A stretch of 45,992 nt of DNA from a virus, in IMG/VR virus record IMGVR_UViG_3300046558_000413, positions 1 through 45,992 of that record, one strand, 5' to 3'. The position numbers were made by a program, and so were the translations under genes. Shown in pieces: positions 1 through 45,992 of the stretch. The notes beneath the pieces are model-generated. The model was given only the letters and a program-made list of their open reading frames with translations. It had not been told where the DNA came from and searched no databases. Numbering within the stretch: position 1 is the stretch's first letter; each line of letters opens with the position of its first letter.

Positions 1-1089
1 ATGGGCACGATCACATCACGTAAGCGCAAGGACAACTCGACGGCCTACACGGCGCAGATACGGATCAATCGGGATGGGCGCACAGTTTATCAGGAAAGCC
101 AAACCTTCGACCGTAAGCAGGTCGCCCAGGCATGGATCAAGCGGCGTGAGACGGAGCTGGCCGAGCCTGGTGCAATCGAGCGAGCGAACCGCAAGGGCGT
201 GACGATCAGAAAGATGATCGAGCAGTATTTGGACGAGTACGAAAAGATCCGGCCATTGGGTAAAACAAAGAACGCAACACTCAATGCGATCAAGGATACC
301 TGGTTAGGTGATCTCGAGGACTCGGCGCTAACCAGTCAGAAGCTGGTGGAGTTCGCACAATGGCGGATGAGCAAAGAGGGCGGCGGCGTTCAGGCGCAGA
401 CGGTCGGCAACGATCTATCGCACCTCGGTGCGGTGCTGTCCGTTGCGCGGCCGGCTTGGGGTTATGAGGTGGATCCGTTGGCAATGCCCGACGCGCGCAA
501 GGTGTTACGCAAACTCGGCATGGTGAGCAAGAGCAAGGAGCGTAATCGTCGGCCGACGCTCGAGGAGTTGGACAAGCTTATGGCGCACTTCTTTGAAATG
601 CAGGAGCGTCGCAAAGCCCAGATCGACATGCCGAAGGTAATCGCCTTTGCGCTTTTCTCGACGCGCCGGCAGGAAGAGATAACCCGGATCCGGTGGGATG
701 ATCTCGACGAGTCTCGGCAGTCTGTCCTGGTGCGTGATATGAAAAACCCCGGGCAGAAGATCGGCAACGACGTTTGGTGTCATCTGCCAGACGAGGCTTG
801 GGCAATTCTGCAGAGCATGCCAAAGGTTGAGCGGGAGATATTTCCTTACAACGCGAAGTCGGTATCGGCTTCATTCACGCGGGCATGCCCGCTGCTGGGA
901 ATTGAAGACTTGCATTTCCATGACCTCCGGCATGAAGGCGTGAGCCGGCTGTTTGAGATGGACTGGGACATCCCTAGGGTATCGAGCGTATCTGGCCATA
1001 GAGATTGGAACTCTCTAAGGCGCTACACTCATTTGAGAGGGCGAGGGGATAGATATCTCAATTGGGTTTGGCTACAGAAATGTTATTAG
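1..1089 (+). CDS. int: Phage tyrosine integrase
   Basis: Site-specific tyrosine recombinase that would integrate and excise this prophage. The N-terminus (residues 1-55) looks like the arm-site DNA-binding domain and residues 60-150 like the SAM-like core-binding domain. The catalytic domain shows the expected set: Arg222/223 in the STRRQEEI segment, His307 and Arg310 in HDLRH, His333 in SGHRDW and the nucleophile Tyr342 in RRYTHL. Length (362 aa) is normal for the family. The gene begins at the first base of the window, so an earlier start cannot be excluded, although MGTITSRKRK is a typical integrase beginning. Its place at the outer left edge, with a tRNA-Ser 3' end at 38254-38277 at the other edge, fits a prophage inserted in a tRNA gene. 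The left attachment site is presumably just outside the window. Confidence 0.93.
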   Translation: MGTITSRKRKDNSTAYTAQIRINRDGRTVYQESQTFDRKQVAQAWIKRRETELAEPGAIERANRKGVTIRKMIEQYLDEYEKIRPLGKTKNATLNAIKDTWLGDLEDSALTSQKLVEFAQWRMSKEGGGVQAQTVGNDLSHLGAVLSVARPAWGYEVDPLAMPDARKVLRKLGMVSKSKERNRRPTLEELDKLMAHFFEMQERRKAQIDMPKVIAFALFSTRRQEEITRIRWDDLDESRQSVLVRDMKNPGQKIGNDVWCHLPDEAWAILQSMPKVEREIFPYNAKSVSASFTRACPLLGIEDLHFHDLRHEGVSRLFEMDWDIPRVSSVSGHRDWNSLRRYTHLRGRGDRYLNWVWLQKCY

Positions 1090-1132
1090 TAGAATCTGAA
1101 AAGATCTGTATTGAGAGTTTCATGGAGTTGAA

Positions 1133-2191
1133 ATGAAAGAAAAGTTCGCGGTTGACTTGGGTCGCATTGGAAGGTCGTGGGGGCGTGATCTGGGTTGGGA
1201 GAAAATTAGCGAAAGAGACTGCCAGTTTTGGGCTAGTGCCCATCAATTGCTTAGTAGCTATGAATATAGAGTAAATGGTTGTATATATCTGGTCACAGCA
1301 GATCTCCATAGAATCCATGAATGGCATGTATGGTCGGATAAGTGTGGGCATTACTATGACAGCCCGGCTAGTTTCTCGGGGCAGGACACCTCTTTTCTAA
1401 ACTCTGAGTCTGACTTGGTTTTAGAGATCGAGGTTGAGCTTGTTTCGGATGGAGGTACCGGGCAGCGGATGCATTTCCGGCGGTTTGTTGAGCAGTACAT
1501 TTATGATGTGTTTTTTCTTGCAAATATAGCATTGCCAGGGTCATGTGAGTTTCTTAATGCGAGATTTATCGACCTCTATCATACTGATGAAGCGCATCGT
1601 CAAGAAAAAATGAACTTGTCAGCTTATAATTTCGAGCTATCACATCTTGATTTTATAAATGGTGAGGGGTTCGCTCCTGGAACCCTAGCGATAGAAGATG
1701 TTATCACGTGGTACAAGAGGCTTGGCTTGGGAGTTACCCAGGTTGGAGATTCCAAAGCAGCGCGGGCGATTTTTGCTCTCTTGCATGTTTGTAAATCAGA
1801 TATGGATATCGCCAGTATAATTTGGATGTTTCACGCGTTTGAAGCCATCTACGTAACCAGGTTCGGAGAGTCGGTTACAGGATTGGTTTCAAGAATGATG
1901 GTCCTTCTTGATATTCCTATTGGCCAAAAGAAAGAGCTGACAAAAGCTTTGCGCAGTTTATATGATGCACGAAGTGCTTTTGTTCATGGTGGATATAGAG
2001 TTCATCATCCGTTGGATAGTGATCAGCTAGATCCTCGATTAAATGATTTGCGATCGAATACTTATGATTTGTGTCAGGTTGGTTTTAATCTGGTGGTTCT
2101 CTCTATCCAGAAGTTGATAGAGAAGGATTGGTTTGGTATGGAGGTTGTCGAGCAGGTGCAAGGGCTGCAGGAACCTGAACCTAACGGATGA
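1133..2191 (+). CDS. Apea-like HEPN domain protein, possible anti-phage cargo
   Basis: A 352-aa protein whose C-terminal region (about 230-335) reads as an Apea-type HEPN domain. It contains the R-x4-H motif RSAFVH (Arg280, His285) followed by GG, typical of HEPN ribonuclease centres. The N-terminal 220 residues are not recognised. Known of the family: HEPN proteins cut RNA, and ApeA is an anti-phage protein of this group. Inference: this is prophage-encoded defence or exclusion cargo, supported by its place beside the integrase and a lower GC content than the structural genes. The ATG at 1133 has TGGAG about 7 nt upstream. The gene ends before a strong hairpin (2206-2239) that separates it from the convergent leftward operon. 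No antitoxin-like partner is adjacent. It could instead be a non-catalytic HEPN protein. Confidence 0.72.
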   Translation: MKEKFAVDLGRIGRSWGRDLGWEKISERDCQFWASAHQLLSSYEYRVNGCIYLVTADLHRIHEWHVWSDKCGHYYDSPASFSGQDTSFLNSESDLVLEIEVELVSDGGTGQRMHFRRFVEQYIYDVFFLANIALPGSCEFLNARFIDLYHTDEAHRQEKMNLSAYNFELSHLDFINGEGFAPGTLAIEDVITWYKRLGLGVTQVGDSKAARAIFALLHVCKSDMDIASIIWMFHAFEAIYVTRFGESVTGLVSRMMVLLDIPIGQKKELTKALRSLYDARSAFVHGGYRVHHPLDSDQLDPRLNDLRSNTYDLCQVGFNLVVLSIQKLIEKDWFGMEVVEQVQGLQEPEPNG

Positions 2192-2205
2192 GGACGTAAA
2201 TATTT

Positions 2206-2239
2206 GGAACTCCTGACTTGTCGAAGTGCCAGGAGTTCC
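2206..2239. terminator. Hairpin between convergent transcription units
   Basis: GGAACTCCTG (2206-2215) is perfectly complementary to CAGGAGTTCC (2230-2239), and an inner ACTT/AAGT pair closes on a GTCG loop. It lies between the HEPN gene (+) and the PrtN-like gene (-). It probably ends transcription from both sides, although neither side has a strong T-run. Confidence 0.6.
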
Positions 2240-2247
2240 TATTAAGT

Positions 2248-2517
2248 TTAGGCTGCTCTCCCCATCAGTTTGTTCTGTTCTCTGGTTGCTTTTTCTCGCT
2301 GTCGATCAATGTAGTCGGCAAGGTCTTTCAGGTAAATTCCCAGAGCCGCTTTTTGGCTATCTGCGCCAAGGCGAACAACGGGGATATCAATCTCCCCATC
2401 CAGTCGCTTGCGTTTGAATTTTTCGACGGTTAAGTGCATATAGTCTGTGCACACCCGATCAAGTGGGATGACAGCTTGGCCATCGTACTGAGCCATGAGT
2501 AAAAACAACGTGTTCAT
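2248..2517 (-). CDS. Pyocin activator PrtN family protein (copy 1)
   Basis: An 89-aa protein of the PrtN family. The N-terminal two thirds carry the usual pattern: a short hydrophobic start (NTLFLLMAQY), VIPLDRVCTDYMHLT, a basic KFKRKRLDG turn, then IPVVRL and a YLKDLADYID helix. PrtN of P. aeruginosa activates pyocin genes by binding upstream P-boxes. Phage-borne relatives sit in early operons and may act as activators or excisionase-like factors; which applies here is not visible. Last gene of the leftward early operon, its ATG overlapping the stop of the PAPS-reductase-like gene by 4 nt, so translation is coupled. A second, diverged family member lies in the same operon at 4392-4709. Confidence 0.85.
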   Translation of the reverse strand: MNTLFLLMAQYDGQAVIPLDRVCTDYMHLTVEKFKRKRLDGEIDIPVVRLGADSQKAALGIYLKDLADYIDRQREKATREQNKLMGRAA

Positions 2518-3506
2518 GCTGCCTCCGTCATATCGAGTGGCTCCAAACTGTTATCACAAAGTCCGTATGCACTTGCGCAGGCTTTATCATCAGTAGTGAT
2601 CATAAGATCGTACTGAATTCCGCCTCGGGCTGTCTTCGACCACTCGACGGCCTGGCGAATGCTGGCTATCTCCATCACTTCGATAGCGGTCATGCCCGCG
2701 ATTGAACCTTTGGGGTGTTTAGCGTTGGAGCCTGCAAAGAAGGTGGCAGCGCCGCATTTACTGGCCTGCTGCACCGTGCGTTCCCAACGGTCAATTCGGT
2801 CGACTACCTCGGGGAACCGCACAGCAATCTGGCGTAATTCGTCCTTGCGGCAGTTGATGCACGGCATGCAGCCGACACGGCCCATGCCTTGGGAATACAG
2901 AGGGTTCGGCTTGATACCCATGTACCTATGTGCCTCGAACACGGCCGGGATATCCCATTTCAAGATCGGCCGGTAGTTGAATAAGCCGCCGCCAACCTCG
3001 TCGCATTCCGGTAGATAGCGTCGGTTTAGCGACTCATCCGCCCGAACGCCCTGCCAGCTGATTAGCATGTCCCCTTTGTCCATCATCGGCATGATGACTT
3101 GCTCAAGCATGGGGTCGCGTTTTAGCTCCATGGTGCAGAATTGGGCCTTACGGCTGGGGAATCGGCCCTTCCAAATGCATAGGTCTAGGAACGGGTTACC
3201 TGTAGGTACCAGCACGTCCAGCGCGGCCAGTACGACGGACTCAGCAATGCCCTGCTCACGCCATTTTGTTTCGATGAACAGTCGCTTACCTGCGATCTGC
3301 CGGGAAAAGTTAGCTTTGACCTTGGTAATCGTTACGCCCGTTGCTTGTTCGAGGTAGTCCAGGTACTGATACGTCTGGTCATGTTCGTTGCCGGTGTCAG
3401 CAAAGACGGCTTTCAGGTTCTGGGCTTCCAAGGCTATGGCAACAAGCAGGGTTGCGGTGCTGTCTTTGCCGCCGGATACGCTGATGATGTTATGGGTGTT
3501 CATCAC
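2514..3506 (-). CDS. Phosphoadenosine phosphosulfate reductase family protein
   Basis: A 330-aa PP-loop protein of the PAPS reductase/ATP-pyrophosphatase superfamily. The nucleotide-binding loop SGGKDS is at residues 11-16. Cys124 together with Cys213, Cys216 and Cys219 (the last three in GCMPCINC) could hold an iron-sulfur cluster, as in DndC-type members of the superfamily. Phages often carry such proteins. Proposed roles are sulfur metabolism or sulfur-based nucleic-acid modification, but nothing here fixes the substrate. It overlaps both neighbours by 4 nt (PrtN-like gene downstream, 125-aa unknown upstream) in the leftward early operon. No dnd-like partners are nearby, so a complete phosphorothioation system is not supported. 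Confidence 0.82.
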   Translation of the reverse strand: MMNTHNIISVSGGKDSTATLLVAIALEAQNLKAVFADTGNEHDQTYQYLDYLEQATGVTITKVKANFSRQIAGKRLFIETKWREQGIAESVVLAALDVLVPTGNPFLDLCIWKGRFPSRKAQFCTMELKRDPMLEQVIMPMMDKGDMLISWQGVRADESLNRRYLPECDEVGGGLFNYRPILKWDIPAVFEAHRYMGIKPNPLYSQGMGRVGCMPCINCRKDELRQIAVRFPEVVDRIDRWERTVQQASKCGAATFFAGSNAKHPKGSIAGMTAIEVMEIASIRQAVEWSKTARGGIQYDLMITTDDKACASAYGLCDNSLEPLDMTEAA

Positions 3507-3880
3507 GCCACCTGCTTGCGGCAGTCCGCAGCATTCGAAGCGTGCCTATACCCCAAGGCAGGCTGCGCGAGCGAGCGTTCCTGAGCGTTTAGCGTTGCAT
3601 CAGCGAGCGCTGCCCCGCGCAGCTTTTCGTGGGGTATAAGTGCCTCGGCAGTGGCGCTGAAAGAGTCAATAATGCCTGCTGCTTCGCAGCAGAGACTCTT
3701 TGTTTCTAGTGTGTCGACGCTAATTTTGTTGCGGAGCAAAACGGTCGTGGATTTGATATCGTGCTGGTCCATTTGCATGCCGCTTTCCTCCGAAGTTTGA
3801 GTGCGCGTTGGTGCCTGCGCCGCTGATGGGGCGTTAGCCGAGTTCCAGTGGTTGCTGGATTGGGGACGGATCTCGCTCAT
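3503..3880 (-). CDS. Hypothetical phage protein, 125 aa
   Basis: No recognised domain. The first 35 residues are polar and rich in Ser, Gln, Asn and Thr, likely disordered. The remainder has alternating helical stretches with Cys-Cys near residue 63. Its ATG overlaps the stop of the 151-aa gene by 4 nt and its own stop overlaps the PAPS-reductase-like start by 4 nt. That tight coupling supports it as a real gene of the leftward early operon. No function can be assigned. Confidence 0.6.
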   Translation of the reverse strand: MSEIRPQSSNHWNSANAPSAAQAPTRTQTSEESGMQMDQHDIKSTTVLLRNKISVDTLETKSLCCEAAGIIDSFSATAEALIPHEKLRGAALADATLNAQERSLAQPALGYRHASNAADCRKQVA

Positions 3881-4332
3881 GCGGCGTTCTCCTGTTCGGC
3901 TGGTTCCAGCAGAGCAGCCATTGCTAGCGCTTGGTCGCGGAGGGTGCGGGTGTCGCGTTCCAGCTTTTTGCCGGTTCGAAAGGCGCTGAACGTTTCAGAT
4001 GCGATCCGGAGTTTCTCGGCGATTTCCAGTAGGGTCAGTCGTTCCTGTTCGCCAAGTTTTGAGGCAGCCAGGGCGCGCTCGTAGTGGGTGTACAGTTTCT
4101 TGCGTTGGTCGTGCGCCTGATCAAGGGTGTGCTGCAAGTTGCGAACTTCTTCCGCGCTATCAGCACTCTGGATCGCTTGGCCGTCTCGATACCCAACACA
4201 GCCGCCGACGTCGTAGCCCTCTGAATGTCCCTCGGCGCGGCCGCTGTTGAAGCCGTGCCGGTAGGCGAGCCAGTAAACGCCGGCGATCATGAGGACGATC
4301 GCTATCAGCGCGTAGATTTGAACTGCAGTCAT
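3877..4332 (-). CDS. Membrane-anchored coiled-coil protein, 151 aa
   Basis: One N-terminal transmembrane segment (about residues 5-22, AQIYALIAIVLMIAGVYWLAYRHG region) is followed by a Gly-rich stretch with repeated GxxxG spacing (residues 27-50) and then charged helix (about 60-145) likely to form a coiled coil. Predicted topology is an inner-membrane anchor with a long cytoplasmic or periplasmic helix. The family is not recognised. It is coupled to the downstream gene by a 4-nt overlap, with a 59-nt gap to the upstream PrtN-like gene. Confidence 0.6.
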   Translation of the reverse strand: MTAVQIYALIAIVLMIAGVYWLAYRHGFNSGRAEGHSEGYDVGGCVGYRDGQAIQSADSAEEVRNLQHTLDQAHDQRKKLYTHYERALAASKLGEQERLTLLEIAEKLRIASETFSAFRTGKKLERDTRTLRDQALAMAALLEPAEQENAA

Positions 4333-4391
4333 GTGGTGTGCTCCTGGTGAAGTCTTTGACTGGTGGTGGCAGCCGTTCGGTTTTGTGGGTG

Positions 4392-4709
4392 TTACTCGTT
4401 GGTGTCATCCTGCTGTCGCTGCATGTCTTCGTCGGCTTTGTAGGCGCGGATGTCTATCAGTGAGGCGACGTGCCGGATGTGGACGTACTTCGGTGCCTTG
4501 CGGCTGGTGTCCAGCGTGGTGATAGGGAGCTGGATGCGGCCGTTGCTGATCTCGGCCACGAACGATTGCTCGTTGAGGTTGCGAAAGTACTGCTCGCGCA
4601 CTTTGTCGAGTGGGATCAGGACGTCGCCGAAGATGCGGTAAAGCAGTTCGACGGTGGCTGCCTCCGGCGCCGGGTGTAGGCGTAGCGGGTTTTGTGCTGT
4701 ATTACTCAT
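4392..4709 (-). CDS. PrtN-like protein (copy 2)
   Basis: A 105-aa protein resembling the PrtN family: after a 17-residue N-terminal extension come VELLYRIFGDVLIPLDKVRE, a segment ending in GRIQLPITTL, and a C-terminal helix with HVASLIDIRA. The order (hydrophobic start, IPLD, basic turn, IPxxxL, Y/HxxxLxxxID) parallels the 2248-2517 gene, but the two share little sequence, so they are old paralogues or separate acquisitions. The start overlaps the stop of the preceding small gene as ATGAGTAA. Likely a small DNA-binding regulator or accessory recombination factor; the target is unknown. Confidence 0.65.
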   Translation of the reverse strand: MSNTAQNPLRLHPAPEAATVELLYRIFGDVLIPLDKVREQYFRNLNEQSFVAEISNGRIQLPITTLDTSRKAPKYVHIRHVASLIDIRAYKADEDMQRQQDDTNE

Positions 4710-4881
4710 GGCTTTGTTGGGCCTCCTTGCGTTGTGTTCTTGCCGGGTGGTTCCAAGCGTTCAGGCAGTGCCGTTTGGTCAGCTCGCGCAGATGTTCGGG
4801 CACTTCGAGGAGCGCAGCGTTGCGCTCCTCTCGTGTCCGCATGGCGATGATCTGGCGGGCGTATTCCCTAGGCCACGTCAC
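4702..4881 (-). CDS. Small conserved-type phage protein, GTG start, 59 aa
   Basis: Read directly from the minus strand: a 59-aa frame beginning with GTG (VTWPREYARQIIA...) and ending in QQSHE. The start overlaps the 94-aa upstream gene by 14 nt and the stop overlaps the next gene's ATG (ATGAGTAA), so it fills the only gap in the operon here. The W-P-x-x-Y-A...TREER...VPEHLRE...HxxNAWNHP pattern resembles short proteins I recall from Pseudomonas phages, but I cannot name a family. Starting at the internal ATG (4842) would give 46 aa. Confidence 0.6.
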   Translation of the reverse strand: MTWPREYARQIIAMRTREERNAALLEVPEHLRELTKRHCLNAWNHPARTQRKEAQQSHE

Positions 4882-5152
4882 GGTTGTCTGCCGGGATGGC
4901 AGGCAGGTCGATGCCCAGTTGATCGGCTAGCCAGCGGATGCCGGGTTGTTTTATCCGGGTCGACTGGCTGTACTGCATGCCGAGCTGGTCGTGGTACCAC
5001 TGACCGTCCTTGATCCGCAGATAGGCGCGGTCACGGTTGGGGTAGGCCGGTAGGTTCCGATCGTTGAGCAGACCTTTTTCACGCATGCGTGCGATGAGCT
5101 TCGGTCGAGTCAGGCCGAGTTGGGTTGCGGCTTGGGCGAGATTGCGTTCCAT
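4868..5152 (-). CDS. KilAC-type antirepressor C-terminal-like protein
   Basis: A 94-aa protein resembling the C-terminal domain of phage antirepressors (KilAC): an N-terminal helix-turn-helix-like stretch (ATQLGLTRPKLIARMREKG), then LNDRNLPAYPNRDRAYLRIKDG and a QSTRIKQPGIRWLADQLG ending. Full antirepressors carry an additional N-terminal Ant or Bro domain; here only the C-terminal half is present as a stand-alone gene, as is common in phage early operons. It overlaps the 59-aa gene downstream and lies 9 nt from the 196-aa gene upstream. A DNA-binding regulatory role is inferred. Confidence 0.65.
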   Translation of the reverse strand: MERNLAQAATQLGLTRPKLIARMREKGLLNDRNLPAYPNRDRAYLRIKDGQWYHDQLGMQYSQSTRIKQPGIRWLADQLGIDLPAIPADNRDVA

Positions 5153-5161
5153 GGCGCCCCC

Positions 5162-5752
5162 TTATGCCGCGTGCGCGGCTGGAGTGGCCGCTGCAGCAAG
5201 GTGGTTGATAGACTCGGTGACCTTGCCGTAGATCTCGACATCGCTGCCGTACACTGTGAAGCAACGGGTGTGCGGGCTTTTGTTACCGATGCTCAGGATG
5301 GTGGTGACACCTGATCGAGTGTGAGTGCGGTGGAGCGCGACAATTAGTGGATAGTCGAAGCCCATGTCGAGGTTCAGCACGCCGCCCGTGCGCACCAGCT
5401 CAAACACTCGCTGCTTGTCCGATACTTCAAAGCGGCCATATTCGCGGTTCGCATGGGGACGGTGCAGCAGGTCGCTGGTGTTACTCGCATCGAACGGGCC
5501 GTTGGCGATCTCTTCGATGAAGTCGGCCAGCTTGAGATGCATCTTCTTTTCGTTCGGCAGGGTCAGCGTGTGGCGTTCGCTGCCCAGCTCCACGACGAAT
5601 GTGCTTTCCGAGATGCCACGTTCAGCCTTGAGGCGAAACGCCAAGCACTCGCGCCTAGGCGCTGTCCGAAGAACATGGTTGAAAGTCTCGGTCAGGTTGA
5701 CCTGAGCATTGAGCAGCTGCAGGGTGCGGTTGTCGATTTTGTACTTGATCAT
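5162..5752 (-). CDS. Hypothetical phage early protein, 196 aa
   Basis: Not recognised. The protein has mixed alpha/beta character with no transmembrane segments, a hydrophilic middle (about 85-115, many His, Asp, Arg) and an Ala-rich C-terminal tail (LAAAATPAAHAA). It is the second gene of the leftward early operon, overlapping the 58-aa leader gene by 4 nt. Length and position suggest a conserved accessory early protein; no function is proposed. Confidence 0.6.
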   Translation of the reverse strand: MIKYKIDNRTLQLLNAQVNLTETFNHVLRTAPRRECLAFRLKAERGISESTFVVELGSERHTLTLPNEKKMHLKLADFIEEIANGPFDASNTSDLLHRPHANREYGRFEVSDKQRVFELVRTGGVLNLDMGFDYPLIVALHRTHTRSGVTTILSIGNKSPHTRCFTVYGSDVEIYGKVTESINHLAAAATPAAHAA

Positions 5753-5925
5753 GCTGCGTGCCCTCCACCGTTCGGATTGACTGGGGCAGGAGAAGTGCGT
5801 GCTGTCAGCTTCGGTTTGCTGATGGCGAACGCGCAGCCGTACTCGCGGGCTAGGCGCCGGATCTCAAAGATTTGGAAGGGGTTGGCAGCGGCCGGGTGGA
5901 CGTGCAGGGTTGCTGTGGAGTGCAT
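5749..5925 (-). CDS. Hypothetical small protein, first gene of leftward operon
   Basis: 58 aa from the ATG at 5925 (MHSTATLHVHPAAANPFQIF...). I prefer this start because GCGAGGCAAC precedes it, whereas a start at 5961 would lie against the predicted -10 box (5962-5967). The middle reads as an amphipathic helix (FQIFEIRRLAREYGCAFAI). No known family. It heads the operon that runs to the PrtN-like gene and sits directly behind the PL-type promoter/operator at 5962-5989. Confidence 0.55.
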   Translation of the reverse strand: MHSTATLHVHPAAANPFQIFEIRRLAREYGCAFAISKPKLTARTSPAPVNPNGGGHAA

Positions 5926-5961
5926 GGTGTTGCCTCGCTCTGTGGTGGAAGAGTGAGGCAA

Positions 5962-5989
5962 ATATTAACCATAAAGGTTAACTGCGCAA
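5962..5989 (-). promoter_or_regulatory. Leftward early promoter with repressor operator (PL/OL)
   Basis: On the minus strand, TTGCGC (5984-5989) and TAATAT (5962-5967) are separated by 16 bp, a plausible sigma70 promoter. Lying across the spacer and -10 is the perfect palindrome TTAACCATAAAGGTTAA (5965-5981), the same TTAACC-N5-GGTTAA design found at the rightward promoter. An extra TTAACC half-site lies at 5997-6002. Repression by the S24 repressor (7464-8111) is inferred from the shared operator. Confidence 0.65.
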
Positions 5990-6008
5990 CAATAAATTAA
6001 CCATTTTT

Positions 6009-7436
6009 CTACAGGCCTAGCTTGCTTTCGATATAGGTTTGGAGGATGCCGACACCGAGATCTGTTGCGTGCGAGCCGAGCCCGAGCAGAAATTTCTTGA
6101 TTTTTTGTTTCGCTCCGAGCCTTTCTGGATCAGGTATACCGGGATCGGCTAGCTCATGGACTGCTGATTCCAGACTCGCTTTCGACTTACCACCAAACTG
6201 GCTAATCAGTTCGATGATTTTGAGGTCTTCAGTGCCGAGATATTGATTGCCGCGAATCTCTTGGGAAATTGCAATATTTGCAATATTTATTATTTGATTG
6301 CTTACGTTTGGTGGCGGGGCGATGTTGAAGCTGCTTTGAAGTCCCGTAGGCGTAGTGGTAATAAAAGAAGATATCGGGCTGCTGTTCAGTACTGAGGGGA
6401 TTATTGTGTTGACTATATTTTCAATGAAAAGCTTTTCACTGGAATTTTGAGTTATATCTGCCAGTTCGGACTCCATGCGATGTCTGAGGGAAAGCAGTTT
6501 TATTTCACTTTCGTGCTTTATGTCTAGTTGAAGTCGTTTCGATTCTTTAGCGAATTTTGTAATGATGGATGTTGCTTCATTTGGATTTATTTCAGAGTTG
6601 CGCAGTAGTTCTTCCGCTGCGGCAATATCGGTGCTGCATAAGTCCATTAAAGAGGAGAAGTCTTTAAACTTATCCTGCATGCTGCTATCAGAATGCTCTT
6701 CTTCGCCGTGAAATTCGTATACTGTTCCGTTGTCAGTCGTTCGCTGATCAAGCCGTGTTTTTATCTTTGATACGCGACCTAAGTAGTCTTTGAACAGCTG
6801 AAGCAACTTTTCAGTTTGTTCTGACCAAATACGGCCATTAGGTATGTACATCCGAAATATCAGGTTTTTCTCTGTCTCTACTAGAAAATGTTCAGATAGA
6901 ACATTCATTTCTGCCGTTCGGCTGAAAGGTGTAATGTCTATCTCCATCTCTTCTAGCCAATCCAGTACCGTTCGAGCGACAATTTTCGGTAAGCGAGAGT
7001 TAACCATATTTACGTTTGAGATGTTGACTCTGTTGAGTGTGTGCTCGTCGATGAAAACAATATGTCGTACTTTCGATATTCGGGAAAATAATTCTTGTTT
7101 AACCGAGTCGTAACGTTGGTCGTATAGGTTATGGAATGCGTTGTTGCTGATTTTTATCAAAACTGAATTTATTTCAAATAAATCGAAGTACTGAATGATC
7201 GACTCCCAGTTCTCCGGAGTTGACTCTAGAAGCTTTTTTTTGTATTGGCGTTTTGTGGTTGTTAGAAGGTTAAGTGCGCCTTCACCTCCAACTCTTCCAA
7301 GAAGTAGAACTAGCGGTTTTTCTGGGTTGAGCGAAAACTCTTGATAGTTATAATCGTCAAAAGGTGGTTCGTCTGGATAAAGGCCCGAAACCACTTCATC
7401 CTCTTCAAAGTCGAAGTTCAGATCGTTTTCGTCCAT
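6009..7436 (-). CDS. Unknown 475-aa protein co-transcribed with the prophage repressor
   Basis: No recognised domain. The N-terminus is very acidic (many Asp and Glu in the first 40 residues). Residues about 40-190 look alpha/beta, with LVLLLGRVGGEGALNLL reminiscent of, but not matching, a P-loop. Residues about 270-330 are helical and charged. The C-terminal 80 residues include a helix pair and LGLGSHATDLGVGILQTYI. Base composition is lower in GC than the flanking phage genes. A TTG start at 7463, immediately after the repressor stop, is possible (484 aa), but the ATG at 7436 has GAAGGGA upstream and is preferred. Being directly behind the repressor on the same strand, it should be made in the lysogen. 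That suggests superinfection exclusion, defence or lysogenic conversion, but this is inference only. Confidence 0.72.
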   Translation of the reverse strand: MDENDLNFDFEEDEVVSGLYPDEPPFDDYNYQEFSLNPEKPLVLLLGRVGGEGALNLLTTTKRQYKKKLLESTPENWESIIQYFDLFEINSVLIKISNNAFHNLYDQRYDSVKQELFSRISKVRHIVFIDEHTLNRVNISNVNMVNSRLPKIVARTVLDWLEEMEIDITPFSRTAEMNVLSEHFLVETEKNLIFRMYIPNGRIWSEQTEKLLQLFKDYLGRVSKIKTRLDQRTTDNGTVYEFHGEEEHSDSSMQDKFKDFSSLMDLCSTDIAAAEELLRNSEINPNEATSIITKFAKESKRLQLDIKHESEIKLLSLRHRMESELADITQNSSEKLFIENIVNTIIPSVLNSSPISSFITTTPTGLQSSFNIAPPPNVSNQIINIANIAISQEIRGNQYLGTEDLKIIELISQFGGKSKASLESAVHELADPGIPDPERLGAKQKIKKFLLGLGSHATDLGVGILQTYIESKLGL

Positions 7437-7463
7437 TGAGTCAATATTCCCTTCTTTGGTCAA

Positions 7464-8111
7464 CTATAAGTCGGATATTTTCCATCTTGCTCTGCCGCAG
7501 ATACTCCACTCTTCCGTCATTCGAATGATTCGCTCAGGCCAGTCAGGGTTGAGTGCATACAAGTACTGCTCGCCACCTTCTTGTTTTAGCTGTTTAAGAG
7601 TTGCAGCTTGATCTCTGCTTCTCTTCGCGGCTACAAAGTGCCCAGGTAACGCCTCAAGTGAAGGGTCGATTACTATCTTATCCCCCTGCATAAATTTTGG
7701 TTCCATGCTCATACCCTCTACTCGGAGTATGAACGCGCGGGGACCAACGGGGCCTGGTGCATCGATCCATTCCTCTGCGTCTCTAGGGTCAAAGCTGCCA
7801 TGAGATTCGCACCAGCTTCCTGCGGCAATTGATCCTATAACTGGCAATTTACGTCCTGTATGGCTTAGCACTGTCGCGTTGTTGAATTCTCCTAGCCCGT
7901 AGGGCATGTCGAGATATCCATTGTGCAAATCGAGTGCTTTCTCTATCTCTCGAGCGATTTGATCGCCAATGCCTTTGGAGGGGTTTTTACCGCCAAAGGC
8001 GCTTACCTGGGCAGGAGCTTTGCCCAAGAGATCAGCGATATCAGTCAAGCGCAGCTTTTTCTCTGCCAAGACTCTTCGGAAATTTTGGAGCCGGGTATCT
8101 GAGATTTTCAT
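7464..8111 (-). CDS. CI-type prophage repressor, S24/LexA family
   Basis: A 215-aa repressor. Residues 1-65 form a helix-turn-helix DNA-binding domain (LTDIADLLGKAPAQVSAF). Residues 90-215 form a self-cleaving S24 peptidase domain with the cleavage pair Ala97-Gly98, nucleophile Ser135 in EGMSMEP and general base Lys173 in TLKQL. It should hold the lytic genes off and autocleave on RecA activation during DNA damage. It is divergent from the Cro-like gene. Operators at 8130-8146 and 8170-8186 lie between them, and a third is at 5965-5981. The 475-aa ORF follows directly downstream. The Shine-Dalgarno sequence upstream of the ATG is weak. Confidence 0.93.
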   Translation of the reverse strand: MKISDTRLQNFRRVLAEKKLRLTDIADLLGKAPAQVSAFGGKNPSKGIGDQIAREIEKALDLHNGYLDMPYGLGEFNNATVLSHTGRKLPVIGSIAAGSWCESHGSFDPRDAEEWIDAPGPVGPRAFILRVEGMSMEPKFMQGDKIVIDPSLEALPGHFVAAKRSRDQAATLKQLKQEGGEQYLYALNPDWPERIIRMTEEWSICGRARWKISDL

Positions 8112-8129
8112 GAGCCGATTCTGGCCGGA

Positions 8130-8146
8130 TTAACCTAATGGGTGAA
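8130..8146. promoter_or_regulatory. Repressor operator copy with one mismatch (OR2-like)
   Basis: TTAACCTAATGGGTGAA: left half TTAACC, right half GGTGAA (ideal GGTTAA), 5-bp spacer. It lies 18 bp upstream of the repressor start and 40 bp from the perfect copy at 8170, so the two sites are on nearly the same helix face. The position suits autoregulation of the repressor gene. Confidence 0.6.
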
Positions 8147-8160
8147 TGTCCATCTTGGTA

Positions 8161-8189
8161 TTGCAAAACTTAACCCTAATGGTTAAATT
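8161..8189 (+). promoter_or_regulatory. Rightward early promoter with operator (PR/OR1)
   Basis: TTGCAA (8161-8166), 17-bp spacer, TAAATT (8184-8189): a good sigma70 promoter 24 bp before the Cro-like gene. The perfect palindrome TTAACCCTAATGGTTAA (8170-8186) covers the spacer and enters the -10 box, so repressor binding would block polymerase. Confidence 0.65.
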
Positions 8190-8212
8190 GAGGGTGAAGG
8201 AGGTACATTGAA

Positions 8213-8443
8213 ATGAAACTGCGCGAATACATAAATCGTTTGAATCCGAATGAGCTGGCGTCTTACGCACAGCGCTGTCGGATAGCAGTCAGCTACCTGC
8301 GCCTTCACGTTAAATATGCGAGCAAGGATCCCAGTGTTTCTTTGATCAAATCTTTGGCGCGTGAGAGTGAGGGGCTTGTCTCGTTAAGTGAGGTCTTGGA
8401 GCATTTCGGAGTCACTGAGGACGCTACATCTAAAGCTGCATAG
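8213..8443 (+). CDS. Cro-like transcriptional regulator
   Basis: A 76-aa protein with a YdaS/Cro-like helix-turn-helix (MKLREYINRLNPNELASYAQRCRIAVSYL). It is divergent from the repressor and first in the rightward early operon. The ATG has AAGGAGG 9 nt upstream. By analogy with lambdoid switches it would compete for the same operators and favour lytic growth. Sequence similarity to lambda Cro itself is not evident, so the role rests on size, fold pattern and position. Confidence 0.78.
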   Translation: MKLREYINRLNPNELASYAQRCRIAVSYLRLHVKYASKDPSVSLIKSLARESEGLVSLSEVLEHFGVTEDATSKAA

Positions 8444-8774
8444 TCAGAAAAAAGGCGACCCAATGGCCGCCCTGTTCCTCCCGGCACGCACCACCACAGC
8501 GCTGTCGGGTCGCGATAGAGATAGACGGGCACACCACATGCAACCGTCTCTCTTTATCGCGCTTTTCCAAGGCTCGGAAGCCTTGGTGTTGCTGCCTCTT
8601 CCACCACAGATTAGGCAGCTGTTGCGCCAGGGGGGAGCAACGGATTGCTCGCCCCGGCACGGTGCCGGTGTCGATCCCGAAGATCTAGCCGGCGTTTGGG
8701 CCCTTTCAAGCCACGCGGCAAATGTATCACCACTGCATGTCGCGCGGCACTGGCAACTTACAAGGATTAATGCC
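8444..8774 (+). other. Structured intergenic region between Cro-like and CII-like genes
   Basis: Contains three nested or successive inverted repeats. GCGACCC (8455-8461) pairs with GGGTCGC (8507-8513). A 17-nt arm at 8512-8528 pairs with 8544-8560 (two mismatches, 15-nt loop). CCAAGGC (8567-8573) pairs with GCCTTGG (8580-8586, 6-nt loop). A reading frame is open from 8463 into the CII-like gene, but it has no convincing start signal, so I do not call it. The region may be an attenuator, a small RNA or a nutR-like antitermination site. Confidence 0.4.
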
Positions 8775-9293
8775 ATGAGCCGTATCGCTCTGAGTTCTGT
8801 TGAGCGGGCGCAGCGGGAAGTTTTGCCGCTCGATCTCGCGCTTTACCATGCCGCTCGGGACTACCCCGGCGGCGCCGCAGCCATCGCCGCCACCACCGGC
8901 CGGAATGCGACCACGCTGCAGCATAAGCTTTCTCCAACCCACCCTAGCCACACGGTGAATATTCAAGAGTTCGGCGAGATTCTGGAGCTGACCAAGGATC
9001 GCCGCATTCTTGATGCGGTGCATGCGCTGGTCGGTGACACGACTTGGCAAGAGCTGGCTGAGGCGTACACCAATGACATGCCCGAGACGTTGACCACCGG
9101 GATTGCCGAGTATTTCCGGCAGGTCGCGGATCTGGCGGATACCTGGGCCAAGAGCATTGGCGACGGGGTTGTGTCCGATGAGGAACTGGCGGCGATTCGC
9201 CTGCAGGTGTTCCGTGGGATTCAGGGGCTGTTGGGTTTGTTCAACCGCGCCACGTATGTCAACCAGACGACGCGGGGTGTTGATCGTGGCTGA
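8775..9293 (+). CDS. Phage regulatory CII family protein
   Basis: A 172-aa protein of the Pseudomonas phage CII-type regulator family. It begins MSRIALSSVERAQREVLPLD, followed by a helix-turn-helix-like region (YPGGAAAIAATTGRNATTLQHKLSP) and helical C-terminal half. Although the frame is open further upstream, the ATG at 8775 has AAGGA 8 nt before it and gives the expected N-terminus. By analogy with CII it may activate repressor synthesis or the lysogenic pathway. The stop overlaps the start of the TraR-like gene by 8 nt. Confidence 0.75.
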   Translation: MSRIALSSVERAQREVLPLDLALYHAARDYPGGAAAIAATTGRNATTLQHKLSPTHPSHTVNIQEFGEILELTKDRRILDAVHALVGDTTWQELAEAYTNDMPETLTTGIAEYFRQVADLADTWAKSIGDGVVSDEELAAIRLQVFRGIQGLLGLFNRATYVNQTTRGVDRG

Positions 9294-9513
9294 CATTGCT
9301 GACTTCGCTAATGACCTGGTGCAAGAGCGTATCGATCAGGCGCTCGCTGCACGCAACGCCGCTAAACCTGCATTGGCGGCGCATTCGTTTCTATTCTGTG
9401 AAAACTGCGACAGTCCAATCCCCGAGGGGCGGCGTTTAGCTGTTCCTGGCTGCACGCAGTGCGTGAGCTGTCAGGAGGTCGAGGAGATCATGGAGGCAAT
9501 CCATGCTCGATGA
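9286..9513 (+). CDS. TraR/DksA-family C4 zinc-finger protein
   Basis: 75 aa from a GTG start (VADIADFANDLVQERIDQAL). The C-terminal half carries the four-cysteine finger CENC...CTQCVSC and the DSPIPEGRRLAVPG segment typical of TraR/DksA zinc-finger proteins. Family members bind RNA polymerase through the secondary channel and alter initiation without ppGpp. The gene overlaps the CII-like gene upstream and the primase gene downstream, so all three are translationally coupled. Confidence 0.85.
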   Translation: MADIADFANDLVQERIDQALAARNAAKPALAAHSFLFCENCDSPIPEGRRLAVPGCTQCVSCQEVEEIMEAIHAR

Positions 9514-11719
9514 AGTGTTGGGGCAATTCGCGGACTACGGCCTTGAGCCTGCGCAGCCGCTGGTGTTTGGCAAGCTTACCCGGTGTAAGACTTCGCAGGA
9601 CAAGGGCAAGGAAAAGAATGGCTGGTATGTCGTCCATGAACAGCGCACGGAGAAAGGCGAGACGCTGATCTTCGGTGCGTACGGTGATTGGCGCTCGGGT
9701 GAGTCGCAGAAGATCAAGGTCAAGGCCGGGAGGATGTCGCCGGAAGAACGTGAGGTTATGCGCGCTCGGCAGGAAGAGGCGAAACGCCGTGCTGCCGAGA
9801 TCTCGGCCAATGCTGCGCGTCGTGCGGCGAAACGCGCTGCCGGCATGTTCAAGCGTATGCCGGAGAAGGGTCGTAGCGACTATCTGGATCGTAAGCAGAT
9901 TGTGGGGTTCGGGGTTCGATATGCGCCTCGTACCGGCGCGTTTCTGGTGCCGATGAGCAATGTTCGCGATGAGATCGTCGGCCTGCAGGTGGTGTTCCCG
10001 GGCATTCAAGAAGACACCGGGCGGGATAAATCCTTCTGGCCCTACGGCATGTCGAAGGAGGGCGCATTTCACCTGATCGGACCGCATCCAGATCCGGGTG
10101 AGCCGGTGCTGGTGTGTGAGGGATACGCTACCGGCGCAAGTCTGCATATGGCCACGTCACTGACTGTGGCCATTGCGTTTGATGCCGGGAACCTGTTGGT
10201 GGTTTGCAAGGCTATGCGCGAGCGGTTTGCCGGCTGTCCGCTGATCATCTGCCGCGACGATGATTGGAAGACCACGAAGCCCAATGGCGATGCCTGGAAC
10301 CCCGGCGAAGAGAAGGCCAATAACGCGGCGCTGATCGTTGGTGGCCAGGTGGTTGCACCGATCTTTTCCGTTGAGCGGGGAGCCAAGTGGACCGACTTCA
10401 ACGACCTGCATGTCGCGGAAGGTTTGGAAGCTGTGCGCCGTCAGGTGTTGGCGGTGGTCAAGCCGCCGGCTGCTGGTGGCTGGAAGGACATGCTGGCTCG
10501 AAGTGAAAGCGGTGCGCTGATTGCGCACATGCAGAACGTTGAGCTGATTCTGGCCAACGATGAGCGCTGGGCCGGGGTGATCAGTTACAGCGCTTTCAGC
10601 TCGAAGATCGTGAAACTGCGCGCTGCCCCGTATGGCGGCGGCACGGGCGATTGGGCGGATATCGATGATGTGCGGGTGATGAAGTGGCTCGCGCAGCAGT
10701 ACAACTTGCGGGTCAAGGCCTCGCATGTGATCGAGGCGGTGAGTGTGGTTGCGCATGACCATGCGTTTCATCCGGTGCGGCAGTACCTGCGCAAGCTTGA
10801 ATGGGACCGTGTGCCACGGCTGGAAAGCTGGCTCACGGATGTCATGGGAGTTAAGGCGACCGACTACTCGTCGAAGGTTGGCAAGCGCTGGATGTTGTCG
10901 GCCGTGGCGCGGGTGATGAAGCCGGGTTGCAAGGCTGACTCGGTGATGATTCTGGAAGGCGCGCAGGGCGCGGGTAAGTCGACGGCGATGAGTATTCTCG
11001 GCGGCGAGTGGTTTATGGATACGCCGTTCGCACTGGGTGACAAGGATGGCTTTCAGGCGATCCGGGGCAAGTGGATCGTCGAGCTGGGGGAGTTGGATAG
11101 CTTCAACAAGGCTGAGAGTACGAAGGCCAAGCAGTTCTTTTCGGCGTCTACTGACACTTATCGTGAGAGCTACGGCCGCAGAACGATGGATGTGCCACGC
11201 CAGTGCGTGTTTGTGGGTACGACAAACCAAGACGAGTATCTGAAGGACGCCACTGGTAACCGGCGTTATTGGCCAGTGGCGTGCACCAAGGTGGATCTGG
11301 AGCTGTTGCGCTCGATGCGCGAACAGCTTTGGGCTGAGGCCGTCTTCTGTTACGACGCGGGCGATCTGTGGTGGGTGACGCTGGATGAGGCCGCTATGTT
11401 CGGCGAGGAGCAGGATGAGCGCTTTGTCGTGGATGAGTGGGAAGGGCCGATTCTGACCTGGTTGGAAGAGTCGCAGATTGGCGAGACCACCACCGGGAGC
11501 GAAGTGCTGGCCAGCGCGCTGAAGCTGGATTATGGCCACTGGAGTAAGCCGGAACAGATGCGTGTCGGGGCGATCATGCATCGGTTGGGCTGGCGTCGTG
11601 TGCGCCTGCCGGCACTGGCCAAGAGCAAGCAGCGGCCTTGGGCTTACAAGAAGCCGGCAGGGTGGGGTGGCGCGTCGGCGCTGCAGCGGGAAGCGTTCGA
11701 GGAGCCTTGTTTTGATTAA
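9503..11719 (+). CDS. Toprim primase fused to VapE-type helicase
   Basis: A 738-aa replication protein. The first 330 residues form a DnaG-like primase part with a basic helical linker (about 75-120) and a Toprim domain around 195-260 (VLVCEGYATGAS, later ICRDDDW). The C-terminal part (about 350-700) is a VapE/DUF927-neighbourhood superfamily helicase with Walker A GAQGAGKS near residue 487, Walker B-like WIVELGELD, and the TTNQDEYLKDATGNRRYWPV segment typical of VapE ATPases. It would prime and unwind phage DNA at the origin. The ATG has GAGG 8 nt upstream and overlaps the TraR-like gene by 11 nt. Confidence 0.88.
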   Translation: MLDEVLGQFADYGLEPAQPLVFGKLTRCKTSQDKGKEKNGWYVVHEQRTEKGETLIFGAYGDWRSGESQKIKVKAGRMSPEEREVMRARQEEAKRRAAEISANAARRAAKRAAGMFKRMPEKGRSDYLDRKQIVGFGVRYAPRTGAFLVPMSNVRDEIVGLQVVFPGIQEDTGRDKSFWPYGMSKEGAFHLIGPHPDPGEPVLVCEGYATGASLHMATSLTVAIAFDAGNLLVVCKAMRERFAGCPLIICRDDDWKTTKPNGDAWNPGEEKANNAALIVGGQVVAPIFSVERGAKWTDFNDLHVAEGLEAVRRQVLAVVKPPAAGGWKDMLARSESGALIAHMQNVELILANDERWAGVISYSAFSSKIVKLRAAPYGGGTGDWADIDDVRVMKWLAQQYNLRVKASHVIEAVSVVAHDHAFHPVRQYLRKLEWDRVPRLESWLTDVMGVKATDYSSKVGKRWMLSAVARVMKPGCKADSVMILEGAQGAGKSTAMSILGGEWFMDTPFALGDKDGFQAIRGKWIVELGELDSFNKAESTKAKQFFSASTDTYRESYGRRTMDVPRQCVFVGTTNQDEYLKDATGNRRYWPVACTKVDLELLRSMREQLWAEAVFCYDAGDLWWVTLDEAAMFGEEQDERFVVDEWEGPILTWLEESQIGETTTGSEVLASALKLDYGHWSKPEQMRVGAIMHRLGWRRVRLPALAKSKQRPWAYKKPAGWGGASALQREAFEEPCFD

Positions 11720-12071
11720 GGAGATCGATTCGCTGCTTCGGCTGTGGGCTCAGGAGCTGCATTCCGAACACTCAAAAGGGGGGCTCGCCGGGGGGAATAT
11801 GGTTGCGATGATGATGGAGAGTAATGGGCAACTTATCCGGGGGCGGCGTGCCTTTCGTGCGCCGCTGGAGAGTTCGCTGGATATTGAGCTGATCGTGACC
11901 AAGCATCTCGCGCCCGAGCTGGTGACGGTGGTTCGGGAGCATTACTGCACGCTCGACGTTGATATGCGCTTGCGGTACGCCCATTGCGGTTGTGGCCGCG
12001 ACACGTATTACCAGCGCTTGCATGATGCGCATCTGCAAATCTTCGGCGTGATGATGGGGATGGCTGCGTGA
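11712..12071 (+). CDS. Probable Q-like phage antitermination protein
   Basis: 119 aa beginning at TTG 11712. The start is supported by GAGGAG 7 nt upstream and the overlap TTGATTAA with the primase stop. The C-terminal half contains a possible metal-binding cluster HCGCGRDTYYQRLHDAH, and MRLRYAHCGCGRDTYYQRL reads like the helix-turn-helix region of short phage antiterminators. Position (last early gene, before a terminator at 12556 and the lysis/head genes) is where Q-type proteins occur. Sequence identity to lambda Q is not visible, so the role is inferred mainly from place and pattern. It could instead be a small transcription factor. Confidence 0.6.
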   Translation: MIKEIDSLLRLWAQELHSEHSKGGLAGGNMVAMMMESNGQLIRGRRAFRAPLESSLDIELIVTKHLAPELVTVVREHYCTLDVDMRLRYAHCGCGRDTYYQRLHDAHLQIFGVMMGMAA

Positions 12072-12096
12072 CCCCAGGCATTGCTCCCGCTGTTGT

Positions 12097-12374
12097 TGTC
12101 CCACTGGCCCGTCTTGTCCCGCTGCGTTTCGATGCAGTGGGACAGGTGCGGGCCTTGTCGTTGTTGGGCTGTCCCACCGTCCCGCCTGCGAGTGCCTCCC
12201 GCCCATGTGAGCGTAGCGGGCGAACAGTACGCGCTTACGCGCGAACGCGTGTTCTTTAAATTTCTTCCTTTACACGAGAAAGAAGAAAGATAAGTAGGAC
12301 GGTGGGGCGAAGCCCCGAATTTAGGCGCTCTCAGGTGTCCTACTTCGATTCTGAACAGTGGGACATATGGGACA
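12097..12374. repeat. Seven dispersed TGTCCCAC/GTGGGACA elements, two as a hairpin
   Basis: 8-bp elements at 12097 (TGTCCCAC), 12115 (TGTCCCGC), 12137 (GTGGGACA), 12170 (TGTCCCAC), 12178 (CGTCCCGC), 12358 (GTGGGACA) and 12367 (ATGGGACA). The copies at 12115-12125 and 12134-12144 form an 11-bp stem with one G.U pair and an 8-nt loop. GGGGC/GCCCC at 12304-12316 is a further hairpin. The gene-free stretch 12072-12599 holds these, a terminator, and nothing else I can support. It could hold the late promoter or Q-utilisation site, or a protein-binding array. Confidence 0.5.
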
Positions 12375-12555
12375 CCGCCACAACAACAGAATGCCGTGGG
12401 GGTGTATTCGCCGACATTCGCTAGGCATTCCCCCGGTGTTACCCACTTATTCACCGGGTGGCATTAAAACAGGGTTGCTGCCACCGGAATCGACCTGTAA
12501 AAAGTAGTCATCTTCGATAGGTGCGACCGCAGAGAGCGGCAGGCACCACACCACT

Positions 12556-12582
12556 AAACCCGGCCATTGCGCCGGGTTTTTG
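12556..12582 (+). terminator. Intrinsic terminator before the late genes
   Basis: AAACCCGGC (12556-12564), loop CATTGC, GCCGGGTTT (12571-12579) then TTT. It stands between the Q-like gene and the holin, where an antiterminator would act to open the late operon. Confidence 0.75.
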
Positions 12583-12599
12583 CGTTTATGGGGTAGGCG

Positions 12600-12944
12600 A
12601 TGACAAACGAGCAACAAGCACTGGCAGAGATGCCGATCTGGTTAGTGGTTGTCCTGGCGCTGGTCGGCGGGGTGTCTGGTGAGATGTGGCGGGCGGACAA
12701 GGATGGGGCGCGGGGCTGGGCGTTGTTGCGCCGGCTTGCGCTTCGGTCGGGTGCCTGCATTGTCTGCGGGGTGTCGGCGATGATGTTGATGATCGCAGCC
12801 GGCATGTCGCTCTGGACGGCGGGCGCCTTGGGTTGTTTGACGGCGATGGCCGGCGCGGATGTTGCCATCGGGTTGTACGAACGCTGGGCTGCCAAGCGGC
12901 TTGGTGTGTGCGATGTCCCGCCGAATGGTGGCGGGGCAGCCTGA
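12600..12944 (+). CDS. Phage holin
   Basis: 114 aa with three hydrophobic segments (about 12-30 IWLVVVLALVGGVSGEM, 50-68 ACIVCGVSAMMLMIAAGM, 72-92 WTAGALGCLTAMAGADVAIGLY) and a short basic loop, typical of lambda-type or related class I holins. It would form inner-membrane lesions that release or activate the endolysin. Unusually, the endolysin and spanins are 21 kb away at the other end of the late operon; this split is common in Pseudomonas phages of this type. The ATG at 12600 follows the terminator directly, with GTAGGC upstream as a weak ribosome site. Confidence 0.75.
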   Translation: MTNEQQALAEMPIWLVVVLALVGGVSGEMWRADKDGARGWALLRRLALRSGACIVCGVSAMMLMIAAGMSLWTAGALGCLTAMAGADVAIGLYERWAAKRLGVCDVPPNGGGAA

Positions 12945-13032
12945 AACCGCCGGGGCCCCTGGGGTTATTCGGAGGGTACGGGGTCGGAAACCCGCGGGAA
13001 ACTGTTAGCCGCAGGTTCCTCAGCTTACTGAA

Positions 13033-13079
13033 ATTTCAATCATTGAAATCTTGAAAGGATTCATTGAAATACGTTGAAA
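13033..13079. repeat. TTGAAA/ATTGAAAT repeat cluster upstream of terS
   Basis: ATTTCAAT (13033-13040) faces ATTGAAAT (13042-13049). A second ATTGAAAT is at 13063-13070, with TTGAAA at 13051-13056 and 13074-13079. Five copies in 47 bp end at the ribosome site of the small terminase. Nu1-type small terminases bind repeated sites beside cos, so this may be a cosB-like packaging site. The upstream GC-rich stretch 12945-13020 may hold cos itself. Confidence 0.4.
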
Positions 13080-13090
13080 AAGGAGGGCTC

Positions 13091-13693
13091 ATGACAGAAC
13101 CAACCTACCTGTCGAAGAGTGCCTTCGCGGCCCGGCTCGGCAGGTCGCCGAGTTACATCACCTGGCTGAAAGATAACAACCGTTTGGTGCTTTCGCCCAA
13201 CGGCAAACAGGTTGATGTGCATGCCACCGAAGCGCTGATTCGCGACACCGCAGACCCGAGCAAGGTCGCCGTCGCCGAACGACACCAGCAGGACCGGATT
13301 CAGCGTGACGTTTACAGCCAACTGTCCACTCAGAACGAGCCGACTTCCACGGCTGCGCCGCCGCAGGTTCTCACTGGCGATGGCAAGCAGCCCGATTTCC
13401 AAAAGGCCCGCGCCCTGCGTGAGCACAACATGGCCAAGCTGGCGGAGATTGAGCTGGGCAAAGCTCAGGGCTCACTGGTTGCCAAGGAAGCGGTCGAAAT
13501 CGGCGCCTACAACGCCGGCCGCTTGCTGCGCGATCAGCTTTTCGGTCCGCTACCGCAGCTGTCCCATGACCTGGCGGCCATGACCGATCCTTGGCTGATC
13601 GAAAAACACCTGACTGCCACCTTCCGCCGAACGCTGGAAGAAGCCGAGCGCCTCTCTGCAGCGGACCTTGACCACGCCATGACAACGGACTGA
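13091..13693 (+). CDS. Terminase small subunit, Nu1-like
   Basis: 200 aa from the ATG at 13091, chosen because AAGGAGG lies 5 nt upstream; an in-frame TTG at 13064 has no ribosome site. The N-terminus is a winged helix-turn-helix (YLSKSAFAARLGRSPSYITWLK), followed by VDVHATEALIRDTADPSKVAVAERH and a helical C-terminus with HNMAKLAEIELGKAQGSLV. This layout matches the lambda Nu1/DNA-packaging family that recognises cos-adjacent sites and recruits the large subunit, which follows 4 nt later. The direct repeats just upstream are candidate binding sites. Confidence 0.82.
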   Translation: MTEPTYLSKSAFAARLGRSPSYITWLKDNNRLVLSPNGKQVDVHATEALIRDTADPSKVAVAERHQQDRIQRDVYSQLSTQNEPTSTAAPPQVLTGDGKQPDFQKARALREHNMAKLAEIELGKAQGSLVAKEAVEIGAYNAGRLLRDQLFGPLPQLSHDLAAMTDPWLIEKHLTATFRRTLEEAERLSAADLDHAMTTD

Positions 13694-13697
13694 ACCC

Positions 13698-15722
13698 ATG
13701 CACACGGAATTTCCTGACGGTGCTGAGGCGTACCGTGAGGCTTATTTCCGTGGACTGCGTCCCGATCCCGATCTCTGGATCGACGAATGGGCCGACGAGT
13801 ACATGCGAATCCCGCGAGACACCGGTGCCCCTGAGCCCGGCCAGTACCGCACCTCACGGACACCTTATGCCCGCGAGCCAATGCGCTGCCTGTCGCCGGC
13901 TCACCCTTGCAGACGCGTGATCACCATGGTGGCCTCGCAGTTGATGAAAACCCAGATCGCCCTGAACTGGATGGGTGGACTGATCCACATGGCGCCCTCA
14001 AACATCCTGGCGCTGCTCCCCAGCCTTGGCCTGTCCAAGCGGGTTTCCGGGCGGATCAGCAAGACCATCAAGGCCACTCCCGTTCTGCGCGAGCGGGTCG
14101 CGGCCACCCGCTCGCGGGACGCACGCAACACGATGGACACCAAGGAATTCGAGGGCGGCTCGCTGTACGTCACCACCGCCGGTTCTGCGGCCAACCTTTC
14201 GGAGCTGTCGGCGCGTTATATCTACGGCGACGAAGTCGACCGCTGGGAGAATGACGTCGGCCAGGAGGGTGATCCCATCAAGCTGGCAGAGACGCGGGCG
14301 ACCAACTTCGGTCGCAACGCCAAGATCTATTTCTCCAGCTCGCCGACGATCAAAGGCGCATCACGGATCGCCGATTTGTTCGAGTCCAGCGACCAGCGCT
14401 ACTACTACGTTCCATGCCCAACCTGCGGTCATATGCAGGTGCTGGAATGGGAGCGACTGCACTACAGCAAGGATCTCAGCACTGTACATTACGAGTGCGC
14501 AGCACCTGAATGCGACGTGCTGATCGAGGAACACCACAAGAGCGACATGCTCGCCCGAGGCGAGTGGCGCGCCCATGCGGGTGGCGACGGTAAAACCGTT
14601 GGCTTTCATCTCAACGCGCTGTATTCGCCGACCGGCTGGATGGATTGGGCCGGCCTTGCAGAGGAGTTTGAAGACGCCAAGAAAGCTCAGGCCCAAGGCG
14701 ACACGAGCCTGATGCAGGTGTTCTACAACACCCGTCTGGCCAAGGTCTGGGACAGCGCGCTCGAACAGACCAAGGCTGAAGTGCTGATCGCTCGGGCGCG
14801 GCTGGAGACCTACACCCTCGGCGCGATGCCGGCCGGTGTGCTGATGCTGACCGGCGCCGTCGACGTCCAGGCCAACCGCCTGGAACTGATGGTGATGGGC
14901 TTCGGCGTGGGCATGGAGCGCTGGGTGGTCGATCACCAGATCATCTGGGGCGACCCGGCAGACGAGCGCACCTGGGCTGTACTGGACGAGAAACTCAAGG
15001 CCCGTTACCGGCATCCCTGTGGTGTCGGTCTGGCGATTCTCGCCGTCGGCGTCGACTCTGGCGGTCACCACACCGATGAGGTCTACCAGTTCTGCCGCGT
15101 TCGCCGCTGGCGCAACATCTTCGCCATCAAGGGCGCGAGCAAGCCGGGCCGACCGGTGATTGCACAGCGCCCGTCCATGGTCGACGTGACGTGGAAGGGT
15201 CAGACCGAACGCAACGGTGCCGAGCTGTGGTTCGTCGGTACCGACACCGCCAAAGACTGGATCTACAACCGCTACCCGTTCCCGGACGGCCCCGGTTCGC
15301 TGCATTTTGCCAACGACCTGCCGGACGAGTTTTTCGCCCAGTGCGTCGCCGAGCGCAAAGTTGTGCGCTACGTGCGCGGCCACAAGCGCATCGAATGGGT
15401 GAAGGGCAAGGCTGAGCGCAACGAAGCGCTCGACCTGATGGTGTACTGCCTCGCTATGGCGCATTACCTGGGCATCAACCGTTACCAGGAACACGATTGG
15501 GACCGGGTGCGACAAGCCCTGGCCCAGTCCGGTTTGTTCGATGACGCCTTGAGCATCAAGCCTGTTCAGGGTGAGCGATTTGATGTTGAGCAAACGCCGG
15601 CACCCACTGCTGTACGCCAAGCCCAACCCGCACCACCACCCGCTGCACCGGTTACACAATCACGACCGGCAGCCCCCCCTCAACGCCGCAGCTCAGCCAG
15701 CGGCTACCTGAAGAGACGCTGA
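13698..15722 (+). CDS. Terminase large subunit, GpA family
   Basis: A 674-aa ATPase-nuclease of the lambda gpA family that cuts concatemeric DNA and pumps it into the prohead. Seen: the N-terminal ATPase region with ITMVASQLMKTQIALNWMGG in the adenine/Walker A area, LSARYIYGDEVDRWENDVGQEGDP as the Walker B-like segment, a Cys-pair finger (CPTCGH...CAAPECDV, about 235-275), and the C-terminal nuclease region beginning MLTGAVDVQANRLELMVMGFG. A Pro/Ala-rich tail occupies the last 45 residues. Length is normal. Second gene of the head module. Confidence 0.94.
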   Translation: MHTEFPDGAEAYREAYFRGLRPDPDLWIDEWADEYMRIPRDTGAPEPGQYRTSRTPYAREPMRCLSPAHPCRRVITMVASQLMKTQIALNWMGGLIHMAPSNILALLPSLGLSKRVSGRISKTIKATPVLRERVAATRSRDARNTMDTKEFEGGSLYVTTAGSAANLSELSARYIYGDEVDRWENDVGQEGDPIKLAETRATNFGRNAKIYFSSSPTIKGASRIADLFESSDQRYYYVPCPTCGHMQVLEWERLHYSKDLSTVHYECAAPECDVLIEEHHKSDMLARGEWRAHAGGDGKTVGFHLNALYSPTGWMDWAGLAEEFEDAKKAQAQGDTSLMQVFYNTRLAKVWDSALEQTKAEVLIARARLETYTLGAMPAGVLMLTGAVDVQANRLELMVMGFGVGMERWVVDHQIIWGDPADERTWAVLDEKLKARYRHPCGVGLAILAVGVDSGGHHTDEVYQFCRVRRWRNIFAIKGASKPGRPVIAQRPSMVDVTWKGQTERNGAELWFVGTDTAKDWIYNRYPFPDGPGSLHFANDLPDEFFAQCVAERKVVRYVRGHKRIEWVKGKAERNEALDLMVYCLAMAHYLGINRYQEHDWDRVRQALAQSGLFDDALSIKPVQGERFDVEQTPAPTAVRQAQPAPPPAAPVTQSRPAAPPQRRSSASGYLKRR

Positions 15723-15723
15723 T

Positions 15724-15930
15724 ATGTCCTTTACGAAAAAGCACCTCGACGCGGTTGAGGCGGCCATTGCTCGCGGTGAAAAAACTGTGCGCTACACCGA
15801 CCGTACCGTGGAATACCGCACGGTCGATGAACTGCTCAAGGCTCGCGAGGAAATACGCTCGTCGTTGGCAAGTGCAGCTGGGCCACGTTCGCGCGTGGTC
15901 CGGTTGTACCATGCCGGGAAGGGGGTCTGA
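15724..15930 (+). CDS. Head-tail connector protein gpW
   Basis: 68 aa, the normal size for lambda gpW. It reads FTKKHLDAVEAAIARGEKTV with YTDRTVEYRTVDELLKAREEI, the usual two-helix plus hairpin pattern. gpW stabilises packaged DNA at the portal and prepares the tail-binding site. It lies between TerL and the portal exactly as in lambda; its stop overlaps the portal ATG (TGATG). Confidence 0.9.
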   Translation: MSFTKKHLDAVEAAIARGEKTVRYTDRTVEYRTVDELLKAREEIRSSLASAAGPRSRVVRLYHAGKGV

Positions 15931-17411
15931 TGGCCCGACAGTTTCCAACGCTGACCCGTAACGGATTTGTCCTGCCGTCCAACATCAAAGCCAGCTACGA
16001 AGGCGCTGGGGAAGGGCGCCGCTCCACTGGCTGGGACGCTCCCGACAACGGGATCAACAGCATCAACACCCCGGCACTGCGCAACCTACGGTCGCGTTCA
16101 CGTGCAGCAGTTCGCAATGACCCGTATGCCTTCAACGTCATCGACAAGCGCGTTAGCAACCTGATCGGCACGGGCATCACTCCCCGGCCTACGACTGATG
16201 ACGATGCTTTGCGCAGACTGCTGCAGGAGCTGTGGGGAGATTGGGTCGATGAGGCGGATGCGGATGATCGCACCGACTTCTACGGCCAGCAGGCGCTGGT
16301 GGCGCGCACGGTGGAAACATCGGGTGAATGCTTTGTTCGCTTGCGTCCTCGCAGTCTGGACGAAGGCTTGGCGGTTCCGCTGCAGTTGCAGATCCTGGCG
16401 CCAGAGTTCGTACCACACGACAAATTCGAGAGCACCAAGAACGGCAACGTCATCCGCGCCGGTATCGAGTTCACCCCGGGCGGCAAGCGGGTGGCGTACT
16501 GGATGTACCTGTCGCATCCCCGCGATGCAGCCTCACTTAACGCCGGCTACAACCAGTTGGTCCGCGTGCCGGCGGCTCAGGTGCTGCACATTTTCGAACC
16601 GGTGGAGCCTGGTCAGTTGCGCGGTGTGCCGCGATTGTCGCCGGTGCTCAAACGCCTGCGCAGTCTGGACAACTACGACGACGCGGTGCTGTTCCGTCAG
16701 GAAGTGGCCAACCTGTTTGCCGGTTTCATCAAGCGTCCGGTACCGGAGTCGGGGCAGACGCCACGAGATCCAGTCACCGGCGCCTTGCTGGATATGGATC
16801 GCGACGGCTTCACCCCGATGGTCGCGCTCGAACCCGGCACCATGCAGGAACTGGGGGCAGGCGAGGAGGTTGAGTTCTCCAAACCGCCGGACGCGGGCAA
16901 CAACTACCCGGACTTCATGCGTCAGCAGTTGATGGCTGCGGCAGCGGGATCGGGTACGCCTTACGAGATCCTCACCGGCGACATGCGGGGGATCAATGAC
17001 CGAGCGCTGCGGGTGGTGCTCAACGAGTTTCGGCGCCGCCTGGAACAACTGCAATTCAGCGTGTACGTCCATCAACTTTGCCGTCCGGTGCGGGCCGCGT
17101 GGATGGATATGGCGGTGCTGTCGGGTGTTCTGATGCTGGACGATTACGCACAGAAGCGCCGCCAGTACCTGCGCACTCGCTGGGTACCGCAAGGCTGGGC
17201 CTATATCCAGCCGGTTCAGGACGTACAAGCACGAGCGATGGAGGTGAGAGCCGGTTTTTCGTCGCGCAGCGAGATGGTCCTGCGTACCGGCTACGACGCC
17301 GAAACGGTCGATCTGGAAAACGCCGCCGATCTGGCGCGGGCCGCAGCGCTGGGCCTCAACTACAACACCCTGGATGCCGTCGAAGACACCGACGACAAGG
17401 AGCAATCATGA
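15930..17411 (+). CDS. Portal protein, lambda gpB family
   Basis: A 493-aa portal of the lambda type. Diagnostic stretches include RSRAAVRNDPYAFNVIDKRVSNLIGTGI near 50-85, FVRLRPRSLDEGLAVPLQLQILAPEFV, HIFEPVEPGQLRGVPRLSPVLKRLRSLDNYDDAVLFRQEVAN (about 215-265) and GSGTPYEILTGDMRGINDRALRVVLNEFRR (about 340-375). It forms the dodecameric ring for DNA entry and exit. It overlaps gpW upstream and the head protease downstream (ATGA). Confidence 0.94.
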   Translation: MARQFPTLTRNGFVLPSNIKASYEGAGEGRRSTGWDAPDNGINSINTPALRNLRSRSRAAVRNDPYAFNVIDKRVSNLIGTGITPRPTTDDDALRRLLQELWGDWVDEADADDRTDFYGQQALVARTVETSGECFVRLRPRSLDEGLAVPLQLQILAPEFVPHDKFESTKNGNVIRAGIEFTPGGKRVAYWMYLSHPRDAASLNAGYNQLVRVPAAQVLHIFEPVEPGQLRGVPRLSPVLKRLRSLDNYDDAVLFRQEVANLFAGFIKRPVPESGQTPRDPVTGALLDMDRDGFTPMVALEPGTMQELGAGEEVEFSKPPDAGNNYPDFMRQQLMAAAAGSGTPYEILTGDMRGINDRALRVVLNEFRRRLEQLQFSVYVHQLCRPVRAAWMDMAVLSGVLMLDDYAQKRRQYLRTRWVPQGWAYIQPVQDVQARAMEVRAGFSSRSEMVLRTGYDAETVDLENAADLARAAALGLNYNTLDAVEDTDDKEQS

Positions 17412-18556
17412 GCAAGAGCGCGAAACCGCGTATTTACAACCGCGCCGGCAAACGAGTTGAGGTCAAGGACAAGACCTGGTACGCCGTTCATGCCAGCGGC
17501 GAGGCCGCTGAGCGAGTGATCGAGGTTTTCGTCTATGGCGAGATCGGCGCGTGGGGCATCACTGCCAACCAGTTCGTGCAGGATCTGCGCGCTATGGATG
17601 ATGGTGTGTCACCGGTGATCGCCGCGTTCAACAGTATCGGCGGCGACCTGTTTGACGGTTTGGCCATGCACAACGCGCTGTCGCGTCTGGGCGAGCGTTG
17701 CATCGGACGAATCGATGCGCTTGCTGCCAGTGCCGCGAGTGTCGCCGTGTGCGGTGCACACCGCGTAGTCATCGCGGCGAACGCCATGTTGATGATTCAC
17801 AACCCATACACCTATGCAGGCGGTGGCGCTGAGGACTTCCGCCGGGTCGCTGATGTATTGGATCAAACCTTGGAGGCGATCATCGCGGCCTATAAAGCCA
17901 AGGCGCCCGACATCGATGACGCCGAACTGCGGCGAATGGTTGATGCTGAAACTTGGCTGACTGCTAACGAAGCGGTGGCTCTTGGTCTTGCAGACGAAGT
18001 CGGAGACGGCATCAAGGTCAAAGCATGCCTCGGTCAAGGCGCTGTGTTGCAACGGTTCCAGCACGCTCCGGTTGAGTTGGTGGCGCAACTCGACGAACCA
18101 CCTGAACTGGATCCTGAACTGGAACCTGTGGAGCCGCCTCTGGTGCCGCCCGTAGTCGACTCTGCCAAGTTGGCATTGATGATCACTCAGCGCTGCACGG
18201 CGGCGGGCATCAGCAACCTGATCGAGCCGCTGCTCAAGTCCACCCAGCTTGAAAGCGAGGAAATCGTTCTCGCCGGCCTGGCACGTGCCAAGGCGGTGAA
18301 CGACCTCTGCGTGGCCGCACGTCTTCCGGAATTCAGCGCCGAATATGTCGCGGCCGGTCTGGATGCGGCGGCGGTGCGGGCACGTCTGTTCGACAAGATA
18401 GTCACCAGCGGTAAGGGCTTTGAGATCGACAACAGTCTGCCGCTGGCGGACGACCCGGCACCCAAGGTGCTGGCCAAACAACCTGACCCCAACTCGATTT
18501 GGGCTGCTCGCCAAGCGGCTCAAACTGGAACCGCGCGCGGCGCGAAAGGAGCATGA
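17408..18556 (+). CDS. Head maturation protease, ClpP-like, with scaffold-type C-terminus
   Basis: 382 aa from the ATG at 17408, which overlaps the portal stop as ATGA; the longer open frame upstream is portal in another frame. Residues 25-215 form a ClpP/S14-type protease: FNSIGGDLFDGLAMHNAL, the serine region IDALAASAASVAVCGAH (Ser about 110) and the histidine in MLMIHNPYTYAGG (about 130). The C-terminal part (215-382) is acidic and Pro-rich, then helical, as in lambda gpC, whose C-terminus overlaps the scaffold Nu3. No separate scaffold gene is seen, so an internal start producing scaffold is possible. Confidence 0.9.
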   Translation: MSKSAKPRIYNRAGKRVEVKDKTWYAVHASGEAAERVIEVFVYGEIGAWGITANQFVQDLRAMDDGVSPVIAAFNSIGGDLFDGLAMHNALSRLGERCIGRIDALAASAASVAVCGAHRVVIAANAMLMIHNPYTYAGGGAEDFRRVADVLDQTLEAIIAAYKAKAPDIDDAELRRMVDAETWLTANEAVALGLADEVGDGIKVKACLGQGAVLQRFQHAPVELVAQLDEPPELDPELEPVEPPLVPPVVDSAKLALMITQRCTAAGISNLIEPLLKSTQLESEEIVLAGLARAKAVNDLCVAARLPEFSAEYVAAGLDAAAVRARLFDKIVTSGKGFEIDNSLPLADDPAPKVLAKQPDPNSIWAARQAAQTGTARGAKGA

Positions 18557-18903
18557 GCATGACCATCAAACGCGAACCGATGCACGCAGGTGAATTCCTG
18601 CTGTCCGAGGGCACCGGCACGATCTCGCGAGAAGCAATCAATGTCGCGGCGGGTCCGGCATTGTGGCCGGGACAAATTCTGGGGCTGGTGACCGCCTCCG
18701 GCGAATTCGCACCGTACAACCCAACGGCAGAGGACGGCACTGAAAACGCTGTCGCTATTCTCTACGGCCCGCTGGGCGAATCCGATGTGGTGCGTCGCGG
18801 TCGCGCCGTGGTGCGGTTGGCCGAGGTCAGTGAAGCGCATTTGACCGGCCTCGATCTGGCCGCCGAGAAAGCACTCGCCACCCATTACGTGATCGTCCGC
18901 TAA
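18553..18903 (+). CDS. Head decoration protein, lambda gpD-like
   Basis: 116 aa. The pattern HAGEFLLSEGTGTISREAINVAAG...PGQILGLVT...VAILYGPL...RAVVRLAEV is that of the lambda gpD/SHP-type decoration family, trimers of which clamp the expanded capsid. Its start at 18553 overlaps the protease stop; a second ATG follows two codons later, and GAAAGGAG precedes both. It is followed by a terminator and the major capsid gene. Confidence 0.88.
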   Translation: MSMTIKREPMHAGEFLLSEGTGTISREAINVAAGPALWPGQILGLVTASGEFAPYNPTAEDGTENAVAILYGPLGESDVVRRGRAVVRLAEVSEAHLTGLDLAAEKALATHYVIVR

Positions 18904-18924
18904 GTCGATCCTTTTTTTGTATGC

Positions 18925-18947
18925 ATCCCGCCGCGTGCGGGATTTTT
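18925..18947 (+). terminator. Intercistronic terminator before capsid gene
   Basis: ATCCCGC (18925-18931), loop CGCGT, GCGGGAT (18937-18943) and TTTT. It is followed at once by CGTTTCTGGAGA and the capsid ATG. One of several similar terminator-plus-leader modules in the late operon. Confidence 0.7.
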
Positions 18948-18965
18948 CGTTTCTGGAGAGTACCC

Positions 18966-19961
18966 ATGGCCGATATCGCCATTTTTGACGACGAAGCGTT
19001 TACCGTTACCGCGCTGACCGCTGCACTCAATGACCAACCCTACCTGCCAGGGCGCATCAGCGCCTTGGGCCTGTTTCGCGAGGAAGGCATTACGACCCTG
19101 ACCGTGCAGATCGAAAAGGACGGCGACACCCTGGCACTGGTGCCTGCTGGCGAGCGCGGTGGTTCCGGTCTGGTGGTTGCTGCCAGCAAGCGCACATTGA
19201 TCCCGTTCAACACCGTGCATCTGCCGGAGCGCTTCACCATTAAGGCGGATGAGATTCAGGGCATTCGCGCCTTCGGTACTCGCACCGAACTGCAAGCGGT
19301 GCAGGATGTAGTCAATACGCGGCTGGCCAAGGCGCGTCGCCAGTTGGATGCCACTCATGAATTCCAGCGAATGGGCGCACTGAATGGCCAGATTCTCGAC
19401 GCCGATGGCAAGACCGTATTGCTAAACCTCTATGACCGCTTCGGTGTGGAGCGTCAGACGCTGTCCATGGGCCTGGCGGATCCGAACACGAAGGTTCGAG
19501 TTAAATGTATCGAAGCGCTCGACATGCAAGAGGACGCGCTTGGTAGCGTGACAAGCACCGGCTCGCGGGCTTTCTGCGGTAAGAATTTCTGGAACAAACT
19601 CGTCGTTCACAAGTCGGTCGAGGAGACCTATCTCAACAGCCAACAAGCCGCGTCCTTGCGCGGTGACGCCCGGGAGAGCTTCGAACTCGGGGGCATCACT
19701 TGGGAACGCTACCGTGGCAAGGTCGCGGGGGTGTCTTTCGTCCACGACGATCAGGCGCTGCTGGTCCCCGAAGGTGTACCCGACTTGTACATCTCGGCGT
19801 TTGCGCCGGCCGACTACATGGAAACGGTCAATACCCAGGGTATTCCCTACTACAGCAAGATCGAGCCGATGCAGTTCGGGAAAGGCATGGCCGGTGAAGC
19901 TCAGTCCAACCCGCTGCACCTGTGCACCCGACCGCGCGCCCAGATCCTGCTGGAACTCTGA
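18966..19961 (+). CDS. Major capsid protein, lambda gpE family
   Basis: 331 aa from the ATG at 18966, with CTGGAGA about 7 nt upstream. The lambda gpE-type pattern is clear: FTVTALTAALNDQPYLPGRISALGLF at the N-terminus, TLIPFNTVHLPERFTIKADEIQGIRAFG near 75-105, and a C-terminal LLVPEGVPDLYISAFAPADYMETVNTQGIPYYSKIEPM. It forms the icosahedral shell with the decoration protein. Length is normal for the family. Confidence 0.93.
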   Translation: MADIAIFDDEAFTVTALTAALNDQPYLPGRISALGLFREEGITTLTVQIEKDGDTLALVPAGERGGSGLVVAASKRTLIPFNTVHLPERFTIKADEIQGIRAFGTRTELQAVQDVVNTRLAKARRQLDATHEFQRMGALNGQILDADGKTVLLNLYDRFGVERQTLSMGLADPNTKVRVKCIEALDMQEDALGSVTSTGSRAFCGKNFWNKLVVHKSVEETYLNSQQAASLRGDARESFELGGITWERYRGKVAGVSFVHDDQALLVPEGVPDLYISAFAPADYMETVNTQGIPYYSKIEPMQFGKGMAGEAQSNPLHLCTRPRAQILLEL

Positions 19962-19963
19962 CC

Positions 19964-20284
19964 ATGGGCTTTCGCGATCTGATCGCCGACGTCGACGAGG
20001 TGGTGTTCGAAGCGCTGGGCGACACTGCGCGGATCGAAGGTCGCGAAGAGCCAGTGTTCGGCATGTTTGCCGCGCCCTGGCTGCAACCCAAGTTCGGCAA
20101 GCTCAACACCGGGTTGCGCGAGCCTCGCTTCGAGATCCGCGTCAGCGATTCGCAAGGTCTGGAACAGGGCATGCTGGTCAGCGTTGACCTGCCTGCCCTG
20201 GATGGCGGCGGTGACTACGACCTGATACAGCTCGAACCGAGCGGCGACGGACTGGTCGCCCTGATTCTGAGGTTGCGGCCATGA
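19964..20284 (+). CDS. Head-tail joining protein, lambda FII/gpFII-attachment type
   Basis: 106 aa, two bases after the capsid stop. It resembles the small attachment protein family of lambdoid heads (FRDLIADVDEVVFEALGDTARIEG, then EIRVSDSQGLEQGMLVSVD and DYDLIQLEPSGDGLVALILRLRP). Position between capsid and minor tail protein Z supports the joining role. Its stop overlaps the next gene by 4 nt. Confidence 0.78.
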   Translation: MGFRDLIADVDEVVFEALGDTARIEGREEPVFGMFAAPWLQPKFGKLNTGLREPRFEIRVSDSQGLEQGMLVSVDLPALDGGGDYDLIQLEPSGDGLVALILRLRP

Positions 20285-20946
20285 GCGTCGGCAGCTATTT
20301 CAAACCCTCGGCCGGGGGCGGGATGATCTCTATCCAGTCCTCGGCCGCAGATTTTCAGGCGTTCCAGGACTTTGCCAAGGTGGTGCCGAAAGCGGCCGCT
20401 GCGGCGCATCGACGCGCAATCAACAAGACGTTGGGCTGGTTGCGCACGCACATTGCCCGAGCCGTCAGCCGGTCAGAGCGCATTGCTGTTGCAGCGGTGC
20501 GTCAGCGGTTGCGCAGCTATCCGGTTTCCGGCGGTGCCGCGAGCGGCAAACTGTGGTTCGGGTTGAACGCCATCGAATCCAGCCGGATCGGCCGGGCGCG
20601 GCAGACCGGGAGCGGTGTGTCGGTGGCGGGGCGGCGTTACGAAGGTGCCTTTCTCAAGAAGGTCTACGGCAACAAGCCCGACATCTGGATTCGCACAGCC
20701 TCCAAGCATTTCAACGGGGACGACTACCCGGACAGCACGGTGTCCCCCGGTCGCGGGCCGAGTTCGGGTTGGGTCGCCGAAAACGGTAGTCGTTTCCCGT
20801 TGGCTAAGGCCAAGGTATCGCTGGAGCAAGCCCGGCCGCATTTCGACAGCTGGGTCAAAAAGGCAGATGAGCGTCTGCTGGAGATTCTCAAACAAGAACT
20901 CAACTTTGAGCTGCAGAAATACCTTAAGAGGATCGGCAATGTCTGA
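20281..20946 (+). CDS. Minor tail protein Z family
   Basis: A 221-aa protein of the prophage minor tail Z family: FQDFAKVVPKAAAAAHRRAINKTLGWLRTHIARAVS (about 28-65), VAAVRQRLRSYP, GLNAIESSRIGRARQT, and a C-terminal HFDSWVKKADERLLEILKQELNFELQKYL helix. In lambda, gpZ completes the head-proximal tail tip. It overlaps both neighbours. Note that a lambda-type connector protein is here used with a contractile tail. Confidence 0.85.
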   Translation: MSVGSYFKPSAGGGMISIQSSAADFQAFQDFAKVVPKAAAAAHRRAINKTLGWLRTHIARAVSRSERIAVAAVRQRLRSYPVSGGAASGKLWFGLNAIESSRIGRARQTGSGVSVAGRRYEGAFLKKVYGNKPDIWIRTASKHFNGDDYPDSTVSPGRGPSSGWVAENGSRFPLAKAKVSLEQARPHFDSWVKKADERLLEILKQELNFELQKYLKRIGNV

Positions 20947-21454
20947 AGAACCGTTCAGCCTGGACCAGCTTTATAGGGCGGTAGAACAGCATCTGCGTAC
21001 CCACTTGCCTGGCGTGCAGACCGTCACAGCCTGGCCAGACATTAAGGATCGCGTGTTGCTGCCAGCGGTGTTTATGGAGGTGGCCGAGATCGAGCCGGGT
21101 AAAGATATCGGCACCGGCGAAACCTCGCTGGTGTGCAAGTTCGAGGCTCGGATCATTGTTGACCCGATCAAGGCGCACCATCATCAACAGGCCGTGCAAT
21201 TGGCGACGCAGTTGGCGGTGTTGCTGCGTTCGCAGACGTGGGGGTTGGTAGTTGAACCCGCCGAGTTTGTGCAATCGCTGCAGGACTGGACCCAGCCGCA
21301 CCTGGATGGATACACGGTGTGGCTGGTGGAGTGGACTCAGCAGGTTTATCTCGGCCTTGAGGAATGGCCGTGGCCGGACGAACCGCCGGGGTCGTTGCTC
21401 ATTGGATTCAACAACGACGCCAAAGAGGACTTTGTCCCTGCGGAGGATGTGTGA
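20939..21454 (+). CDS. Tail completion protein (U/R-like)
   Basis: 171 aa from the ATG at 20939, which overlaps gene Z by 8 nt. Pattern: LDQLYRAVEQHLRTHLPGVQTVTAWPDI..LPAVFMEVAEIEPGKD..TSLVCKFEARIIVDP..AVQLATQLAVLLRSQTWG. This fits tail terminator or completion proteins that sit between the head connector and baseplate genes in such phages. The exact family is uncertain. Confidence 0.6.
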   Translation: MSEEPFSLDQLYRAVEQHLRTHLPGVQTVTAWPDIKDRVLLPAVFMEVAEIEPGKDIGTGETSLVCKFEARIIVDPIKAHHHQQAVQLATQLAVLLRSQTWGLVVEPAEFVQSLQDWTQPHLDGYTVWLVEWTQQVYLGLEEWPWPDEPPGSLLIGFNNDAKEDFVPAEDV

Positions 21455-22020
21455 GCAGCTACGCGAGCGCCCAGCATGACCGCATGATCGCAGGGGCGGT
21501 AAAGGCTTGCTACGTGGTCGCGGTGGATCTGTCCGCTTCGCCGCCGGTATGTCGCGTGTCGGATGGCAGTGAATGGGTCAGCGCCTGGGTGCGGTGGCAC
21601 AGCATCGCCGCCGGCAAGGCCAGGCACTGGCGGGCGCCGTCTTTGGGCGAGCAGGGCAGTTTGATCAGTCCCAGCGGTGACGTGTCACAAGGCACGTTTG
21701 TCCCGGGCTTGTATGGCAATGCCGGACCGCCGCCAGATAACCGCGACCACGTCGAGGTCTGGCGTTTTGATGATGGCGGCTCGCTGATCTACGACTGGCA
21801 GGCCAAGAGCTACAGCATCACCCTGCCCAGCGGCACGGTCACCATCAAAGTGGCCAGCACGGAAGCGGTCGTGACCGATGGCGCGGTGAACGTGACCACC
21901 GGCAACATCAATTTGAAAGCGGCGGTAATGATCGACGGCGCGCTACACGTTACCAAGGGCATCACCAGCGCCGGCGCGATCATTGACGCCACTGGCAACA
22001 GTAATCACCACACGCATTAA
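21451..22020 (+). CDS. Baseplate assembly protein V (tail spike)
   Basis: 189 aa from GTG 21451 (GCGGAGGATGT upstream), overlapping the previous stop. The N-terminal OB-fold region (SPPVCRVSDGSEWVSAWVRWHSIAAG, PSLGEQGSLISPSGD) is followed by repeated short beta strands (ITLPSGTVTIKVAS...GAVNVTTGNINLKAAVMIDGALHVTKGI), the triple beta-helix of P2 gpV. The C-terminus NSNHHTH supplies the HxH metal-binding tip of the membrane-piercing spike. Confidence 0.9.
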   Translation: MSSYASAQHDRMIAGAVKACYVVAVDLSASPPVCRVSDGSEWVSAWVRWHSIAAGKARHWRAPSLGEQGSLISPSGDVSQGTFVPGLYGNAGPPPDNRDHVEVWRFDDGGSLIYDWQAKSYSITLPSGTVTIKVASTEAVVTDGAVNVTTGNINLKAAVMIDGALHVTKGITSAGAIIDATGNSNHHTH

Positions 22021-22032
22021 TGCATTAACGAC

Positions 22033-22055
22033 AGCCCGCCCAGTGCGGGCTTTTT
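22033..22055 (+). terminator. Intercistronic terminator after gene V
   Basis: AGCCCGC (22033-22039), loop CCAGT, GCGGGCT (22045-22051) and TTTT, followed by CATGCCTGGAGAAATAC and the next ATG. Same module as before the capsid gene. Confidence 0.7.
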
Positions 22056-22072
22056 CATGCCTGGAGAAATAC

Positions 22073-22321
22073 ATGGCCAAGATCGATACGACCGTCACCG
22101 AGGTGCAAGCGTCCTCGGAACCGGCAATTGCATCCTCAACGTTCTCATCGCCCGAATTCTTGAAATTCCGAGACAAGCTCTACACGTCGCGACTGTTGAT
22201 CGTACCCAGCACTGACCGTTCCTATCCGGTCGACAAAGCGACAGTCGTGGTGCCGGCCTCCGACATCGAAGCGGTCAAGTTCCTGAAAGCCAGCGAAGAA
22301 TACGAGCCGTTAAAGGAGTGA
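22073..22321 (+). CDS. Hypothetical 82-aa protein between baseplate V and W
   Basis: Starts at the ATG 22073 behind CTGGAGA. Polar N-terminal half (many Ser, Thr, Glu) and a C-terminal half with YTSRLLIVPSTDRSYPVDKATVVVPASDIEAVKFLKAS. No family recognised. Position inside the baseplate module, with its own terminator-plus-leader, suggests a structural or assembly protein that may be needed at a separate level. Its stop lies next to the AAGGAG of gene W. Confidence 0.65.
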   Translation: MAKIDTTVTEVQASSEPAIASSTFSSPEFLKFRDKLYTSRLLIVPSTDRSYPVDKATVVVPASDIEAVKFLKASEEYEPLKE

Positions 22322-22326
22322 CATCG

Positions 22327-22653
22327 ATGATCGGAATGGATCGCCAGACCGGCCTACCCATATCCGGCATTGAGCACCTGCGGCAATCCATTGCCGACAT
22401 CTTGAGCACGCCGCTGGGCAGTCGCCGGCACCGTATGGAATACGGCAGCAAGCTACGGCGGTTTGTCGATTTACCCATCAACGAAGGCTGGAAAAGCGCC
22501 GTACAGGCTGAGGTTGCCCGCGCTCTGGGGCGATGGGAGCCGCGTTTGAAGTTGGATCAGGTGCGCGTCATTTCCGTCATTGGCGGGCAAATCAATTTGC
22601 AAATCGTCGGGAAGTACCTGGGCGACAGCGTCACGTTGGAGGTGGCTGCATGA
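22327..22653 (+). CDS. Baseplate assembly protein W (gp25-like)
   Basis: 108 aa. The ATG at 22327 is preferred over the overlapping GTG at 22318 because AAGGAG (22312-22317) leaves a normal 9-nt spacing. The family pattern GIEHLRQSIADILSTPLGSRRHRMEYGSKLRRFVDLPIN and DQVRVISVIGGQINLQIVGKYL is clear. gpW/gp25 forms the baseplate wedge that nucleates the sheath. It overlaps gene J by 4 nt. Confidence 0.9.
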   Translation: MIGMDRQTGLPISGIEHLRQSIADILSTPLGSRRHRMEYGSKLRRFVDLPINEGWKSAVQAEVARALGRWEPRLKLDQVRVISVIGGQINLQIVGKYLGDSVTLEVAA

Positions 22654-23531
22654 GTACCGTAGATCTGTCGTCGCTGCCGGCGCCGACTGTGCTGGAGCCT
22701 CTGGACTTCGAAGAGGTTTATCAGGACGGGCTGAGCGTGTTTCGCGGGTACATGGGCGGTAACTGGACAGCCGCGCTGGAAAGCGATCCCGTGGTCAAAG
22801 TGCTTGAGGTTGGGGCCTACAACAAGGTCGGCAACCGCGCCCGGGTCAATGATGCCGGCAAGGCGCTATTGCTGGCGCACGCCATTCGCGGCGACCTCGA
22901 TCACTTGGGGGCCAACGTCAATCTGCAGCGCCTGGTCATTCAGGTCGAGGATTTGCTGGCAGTGCCGCCGGTGCCCAAGGTCATGGAAGACGACGACCCG
23001 TTTCGCGAACGCATCCAGTTGGCCTATGAGGGTTTGACCACGGCCGGCCCGCGCAACAGCTACATCCTGCATGCGCGTAACGCTTCTGGGCTGGTGGCAG
23101 ACGCCACGGCCGAAAGCCCGGCGCCTTGCTACGTTACGGTAACGGTGCTGGGGTTTGATGGGGAGGGTGAAGCGCCGCCGGAGCTGCTGGCGACGGTGGC
23201 CGCTGCGCTGAATGACGATGACGTGCGCCCGGTCGGTGATCGTGTGACCGTGCAGAGCGCGGAGGTGATCCGCTACGAGATTGACGCCATCTTGCACATG
23301 GCCGGTGCCGGCCCCGAAGCAGATGCCAGTTTGGCCGAGGCGAAAAGTCGATTGGCAGCCTGGATCAATCCACGCAAGCGGCTGGGCGTTGAGGTCGCCC
23401 GCTCCGCTGTTGACGCTCAGTTGCACGTTGCCGGCGTTGCCCGGGTTGAGTTGGTCGGGTGGCAGGATCTGGCCCCGACCAAGGCGCAGGCGGCGTTCTG
23501 TACACGCTACAACGTGAGGCTGGCGGGCTGA
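22650..23531 (+). CDS. Baseplate assembly protein J
   Basis: 293 aa from ATG 22650. P2 gpJ-like: N-terminal LSSLPAPTVLEPLDFEEVYQDGLSVF, then DPVVKVLEVGAYNKVGNRARVNDAGKALLLAHA, DPFRERIQLAYEGLTTAGPRNSYILHAR and a C-terminal DLAPTKAQAAFCTRYNV. Wedge component acting with W and I. Confidence 0.92.
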   Translation: MSTVDLSSLPAPTVLEPLDFEEVYQDGLSVFRGYMGGNWTAALESDPVVKVLEVGAYNKVGNRARVNDAGKALLLAHAIRGDLDHLGANVNLQRLVIQVEDLLAVPPVPKVMEDDDPFRERIQLAYEGLTTAGPRNSYILHARNASGLVADATAESPAPCYVTVTVLGFDGEGEAPPELLATVAAALNDDDVRPVGDRVTVQSAEVIRYEIDAILHMAGAGPEADASLAEAKSRLAAWINPRKRLGVEVARSAVDAQLHVAGVARVELVGWQDLAPTKAQAAFCTRYNVRLAG

Positions 23532-23532
23532 C

Positions 23533-24135
23533 ATGAAAAGTCTACTGCCGCTCAACAGCACGCAACTGGAACGGGCCATGGAGGCCGCGCTCTTCGAAAA
23601 GACGATTGTCCCACTGCGCGACCTCTACAACCCCGACACCTGCCCGGTGCATCTGCTGCCGCATCTGGCGTGGGCGTGGTCGGTCGATCGCTGGGACTAC
23701 CGATGGTCTGAGGCGACCAAGCGCTCGGCCATCAAGGCGTCTTTCTACATCCACAAGCACAAGGGCACGATCGGCGCGATACGTCGCGTGGTGGAGCCGC
23801 TGGGCTATCTGATTGAGATTGTCGAGTGGTTCAAGACCGTGCCCGAGGGCGTGCCGGGCACCTTCGCGCTGAAGATTGGCGTTCTCGATACCGGTATCAC
23901 CGAGGAAATGTATCAGGAGCTTGAACGCCTGATTGACGACGCCAAGCCCGTCACCCGGCACATGACCGGGCTGGCGATCAGCCTGGAAACACAGGGCAAT
24001 TTGAATGTGGGTGTGACGCTCTACGACGGCGATGAACTCGACATATTCCCGCCGGAAATGCAGGACATCGAGATAACCGGCAGCTTCGGCGTGGTCGGCC
24101 GTGAACACTCCATAGACATCATGGACATTTATTAA
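23533..24135 (+). CDS. Phage tail protein I
   Basis: 200 aa of the P2 gpI family: LLPLNSTQLERAMEAALFEK, DPxxCPxHLLPHLAWAWSVDRWD variant (NPDTCPVHLLPHLAWAWSVD), KRSAIKASFYIHKHKGTIGAIRRVVEPLGY and a C-terminal fibre-joining part. It links baseplate and tail fibre. Adjacent to the fibre gene with no gap. Confidence 0.92.
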   Translation: MKSLLPLNSTQLERAMEAALFEKTIVPLRDLYNPDTCPVHLLPHLAWAWSVDRWDYRWSEATKRSAIKASFYIHKHKGTIGAIRRVVEPLGYLIEIVEWFKTVPEGVPGTFALKIGVLDTGITEEMYQELERLIDDAKPVTRHMTGLAISLETQGNLNVGVTLYDGDELDIFPPEMQDIEITGSFGVVGREHSIDIMDIY

Positions 24136-26097
24136 ATGATTGATGCGAACTCAAAGTTTTTCGCGATCCTGACGGACGTGGGGGCGGCCAAGCTGGCGAA
24201 TGCCAATGTGCTGGGCGTGCCCTGGAGCATCACGGAAATGGGCTTGGGCGATGCCAACGAAACCGATCCGCAGCCCAATGCCAAGCAAACCAAACTGATC
24301 AACGAATGGCGCCGCCGGCCGCTGAATCAGTTGCGCATCGATCCGGTCAACCCGGCGGTGATCATTGCCGAGCAAGTCATTCCGGCCGACGAGGGCGGGC
24401 GCTGGATTCGTGAGGTCGGGCTGTACGACGCTGACGGTGATCTGGTGGCGGTGGCCAACTGTGCGCCGAGTTTCAAGCCGGTGCTGTCACAGGGATCGGG
24501 TCGTACGCAAGTGGTGCGGATGAACCTGATCGTTTCCAGCACGGCGCAAATCAGCCTCAAGATCGACCCGTCGGTGGTACTGGCGACGCGTGAGTATGTT
24601 GATTCGCGCATTCTGGAAGAGCTGAGCAAGCTCGACATCAAGCAGTCAGTGCGCGCGGCGACGACGGCCAATATCGTCCTGGTCGGTTTGCAGGTCGTGG
24701 ACGGTGTTTCGCTGAATGCCGGCGATCGCGTGCTGGTGAAGAATCAGGCGGCCTCCAAGGATAACGGCCCGTATGTGGTGGCTGTGGGTGCCTGGGCGCG
24801 GGCCAAGGATGCCGACAATAACGCGAAGGTCACGCCGAATCTGACGGTAGCGGTCGAGGTGGGTGCGACGCAGGCCGACACGATCTGGCAACTGGTGACC
24901 GATGGCCCGATTGTCGTGGGCACCACGGCGCTCACGTTCAAGGACATTACAGACGGCTTTGCCCGGCTGCTGTCGCCAAGCTTTGCCGGCAATCCCACGG
25001 CCCCGACGCCGGCGCAATTCGACGGCAGCAAGTCGATCGCTACGGCGGAGTTTGTAAAGCGTAGTGGTGTCGAGTTCTCGGGCTTCTCCACGAACGCTGC
25101 AAACTTGGCTTTGACGGCCGCGCACGTCGGTGGCCTTCACAGCTTTTCCGCTGCTGCGCAGCTTCAGGCCACTTTGCCGCCGACGGCAGGTGTCGCGCAG
25201 GCTGCAACCATTACGCTTGTTTGTGCCGGCACTGGCGGTCTTAAAATCGTTCCGGCCGGTGCTGACGTGGTGTACACCTCGACCGGCGTGGCCGGCCCGC
25301 TGGTGTTGGCGCTGGGCGACACGGCTGAGTTCATCCGCCTGCAAGACCAGTGGCGGCTGATCGGTGGCACGGCGGCGCTGCGCTTTGCTGGAACGCTGAG
25401 TGGTCCCTATTACGTCACGCAGCCGCAGTTCGATAGCGGCAAGTCGCCGGCTACGACGGAATTCGTAAAGCGAATGGGCGTCGAGTGGTCGAACTTCAAT
25501 GCAATATCCGTCAGTACCGTGCTAAGTGTTGCAAGCGTCGGCGGCGCGGTCAGCGCTGCGTCTTCAACACCCATCAGCCTTACCCTTCCGCCTACTGGGC
25601 TTGTGGTGCAGGGTGCAATGATAATGGTGCTGAGTGCAGGCTCTGGCGCGGTCACTCTGCAGCTATCAGGTGGCGACCTATTAACGAATGTGAGTGGTGT
25701 GTCCGTGTCTGTTGTTCTCGGGCAGGGCGATACAGCGCTGCTGACCAGAGTCTCCAATGAGTGGCGTCTGATCGACGGAACGGTAGCGTTGCGACACTCA
25801 GCAGCATTCGCTTCGAGCCTGTTATCGGGTAACGGCTGGGCAAAGCGTCCCGATGGTCTTATCGAGCAATGGGGTTCAGGCGTTACGGACGCGAACGGGT
25901 ACGTTTACATTACCTACCCTATCCCGTTCCCCGGTGCGGTGCGCAATGTTATGCCAGCGCACTTTGGTTCGTCGGCCTTGATGCACGCGGTCATGGATAC
26001 CAACTACACGCTGACCGGTTGCAGGCTTCGCGTGCAAAATGCGACGGGCGCTGCGTCGGCTGGGTGGTATGTTCTTTGGCGAGCTTTGGGGAATTGA
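24136..26097 (+). CDS. Tail fibre protein with duplicated shaft module
   Basis: 653 aa. Residues 1-160 match the gpH-type N-terminal fibre domain (FFAILTDVGAAKLANANVLG, ITEMGLGDANETDPQP, RWIREVGLYDADGDLVAVAN), which docks to gpI. Residues 175-275 form a Thr/Val/Gly-rich beta domain. Two related modules follow (about 282-415 and 417-550), each with FAG, QFD-x-x-KS-x-AT-x-EFVKR-x-GVE and ending (E/Q)WRLI-x-GT-x-ALR. The C-terminal 95 residues (NGWAKRPDGLIEQWGSG... YVLWRALGN) are the usual receptor-binding tip of Pseudomonas fibres. Host range would be set here. Confidence 0.9.
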   Translation: MIDANSKFFAILTDVGAAKLANANVLGVPWSITEMGLGDANETDPQPNAKQTKLINEWRRRPLNQLRIDPVNPAVIIAEQVIPADEGGRWIREVGLYDADGDLVAVANCAPSFKPVLSQGSGRTQVVRMNLIVSSTAQISLKIDPSVVLATREYVDSRILEELSKLDIKQSVRAATTANIVLVGLQVVDGVSLNAGDRVLVKNQAASKDNGPYVVAVGAWARAKDADNNAKVTPNLTVAVEVGATQADTIWQLVTDGPIVVGTTALTFKDITDGFARLLSPSFAGNPTAPTPAQFDGSKSIATAEFVKRSGVEFSGFSTNAANLALTAAHVGGLHSFSAAAQLQATLPPTAGVAQAATITLVCAGTGGLKIVPAGADVVYTSTGVAGPLVLALGDTAEFIRLQDQWRLIGGTAALRFAGTLSGPYYVTQPQFDSGKSPATTEFVKRMGVEWSNFNAISVSTVLSVASVGGAVSAASSTPISLTLPPTGLVVQGAMIMVLSAGSGAVTLQLSGGDLLTNVSGVSVSVVLGQGDTALLTRVSNEWRLIDGTVALRHSAAFASSLLSGNGWAKRPDGLIEQWGSGVTDANGYVYITYPIPFPGAVRNVMPAHFGSSALMHAVMDTNYTLTGCRLRVQNATGAASAGWYVLWRALGN

Positions 26098-26099
26098 AC

Positions 26100-26543
26100 A
26101 TGGACAAAATTGTATATTTCAGCCCGTCCATGTGTGGGGCTTATCGCCCTGAGATCCATGGTGCGGACATGCCGGCGGACGTGGTCGAGGTCTCGGAAAG
26201 CGTTTGGCAATCGCTGCTCAATGAGCTGTCGACCAGTCCAAAAATGATGTCGTCACGGTCCAACGGTCAGCCGGTGTTGATTGATCCGCCGGCACTGGAT
26301 GCCGAGGCGCTGACCGCTATTGAGCGCGCTTGGCGTGATGGGCAATTGGCGCTGACGGATCCGCTGGTTTCTCGACACCGCGACGAGATCGAGGAGGGGG
26401 GCGAAACCTCGCTCACGGCCGACCAGTACGCGGAGTTGCAGGCGTACCGCCGGCAGTTGCGCGATTGGCCGCAAGGGGATCAATTCCCCCTCGCTGAACA
26501 CCGGCCGCCGGCGCCGACCTGGTTGTCAGCACAACCCAACTAA
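26100..26543 (+). CDS. Tail fibre assembly protein
   Basis: 147 aa directly after the fibre gene. The pattern MDKIVYFSPSMCGAYRPEIHG...MPADVVEVSESVWQSLLNEL...PVLIDPPALDAEAL with ERAWRDGQLALTDPLVSRHRDE and QYAELQAYRRQLRDWPQGDQFP matches tail fibre assembly/chaperone proteins. The YRxxLRDWP motif near the C-terminus is typical. It would help trimerise the fibre. Confidence 0.87.
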   Translation: MDKIVYFSPSMCGAYRPEIHGADMPADVVEVSESVWQSLLNELSTSPKMMSSRSNGQPVLIDPPALDAEALTAIERAWRDGQLALTDPLVSRHRDEIEEGGETSLTADQYAELQAYRRQLRDWPQGDQFPLAEHRPPAPTWLSAQPN

Positions 26544-26569
26544 ACGCCCCGCACTGACGGGGCGTTTTC
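26543..26569 (+). terminator. Terminator after fibre assembly gene
   Basis: AACGCCCC (26543-26550), loop GCACTGAC, GGGGCGTT (26559-26566) then TTCTTTT. The first of two terminators in this 100-bp gap. Confidence 0.75.
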
Positions 26570-26575
26570 TTTTCC

Positions 26576-26587
26576 GTTACGCGTAAC
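26576..26587. repeat. Perfect palindrome GTTACGCGTAAC, copy 1
   Basis: 12-bp perfect palindrome between two terminators ahead of the sheath gene. The identical palindrome recurs at 32844-32855, also just before a terminator. Confidence 0.6.
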
Positions 26588-26601
26588 ACGAACACCCTCA
26601 C

Positions 26602-26625
26602 AGCCTCGCTTATGCGGGGCTTTTT
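26602..26625 (+). terminator. Terminator-plus-leader before sheath gene
   Basis: AGCCTCGC (26602-26609), loop TTAT, GCGGGGCT (26614-26621; one U.G pair) and TTTT, followed by CGTTTCTGGAGA and the sheath ATG. Nearly the same leader as before the capsid gene. Confidence 0.7.
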
Positions 26626-26646
26626 CGTTTCTGGAGACTGACCCTT

Positions 26647-27813
26647 ATGAGTTTTTTCCACGGCGTCACGACCACGTCGGTCGACACTGGTGCGCGCACC
26701 ATCTCGCTGCCGTCTTCGTCGATCATCGGTCTGTGTGCCACCTTCACCCCGGGCGTTCTCGGCGGCGGCACGGCGAAAGCCGGCGAACTGAAGTTAATCA
26801 CCACCGAGCGCGAAGCCATTGCCGCCTTCGGCGCCGATTCGGCAATCACCAAGGCGTGTAAGGCGATCTACGTCAAAGCCAAGGCGGTGATCGTCGCCAT
26901 CGGCGTACCCAAGCTGGAAGACGCGGCGCTGCAAACCTCGGCGATCATTGGCGGTGAACTGGTCTCGGGTCAGCGTACCGGCCTGCAGGCGCTGCTCGAC
27001 GGTAAAAGCCTGTTCAATGCTCAGCCGCGGTTGTTGATCGCCCCGGGCCACACCGCGACTCAGGCGGTGGCTACGGCCATCGACAGCGTGGCGCAGAAGC
27101 TGCGCGCCATCGGCATCATCGACGGTCCTGGTACGACCGACGAGGCCGCTATTGCCTACGCCGAGAACTTCGGCAGTCGCAACCTGTTCATGGTCGACCC
27201 GGGCGTCAAGTATTGGGACACCGGCACCAGTTCGACGGTCGACGCTCCCGGCTCGGCTTGGGCAGCAGGCCTGTTTGCCTGGACGGATGCTGAATACGGT
27301 TTCTGGGCCTCGCCATCGAACAAGGAATTGACCGGCATCACCGGCACCGGCCGCGCGGTCGAGTACCTGGACGGCGACGAGACGTGCCGGGCCAACCTGC
27401 TCAACAACGCCAATATCACCACCATCATTCGCGATGACGGTTATCGCCTGTGGGGCAACCGCACGCTGTCGAGCGATCCGAAGTGGGCCTTCGTTACCCG
27501 CGTTCGCACGCTGTTCATCCTCATGGATGCGGTGCAGGCGGGGCACAAGTGGGCGGTCGACCGTTCGATCACCAAGACCTACGTGACCGATGTCACCAAC
27601 GGTCTGGATGCGTTCATGCGTGACCTGAAAGCTCAGGGCGCAATCATCAACTTTGAAGTGTTCGCCGACACCGAACTGAACACGGCCAGCCAGATCGCCG
27701 AGGGCAAGGTGTATTGGCGCATCCGTTTCACCGACGTGCCGCCGGCAGAGAACCCGAATTTCCTTTTCGAAGTCACCGATCAGTGGATGACCGAAGTGCT
27801 TGAAGCAGCCTAA
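26647..27813 (+). CDS. Tail sheath protein
   Basis: 388 aa, P2 FI-type sheath. Diagnostic: FFHGVTTTSVDTGARTISLPSSSIIGL at the start, LLIAPGHTATQAVATAIDSVAQKLRAIGIIDGP, YDAD-region variants, NLLNNANITTIIRDDGYRLWGNRTLSSDPKWAFVTRVRTLFILMDAVQ and a C-terminal ITFTDVPPAENP-like stretch (RFTDVPPAENPNFLFEVTDQW). It makes the contractile sheath, proving a myovirus-type tail. Confidence 0.95.
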   Translation: MSFFHGVTTTSVDTGARTISLPSSSIIGLCATFTPGVLGGGTAKAGELKLITTEREAIAAFGADSAITKACKAIYVKAKAVIVAIGVPKLEDAALQTSAIIGGELVSGQRTGLQALLDGKSLFNAQPRLLIAPGHTATQAVATAIDSVAQKLRAIGIIDGPGTTDEAAIAYAENFGSRNLFMVDPGVKYWDTGTSSTVDAPGSAWAAGLFAWTDAEYGFWASPSNKELTGITGTGRAVEYLDGDETCRANLLNNANITTIIRDDGYRLWGNRTLSSDPKWAFVTRVRTLFILMDAVQAGHKWAVDRSITKTYVTDVTNGLDAFMRDLKAQGAIINFEVFADTELNTASQIAEGKVYWRIRFTDVPPAENPNFLFEVTDQWMTEVLEAA

Positions 27814-27826
27814 GGGGGCGTAACCA

Positions 27827-28330
27827 ATGATTCCTCAGACTTTGTACAACACCAACCTGTTCGTCGACGGCGTCAATTTTGCCGGCGAAGTGCCGAGCAT
27901 GACGCTGCCCAAGCTGACCACCAAGACTGACGAGTATCGCGGGGGCGGCATGGCCGGCCCTGTCGATATGGATCAGGGGCTGGAAAAAATGGAAGCATCC
28001 TTTGTCACGAAGGGCGTGCGCCGTGAGTCGCTGAAGCATTTCGGTCTGGCCGATGGCACGGCGTTCAATGCCACGTTCCGTGGCGCCTTCAAGGGGCTGA
28101 AGGGCGCCGTTACGGCGGTGGTCGCCACTTTGCGCGGCCGGCTCAAAGAGGTCGACATGGGCGACTGGAAAGCCGGCGACGCCGCCGAGATCAAACACGC
28201 TATCGCGGTCACCTACTACAAGCTCGAAATCGACGGGCGCCTGATGTACGAGATCGACATGGTCGCCGGCATCCAGGTGATCGACGGCAAAGACCAACTG
28301 CTCGAAGTGCGCAACGCGCTCGGCCTGTAA
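27827..28330 (+). CDS. Major tail tube protein
   Basis: 167 aa of the P2 FII family: IPQTLYNTNLFVDGVNFAGEVPSMTLPKLTTKTDEYRGGGMAGPVDMDQGLEKMEASF, then YYKLEIDGRLMYEIDMVAGIQVIDGKDQLLEVRNALGL. Stacked hexamers form the inner tube within the sheath. 13 nt after the sheath gene. Confidence 0.95.
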   Translation: MIPQTLYNTNLFVDGVNFAGEVPSMTLPKLTTKTDEYRGGGMAGPVDMDQGLEKMEASFVTKGVRRESLKHFGLADGTAFNATFRGAFKGLKGAVTAVVATLRGRLKEVDMGDWKAGDAAEIKHAIAVTYYKLEIDGRLMYEIDMVAGIQVIDGKDQLLEVRNALGL

Positions 28331-28343
28331 GGAATAGATCCAG

Positions 28344-28943
28344 ATGACTCAAGTAATCGCTAAAAACCTGCCGGCCTGGCTGTCGCTCAGTGCAATCGGT
28401 GCCGTCGTAACCCTGACCCGCCCAAGCCAAGCCAATAGCGTCGACGTCGAGACGTTGAACCTGCGTAACCCGACCGTGCGTGAAGTGCGTGCGGCCGATC
28501 GTGCTGCCAACGGCGATGATGAGCAGCGCGAACTGATGCTGTTCGCCGGTCTCGCCGAAGTCGGACTGAAGGATCTGGAAGGCCTCAAGCTGACGGATTA
28601 TCGCCGCGTGCAAACGGCGTATTCGCACCTGGTACCGAAAACCGATTATTCGGACTCGATGCCGGCGTGGTTGTCGCTGACCACCGATCAGGTGCTGGTG
28701 ACGCTGTCGTGTCCGAGTGAAATCAATGGCGTGACCGTCGACAAGCTGGCCTTGCGTTCGCCGACCGTGGGCGACGTGCGGGCGGCCAACCGGAAAGTGG
28801 GTGGCGATGATGAGCAGCGCGAGCTGGTGTTGTTTGCTGCATTGTCCGGTGCGAGTGTGGCGGATCTGGAGGGGCTGAAGCTGGTGGATTTTAACCGCTT
28901 GCAGGCCGGCTATTTTCGCATGGACAACGACGACGGGCTTTAA
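28344..28943 (+). CDS. Tail assembly chaperone gpE, internally duplicated
   Basis: 199 aa, about twice the usual gpE length. Two related halves: residues about 9-97 and 104-193 both read PAWLSL...VTL..PS..N.V.V..L.LR.PTV..VRAA.R...GDDEQREL.LFA.L....V.DLEGLKL.D..R.Q. In P2 and relatives gpE and its frameshifted product E+E' act as chaperones on the tape measure. The frame ends at TAA 28941-28943, preceded by GGG CTT and followed by C, with the E' frame open across it (next feature). It lies between tube and tape measure as expected. Confidence 0.85.
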   Translation: MTQVIAKNLPAWLSLSAIGAVVTLTRPSQANSVDVETLNLRNPTVREVRAADRAANGDDEQRELMLFAGLAEVGLKDLEGLKLTDYRRVQTAYSHLVPKTDYSDSMPAWLSLTTDQVLVTLSCPSEINGVTVDKLALRSPTVGDVRAANRKVGGDDEQRELVLFAALSGASVADLEGLKLVDFNRLQAGYFRMDNDDGL

Positions 28944-29055
28944 CCCCAGCGTTATCAAGTCGGCGGCGAAACGTCTGGCGGCGGAAACCGGATTTTCCGC
29001 CGCTGAGATCCAGTCGATGCCGTTCGCGGATATGGTGTGGTGGCTCACGGATTGA
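28942..29055 (+). CDS. gpE' extension, reached by probable translational frameshift
   Basis: A 37-codon segment in the +1 frame relative to gpE: NPSVIKSAAKRLAAETGF... ending MPFADMVWWLTD. The motif M-x-(F/L)-x-(D/E)-(M/L)-x-x-W resembles P2 gpE'. The +1 frame is open only from 28879, so the shift must occur between there and the gpE stop. CTT TAA C at 28938-28944 has the same arrangement as the RF2 (prfB) +1 site CTT TGA C. A fused product would be 236 aa. There is no good independent start. A -2 shift elsewhere in the window 28879-28940 is the alternative. Confidence 0.7.
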   Translation, partial: NPSVIKSAAKRLAAETGFSAAEIQSMPFADMVWWLTD

Positions 29056-29093
29056 GCCGCTTTGGGTAGTGCTGGGCACGTGGGGGCCATCAC

Positions 29094-31775
29094 ATGGCAA
29101 ACAAAATCGCCCTCGGGCTGGTGATCGGCGGCGCCGTCAGTTCGACGGTCGGCGCCGCGTTCAAGGATGTGACCGGGCGCATCAAGCGCCTCGAGGCAGA
29201 AGGCAACAAAGCGCGTGTGCTGCAGCGCACGATTGGCGACACCATCCGCCTGCGCGAAGAATGGAAGAAGGCTCACGACACCGGCGCGGCCGGTGCGTCC
29301 AAATTACTCAACCGTTTGAACTCGAACCTCGACAGCTTGAAAAAGCAGGGGATCGAGGTCGGTCGACTGGAAAAAGCCTATCGCTCGATGGGGCAGACGG
29401 CCAACAAAGCCGAGCTGAAAGCCAAGGGTCATCAGCAGATTGATTCTGGCGTAAAGGGCATGAAGGGCGCTGTCGGTGCTGCGGTTGTGGGTGTCGGTGC
29501 CATGGCGGTGCCGGCCAAGGTCAGCGCTGATTTTGGCGCCATTGTCCGTGACATCGCGATCAAGGCCGGCATTGCCAACAAGCCGCAAGAGCAGGAGATG
29601 TCGCGCAAGATCATCGACACGTCACGCGATACCGGCATGGCGCGCAACGATGTGGCCGACGTGGTCAATCAGTTGGTCGGCGCCGGTATGGACTTGAGCA
29701 AGGCGCTGGAATACGCGCCTGTCGCGGCCAAGTTTGTCGTGGGGCAGGGATCCAGCGGCGTCGACACGGCGAAGATGATCAACGCCCTAGGGCAGAACGC
29801 CAAGATCACCGACCCCAAGCAGATGCAGCAGGCGCTGGAAGCGATCGCCTACCAAGGTCAGGCGGGCAGCTTTGAAGCGGCTGACATGGCCAAGTGGTTC
29901 CCGGAACTGCTGGCCAACATGGCCAGCAACGGCATCACCGGCTTGGATGCGGTGACCCAACTGGGTGCCATGCTGCAGGTGCAGATGAAACAGGCCGGCA
30001 GTTCGGACGAAGCGGCCAACAACCTGAAAAACTGGATGGGCAAAATCGGCTCGACCGACACGGTCAAGGCCTACGAAAAAGCCGGTATTGATTACAAGGG
30101 GTCGATGCAGACTGGTTTGCAAAACGGCATGTCGACGCTCGAAACCAGTATGGCGCTGGCTCAGAAATACATTCAGGCGACCGATCCGAAGCGTGCGGCG
30201 GCCATGGCCGAAGCCACGTCAAAAATCAGCAAGGAAGCCGACCCGGAGAAGGCCAAGGCCATGATGGCCTCGCTGGAAGAATCCCTGCGCACCGGCGACC
30301 TGTTCGCCGACATGCAGGTCAAGGCCGCACTGTCGGCCTACATGCAGAACAAGGCGCTGTACAGCCAGCTCAAAAACGATTCGCGTGACGCGACCGGGAT
30401 CCTCGACAAGAACCTCGCCGAGCGGCGCGAGTCGTCATCGCAGAAATGGGCGGAAATGGCCCAGTCGATGGATGACGCCATGCGCAGCATCGGTGATGCG
30501 CTGCGCCCGGTGACGGACACCGTGGCCGAGTCGTTGACCAAGGTTACTAAAGGCATTACGTCGCTGACTGATAGCGCGCCCGGGGTAGTTGCCGGTATCG
30601 CCACGGTCGGGGCGGGGCTGATCGCCTTGAAGGTTATCTTCAGCACGATCAAGATCGGCAAGGGGCTGCTAAACCTTGCGCGTGGGTCGCGCGGTGGCAG
30701 TAATGGGAGCGAAGCCCCAAATAAAAACCCCGGAGAACTTGATCTGGTAGCGACTGGCCTGGATGTTGTTTCACGGGTGAAAGACGCGGCAACAGGCGGT
30801 GGCCTTGGTACTGAAAATGGTGCAGGTAACGACGGCGTCAAGAAGGTTTTCGTCGTCAATGCCGGCGCTATGGGGGGCGGTGTGGATGCGTCGGGCGAAT
30901 CGCGCCGACGTGGACGTGGGTCAAGGCGCAGCGCTCGGCGCCGGTCGTTGCCGAGTTCGAGAGGTCCTCGCCCATCTGTGCCTCGTCCACCTGTTCCGGT
31001 TTCACGTCCATCTGTTCCGGTTTCACGGCCACCCGTTCCGGCTTCGCGTCCCCCTGTTTCGATCCCGTCGCCATCAGTCCCTTCCGTTCCAAGTGGGGCA
31101 TTGTCCAAGCTTGGCGTCGTCGTAGAAACCGTCGGTAAGGTCAGCAAGGCGGCCAAGGTCATTCCTGGCGGCACGCTGCTGGAGTCCGGCGCGATGGCGC
31201 TTGAAACCTTTCAAAACGCCAAGACCAAGGACGAAAAAGCCGAAGGTTACGGTTCGGCTGCCGGCAACCTGGCCGGCACCATGGCCGGTGCAGCAGCAGG
31301 CGCCGCCATTGGTTCGGTTGTGCCGATCATCGGCACCGCGATCGGCGGCATGATCGGTGCTTACCTGGGCAGTCAGGGCGGTGCGGCGCTGGGCGGGTCG
31401 TTGGGTAAGTCGCTGTTCGGCGGTGAGGATGAAAAGCCCGAGCAAACGGCAAAGGCGCCGGTGCCGACCACGCCGCTCATGATGGCGTCAGCGGGCCAGC
31501 AAGGCCCGGTGCTGGGGGATGTCGCGCGCTCGATGGCGGTGACCGCGCCGCTCAAGTCGGCGGCGATGGCCATCCAGCCCAAGGAGGCGGCGAAGCCGGA
31601 GCCGGCCAAGGTGGATCAGCAGTTTCAGTATTCACTGAACATGCCGGTGACCGTGCAGGGCGATGTCAAAGACCCGCAAACCTTGGCGCAGGATCTGATG
31701 CCGCACATGCAGCGAATGATGGCGGACGCGGCGAGGAGTAACGCCGCCAAGCTGTACGACGAACCCCATGTCTAA
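29094..31775 (+). CDS. Tail tape measure protein
   Basis: 893 aa, TP901-type. N-terminal helical region (KDVTGRIKRLEAEGNKARVLQRTIGDTIRLREEW), a core with DIAIKAGIANKPQEQEMSRKIIDTSRDTGMARNDVADVVNQLVGAGMD, hydrophobic segments near 495-525 (VVAGIATVGAGLIALKVIFS) and 720-765 (Gly/Ala-rich AGTMAGAAAGAAIGSVVPIIG). Residues about 595-665 are a Pro/Arg/Ser-rich low-complexity insert including four 7-aa repeats of the type RPPVPVS encoded by 21-nt units at 30984-31067. The tape length sets tail length. Confidence 0.93.
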   Translation: MANKIALGLVIGGAVSSTVGAAFKDVTGRIKRLEAEGNKARVLQRTIGDTIRLREEWKKAHDTGAAGASKLLNRLNSNLDSLKKQGIEVGRLEKAYRSMGQTANKAELKAKGHQQIDSGVKGMKGAVGAAVVGVGAMAVPAKVSADFGAIVRDIAIKAGIANKPQEQEMSRKIIDTSRDTGMARNDVADVVNQLVGAGMDLSKALEYAPVAAKFVVGQGSSGVDTAKMINALGQNAKITDPKQMQQALEAIAYQGQAGSFEAADMAKWFPELLANMASNGITGLDAVTQLGAMLQVQMKQAGSSDEAANNLKNWMGKIGSTDTVKAYEKAGIDYKGSMQTGLQNGMSTLETSMALAQKYIQATDPKRAAAMAEATSKISKEADPEKAKAMMASLEESLRTGDLFADMQVKAALSAYMQNKALYSQLKNDSRDATGILDKNLAERRESSSQKWAEMAQSMDDAMRSIGDALRPVTDTVAESLTKVTKGITSLTDSAPGVVAGIATVGAGLIALKVIFSTIKIGKGLLNLARGSRGGSNGSEAPNKNPGELDLVATGLDVVSRVKDAATGGGLGTENGAGNDGVKKVFVVNAGAMGGGVDASGESRRRGRGSRRSARRRSLPSSRGPRPSVPRPPVPVSRPSVPVSRPPVPASRPPVSIPSPSVPSVPSGALSKLGVVVETVGKVSKAAKVIPGGTLLESGAMALETFQNAKTKDEKAEGYGSAAGNLAGTMAGAAAGAAIGSVVPIIGTAIGGMIGAYLGSQGGAALGGSLGKSLFGGEDEKPEQTAKAPVPTTPLMMASAGQQGPVLGDVARSMAVTAPLKSAAMAIQPKEAAKPEPAKVDQQFQYSLNMPVTVQGDVKDPQTLAQDLMPHMQRMMADAARSNAAKLYDEPHV
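30984..31067 (+). repeat. Four 21-bp tandem repeats inside the tape measure gene
   Basis: Units start at 30984, 31005, 31026 and 31047. The first two differ at one base (CGTCCA C/T CTGTTCCGG...), the others are diverged. Each codes seven residues, RP(P/S)VP(V/A)S-like. In-frame copy change would alter tape measure length by 7 aa per unit. Confidence 0.8.
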
Positions 31776-31784
31776 GGAGGTTTC

Positions 31785-32630
31785 ATGGCTTACATGGAGC
31801 AGATGCAATCAAGTCTGAAGTATCTGGTGGATGCAGCGGAAACCGGGCGGCGTAGCGCGGATGGCATGCTGTCCCCGGTCAATGGCGCGATCCGCGAACT
31901 GACCGGCGCCGCGTCCGAGCTGGAAAACATCCCGTTCGTCGGGCCGGCCATCGGCGCCAAGCTTCAGCGGGTGATGCGCGGCGTCGACGCGGCTCAGGCC
32001 AAGGTCGGTCAGGTGGCGGCGGTGTACGGCCGCGCCACCCGGGCGGCGGCCGAAGTGCAGGAGCGGCTGGGCACATTGAAGGAACAGGCGGGCAAGGCGG
32101 CCACGGCGATCAACAACGTTGCCGGCAAGGTCAGTCCGTCGCTGGCCAACATCGTGCCCACCAGTTCCTTTGCCGTGGAGGCCACGCCAGCGCCGGAGGC
32201 GGTGAAGCCGTTCCCGCATCTGATGATCATTCAGCCGCGCGACCCGAAGATTGAGCCGTATTACTTCAACCTGGACACCGCAGCTTTCGACGAGCTAAGC
32301 CGTTCGACCGAATTCCGCTGGGCTTCGCAGGAGCGGCTGACGCGCCGCCCGGCGAAGCAGGCCATCGGTATGGGCGATGAAAAGTTGACGCTCAAGGGCA
32401 CGATCTATCCGGGCTTCAAAGGCGGTTTAAAGCAGCTCGACACGCTGCGTTCCATCGGGGCCAGGCTGCAACCGCTGACCCTGACCATGGGTTATGGCGA
32501 GGTGATCGGGACGTGGTGCTTGAAGACTATCAACGATGAACGGGGCGCGTTTTTGCACGGCGGGATTGCCCGCAAACAGGGTTTTACTTTGGAGTTTGAG
32601 CGTTATGGCGACGATATGCAGGACGTCTGA
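31785..32630 (+). CDS. Tail protein gpU with long N-terminal extension
   Basis: 281 aa. The C-terminal part (about 143-281) matches P2 gpU: HLMIIQPRDPKIEPYYFN..FDELSRSTEFRWASQERLTRRPA..LTLKGTIYPGFKGGLKQLDTLRSIG..YGEVIGTWCLKTINDERGAF..FTLEFERYGDD. P2 gpU has only about 159 residues; the extra N-terminal 140 residues are Ala-rich amphipathic helix (DAAETGRRSADGMLSPVNGAIREL, AAVYGRATRAAAEVQERLG), likely coiled coil. AAGGAGG precedes the ATG. It is coupled to gpX by a 26-nt overlap. Confidence 0.85.
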   Translation: MAYMEQMQSSLKYLVDAAETGRRSADGMLSPVNGAIRELTGAASELENIPFVGPAIGAKLQRVMRGVDAAQAKVGQVAAVYGRATRAAAEVQERLGTLKEQAGKAATAINNVAGKVSPSLANIVPTSSFAVEATPAPEAVKPFPHLMIIQPRDPKIEPYYFNLDTAAFDELSRSTEFRWASQERLTRRPAKQAIGMGDEKLTLKGTIYPGFKGGLKQLDTLRSIGARLQPLTLTMGYGEVIGTWCLKTINDERGAFLHGGIARKQGFTLEFERYGDDMQDV

Positions 32631-32811
32631 CGGCGACATGCTCGATGTCATTTGCAACAACGTTTACGGCCATCTGAATGGCAGCGTCGAGGCCGTGCTC
32701 GATGCCAATCAGGGGCTGGCCGATGAGCTTCAGCCGTTCCGGTTGGGCGTGATCATCGTCCTGCCGGATCTGCCCAGCCCGACCAATGAAGGCGTCAGCT
32801 TGTGGGATTGA
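32605..32811 (+). CDS. Tail protein X
   Basis: 68 aa from ATG 32605, inside the end of gpU. LysM-like gpX pattern: RTSDGDMLDVICNNVYGHLNGSVEAVLDANQGLADELQPFRLGVIIVLPDLP. It joins the tail hub and precedes gene D as in P2. Confidence 0.92.
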   Translation: MATICRTSDGDMLDVICNNVYGHLNGSVEAVLDANQGLADELQPFRLGVIIVLPDLPSPTNEGVSLWD

Positions 32812-32842
32812 CCCGGGAGAGGCCTTCGCCGGCGACGCGTCG

Positions 32843-32856
32843 CGTTACGCGTAACG
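32843..32856. repeat. Perfect palindrome CGTTACGCGTAACG, copy 2
   Basis: 14-bp perfect palindrome in the 95-bp gap between X and D, sharing the core GTTACGCGTAAC with 26576-26587. A terminator follows 16 bp later. Confidence 0.6.
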
Positions 32857-32871
32857 ACACCTTGTTTTCTG

Positions 32872-32894
32872 GCCCGCCTTGTGCGGGTTTTTTA
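32872..32894 (+). terminator. Terminator before gene D
   Basis: GCCCGC (32872-32877), loop CTTGT, GCGGGT (32883-32888; one G.U pair) and a T-rich run TTTTTATT. Gene D begins 13 bp later. Confidence 0.7.
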
Positions 32895-32906
32895 TTGGAA
32901 AAAACC

Positions 32907-33956
32907 ATGACTCCGATGTTTCGCATTGTCGCCGATGGGGCCGACGTCACGGCCAAGATCAACGATCGGCTGTTGTTGCTGCGCACCTCTGACAAGCCGG
33001 GCATGGAGTCCGACGAGTTTGAGTTGCGTATCGACGACCGTGATGGGCAAGTGCAATTGCCACGGCGTGGCAGCTCAATCGAGATCTACCTGGGCTATGC
33101 CGAAACGACCTTGACGCGTATGGGCAGTTACACCGTCGACACGGTCGAGGTGTCAGGCCCGCCGGACACGATCGTGATCAAGGGCAAGGCCAGCGACGTG
33201 CGTGGCAGTGGCAAAACCATCCGTAGCGGAAGCTGGGAAGGCGTGCCGTTGTCGAAGATCGTGGCTGACGTGGCCGCGCGCAATGGCTGGACGCCGGTGT
33301 GTCCGGTGTCGACCAAGGTCGCCCGGGTCGACCAGCTCAACGAGTCCGATTTTAATTTCATCACCCGGCTGGCCAAGCAATACGACTGCACGGCCAAGGT
33401 GGCCGACGGCAAGCTGTTGGTGATGCCGCGCCAAGGTGGCCAGACGGCCAGCGGTAAGGCATTTGGCGCTATCACGCTGACCCGCAGTGACCTCAGCCGC
33501 TGGCAATTCAGTCTCGGCGATCGCAACTCACACAAGACGGTTGCGACCAAGCATCAGGACAAAAAGAACGGCAAGCTCGCGGTGGTCACCATCGACAACG
33601 ACGACGCGCCGGATGGCCTGCCGGCAGTGCATACCGACCGTCATATCTACCCAGACAAGGGCGCTGCTGAAGCGGCGGCCAAGGCCCGTCTGTCGGCGTT
33701 CAACCGCTCGACCGCCGATGTGCGGCTTGAAATGCCCGGTCGAACGGACATCTTCGCCGAGCGTCCCATCATCGCTCAGGGTTTCAAGGTCGGGCTTGAT
33801 GGTGAATACCTGGCGGATTCGGTCGAGCAGGTGTTCACCCAGTCCGGCTGGTCGACCACCGTCGAATGCAATGCCGGCAAAGCTGGTAAATCCAAGGGCA
33901 AGAAAAAGAAAGAGGCTAAGCCACCGCTCAAGGTGGTGAACATCGAGAAACAGTAA
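32907..33956 (+). CDS. Late control protein D / tail hub
   Basis: 349 aa from ATG 32907. P2 gpD family: MTPMFRIVADGADVTAKINDRLLLLRTSDKPGMESDEFELRIDDRDGQ, YLGYAETTLTRMGSYTVDTVEVSGPPDTIVIKGKASDVRGS, GTPLSKI-like EGVPLSKIVADVAARNGW, and NFITRLAKQYDCTAKVADGKLLVMPRQG. In P2 it is the baseplate hub under the spike. A Lys-rich C-terminal tail (KAGKSKGKKKKEAK) is notable. It is named late control D by family; no transcriptional role is implied. Confidence 0.92.
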   Translation: MTPMFRIVADGADVTAKINDRLLLLRTSDKPGMESDEFELRIDDRDGQVQLPRRGSSIEIYLGYAETTLTRMGSYTVDTVEVSGPPDTIVIKGKASDVRGSGKTIRSGSWEGVPLSKIVADVAARNGWTPVCPVSTKVARVDQLNESDFNFITRLAKQYDCTAKVADGKLLVMPRQGGQTASGKAFGAITLTRSDLSRWQFSLGDRNSHKTVATKHQDKKNGKLAVVTIDNDDAPDGLPAVHTDRHIYPDKGAAEAAAKARLSAFNRSTADVRLEMPGRTDIFAERPIIAQGFKVGLDGEYLADSVEQVFTQSGWSTTVECNAGKAGKSKGKKKKEAKPPLKVVNIEKQ

Positions 33957-33990
33957 CCGCATCCCATCGCCGCCTGAGTGCGGTTTTTTT
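33955..33990 (+). terminator. Terminator-plus-leader before endolysin
   Basis: AACCGCA (33955-33961, overlapping the gene D stop) pairs with TGCGGTT (33979-33985) followed by TTTTT. A shorter GCCGC/GCGGT pairing is also possible. TATGTCTGGAG follows, again the CTGGAG leader. Confidence 0.65.
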
Positions 33991-34006
33991 ATGTCTGGAG
34001 TTTGTA

Positions 34007-34570
34007 ATGTCCATCACTGATCAACAACTGCAAAGCATCATGCCCAACGCCCGCCGACAAGCGGGCGTTTTTGTATCCGCCCTCAACGCAGCCATGGCCC
34101 ATCGACAGATCAACACGCCGAAACGCCAAGCCGCGTTCCTGGCCCAGATCGGTCACGAGTCGGGTCAGTTGCAGTACGTCCGCGAAATGGGCGGCGACCA
34201 ATACCTGAGCAAATACGACACCGGCAACCTGGCTGCGAAACTGGGCAACACGCCGACAGCGGATGGCGATGGCCAGCGCTATCGCGGTCGCGGCCTGATC
34301 CAAGTGACCGGCCACGACAACTACCTACGCTGCAGCTTGGCGCTGTTCGGTGATGAGCGATTGCTGCGCACGCCTGAATTGCTGGAGCTGCCGCAGTGGG
34401 CCGCCGAGTCGGCTGCATGGTTCTGGTCAGTGAATGGGTTGAACGCGCTGGCCGATCAAAATGAATTCAACACGATCACCCGCAGGATCAATGGAGGTCT
34501 CAATGGCCTGCAGGATCGGCTGGAGTTGTGGGGGCGGGCGAGGGCGGTGCTATGCGTCTCGGCGAACTGA
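34007..34570 (+). CDS. Endolysin, glycoside hydrolase family 19
   Basis: 187 aa, a GH19 chitinase-like muramidase that cuts peptidoglycan. Motifs: INTPKRQAAFLAQIGHESGQLQYVRE (catalytic Glu in GHES near residue 50), YRGRGLIQVTGHDNYLRCS near 98-112, and a C-terminal TRRINGGLNGLQDRLELW. No signal peptide, so export depends on the holin. Overlaps the Rz gene by 19 nt. Confidence 0.93.
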   Translation: MSITDQQLQSIMPNARRQAGVFVSALNAAMAHRQINTPKRQAAFLAQIGHESGQLQYVREMGGDQYLSKYDTGNLAAKLGNTPTADGDGQRYRGRGLIQVTGHDNYLRCSLALFGDERLLRTPELLELPQWAAESAAWFWSVNGLNALADQNEFNTITRRINGGLNGLQDRLELWGRARAVLCVSAN

Positions 34571-35091
34571 TACCGGCGCCGTATCGGCTGCTGGCGAGAG
34601 GCGTGCTGCTGGCCGTCTTGGTCGGTGGTTCTGTGGCCACTACCTGGCAAGTACAGGATTGGCGCTACGGCAAACAGCTCGCAGAGCAGGCCCAACTCCA
34701 CACCGAAACCCTCAACCAACTGAATCTGGCCTCGGCCGCGCAACAGCGTGCCGAACAGGACAAACGCCTCGCGCTTGAGCAGCGCTTGGTTAACAGCGAA
34801 CAAACCCATTACCGAGCCCTGAGCGATGTCCAACGTGATCAAAGTCGCCTGCGCGACCGCCTTGCCACTGCTGATCTGCGCCTGTCAGTCCTATTCGACG
34901 CCACCACCGGCGCCGGCAACGGATCGGTGTCAGCCACCACCGCCACCGGCGGCGTGGTTCATGGCCCCACAAGAGCCGAACTTAACCCAGCGCATGCTCA
35001 ACGAATTATCGGAGTCACCGATGACGGCGACCGGGGGCTGATCGCATTGGCTGCGTGCCAAGGTTATGTCAAAGCGATCACTTTCCAATGA
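34552..35091 (+). CDS. Inner-membrane spanin Rz
   Basis: 179 aa from ATG 34552. One N-terminal transmembrane segment (about 14-36, LLARGVLLAVLVGGSVATTW) and a periplasmic coiled coil (about 40-115, LAEQAQLHTETLNQLNLASAAQQRAEQDKRL). This is the i-spanin layout that bridges to Rz1 and fuses inner and outer membranes at lysis. The Rz1 gene is nested in another frame, as in lambda. Confidence 0.9.
   Translation: MRLGELIPAPYRLLARGVLLAVLVGGSVATTWQVQDWRYGKQLAEQAQLHTETLNQLNLASAAQQRAEQDKRLALEQRLVNSEQTHYRALSDVQRDQSRLRDRLATADLRLSVLFDATTGAGNGSVSATTATGGVVHGPTRAELNPAHAQRIIGVTDDGDRGLIALAACQGYVKAITFQ
34826..35041 (+). CDS. Outer-membrane spanin lipoprotein Rz1, nested in Rz
   Basis: 71 aa, wholly inside Rz in another frame. 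A short signal sequence ends in the lipobox LLICAC (lipidated Cys at about residue 20), then a Pro-rich stretch (STPPPAPATDRCQPPPPPAAWFM) and EPNLTQRMLNELSESP. These are hallmark o-spanin features. Confidence 0.9.
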   Translation: MSNVIKVACATALPLLICACQSYSTPPPAPATDRCQPPPPPAAWFMAPQEPNLTQRMLNELSESPMTATGG

Positions 35092-35118
35092 AAAAAGCCG
35101 GGTTTCCCCGGCTTCTTC
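35091..35118. terminator. Bidirectional terminator at the end of the late operon
   Basis: AAGCCGGG (35095-35102), loop TTTC, CCCGGCTT (35107-35114). On the minus strand the hairpin is followed by six T residues, so it is a strong terminator for leftward transcription from the small peptide gene at 35121-35204. On the plus strand it closes the lysis genes. Confidence 0.8.
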
Positions 35119-35120
35119 TA

Positions 35121-35204
35121 TCAGGCAAGCAACAGTGGCAGTACCTCTTGAAGCAGACGAACCACCTCAATTGCCAAGATCAACATCAAATGGCTAATGG
35201 ACAT
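35121..35204 (-). CDS. Candidate 27-aa TisB-like membrane peptide
   Basis: Minus-strand frame of 28 codons starting ATG at 35204 with GAGGA 8 nt upstream. The peptide (MSISHLMLILAIEVVRLLQ..., ending PLLLA) is almost entirely hydrophobic with Glu, Arg, Gln and Glu spaced to one face of a helix, like TisB-type toxins. The same frame is open back to an ATG at 35276 (51 aa), but the internal start has the better ribosome site. A hairpin (35238-35263) lies in its leader and a strong terminator directly follows. Function is inferred from these features only; similarity to a known toxin family is not established. Confidence 0.5.
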   Translation of the reverse strand: MSISHLMLILAIEVVRLLQEVLPLLLA

Positions 35205-35237
35205 TTTTGCATCCTCTTCGTGATGCTCAGTCACCAA

Positions 35238-35263
35238 GCCCTTAGTCGCAAGCGACCAAGGGC
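35238..35263 (-). other. Hairpin in the leader of the small peptide gene
   Basis: GCCCTT-A-GTCG (35238-35248), loop CAAG, CGAC-C-AAGGGC (35253-35263): ten pairs with one mismatch. It ends about 20 nt before the Shine-Dalgarno of the 27-aa frame. Structured 5' leaders that hide the start are usual in type I toxin mRNAs. Confidence 0.5.
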
Positions 35264-35282
35264 CATGGCTCACCATCCATGA

Positions 35283-36440
35283 TCTATGCTACTTTTGATT
35301 CGCGAGAATCTGTGAAGCCAGCATCATTTCGGTGCCGGATCGGCCTAAGCGTTAACGATCCGTGGTTTTGCAGCGAGGCTGGAGGGTTGCCGCCCTTCAG
35401 CTTTTTTTTGCTTTTTTTTCTTACTTTCGTTTTTTCCTTTCATCAAACCGACAGGGGCCGTCGCCGGAATCTCAAATGAGACGTGGCGTTTGGTTCTGTG
35501 TGGCTGATGGGAGTGATCTTAGAGCGGGCTTTAAAACTCGTCAATCGCGACCACGGTCCTATGGTGGAAAAACTGAGACACTAAAAAAAACGTTTTTTTA
35601 TATGTTTTTGTTTCTCTCTGAAATGTCTGGAGGCCTTGATTTGTAAGGGTTTTGAAGGTTTTCATTGTTGTTTTTTTTGCTGTTTTAGAACAGCTCATTA
35701 AAACCCTAATTTAATAATGTAGAACCGCCTTTAATCTCTGTTTGTGTTTGTGCTTACACTACTGAGTTTGATATCTAAAAGGTGGGATGGCCGGTCGTCG
35801 GATTTATTGTTGGGGTATTTGTGTTGATCTGGTGTTTTAAATAACGCGGAATGTTTGTCTATACAGCTTAGTTTGTTTTTTATGTAGATGTTGAAATCTC
35901 GTGATCCGCTGCAGCCCACGTCATCCGTGGCTTGTAGCGTAATTGGCTTTCGCTAGATATACCCCTAAGACATTCTCAATCATCCAGAAAATTAAAAAGC
36001 TTGCACAAATGCATTTTTTAGACCAAAATCGCCTCAAAGACCTACCTTTGGTCATTTTCTATACCATACGCAATCCCACGTTCTTGGGACCCCTAGCGCT
36101 AGCTTTGTCCAAAGCGTGTATTTTCTAATACACTCCTCGTATCCAGATTCTTCAAGTCCCTCCTCTTCGTAAAAAAAATATTTTTTTTTGAAAAAAAACC
36201 GCTCTGAATCGATTTTTTGCTTCGTCTCCGCGTCCTCCAGCGTTGGACGATGAGCTCTGCTGGCCTGAGTGGGGGGCGAATTGCTCGTCTGAAGGGTATG
36301 CATCGTTTGCCGGACAGTCTCCAAGTTGCGGGTGCAGAGCGCGAGGTGGAAGAGGGAGCTCTTATCTGATGTGGTAATGCTCACGCTTAGGTACCCCCGT
36401 CGGTCTGATATTTCCTGCAAAAATTGACCGGAAGGCTTTC
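35283..36440. other. AT-rich gene-poor stretch between lysis genes and umuDC
   Basis: About 1.1 kb with long T- and A-runs (35399-35438, 35581-35610, 36168-36200), clearly lower in GC than both sides. Open frames here (for example 36052-36420 minus, 35731-35919 minus, 35943-36128 plus) have no ribosome site, rely on TTG or are interrupted by homopolymers, and match nothing I recognise. I see no RNA gene. It may be decayed cargo or hold a small RNA. Confidence 0.5.
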
Positions 36441-36450
36441 AAAAAGTTAA

Positions 36451-36466
36451 CTGTACATTTGTACAG
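36451..36466. promoter_or_regulatory. LexA operator (SOS box) upstream of umuDC
   Basis: CTGTACATTTGTACAG, a perfect CTGT-N8-ACAG palindrome, 19 bp before the umuD-like ATG. It places the umuDC pair under LexA control, so it would be induced by the same DNA damage that inactivates the prophage repressor. Confidence 0.85.
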
Positions 36467-36484
36467 TGTTGGAAGTCGTGAGTC

Positions 36485-36910
36485 ATGAGTTACTCAATTC
36501 TAGGTCCCATCAGTGAGGGCGGTTCGAAGGTGCCGCTATGTCTCTTCCGAGTCCCGGCCGGCTTTCCCTCGCCGGCTGCGGATCACATTGAAGCGCAGAT
36601 ATCGCTAGATGAGGTGCTGAACATTCGTGCGCCACACGTCTACCTGGTGTCACTCGCTGGTGAAAGCATGCAGGGCGCGGGGATCTATGAGGGAGACTTG
36701 GCCATAGTCGATCGATCAATTGAGCCCGCCCACGGCCACATCGTCATTGCGCTGTTGAACAATGAGCCCGTATGCAAGCGCCTATGCCTTCGCGGTAGGG
36801 AGGTCATCCTGATGTCGGAAAACCCCAAGTACCCGCCACGGTACGTCCTTGAGGGTGACGAGCTGTCGATTTGGGGGGTGATCACCAGCAGCGTGCGCAG
36901 CCATGTCTAA
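36485..36910 (+). CDS. umuD: UmuD-like protein, S24 peptidase
   Basis: 141 aa, normal for UmuD. Self-cleavage pair Ala25-Gly26 before FPSPAADH, nucleophile Ser61 in GESMQGAGI and base Lys98 in VCKRL. After RecA-stimulated cleavage UmuD' would join UmuC as DNA polymerase V. Controlled by the SOS box at 36451. The stop overlaps the umuC start by 8 nt. Confidence 0.93.
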   Translation: MSYSILGPISEGGSKVPLCLFRVPAGFPSPAADHIEAQISLDEVLNIRAPHVYLVSLAGESMQGAGIYEGDLAIVDRSIEPAHGHIVIALLNNEPVCKRLCLRGREVILMSENPKYPPRYVLEGDELSIWGVITSSVRSHV

Positions 36911-38180
36911 CGAGCGGCCGGTATTCGGCCTGATCGATTGCAACAGCTTCTATGCCAGCTGCGAGCGCGTGTTTCGCCCTGACCTCGCCAAGGTGCCTAT
37001 CGTGGTGCTGTCGAACAACGACGGCTGCGTCATTGCCCGCAGCTACGACGCAAAGCCCTACGTGAAAATGGGCGAGCCGTACTTCCAGATCAAGCACAAA
37101 CTCAAGCAGCATGGCATCGTCCCGTTTTCCTCGAACTATGCGCTTTACGGTGACATGAGTGAGCGTGTCATGACACTGATCGAGTCGATGGTACCCGCCG
37201 TTGAGGTCTACAGCATCGACGAAGCCTTCGTCGACCTCACCGGCATTAATGACCTGGACTCGCTCGGCCGCAAGATCCGCAGCCAAGTGCTGCGCTGCAC
37301 GGGCATCCCGGTCGGTGTCGGCATCGCGCATACCAAGACCCTAGCCAAGCTGGCCAACCACACCGCCAAACGCTTGCAGGCGCAAACCGGTGGCGTTGTG
37401 AACATCTGCGACCCAATCAAGCGCGACTGGGTGCTGCGTAATACGGACGTAGCGGAGGTGTGGGGAGTAGGCCGGCGCATGAAAATGCACTTGGATGGCA
37501 TGGGGATCAAGACCGCAATGGATCTGGCCAAGGCCGACCCGTGGACGTTGAGAAAAAACTTCAGCGTGGTGATCGAGAAAACTGCCCGGGAATTGGCCGG
37601 CACGCCGTGCCTGGAGCTGGATGAGCCGGATCCGCCAAAGCAGGAGATCTGCTGCAGCCGGATGTTCGGTAAAAGGCTGAAGGAGCTGACCCCAATCAAG
37701 GAAGCGGTGGCGACTTACATGATGCGGGCATCGGAAAAGCTCCGGGCACAAAATTCGCTGTGCAAGAAGATTCGGGTCAGCATCCGCACCGGAATGTTCA
37801 ACCCCGATGAGGCTAAATATGCGAATGGTGTCGTGGTGGATCTGCCTTACCCAACTGATGACGTTCGGCTTTTGACCACTGCAGCCGTCAATGCACTAGA
37901 TCGTGTATTTCGTCCTGATTTCAGTTACAGCAAAGCGGAAGTCATCCTACTGAATCTATGCCAACCAGGTGAATACACAGACGATCTGTTCGCCACTTCT
38001 CAGCCTACTGAGGCGACGAGAGTGATGGCGGTGCTGGACGAAATCAATGGCCGGTGGGGGAGGGGGACGCTCCGGGCTGCGAGTGTGCCGAGCAATCCAG
38101 ATTGGGGCATGCGACGGGAAATGATGAGCCAAAGCTATACCACGCGCTTGGACCAGTTGTGGACAGTTAACTGTCGATAA
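36903..38180 (+). CDS. umuC: UmuC-like Y-family DNA polymerase
   Basis: 425 aa, full length. N-terminal FGLIDCNSFYASCERVFRPDL holds the first catalytic Asp, YSIDEAFVDLTGI the DE pair, then VGVGIAHTKTLAKLANHTAK. The C-terminal part includes SYTTRLDQLWTV, usual for UmuC. It performs error-prone translesion synthesis with UmuD'. Being on the phage side of the tRNA-Ser end at 38254, the pair appears to be carried by the prophage near its right end; it could also be an older insertion next to it. Confidence 0.93.
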   Translation: MSNERPVFGLIDCNSFYASCERVFRPDLAKVPIVVLSNNDGCVIARSYDAKPYVKMGEPYFQIKHKLKQHGIVPFSSNYALYGDMSERVMTLIESMVPAVEVYSIDEAFVDLTGINDLDSLGRKIRSQVLRCTGIPVGVGIAHTKTLAKLANHTAKRLQAQTGGVVNICDPIKRDWVLRNTDVAEVWGVGRRMKMHLDGMGIKTAMDLAKADPWTLRKNFSVVIEKTARELAGTPCLELDEPDPPKQEICCSRMFGKRLKELTPIKEAVATYMMRASEKLRAQNSLCKKIRVSIRTGMFNPDEAKYANGVVVDLPYPTDDVRLLTTAAVNALDRVFRPDFSYSKAEVILLNLCQPGEYTDDLFATSQPTEATRVMAVLDEINGRWGRGTLRAASVPSNPDWGMRREMMSQSYTTRLDQLWTVNCR

Positions 38181-38253
38181 TTGGCGTGCGCTTTGGGCTG
38201 CTGTCGAACGAATACGTGATTAAGTGTTTGCCATGGCCGCCTATGTGTTGAAC

Positions 38254-38277
38254 GTTCGAATCTCTCCTTCACCGCCA
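38254..38277 (+). other. Candidate attR: 3' end of a tRNA-Ser
   Basis: GTTCGAATCTCTCCTTCACC followed by GCCA: T-loop, half of the T-stem, acceptor strand and CCA end of a Pseudomonas tRNA-Ser, most like the GGA isoacceptor from memory, with one base difference (T for C). No upstream tRNA body exists here. A tRNA 3' fragment at the far end from an integrase is the normal signature of a phage attachment site. The intact tRNA should sit left of base 1. Confidence 0.7.
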
Positions 38278-38294
38278 CATTCAGTAAACGCAAT

Positions 38295-38335
38295 CCCCTG
38301 ATTTTCCTAGAGAAAGTCGGGGGGTTGTGGTTTTT
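38295..38335 (+). terminator. Hairpin terminator after the tRNA-Ser end
   Basis: CCCC-T-GATTTTC (38295-38306), loop CTAGA, GAAAGTC-GGGG (38312-38322), then GGTTGTGGTTTTT. It may be the original terminator of the host tRNA-Ser gene, displaced by the prophage. Confidence 0.5.
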
Positions 38336-38481
38336 GGCATGCGAAAAAAGGCCATATGGGACTGAGATGGGACTGGGGCGCTATTTTGGTGCAAAAATGG
38401 CCATCACCGAATGGGTGGCTGACCTTCGCAAGCGATTCGATGAGCTAGGCTTCTGCGGACCGAACTCCAAGGAAGGCTGCT

Positions 38482-38700
38482 ATGCCAAATAACTCAGATT
38501 CCAACATTGCCACTGCAGATGCACTCACATTACTACTGCACAATCAGCATGCGCTTGGGGCGGCGATAGAGGAGGTCACCAAGTGGCTTTCGGAAAATGG
38601 CGTAGGGACAGTTGCAGAGAACGCGGTCGGGGCCATGGAAACTCTGGATGAAAACGCGAAAGCGATTACAGAAGCGATCACGCGACTCCGTCGGCTTTAG
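38482..38700 (+). CDS. Small acidic protein, 72 aa
   Basis: A 72-aa protein: ATADALTLLLHNQHALGAAIEEVTKWLSENG, then a helix AMETLDENAKAITEAITRL. Short proteins of this pattern are common in Pseudomonas accessory regions; no function is known to me. A paralogue broken by a stop codon lies at 43300-43515 on the other strand. GGAAGG lies about 8 nt upstream of the start. A 31-aa frame (38397-38492) overlaps its 5' end and is probably not a gene. Confidence 0.7.
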   Translation: MPNNSDSNIATADALTLLLHNQHALGAAIEEVTKWLSENGVGTVAENAVGAMETLDENAKAITEAITRLRRL

Positions 38701-38715
38701 GGAGTCGTCTTGATA

Positions 38716-38739
38716 GGCTGCAATCGGCCAAAAGCAGCC
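38716..38739 (+). repeat. 24-bp repeat, left copy
   Basis: Begins GGCTGCAATCGGCC and continues AAAAGCAGCC. An inverted copy with 4 differences lies at 41190-41213, so the pair brackets the 714-aa gene. The element resembles a dispersed Pseudomonas repeat I recall. Confidence 0.5.
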
Positions 38740-38976
38740 GGTGGATAGGTGAATGCAACGGCTCTTACCGTCTCACCTCCAAAGGTGACCGATAAAATAT
38801 CCTGCCTTGGCCTAAAGATCATTCAGATTGAGATTGCTGTTGCACAGTGCTACAAGATCAGATGAAAGACTGAGATTTAGGTCCAGCGCATTTGCGAAGC
38901 ATGCAGGCAGTACGTTTGGTCTCAATGATCTACTGCGGTATACACCAATTGAATTTGATAAATCCAAGGAAAGTAC

Positions 38977-41121
38977 ATGGATCATGACACGCTAGTAAAC
39001 CATATACGCGGATTGAGCAAAGTTCTTTTTGATGCGGCCTGCCATATAGTGCTTAAAGAATACTTTAGAATTAACGCCATCAATGTTGATGGTTCAAATG
39101 ACGGAGGCGCAGATTTTATACGCGTGGGTAGCGATGGAGCGCGAAGCGATGCCATTTACCAGATCACTACACAAAAAGAAAAAATCCCCGAAAAGCTTGG
39201 GAACGATATTGGAAAAGCAATTGAAAAACTTTCCGCCAAGAGATTTTATTTTTTTACTACGTTAAATATTAGTGAAACCGTATCTCGAAAATACGAGTTA
39301 AAATACTCACAGGAATTAGAGATACCTGTTTCATTTTTTAGCGCAAGACATGTTGCGGAGTTCCTGCTCGATGGAAATCTTTTAAATCGTTTCTTGGATG
39401 CAGTAAACTACCCTCTTCCTAGGTCATTCGATGGGACGGCTGACTACAAAGAAATGGCGCTTCACAGCTATACTATAATGTCTGATGACGCAAAAGTCAT
39501 GCGAGATGGAGTATACGACGACACAATCCTCTTCGTCTTATCTGATAGCGGAGAGCTTGAGCAAGGCGAGTTGGTTGCGCGGGTTTTGGAATTTCTTAAC
39601 ATAAAGTCCGACAAGGAAGAGTATCTAAAAAACCGCATTGGTGCTTTGTTTTCCAAACAATCTATTCAACGCGCTGAGTCGGGCGCCGTCGCTCTATCCT
39701 CAGGCTCGATGCAAGATATTCAATCACGGAAAAGGATATACGAACAAGAACTAAGTGATCTTGCAGCCGTACAGATTGACATCATGCGAAAAGATTTCAA
39801 AGTCGACTGGAGTATCGCCGAGTCAAAAGAAATTAGCATTTATATCGCCGACGCTTACATTGGTCAACAAATGGAACTCTTAGACGATATAAAAGCCAAA
39901 ATCTCCGTTGAACCTATTCTGAACCAGCGTGATCGCGATCAAAATACTATACGAGACTATATCCGCGACAGATCTGGCCTATCCAAAGGAAGAGCGGCCA
40001 ATGCCGCCACGGCACTATTACACAGTGCATCAAATCATCCGCTTATCATAAAATTAGCTAGAGCATCTGTATATGTGGCTCTTGAGGGGCGAAGTGCAGT
40101 AGCTTCAGCAAAAGCTCTTGGTGCAAGCAGATGGAGCGATTTTAATATATTAATCGAGCCGTCGGTAGCAATCCACTGGATATGTTCTCGCTTGTATGAT
40201 GGTGATGTAAACGGCTTTTTCAGTATCAGCAAAAAGTCAGTAGAGCGATCAATTAGCTTAAGCGCATCTGCATTTATACCGTACTTTTACATCAACGAAT
40301 GCGCATCACATCTATTGTGGGCAAGAAAATACTCTTCATTGGAGGATGTTGCTACCCCAGAAGAACTTCAATATTCAAGAAATGCATTCATCGCAAACTA
40401 TTATGCGCTAAAAGCTCAGGGCGTTAGGGTCCCTAATACGATACTTGAATATCTAAAAACCTTTAGCTCTGCTGTTCTAATTGAGCGTTCTAGCAGGAAG
40501 GATTGGGTCCGAGCAGTCATGATCGATATCCAGTCAATACTTAGCAAGTCAGGGGTTCAGTTTATTGAAGTGCCATTTTATAAACCCGAGGATTGTGTCA
40601 GCTTTGAACGTGAGTACACGCACTATCTAACTTCGCGTAACCAATCAAAATCCCGGCACCTTATGGATCACGACGTGTGGGCATTGCAATTCACGCACAA
40701 TGAAGTCATAAACGAAAATAAGCATTGGGCGGTCTTGACATTTGATAATGCCATGGTAAGGGTCGCCGCAGGCGCCAGCCATGCAGGATGGGTTGTGACC
40801 CCATATAAATTCCTTGATATTACGGCATCATCTCAGTCGTTGTCAGACACTCAATATGTGTCTCTCGTTCACAGTTTGGCCGTATCAAGTGCAAAAACAC
40901 TCTCTGTTGCGGCGAGAATAATTGATAGGGTGGTGAGCTATGCGTCCGATCAGTTGCAGAACTGGGAGTTCAAAAATGACTTTGAGAATTTCAAGAAAAA
41001 TTTGATATCCGAGCTTGATGATAATGATACCCCCGGCGAAGATGAAGAGTTGGAGGTAAACGCCAAGGTCGACGAGTTCTTGCTTGCTAAAGGGATCGAT
41101 ATTTCGAAAGATGAAGAATGA
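38977..41121 (+). CDS. Unknown 714-aa protein, possible nuclease/PIN-like defence effector
   Basis: Three parts. Residues 1-110: helical start, then NVDGSNDGGADFIRV and a strand IYQITTQKEK, a D-x16-Q-x-T arrangement (Asp46, Gln62, Thr64) like restriction-endonuclease-fold domains, though the usual E-x-K is absent. Residues 120-480: mostly helical, with a disrupted winged-helix-like stretch around 180-245, no family recognised. Residues about 555-630: MDHDVWALQF ... WAVLTFDNAM ... GWVVTPYKFLDI, which resembles a PIN domain (acidic cluster, then LTFD). The last 30 residues are acidic. Lower GC than the host. It lies alone, bracketed by 24-bp inverted repeats and followed by a strong terminator. 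A solitary anti-phage effector is plausible but unproven. Confidence 0.6.
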   Translation: MDHDTLVNHIRGLSKVLFDAACHIVLKEYFRINAINVDGSNDGGADFIRVGSDGARSDAIYQITTQKEKIPEKLGNDIGKAIEKLSAKRFYFFTTLNISETVSRKYELKYSQELEIPVSFFSARHVAEFLLDGNLLNRFLDAVNYPLPRSFDGTADYKEMALHSYTIMSDDAKVMRDGVYDDTILFVLSDSGELEQGELVARVLEFLNIKSDKEEYLKNRIGALFSKQSIQRAESGAVALSSGSMQDIQSRKRIYEQELSDLAAVQIDIMRKDFKVDWSIAESKEISIYIADAYIGQQMELLDDIKAKISVEPILNQRDRDQNTIRDYIRDRSGLSKGRAANAATALLHSASNHPLIIKLARASVYVALEGRSAVASAKALGASRWSDFNILIEPSVAIHWICSRLYDGDVNGFFSISKKSVERSISLSASAFIPYFYINECASHLLWARKYSSLEDVATPEELQYSRNAFIANYYALKAQGVRVPNTILEYLKTFSSAVLIERSSRKDWVRAVMIDIQSILSKSGVQFIEVPFYKPEDCVSFEREYTHYLTSRNQSKSRHLMDHDVWALQFTHNEVINENKHWAVLTFDNAMVRVAAGASHAGWVVTPYKFLDITASSQSLSDTQYVSLVHSLAVSSAKTLSVAARIIDRVVSYASDQLQNWEFKNDFENFKKNLISELDDNDTPGEDEELEVNAKVDEFLLAKGIDISKDEE

Positions 41122-41189
41122 GCCCTTGAATCGTAATTATTCGACACATCCGACTGACAGCTTTGAGTCGTAAACGGACATTCACGAAT

Positions 41190-41213
41190 GACTGATTTTG
41201 GCCGATAGCGGCC
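41190..41213 (-). repeat. 24-bp repeat, right copy (inverted)
   Basis: Reverse complement matches 38716-38739 at 20 of 24 positions, sharing the core ATCGGCCAAAA. It lies 68 bp after the 714-aa gene. Confidence 0.5.
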
Positions 41214-41253
41214 TTTGACGCCTGATACACGGAATTCCGGCCTATGTTCAATC

Positions 41254-41291
41254 GGCCTCCACATCTGAGCCAGGTGTGGAGGCCTTTTTTT
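41254..41291 (+). terminator. Strong terminator after the 714-aa gene
   Basis: GGCCTCCACA (41254-41263) and TGTGGAGGCC (41275-41284) form a perfect 10-bp stem with an 11-nt loop, followed by seven T. Confidence 0.85.
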
Positions 41292-41648
41292 GCGGCCTTG
41301 GAAACCAGTCCCTTCAAGGCTGGTCTACCATTCCTGGTCGGTCTGGTTAGAAGTGCCGGCCGCTCCCCACTGCGAGTACCTTAGAGGCGGTTAGCTTTAG
41401 GGCAAATTTAGGGCATATCGCAGGCCGGAGTAGGCCGCGACATGCCGGCCGCTAACTGGCAGGCGCCAAATTCAGCGGCCTGAACCGACCGAGGAGGATG
41501 CAAGCAGGGGTTCAAATCCTTATCTTTATAACTTTCCAGTGGGCGTATTCGCCCTATAGTGGCCGCTCAGCAGCGACTAAACAGCCGCTCGACGCCCTCC
41601 TAATAAGTCAGCGATTCTCTGAAGCGCAAACCTCAAGCGCGATAGGAT
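41292..41648. other. Gene-free stretch
   Basis: No supported gene or RNA. It contains two TTTAGGGCA motifs (41396-41404 and 41409-41417), a GC-rich GCCGG-type palindromic patch around 41420-41460, and a GGGTTCAAATCC string (41509-41520) that looks like a tRNA T-arm but has no matching stem. Confidence 0.5.
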
Positions 41649-43073
41649 CTAGGGCCGCGTTATCAGGTATCTGCCCTCAATAGTGAACCCACAAGAGCGA
41701 ACTGAGCGGCGGAGCGACAGAACGATTTTGAGTTGCTCATCCAGTACTAGAGCTTCTGACTGAATTGTCAGCGGCCATGGCTTGTGTCCCAAGCTCTCGA
41801 AGAACCCCCCTAAAAACTTCGCTAAGGTCTCGTCCGATAGCTTCTGATGGAACAGTGCGTTGGATAGCTGGACAGTGACTTCGAACTCGTCCGCAATCGC
41901 TTGCACAAGCCGGACACGCGTTACCCGCGCTTTCAATTTGGCGAGTTGTTCGCGGTCTATACAAGTGTTTATTGAGATAGGAGTAGGGTGGAATTCTCGC
42001 GAGTGTTCGCCATCTTCCAGCGTCATCGCCAGAAACGCTACAGCCTCCCAGCCTTCATCAAGCTTATCGATGATTGCAGCGTAAGCATCAAACGACTTTC
42101 GATCTTCTGGTTTAGGCATAATGTCGCGATGGGCGGTGAGCTCGCTAAAGCAAACCTCAAATGACCCGTTGGAGGGCCTGACCTTGAATCTCCAGTTCAA
42201 GGAGTGTGCTTTGGATATCGTATGCACCACCGTTATGGATTTTTCTCGTCGCTCGTACTCTACGTCACTGCCAGTAGTTACGAGGATGAAAGCATGCGTA
42301 TTCAAACGGTCTTTCATGATGGAGCCGTCTTTTGGGTTGCGCGCGCTGAACTGAACACCGGTAGCCGCATGCCCTATGCTGGTCATGGGAGGTTGTGGTT
42401 CTCGGTAAGTCTCGAACTGTGCATCCCATGAGGCAACCACATCGCGCCAGAGCTGGTCGCTCGCACCCGAATGACGAAGCTCGGTGGTGATGATTTCACG
42501 GATAGTCTGACTTAATCGCGGAGTGAGCGCAGCCTCGAATGGTGGTGTTGGTAGGTCTAGTTCTGTGATAGACAGTGCATTCTCGATTTTCCGATAGAGA
42601 GCATTTACCTCGGTTTTAATCTTGTCTTTATCTAAGTCCGGCATGTGCGCCCGAACAATTTCATCCACGCGCTGGACCCCTACCCTGGCTGTCAGATATC
42701 CGAAAGTTGGCGATTCAATCGTTAATCCGTGCGTGAAGACTCGGACACGTTTCATTGCCAATAGCTGCTCAGGGGGATAATTGAATTGAAATTGATCTAC
42801 CTGCACCGCGTGTGTCGGGCACAGCCACACACCGTTAGTTTCGGCTGCCTTTTCCTCATCAGATAACTCTTGGCCGGGCCTCGGCCCATTTGGTGACGCA
42901 GCATAGATATGAGCTGCGACACCGGCTCCTTTCAATACAATCGTTCCGTTTTCCAGAACGGCTGGGCCCGTGGAGGGATAAAGGCATTCGGGAAACGAGC
43001 ACATGTGACCGGCCGTACCGGCAAGGATGTTACGTGTCTTCTTGGAGAAGTTGACTCTGCGTGATACTGACAT
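41649..43073 (-). CDS. HNH-domain protein, possible defence effector
   Basis: 474 aa. The N-terminal 95 residues form an HNH-type zinc-bound nuclease centre: Cys25 and Cys30 (CSFPEC), His55 in VAAHIYAASPNGPRP, Asn80-Gly, Cys85 and His88 in NGVWLCPTHAVQVD. The AHI...NG(I/V)WLC..H signature is shared by a group of HNH proteins often found in defence contexts. Residues 100-474 are not recognised and would be the sensor or specificity part. The terminus faces the 714-aa gene convergently. There is no strong ribosome site at the ATG (AACGG only). Confidence 0.68.
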   Translation of the reverse strand: MSVSRRVNFSKKTRNILAGTAGHMCSFPECLYPSTGPAVLENGTIVLKGAGVAAHIYAASPNGPRPGQELSDEEKAAETNGVWLCPTHAVQVDQFQFNYPPEQLLAMKRVRVFTHGLTIESPTFGYLTARVGVQRVDEIVRAHMPDLDKDKIKTEVNALYRKIENALSITELDLPTPPFEAALTPRLSQTIREIITTELRHSGASDQLWRDVVASWDAQFETYREPQPPMTSIGHAATGVQFSARNPKDGSIMKDRLNTHAFILVTTGSDVEYERREKSITVVHTISKAHSLNWRFKVRPSNGSFEVCFSELTAHRDIMPKPEDRKSFDAYAAIIDKLDEGWEAVAFLAMTLEDGEHSREFHPTPISINTCIDREQLAKLKARVTRVRLVQAIADEFEVTVQLSNALFHQKLSDETLAKFLGGFFESLGHKPWPLTIQSEALVLDEQLKIVLSLRRSVRSCGFTIEGRYLITRP

Positions 43074-43299
43074 CCGTTATTAGCTCACAGCTGGTTCGTT
43101 ATTTGATCGGATTGACCAGTTGCTTGCATTCGATCTGGCCGAAGTGGAGCCTACCAAGGGAGTCCGAATTGTTTCCAGTTCTGCTGAAAGAGGAGGGGGG
43201 CTAAAACTTTCGTTCTAGACTGCCCATTTGTGGCCTAAAGCCTATAGCGGAAATGTGAACACACCCCGAATGACCTGGAATCAACAAAGCGATACGAAT

Positions 43300-43515
43300 C
43301 TAACCGGCATTCTTTCCCTTCAGCTTGGCCAATCCCTGCTTGATATGCCCTGCATTCTCACCAATCGCCCACAAGGCCCCACGAACGTTGTCTCCAATCT
43401 CGCTCAGACCTTGCTTGTCAGTATGGAGTGTCAGCTCCATAAGGGCGGCCTCCAGCGCTAGCTAATTCTCGTACATCCTTTCCAGCAAATCCTGTAACGA
43501 ATACTCCTCTGACAT
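43300..43515 (-). pseudogene. Broken paralogue of the 72-aa gene (TAG at codon 18)
   Basis: Minus-strand frame of 72 codons from ATG 43515 to TAG 43300, interrupted by TAG at 43462-43464. Before the stop: MSEEYSLQDLLERMYEN; after it: LALEAALMELTLHTDKQG and IGDNVRGALWAIGENAGHIK. It aligns with the 38482-38700 gene without gaps around the stop: that gene has N-Q-H-A-L where this has N-stop-L-A-L, so a CAG to TAG change is the simplest explanation. GAGGAG follows the ATG rather than preceding it, but a GAAAGGAG lies about 6 nt upstream. Readthrough or reinitiation at the ATG after the stop is possible. Confidence 0.75.
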
Positions 43516-43895
43516 GGCGTCGACTCCTTTCGAGAAAAAGAACAAGCATAGTACCGGTAGTGCCTTTGGTGAGCAGTAATGGCGGCATGCTTAAAAATTG
43601 CTACAAGTCGATGTGATTTCGAGGTTTTAGTCCGTCAAACCGGGAGCCAGATTGGCTACTAGGTCCAATCCATCATCGGAGTGACGGGCAGCGCTTGAAA
43701 GAGGAACGCAGTGCTCTTTGTACAGTTTTGAATCGATCACCTTGCTCTTAGAGTTTTTCCAAACAGAAAAAACACGTTTGTTTAAATGAAGCCTGTTCCT
43801 GCAGTCCTAAGCCTACACTCCCTTGCGCCTCCCCCTACACCTAAGACAGAATCCCCCGGCTTGTGCCTCTAGCCCGCAGGTTCTATCGTCCCCAC
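43516..43895. other. Gene-free stretch
   Basis: 380 bp without a supported gene. A pyrimidine-rich patch lies at 43800-43860. It leads into the structured DUF6124 leader. Confidence 0.5.
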
Positions 43896-44099
43896 ATCAC
43901 TGAAACCCAGTGATCGGGTTTGGTAGCCCGCTTCGTGTCTAGATGCATCGCATCACCAATTTCAGTCGCTTTTCCAGGACTCGGATTTCATGGTGGTCAT
44001 GCGTGGGGCCCATTCGTGGGCGCCGGGTTCTAGTGCGACCGGTCTACCAACCCGCGTATGGCCGCCACCCATCGTTTGGTAGCGTGGGTGATGGCTCCT
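43896..44099 (+). promoter_or_regulatory. Structured leader upstream of DUF6124 gene
   Basis: Several inverted repeats: ATCACTG/CAGTGAT (43896-43914), CGGG/CCCG around TTTGGTAG (43915-43930), CTACCAA (44043-44049) with TTTGGTAG downstream (from 44076), and GCCGCCACCCA with TGGGTGATGGC in the same span. The last two cannot form together, so alternative folds are possible. The motif GTTTGGTAGC occurs twice. I recall similar leaders before this gene family in Pseudomonas, but cannot cite a named RNA. Confidence 0.5.
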
Positions 44100-44127
44100 T
44101 TTAGTAATCGCGCTAGAGGTTCCATCT

Positions 44128-44490
44128 ATGTTCAAAGTAACGCCCAACCCACCAGAAACCGATCCCGCATCCCCCTACGATTCCCTCAACCCCAAAAAAC
44201 TCCACGAAGCCGCCGAGCGCGCGCTCGATCACTACCTCCTTCCCGCCGGCCACATCATGGCCAGCGTCAACGAGCCCGAGCGCATGTACCTCGCCAACCC
44301 CAAGTACGACTCGGAATCCCTGCTGGCCAATGCCAGTGAAACGCTGAGTTCCGCCTCGGAAATGCTCAACAACTTTGCCGCAGTGCTCGACCCCTCGCAC
44401 CGCAAAACCGCGCTGGGCATTGCGCAGGTGGTGATGTTGGGCGAGTTGGCGGTGAATCAGGCGTTGGATAACGTAGAGGTGAAGGCGTAA
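44128..44490 (+). CDS. DUF6124 (DUF3077-type) family protein
   Basis: 120 aa of a small Pseudomonas family: MFKVTPNPPETDP, then AAERALDHYL, MYLANPKYDSESLLANASETLSSASEMLNNFAAVLDPSHRKTALGIAQVVMLGELAVNQALD. Function is unknown. The first normal host-type gene after the island. A structured leader lies upstream and a bidirectional terminator downstream. Confidence 0.85.
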   Translation: MFKVTPNPPETDPASPYDSLNPKKLHEAAERALDHYLLPAGHIMASVNEPERMYLANPKYDSESLLANASETLSSASEMLNNFAAVLDPSHRKTALGIAQVVMLGELAVNQALDNVEVKA

Positions 44491-44537
44491 TGCCTGTCCC
44501 GCCATGGGCGGGTGAAATGCTCGTTCACTGATAACAA

Positions 44538-44565
44538 AAAGCCGTCACTTCCAGGTGACGGCTTT
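44538..44565. terminator. Bidirectional terminator
   Basis: AAAGCCGTCAC (44538-44548), loop TTCCAG, GTGACGGCTTT (44555-44565): a perfect 11-bp stem serving the convergent DUF6124 and permease genes. Confidence 0.85.
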
Positions 44566-44576
44566 CGCTTGCAGCT

Positions 44577-45992
44577 CTATCCAAACAGACCCGCCGACTC
44601 AACCGCAGATTTCGGCTTCCTCAACCGCGTCAACTGGTAAGCAATCCCCAACCAGACAAACCACCCCGGCATGACCATCAGCGCAATCCGCGTATCAGGC
44701 CTCAACGCCAGCAGACACAGCACAAACCCCAAAAACGCCAGCGAGAACCAAGCCATCGGCACGCCGCCGGGCATCTTGTAAGCCGACTTCGCATGCAGAT
44801 CCGGACGTTTTTTGCGGTAGGCGATGTAAGACGCGAGGATGGTCGACCAGGTGAAGATCACCAGAATCGCTGACACGGTGGAGACGATGGTGAACGCGGT
44901 CATGACTTCCGGCACGATGAACAGCACCAGCACGCCGACCAGCATCAATAGCGTGGTAAACGCCAGACTCAGCAGCGGCACGCTGTTGCTCGACAGTCGG
45001 CGGAATAGGCCGGGGGCGTTGTCCTGGTTGGCCAGTCCGAACAGCATGCGGCTTGATGAGAACACGCCGCTGTTGGCCGAGGAGGCGGCTGAGGTCAGGA
45101 CCACGAAGTTGACGATGCCGGCCGCTGCGGGAAATCCGGCGACGAGGAACAGTTCGACAAACGGGCTCTTGACCGGGGAGACCTGTTGCCACGAGGTCAC
45201 GGCGATAATGCAGGTCAGCGCGAGGACGTAGAACAGGATGATCCGCAGCGGAATCGAGTTGATTGCTTTGGGCAGGGTTTTCTCCGGCGAGCGGGTTTCG
45301 GCGGCGGCGGTGCCGATCAGTTCGGTGCCGGCGAAGGAGAAGATCGCCATTTGAAATCCGGCGAAGAAGCCGAACAAGCCGTTGGGGAACGCTGCCTGTT
45401 TGTCCACCAGGTGACTCAGGGACGCGGTGACGCCACTGGGCGAGACGAAGGAGCTGGCGATCAGTACGGTGCTGACGCCGATCAGGGTCACGACGGCAAT
45501 GATCTTGATGATCGCGAACCAGAATTCCACTTCACCGAACACCCTGACGGTCAGCACGTTTAGCGCGAACAGCGTCGCCAGCATGCCGACGGCGGGTATC
45601 CACGCCGGTACGTCGGGAAACCAGTACTGGAAGAAGCCGCCGACCACGACGGCGTCGCCGATCACCGCGACGCTCCAGCTCAGCCAGTACGACCAGCCGA
45701 GGAAGAATGCCGCGCGCGGGCCGAGGTAGGCGCCGGCGAAGTCGGCGAAGGTTTTGAAGTTGAGGTTGGACAGGAGCATTTCGCCCATGGCGCGCATGAC
45801 GAAAAACACGAACAGGCCGATGATCATGTAGATGAGGATGATCGACGTCCCGGAGAGGGCGATGATCTTTCCGGAGCCCATGAACAGGCCGGTACCGATG
45901 GCACCGCCCATGGCCATTAACTGGATGTGACGATTGCTGAGCGTGCGCTGCAGCGCGGGCTGTTCAGGCAGCCCGGAAGGGGTCGATTTCAT
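44577..45992 (-). CDS. cycA: APC-family amino acid permease, CycA-like
   Basis: 471 aa with about 12 transmembrane segments, complete: its ATG is the last codon of the window. N-terminal RTLSNRHIQLMAMGGAIGTGLFMGSGKIIALSG is the substrate-binding first helix of amino acid permeases. SFAGTELIGTAAAETRSPEKTLPKAINS is the conserved middle. The overall sequence fits the D-serine/D-alanine/glycine:proton symporter CycA more closely than other permeases I recall, but substrate is inferred. Host chromosomal gene. Confidence 0.85.
   Translation of the reverse strand: MKSTPSGLPEQPALQRTLSNRHIQLMAMGGAIGTGLFMGSGKIIALSGTSIILIYMIIGLFVFFVMRAMGEMLLSNLNFKTFADFAGAYLGPRAAFFLGWSYWLSWSVAVIGDAVVVGGFFQYWFPDVPAWIPAVGMLATLFALNVLTVRVFGEVEFWFAIIKIIAVVTLIGVSTVLIASSFVSPSGVTASLSHLVDKQAAFPNGLFGFFAGFQMAIFSFAGTELIGTAAAETRSPEKTLPKAINSIPLRIILFYVLALTCIIAVTSWQQVSPVKSPFVELFLVAGFPAAAGIVNFVVLTSAASSANSGVFSSSRMLFGLANQDNAPGLFRRLSSNSVPLLSLAFTTLLMLVGVLVLFIVPEVMTAFTIVSTVSAILVIFTWSTILASYIAYRKKRPDLHAKSAYKMPGGVPMAWFSLAFLGFVLCLLALRPDTRIALMVMPGWFVWLGIAYQLTRLRKPKSAVESAGLFG

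Follow-up and report, generated by a model that had tools for sequence, protein, structure and literature searches.

Which event joins gpE, the tail assembly chaperone gene of a P2-type tail module, to the overlapping frame E' in the virus record IMGVR_UViG_3300046558_000413 (positions 1 to 45,992), and where in gpE would it take place? The whole of this 45,992-base stretch of DNA is called the window here. In P2 and its relatives, according to earlier work, the two frames are linked by a -1 shift at T6G or a similar sequence (PMC3091744, PMC3931495); the window departs from that pattern, in that E' lies in the +1 frame and the run is just TTT C. A preliminary description of this DNA proposed instead an RF2-style +1 frameshift at CTT TAA C, the end of gpE. 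The comparison of relatives presented below supports the direction of that shift and moves its site, pointing to an in-frame TTT_C as the main slip point with a probability of about 0.8.

The gpE-E' locus

The window contains a lambda-type terminase (GpA) alongside P2-type contractile-tail genes, and a gpE domain of the Phage_TAC_7 family is situated between the tube and tape measure genes (PF10109, PF04985, PF10145). The features used in the analysis are as follows.

26647-27813: sheath FI, a P2-type contractile-tail gene
27827..28330, + strand: tail tube protein FII, upstream neighbour of gpE (PF04985, E=1.5e-59)
28344..28943, + strand: gpE, tail assembly chaperone of 199 aa with two tandem Phage_TAC_7 domains (ORF; PF10109, E=1.2e-39, two stretches)
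28344..28655, + strand: first gpE copy, with TAT TCG CAC at the equivalent of the slip site and without TTT C (sequence; paralogue comparison)
28656..28943, + strand: second gpE copy, bearer of the candidate slip site (alignment)
28879..29055, + strand: +1 frame, full open interval (TGA at 29053-29055)
28914..28917, + strand: proposed +1 slip site TTT_C, in the context TAT TTT CGC (28911-28919)
28918..29055, + strand: E' as it would be read after the shift, 45 codons (AWTTTTGFNPSVIK...WWLTD) and TGA (fusion translation with TTTC taken as one step; E'-frame third-position pattern of changes downstream)
28938..28944, + strand: CTT TAA C including the gpE stop, the site of the preliminary description
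29094..31775, + strand: tape measure protein, downstream neighbour (PF10145, E=9.5e-25)
31785-32630: gpU, a P2-type contractile-tail gene

The anatomy given in the preliminary description was reproduced. The gpE frame does end in GGG CTT TAA C (GAC GAC GGG CTT TAA CCC, ending at 28943), the open stretch of the +1 frame starts at 28879 and runs to its TGA, and skipping one base yields on translation a gpE-E' fusion of the 236 aa predicted; the likening of CTT TAA C to the prfB core also agrees with the pattern of CUU or YUU, a stop and C. The E' frame is likewise open across the in-frame TTT C at 28914-28917. It encodes ...FAWTTTTGFNPSVIKSAAKRLAAETGFSAAEIQSMPFADMVWWLTD, a sequence that can be aligned by eye to E' from further phages of the P2 type (LSPEYIRSGVLALASHTGWSLAEI...WWLEG), and no ATG, GTG or TTG occurs in it ahead of the E' domain. 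A Pfam scan of the E' frame alone gave a best E of 0.27, and PHROG returned a weak match only (phrog_10636, E=0.0044).

Some other features of the window were recorded in passing. The C-terminal half of the tape measure protein (29094-31775) contains a proline-rich repeat, PSVPRPPVPVSRPSVPVSRPPVPASRPPV, an uncommon feature in a helical ruler. At 36485-38180, downstream of the lysis genes, lie UmuD-like (Peptidase_S24) and UmuC-like (IMS) genes, in either phage or host flank, and a PAPS-reductase-like protein (PF01507) is encoded at 2514-3506 (-), near the integrase end of the element. Three long ORFs, at 6009-7463 (-), 38977-41121 (+) and 41649-43073 (-), have no Pfam match at E 0.001; the start of the last one contains cysteines and histidines and could, by eye, be an HNH-like region.

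Frame of E' among relatives

Relatives of gpE were collected from viral contigs (80 loci, and 80 more that largely overlap with them), from one genome per species (30 loci) and from named phages. In addition, 398 Pseudomonas genomes were searched, of which 116 had a match, and 100 regions beyond the loci already returned were fetched among the matches listed, with only the second half taken where the gene is duplicated. The profile and peptide searches were run at the protein level, and thus carry no bias to TTT over TTC, although one of the patterns contained YFR. The frame of E' was then scored with gpE and E' profiles in 332 rows.

E' could be placed in 329 of these rows, the other three being too short to judge. 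It lies in +1 in 324 rows and in +2, which equals -1, in five, all of them distant named phages: Persinger (a Pseudomonas phage), Mica, KA2-1, ep3 and Murka. With so uniform a frame among the rows that could be placed, the gpE/E' arrangement is not due to chance, and the part of the preliminary description that called for a shift into +1, unusual for an E/E' pair, stands. Judged from these sequences, E' is very probably made as a +1 fusion with gpE. In three annotated records with a +1 E', neither E' nor the fusion is among the listed genes (the plasmid gene tables are incomplete).

Because the locus sets from viral contigs overlap, the 324 rows correspond to 206 distinct regions. Leaving out the three truncated rows, the five rows in frame +2 and near-duplicates (92% identity over 90% length) gave 86 representatives, and the 79 gap-free ones among them, with a mean pairwise nucleotide identity of 66% over the stretch concerned, were used for the tree analysis. 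Since the counts are drawn from related sequences, changes counted on the tree are preferred here to Fisher values.

The search was also extended to the order and class. A class-wide genome search found a match in three of 369 genomes, one of which is the centre genome, and the order- and class-wide search together gave a gpE match at 30 of 30 loci, with both strands read (including L333, L369 and L370). Five of the 30 are close relatives with a +1 E' (L333, L355 and L334-L336), where L333 and L355 are a single locus already counted as L280. At the 25 distant loci, E' lies in +2 in 24, of which 14 were called by profile at iE 0.011 or better and 10 only weakly or by eye, and in +1 in one (L352). 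Many of the distant +2 loci have T-runs, such as GAT TTT TTG and GGT TTT TTA. E' is also in +2 in Wolbachia phage WOcauB1, AcaML1, Arya, KL3 and Mano, and inspection by eye found no E'-like stretch in either frame of E. coli phage 569R10. With 24 of the 25 distant loci and these named phages in +2, the Pseudomonas group differs in direction from most P2-like relatives.

An invariant TTT_C in gpE

An in-frame TTT with C directly after it is present in all 86 representatives, and in each of them the +1 frame runs through it without a stop. In 324 of 324 rows, the 22 codons that precede the E' match contain exactly one such in-frame TTT with C. The next codon makes the site TTT CG[CT] in 82 of 86 (CGC in the window) and TTT CTG in four. 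On the tree of 79 sequences none of the three bases of TTT changed (0, 0 and 0). By comparison, the mean for third positions in codons -45 to -1 is 19.4 changes, and another Phe codon, at -27, shows 19. Phe is otherwise written TTT 49 times and TTC 86 times in the gpE open frame. In four representatives the Phe stands one codon further 3' (TAC ACC TTT CTG versus TAT TTT CGC CTG) and TTT_C is still retained, showing that the motif is kept while the protein changes. The second gpE copy of two-domain proteins can be compared with the first in this respect: at the equivalent of TTT, the first copy reads TCG (166), ACG (15), TCT (2), TCC (2) or TCA (1), and an in-frame TTT C near the equivalent place is absent from the first copy in 186 of 186 two-domain rows. 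A slip in the first copy would truncate the protein. Two gpE domains were seen within the fetched DNA in at least 13 of the 86 representatives, many fetched regions beginning inside the gene, and also in L105-L107.

The codon before TTT varies among the representatives (TAT, TAC, ACC, ACG, AAC and CGC). Where it encodes Tyr, TAT is used in 64 of 82 YFR-type representatives, versus 49 of 161 Tyr codons elsewhere, a preference that agrees with weak E-site pairing aiding +1 shifts; for RF2, PMC3498833 links such pairing to a higher level of +1 shifting. The TGG that follows the site in the E' frame is invariant too (79 of 79, versus 76% per sequence expected from codon usage) and is broken in some first gpE copies, and it is only moderately informative.

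The same site recurs outside the counted set. L334-L336 (TAC TTT CGC), L366 (TAT TTT CGT) and L367 (TAT TTT CGC) keep both TTT_C and a +1 E', and among them only L367 has an NTT directly before the gpE stop; L366 and L367 resemble counted sequences. The distant L352, from the order-level search, reads AAA TTT TTT CGT CAT TAA with an E'-like stretch in +1 by a weak profile match (iE 0.027), and is possibly an independent or older case of the site. Among the 86, an 18.5-kb P. aeruginosa record (L082, OQ658366) has TAC TTT CGC and lacks NTT before the stop; its gene content is, in our reading, R-pyocin-like, and it is the one locus among L082 and L334-L336 whose host is known. The P. aeruginosa-type gpE of these four loci extends 14 codons beyond the point where gpE usually ends, and the junction itself has no stop codon.

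TTT with C was also found at the equivalent place of two loci whose E' is in -1, namely L349 (GGT TTT CGC) and L363, Achromobacter phage Mano (GGT TTT CTC). TTT_C alone therefore does not set the direction of the shift, and a T_TTT_C, which would permit either direction, may be a stepping stone between -1 and +1. The -1 E' of Persinger, itself a Pseudomonas phage, also speaks against the present reading.

The NTT-stop site and other explanations

CTT TAA C lies 24 nt downstream of TTT C. If it were the slip point, ribosomes would pause at the gpE stop and the P-site tRNA would slip from CUU to UUU, with MDNDDGLNPSVIK as the predicted junction. Several observations fit such a site: NTT directly precedes a stop (TAA, TGA or TAG) in 66 of the 86 representatives, the kind of stop varying while a stop stays; the single-copy relatives L108-L117 have the prfB core, CTT TGA followed by C (7/10) or T (3/10); and the E'-frame Phe codon responsible for the stop is spelled TTT 61 times out of 66, compared with 86 of 156 in the rest of E', so that the gpE stop appears to be under some selection. 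The preliminary description had looked to conservation of CTT-stop-C in homologues; NTT followed by a stop is there in the 66 and missing from the remaining 20, all of which have a +1 E'. Eight of the 20 have CTG or GTG before TAA, five terminate two or three codons short of this position, and in seven gpE extends by another 5 to 14 codons, with contexts such as CTT CAA and CTG TAA in which a slip at the stop is impossible. The NTT-stop trait changed state at least 7 times on the tree of 79; the first base of its P-site codon changed 18 times, giving mainly Leu, Val, Ile and Phe, and the three stop-codon bases 5, 11 and 8 times. Meanwhile, there is no excess of Shine-Dalgarno (SD) pairing upstream of it (mean pairing energy -2.87, versus -3.13 in control stretches of gpE). 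We rejected it as the main slip point on account of its absence from 20 of 86, and consider a shift of purely RF2 style quite unlikely. A combined use, with UUU_C as primary site and NTT-stop as a second chance wherever both exist, would accommodate the 66 representatives that have both as well as the enriched stop-making TTT, but the NTT-stop state changes repeatedly on the tree and TTT never does, which makes this version unlikely as well.

The enrichment of NTT-stop suggests selection for ending gpE at this place, or a minor second site. An E' frame that reads TTT AAC or TTT GAC (Phe-Asn or Phe-Asp) gives rise to CTT TAA C by itself; in the window the motif is probably in the main a by-product of the E'-frame Phe-Asn (TTT AAC) and of selection for ending gpE, and possibly an auxiliary slip site. 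The codons between the two sites did not discriminate between them by dual coding on the tree of 79: third positions of codons 1-7 changed 12, 0, 10, 23, 16, 6 and 12 times, a pattern in which the 0 frame (gpE) dominates, so dual coding is weak there, and chance alone would leave the +1 frame open across these codons in 93% of sequences.

A Mu-like -2 shift at the same TTT, giving YFFAW and the predicted junction LQAGYFFAWTTTTGFNPSVIK, would reach the same frame, and -2 shifting is known in Mu (PMC5009743). Against it, the variable codon ahead of TTT does not preserve the pairing that would be needed after a move back by two bases, whereas the C that follows TTT is invariant; this shift was rejected, as the preceding codon is not kept among the 86 representatives, and we regard it as most improbable. 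It is also very unlikely that E' is made separately from a start codon in its own frame, or is not made at all. An ATG, GTG or TTG does occur in the E' frame near the junction in 35 of 86 representatives, and the E' of L082 and L334-L336 has internal ATGs. No such start exists in the other 51 of 86, which excludes it as a general rule, nor ahead of the E' domain in the window; moreover, changes within E' are biased to third positions of its own frame, and TTT_C is kept even where ATGs exist. Slippage of RNA polymerase was set aside as well, as we infer from a T-run of only three or four. Among these explanations, a +1 slip at UUU_C is the one that we prefer.

RNA structure and codon context

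Stimulatory signals were sought as well. The preliminary description had called the internal SD weak, and rightly so: the stretches ahead of the two candidate sites pair with the anti-SD about as well as other parts of gpE do, and an SD-like stimulator was rejected. So was a conserved stimulatory stem-loop, with mean z of -0.08, -0.61 and -0.99 in three downstream segments (40 of the 79 sequences). RNAalifold on all 79 sequences found no consensus helix up to +80 and just four weak pairs up to +130. The segment from +30 to +110 folds somewhat better than its shuffles (mean z -0.99; 11 of 40 below -2; -2.16 in the window itself), and there may be unconserved structure in it. CGC is a common, not a rare, codon in Pseudomonas. 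Taken together, a codon that is not rare and the lack of a conserved stem-loop or SD excess count against slippage at UUU_C, since they provide no evident stimulus for it.

Comparison with known frameshift systems

The locus shares with P2 E/E+E' the gene order (FI, FII, E, E', T), the family Phage_TAC_7 and an E' without its own start, and its junction falls at almost the same place of gpE (after LQxAYxxF / LQAGYF, by eye). By analogy, gpE-E' would work like P2 E+E' and lambda G/GT (PMC5009743).

The proposed site itself has its closest counterparts in viruses of other hosts. In influenza A PA-X and the plant amalgaviruses, as proposed here, UUU is followed by C, tRNA-Phe moves from UUU to UUC, and CGN mostly occupies the A site (PMC5052127, PMC3498833); the present case differs in its bacterial host, in an A-site codon that can be CTG, and in that CGC is not rare. 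UUU_CGN is named as a +1 motif of plant amalgaviruses and PA-X in PMC5052127. The tail assembly chaperone genes of the HF1-group haloviruses are alike in site and gene role, with a +1 frame and TTT CGC. For these, +1 shifting at TTT-CGC has been proposed, without experiment (PMC7230728). In contrast to our locus, they are archaeal viruses, TTT is a rare codon there, and AGA TAG directly follows in HF2, which reads AAG TTT CGC AGA TAG with the +1 frame open across it.

As to RF2 (prfB), CTT TAA C of the window fits the consensus YTT_TRA_C (PMC3711429), but an excess of internal SD pairing is lacking, and relatives can do without the motif. Other phage tail-related genes use the +1 frame as here, with different sites and proteins: PMC5009743 gives a +1 shift at CCC_UGA for tsh of Listeria phages PSA, A118 and A500, and a -2 shift for Mu gpGT. 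Reviews likewise cite +1 shifting for halovirus HSTV-2 and for genes of Listeria phages (PMC5009743, PMC8211752). In the open-licence literature, judged mostly from listings, UUU_C did not turn up as a reported feature of R-pyocins or of tail genes in bacterial phages. The case in hand is a probable tail-chaperone frameshift in +1 instead of -1, at an invariant UUU_C.

Proposed mechanism and implications

We suggest that a minority of ribosomes, having decoded Phe-191 (UUU), would slip one base forward, with the P-site tRNA-Phe (anticodon GAA) re-pairing from UUU to the overlapping UUC at UUU_C, mostly UUU_CGN. According to PMC3498833, UUC is a better match than UUU for the single tRNA-Phe. 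Reading would go on as GCA UGG into E', and the product would be the 236-aa gpE-E', whose first 191 residues are common to gpE, with LQAGYFAWTTTTGFNPSVIK as the predicted junction peptide. That the shift occurs, how efficient it is and the tRNA step are matters we infer from sequence. In analogy to P2 E+E' and lambda G/GT, gpE, the P2-type tail assembly chaperone, may cover the tape measure protein, while the E' tail may recruit tube subunits.

A wider reading, to which we lean with some reserve, is that UUU_C(GN) works as a +1 signal on bacterial ribosomes without a stop, a rare codon, an internal SD or a conserved RNA structure; that Pseudomonas phages and R-pyocin-like elements exchanged the -1 T-run for it without a change of chaperone gene or of place within that gene; and that one motif is common to RNA viruses of eukaryotes, tailed viruses of archaea and bacterial tails. 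The +1 E' with its invariant UUU_C spans a broad set of Pseudomonas elements, including the R-pyocin-like record. If confirmed, the locus would offer a compact bacterial model in which to dissect the UUU_CGN signal of influenza and plant viruses, and would provide a rule for adding the gpE-E' protein to annotations of Pseudomonas phages and tailocins, where it is missing.

Follow-up and report, generated by a model that had tools for sequence, protein, structure and literature searches.

The window (the whole stretch of DNA that was analysed, 45,992 bases of an IMG/VR virus record) is a temperate prophage by gene content. Pseudomonas is supported as its host by relatives in P. chlororaphis EA105 and P. 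anatoliensis P141. A gene for a 27-aa hydrophobic peptide, unannotated in the prophage, sits with its control elements in the interval that runs from the spanins to umuDC. The surrounding genes are:

1-1089: integrase
7464-8111: S24 repressor
elsewhere in the window: VapE-type primase, large terminase, portal and tail genes
34007-34570: GH19 endolysin
34528-35091 and 34826-35041: embedded spanins (Rz-like by PHROGs)
36485-38180: UmuD/UmuC

The predicted peptide mRNA

The following elements make up the unit on the minus strand:

35516-35544, minus strand: predicted sigma-70 promoter TTGACG-17-TAAGAT, the best promoter-like site of the region
35205-35509, minus strand: 5' leader of ~300 nt in a predicted mRNA (35509-35091) of ~420 nt
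35238-35263, minus strand: leader hairpin GCCCTTGGTCGCTTGCGACTAAGGGC, read from the sequence
35212-35216, minus strand: ribosome binding site GAGGA, 7 nt before the ATG
35121-35204 (stop included), minus strand: gene for the 27-aa hydrophobic peptide MSISHLMLILAIEVVRLLQEVLPLLLA, with ATG at 35204-35202 and synonymous bias
35091-35117, minus strand: GAAGCCGGGGAAACCCGGCTTTTTT, a GC stem with T6 that forms the intrinsic terminator of this mRNA, conserved in close copies

An earlier note on this DNA had described a hairpin, GAGGA, a 27-aa hydrophobic ORF and a T6 terminator on the minus strand after the spanins, and all of them were found at, or within a few bases of, where it had placed them. Its limits for the unit (35091-35276) were too narrow: the predicted unit extends ~230 bp further at the 5' side, from a promoter at 35544-35516, and the peptide mRNA would start near 35509.

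A spanin query returned 80 related viral loci, six of which carry the unit at 92-99% DNA identity, and pattern scans added three more (L085, L094 and L095), so that nine near relatives and, with the window, ten close copies were available. A first narrow pattern had missed all relatives because it required Glu at residue 20, where the relatives have Asp. The sequence TTGACG-17-TAAGAT is invariant in 10/10 close copies and the DNA just upstream of it diverges; over the same ten copies, conservation is stronger from the peptide up to ~35550 than past that point. The whole predicted transcript folds with z = -3.58, and the two arms of the leader hairpin change together in L003 (GCAC../..GTGC). 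GAGGA is kept in nine of the ten close copies, with a weaker TAGGA in L021, and two divergent copies described below have AGGAG (L106) and AAGGA (L177) at this place. In both of these the terminator of the peptide mRNA is different in sequence and still present.

SOS control of the peptide was rejected because a CTGT-N8-ACAG scan of the window found no LexA box at the peptide promoter (35516-35560). A 33-aa lysine-rich frame within the leader (35345-35446) was likewise discarded, as A-run indels between copies break it. A switch in which 5' processing exposes the SD gained no support from a partition-function computation, the predicted SD accessibility being barely altered by 5' trimming.

The terminator at 35091-35117 has near-exact matches of 22-28 bases in ~60 of 399 Pseudomonas genomes; it is thus widespread, and its constancy is unexplained. 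Most matches in the DNA search of these 399 genomes consisted of the terminator sequence alone.

Conservation of the peptide

The peptide has a GRAVY of 1.71 and is amphipathic, with a helical moment within the top 5% of its own shuffles; its polar residues E13, R16 and Q19 are spaced as a patch. It is intact in 9/9 near relatives, with conservative changes. Conservation of the peptide and its ribosome site in related phages, on which the earlier note had let its proposal depend, was therefore found for both, the ribosome site being kept in 8/9.

The frame can be extended upstream to 51 aa. This extension contains a stop in L021 and a one-base deletion, hence a frameshift, in L094, and the 27 aa are intact in both. 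The 51-aa frame was accordingly ruled out as a real product, and translation must start at the inner ATG.

Over the 81 coding bases, the window and L177 differ at 7, 2 and 15 bases in codon positions 1, 2 and 3 (15 of 24 differences at third positions), and the window and L148, another divergent copy, differ at 10, 7 and 17 (17 of 34). Nei-Gojobori dN was lower than dS in every pair tested, with dN/dS well below 1, values that are indicative only since dS is saturated. By these patterns of substitution, purifying selection acts on the peptide in close as well as in distant copies, and the identity of the peptide is 48-70% in the divergent lineages.

A candidate structured RNA opposite the leader

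On the plus strand, the earlier note had suggested an antisense RNA over 35240-35280. No such feature is visible there, and a strong one lies further along, opposite the middle of the leader:

35285-35290, plus strand: candidate -10 (TATGCT), weak and with no good -35, located 6 nt ahead of the 5' stem-loop of the antisense RNA
35297-35409, plus strand: candidate antisense (antitoxin) RNA of ~113 nt, with a 5' stem-loop, closing stem P1, hairpins P2 and P3, a terminator hairpin and T8
35375-35412, plus strand: intrinsic terminator of the antisense RNA, with T8, found by scan; stem and T8 kept in L106 and L177

Over its whole length the candidate RNA is complementary to the mRNA leader, in a stretch that lies ~90-205 nt before the start codon. 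The plus strand of 35297-35412 folds with -51.4 kcal/mol (z = -4.56, no shuffle equal), against z = -1.07 for the minus strand. The MFE of the antisense strand is below that of the sense strand in 8/8 copies, the sense strand being also fairly stable in L095, L177 and L106. The loop of the 5' stem-loop is of the GNRA type (GCGA or GCAA), and the P3 loop reads CUAA, CUGA or CUCA in the window, L177 and L106, which we take to fit the YUNR U-turn of antisense RNA loops. The TATGCTACTTTT block before the 5' stem-loop is identical in L095, L106 and L177, and TGTGCT is found in L003, L012, L020, L021 and L085.

A covariance model was built from five close copies and used in place of a MAFFT alignment, because the latter misaligned the closing stem of the RNA. 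The model finds L003, L177 (7.5e-18), L106 (1.8e-7) and, weakly, L148 (0.007). Each match lies upstream of a peptide and on the strand opposite to it, and those in L177, L106 and L148 lie in different DNA. In nine aligned RNAs 96.3% of cells are paired, as compared to 47% after sliding the partners by one base, and three pairs are altered on both sides, a number reached by 2/500 shuffles; these pairing counts lean towards the model, because the alignment was fitted to it. G-U pairs account for 38/297 cells, and the other strand would have A-C mismatches there, an indication that the structured RNA is the plus-strand one.

The RNA was present in 6/6 spanin-linked loci with the peptide and in 0/74 related loci without this peptide type, some of the 74 being partial. 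It is present in every close carrier, and RNA and peptide occur together in three divergent lineages. The independent lineages carrying the RNA number only about four. From this comparison of sequences, the antisense RNA at 35297-35409 is probably real. Rfam 15 gave no match at gathering score; a sub-threshold match to ctRNA_pGA1 (18.9 bits, gathering 45) covers the plus-strand terminator.

Divergent copies and a wider peptide family

The copy L106, in Pseudomonas genome G068, was found via its leader at 69% identity. It encodes MTPLELAWVFAIEVVRLLQIVLS, of 23 aa, and has its own SD, terminator and promoter, TTGACG-17-TAATCT, at a similar distance from the peptide. The viral contig L177 encodes MTTGHLLLILAIEVVRLLQGIVPLLFA and has TTGACG-17-TACATT, again at a similar distance. 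L148 (G249) encodes MNTKDLWLTLAIEVVRLVHDVILLVFV, and no promoter of the TTGACG-17 type was found in its locus. From these three copies it follows that leader and peptide travel together through divergent sequence.

Relaxed patterns and HMMs added MIVELIERTLTLAIEIVRLIQMLIRD (L184), MIVELSLILAIEIVRLIQRLIRN (L183), MKFISSARLCLILAIEIVRLLQFFAKKFFGDN (L182), MSTFNLFLILCIEVVRWIHLLQLEKLLQY (L190) and MKLFELFLTLCIEIVRLLQMISRM (L189), and MKNISYARLCLIFAIELIRLIQLLVKKIPW (L040) was matched at E = 2.8e-8 though absent from the model. Family members are 23-32 aa long and share the core [AC]IExxRL[LI]Q, whose I, E and R are invariant in 15 sequences. Nearly all occupy one slot, convergent with a spanin or with a D12-class adenine methylase that follows the spanin (PF02086 in L184), and in those loci that extend far enough, UmuD lies ~0.7-1.3 kb upstream of the peptide and is encoded on the other strand. 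More distant peptides of the form ..YIET[IV]RL.. stand at a similar place in L002, L048, L025 and L057. Their homology is only suggested, E being 0.08-0.17 for L002 and L048 before inclusion and L025 and L057 being matched only later. Members outside subfamily A have other leaders, and the RNA covariance model gave no convincing match in them.

In the genomes sampled, matches to the family are confined to Pseudomonas/Pseudomonadaceae and are mostly prophage-borne. A search of 185 class-wide genomes returned only the known P. chlororaphis copy, a weak match at E 0.03, which falls within a 212-aa frame, being left uncounted. Pattern matches in other phyla and most weak HMM matches were frames inside longer genes and were discarded. 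BLAST of the unit, or of its L106 and L184 relatives, against phage and plasmid collections gave no match, the protein searches being blunted by the low-complexity filter.

Two minor observations were made within the family. In L191 (G653), a related peptide, MENIKLLMILAIETIRLISQIIKLFQ, starts right at the end of a same-strand upstream gene, unlike the prophage slot. In the methylase-facing loci L180, L183, L184, L185 and L186, CTCC(A/G)(A/G)G near the predicted mRNA 5' end covaries, judged by eye only, with the SD CYYGGAG; this suggests that the mRNA 5' end sequesters the SD in that subfamily, which we do not claim.

Comparison with known systems

No family in Pfam, NCBIfam (up to E = 10) or PHROGs matched the peptide, there was no match to Hok, Ldr, Ibs or Fst, and the core peptide motifs did not occur in the literature searched. 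The earlier note had likened the peptide to TisB. In length and pattern the likeness stands; kinship does not, since the family HMM scores TisB (0.0 bits) and DinQ (0.8 bits, reached by 1449/4960 shuffles) no better than shuffles and the promoter is without a LexA box. Homology to DinQ/TisB was therefore rejected.

Resemblance to both systems is one of layout. E. coli dinQ/AgrB, a type I system, likewise has a 27-aa single-helix membrane peptide with an E/R/Q polar patch, which in DinQ is E17, R20 and Q24 (PMC3567139), an internal start within a longer frame, and an RNA that pairs to a long leader. However, AgrA and AgrB are encoded upstream with partial complementarity, whereas the RNA described here lies directly opposite the leader, and dinQ has a LexA operator, which the present promoter is without. 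In E. coli tisB/IstR-1, also type I, TisB is an amphipathic hydrophobic peptide of 29 aa, and both loci combine a long structured leader with an RNA that pairs far upstream of the ribosome site (PMC4147584, PMC8309996). The present unit differs from it in having no sequence homology to TisB, no SOS box at the promoter, no conserved upstream tisA-like ORF, and a cis-encoded, fully complementary RNA. TisB moreover has lysine/arginine near its ends, and the present peptide has neither there.

IstR-1 blocks tisB by pairing far from the ribosome site, where it competes with a standby ribosome, and RNase III cuts the duplex; ohsC, orz and agrB pair similarly, and tisB/IstR-1, zor/orz and dinQ/agrB share the long-leader layout (PMC4147584). 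Unlike IstR-1, ohsC, orz and agrB, the RNA found here is encoded directly opposite its target. In this it resembles hok/Sok, ldrD/RdlD and bsrG/SR4, some of them prophage-borne, in which a fully complementary antisense RNA lies opposite the toxin mRNA; in contrast to these, it spans the mid-leader and not the ribosome site, a mok-like frame or the 3' end.

At sequence level, the locus has two general features of a type I system: a small hydrophobic peptide of the single-helix type with its own SD, and a candidate structured antisense RNA encoded alongside. As no database family takes it in, and as TisB and DinQ are non-homologous and LexA control is lacking, we file it by layout with the type I systems, as a putative toxin and a putative antitoxin RNA that would each found a new family.

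Interpretation

The best explanation, and one that we consider probable, is that the prophage carries a type I toxin-antitoxin-like module from a previously undescribed family, with putative toxicity and expression. The ORF, the promoter and the terminators are conserved, the antisense structure carries compensatory changes, and RNA and peptide co-occur. The type I toxin-like reading proposed earlier thereby receives good support from anatomy and conservation (peptide, long structured leader, own promoter and terminator, antisense RNA), apart from the place it gave to the antisense RNA.

In such a module we infer transcription, pairing, translation control, membrane insertion, toxicity and trigger as follows. 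The minus-strand promoter would make the ~420-nt mRNA, with its ~300-nt structured leader and the 27-aa peptide, and the peptide would form a single amphipathic helix within the inner membrane. The plus strand would yield the ~113-nt structured RNA across the mid-leader, ended by its own terminator. Being perfectly complementary to the mRNA, this RNA should pair with the leader; pairing would take place well upstream of the ribosome site and would either prevent translation or make the duplex a target for RNase III. If the antisense RNA were lost, e.g. by prophage loss or a change in transcription, the peptide would be released, and it might then depolarise the membrane and stop growth.

Several points count against the module: the unsupported role of the leader fold in translation control, the fitting of the RNA alignment to its model, the small number of independent lineages, and the lack of the terminal lysine/arginine seen in TisB. 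A further one is the antisense promoter, which is weak and has a degraded -10 (TGTGCT) in 5/10 copies, so that the RNA might instead be the end of read-through from the late operon. On that account, transcripts of spanin or Dam would run on across the peptide gene, which is convergent with them, and end at 35375-35412. The plus-strand RNA would then be the 3'-terminal part of the late (lysis) operon transcript, and the peptide, silenced by read-through during lytic growth, would be a lysogeny-only gene. In keeping with this, the RNA follows late genes (spanin or Dam) in the same orientation in the window, L177 and L106, no promoter that is both strong and conserved was seen for it, and the spanin-proximal terminator has a poor plus-strand T-tract. 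We nevertheless regard such an origin as unlikely, since mere termination does not call for the closing stem and hairpins that are conserved ahead of the terminator. Moreover, L106 and L177 retain the TATGCTACTTTT block that immediately precedes the 5' stem-loop, the RNA is absent from the 74 related loci with the same spanin, and the downstream context differs in L148.

The peptide might also be other than an addiction or stress toxin, namely a lysis-timing or superinfection-exclusion membrane peptide (antiholin-like or Sie/Imm-like) tuned by the antisense RNA. Its fixed position beside late genes across nearly the whole family, its single short membrane-type helix and its carriage by a prophage would suit that role. 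Yet it has its own promoter and is predicted to be transcribed against the lysis genes, some members are outside the late-gene setting (L187/L148, L191), and a short hydrophobic peptide with an antisense RNA is the standard type I make-up; we rate this role as somewhat unlikely. That the plus-strand RNA is itself the functional product, a trans-acting sRNA opposite an incidental ORF, seems very improbable: strong as its fold and conservation are, the ORF has synonymous bias and constant length, a ribosome site precedes it in nearly all copies, and the peptide family also occurs with other leaders.

A broader reading, doubtful but possible, concerns the large, fast-diverging, unnamed peptide family, which many members of one Pseudomonas prophage group carry at a fixed slot facing the late operon and flanked by the late/lysis genes and umuDC, and takes it as a prophage switch. 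Late transcription or a dedicated antisense RNA would here silence a membrane-active peptide of the lysogen, which might serve, e.g., against superinfection or in the killing of cells in which the phage is lost or mis-timed.

A 2022 survey describes its type I finds in P. aeruginosa as likely unreported there before (PMC9424990), and according to a 2023 review the ten characterised P. aeruginosa pairs are type II (PMC9966142). These sources suggest that Pseudomonas type I systems have received little study. Genes as small as the 27-aa ORF escape annotation. The peptide family and its linked RNA family, restricted to Pseudomonas relatives in our samples and mostly prophage-borne, are concrete candidates that can be tested quickly, and they raise the question of what role a convergent membrane peptide beside the lysis genes has for a temperate phage.

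Other elements of the prophage

A LexA-like box (CTGTACATTTGTACAG, 36451-36466) lies directly before umuDC and is the sole exact CTGT-N8-ACAG of the window. Near the right end of the prophage, 43986-44072 (plus strand) matches the C4 antisense RNA (RF01695, 79.8 bits), a P1/P4-type immunity RNA. A PAPS-reductase-domain protein (2514-3506, minus strand) has partial similarity to SspD/BrxP models of phosphorothioation/BREX-type systems. For the 714-aa protein encoded at 38977-41121 (plus strand), Pfam and PADLOC gave no match and PHROGs only an insignificant one (E 0.37). Its gene adjoins another (41649-43073, minus strand) for a 474-aa HNH-like protein, possibly defence cargo, which over its N-terminal ~110 residues matches PDC-M68A and the HNH portions of SAVED-HNH/endonuclease effectors (PADLOC, 5e-19).
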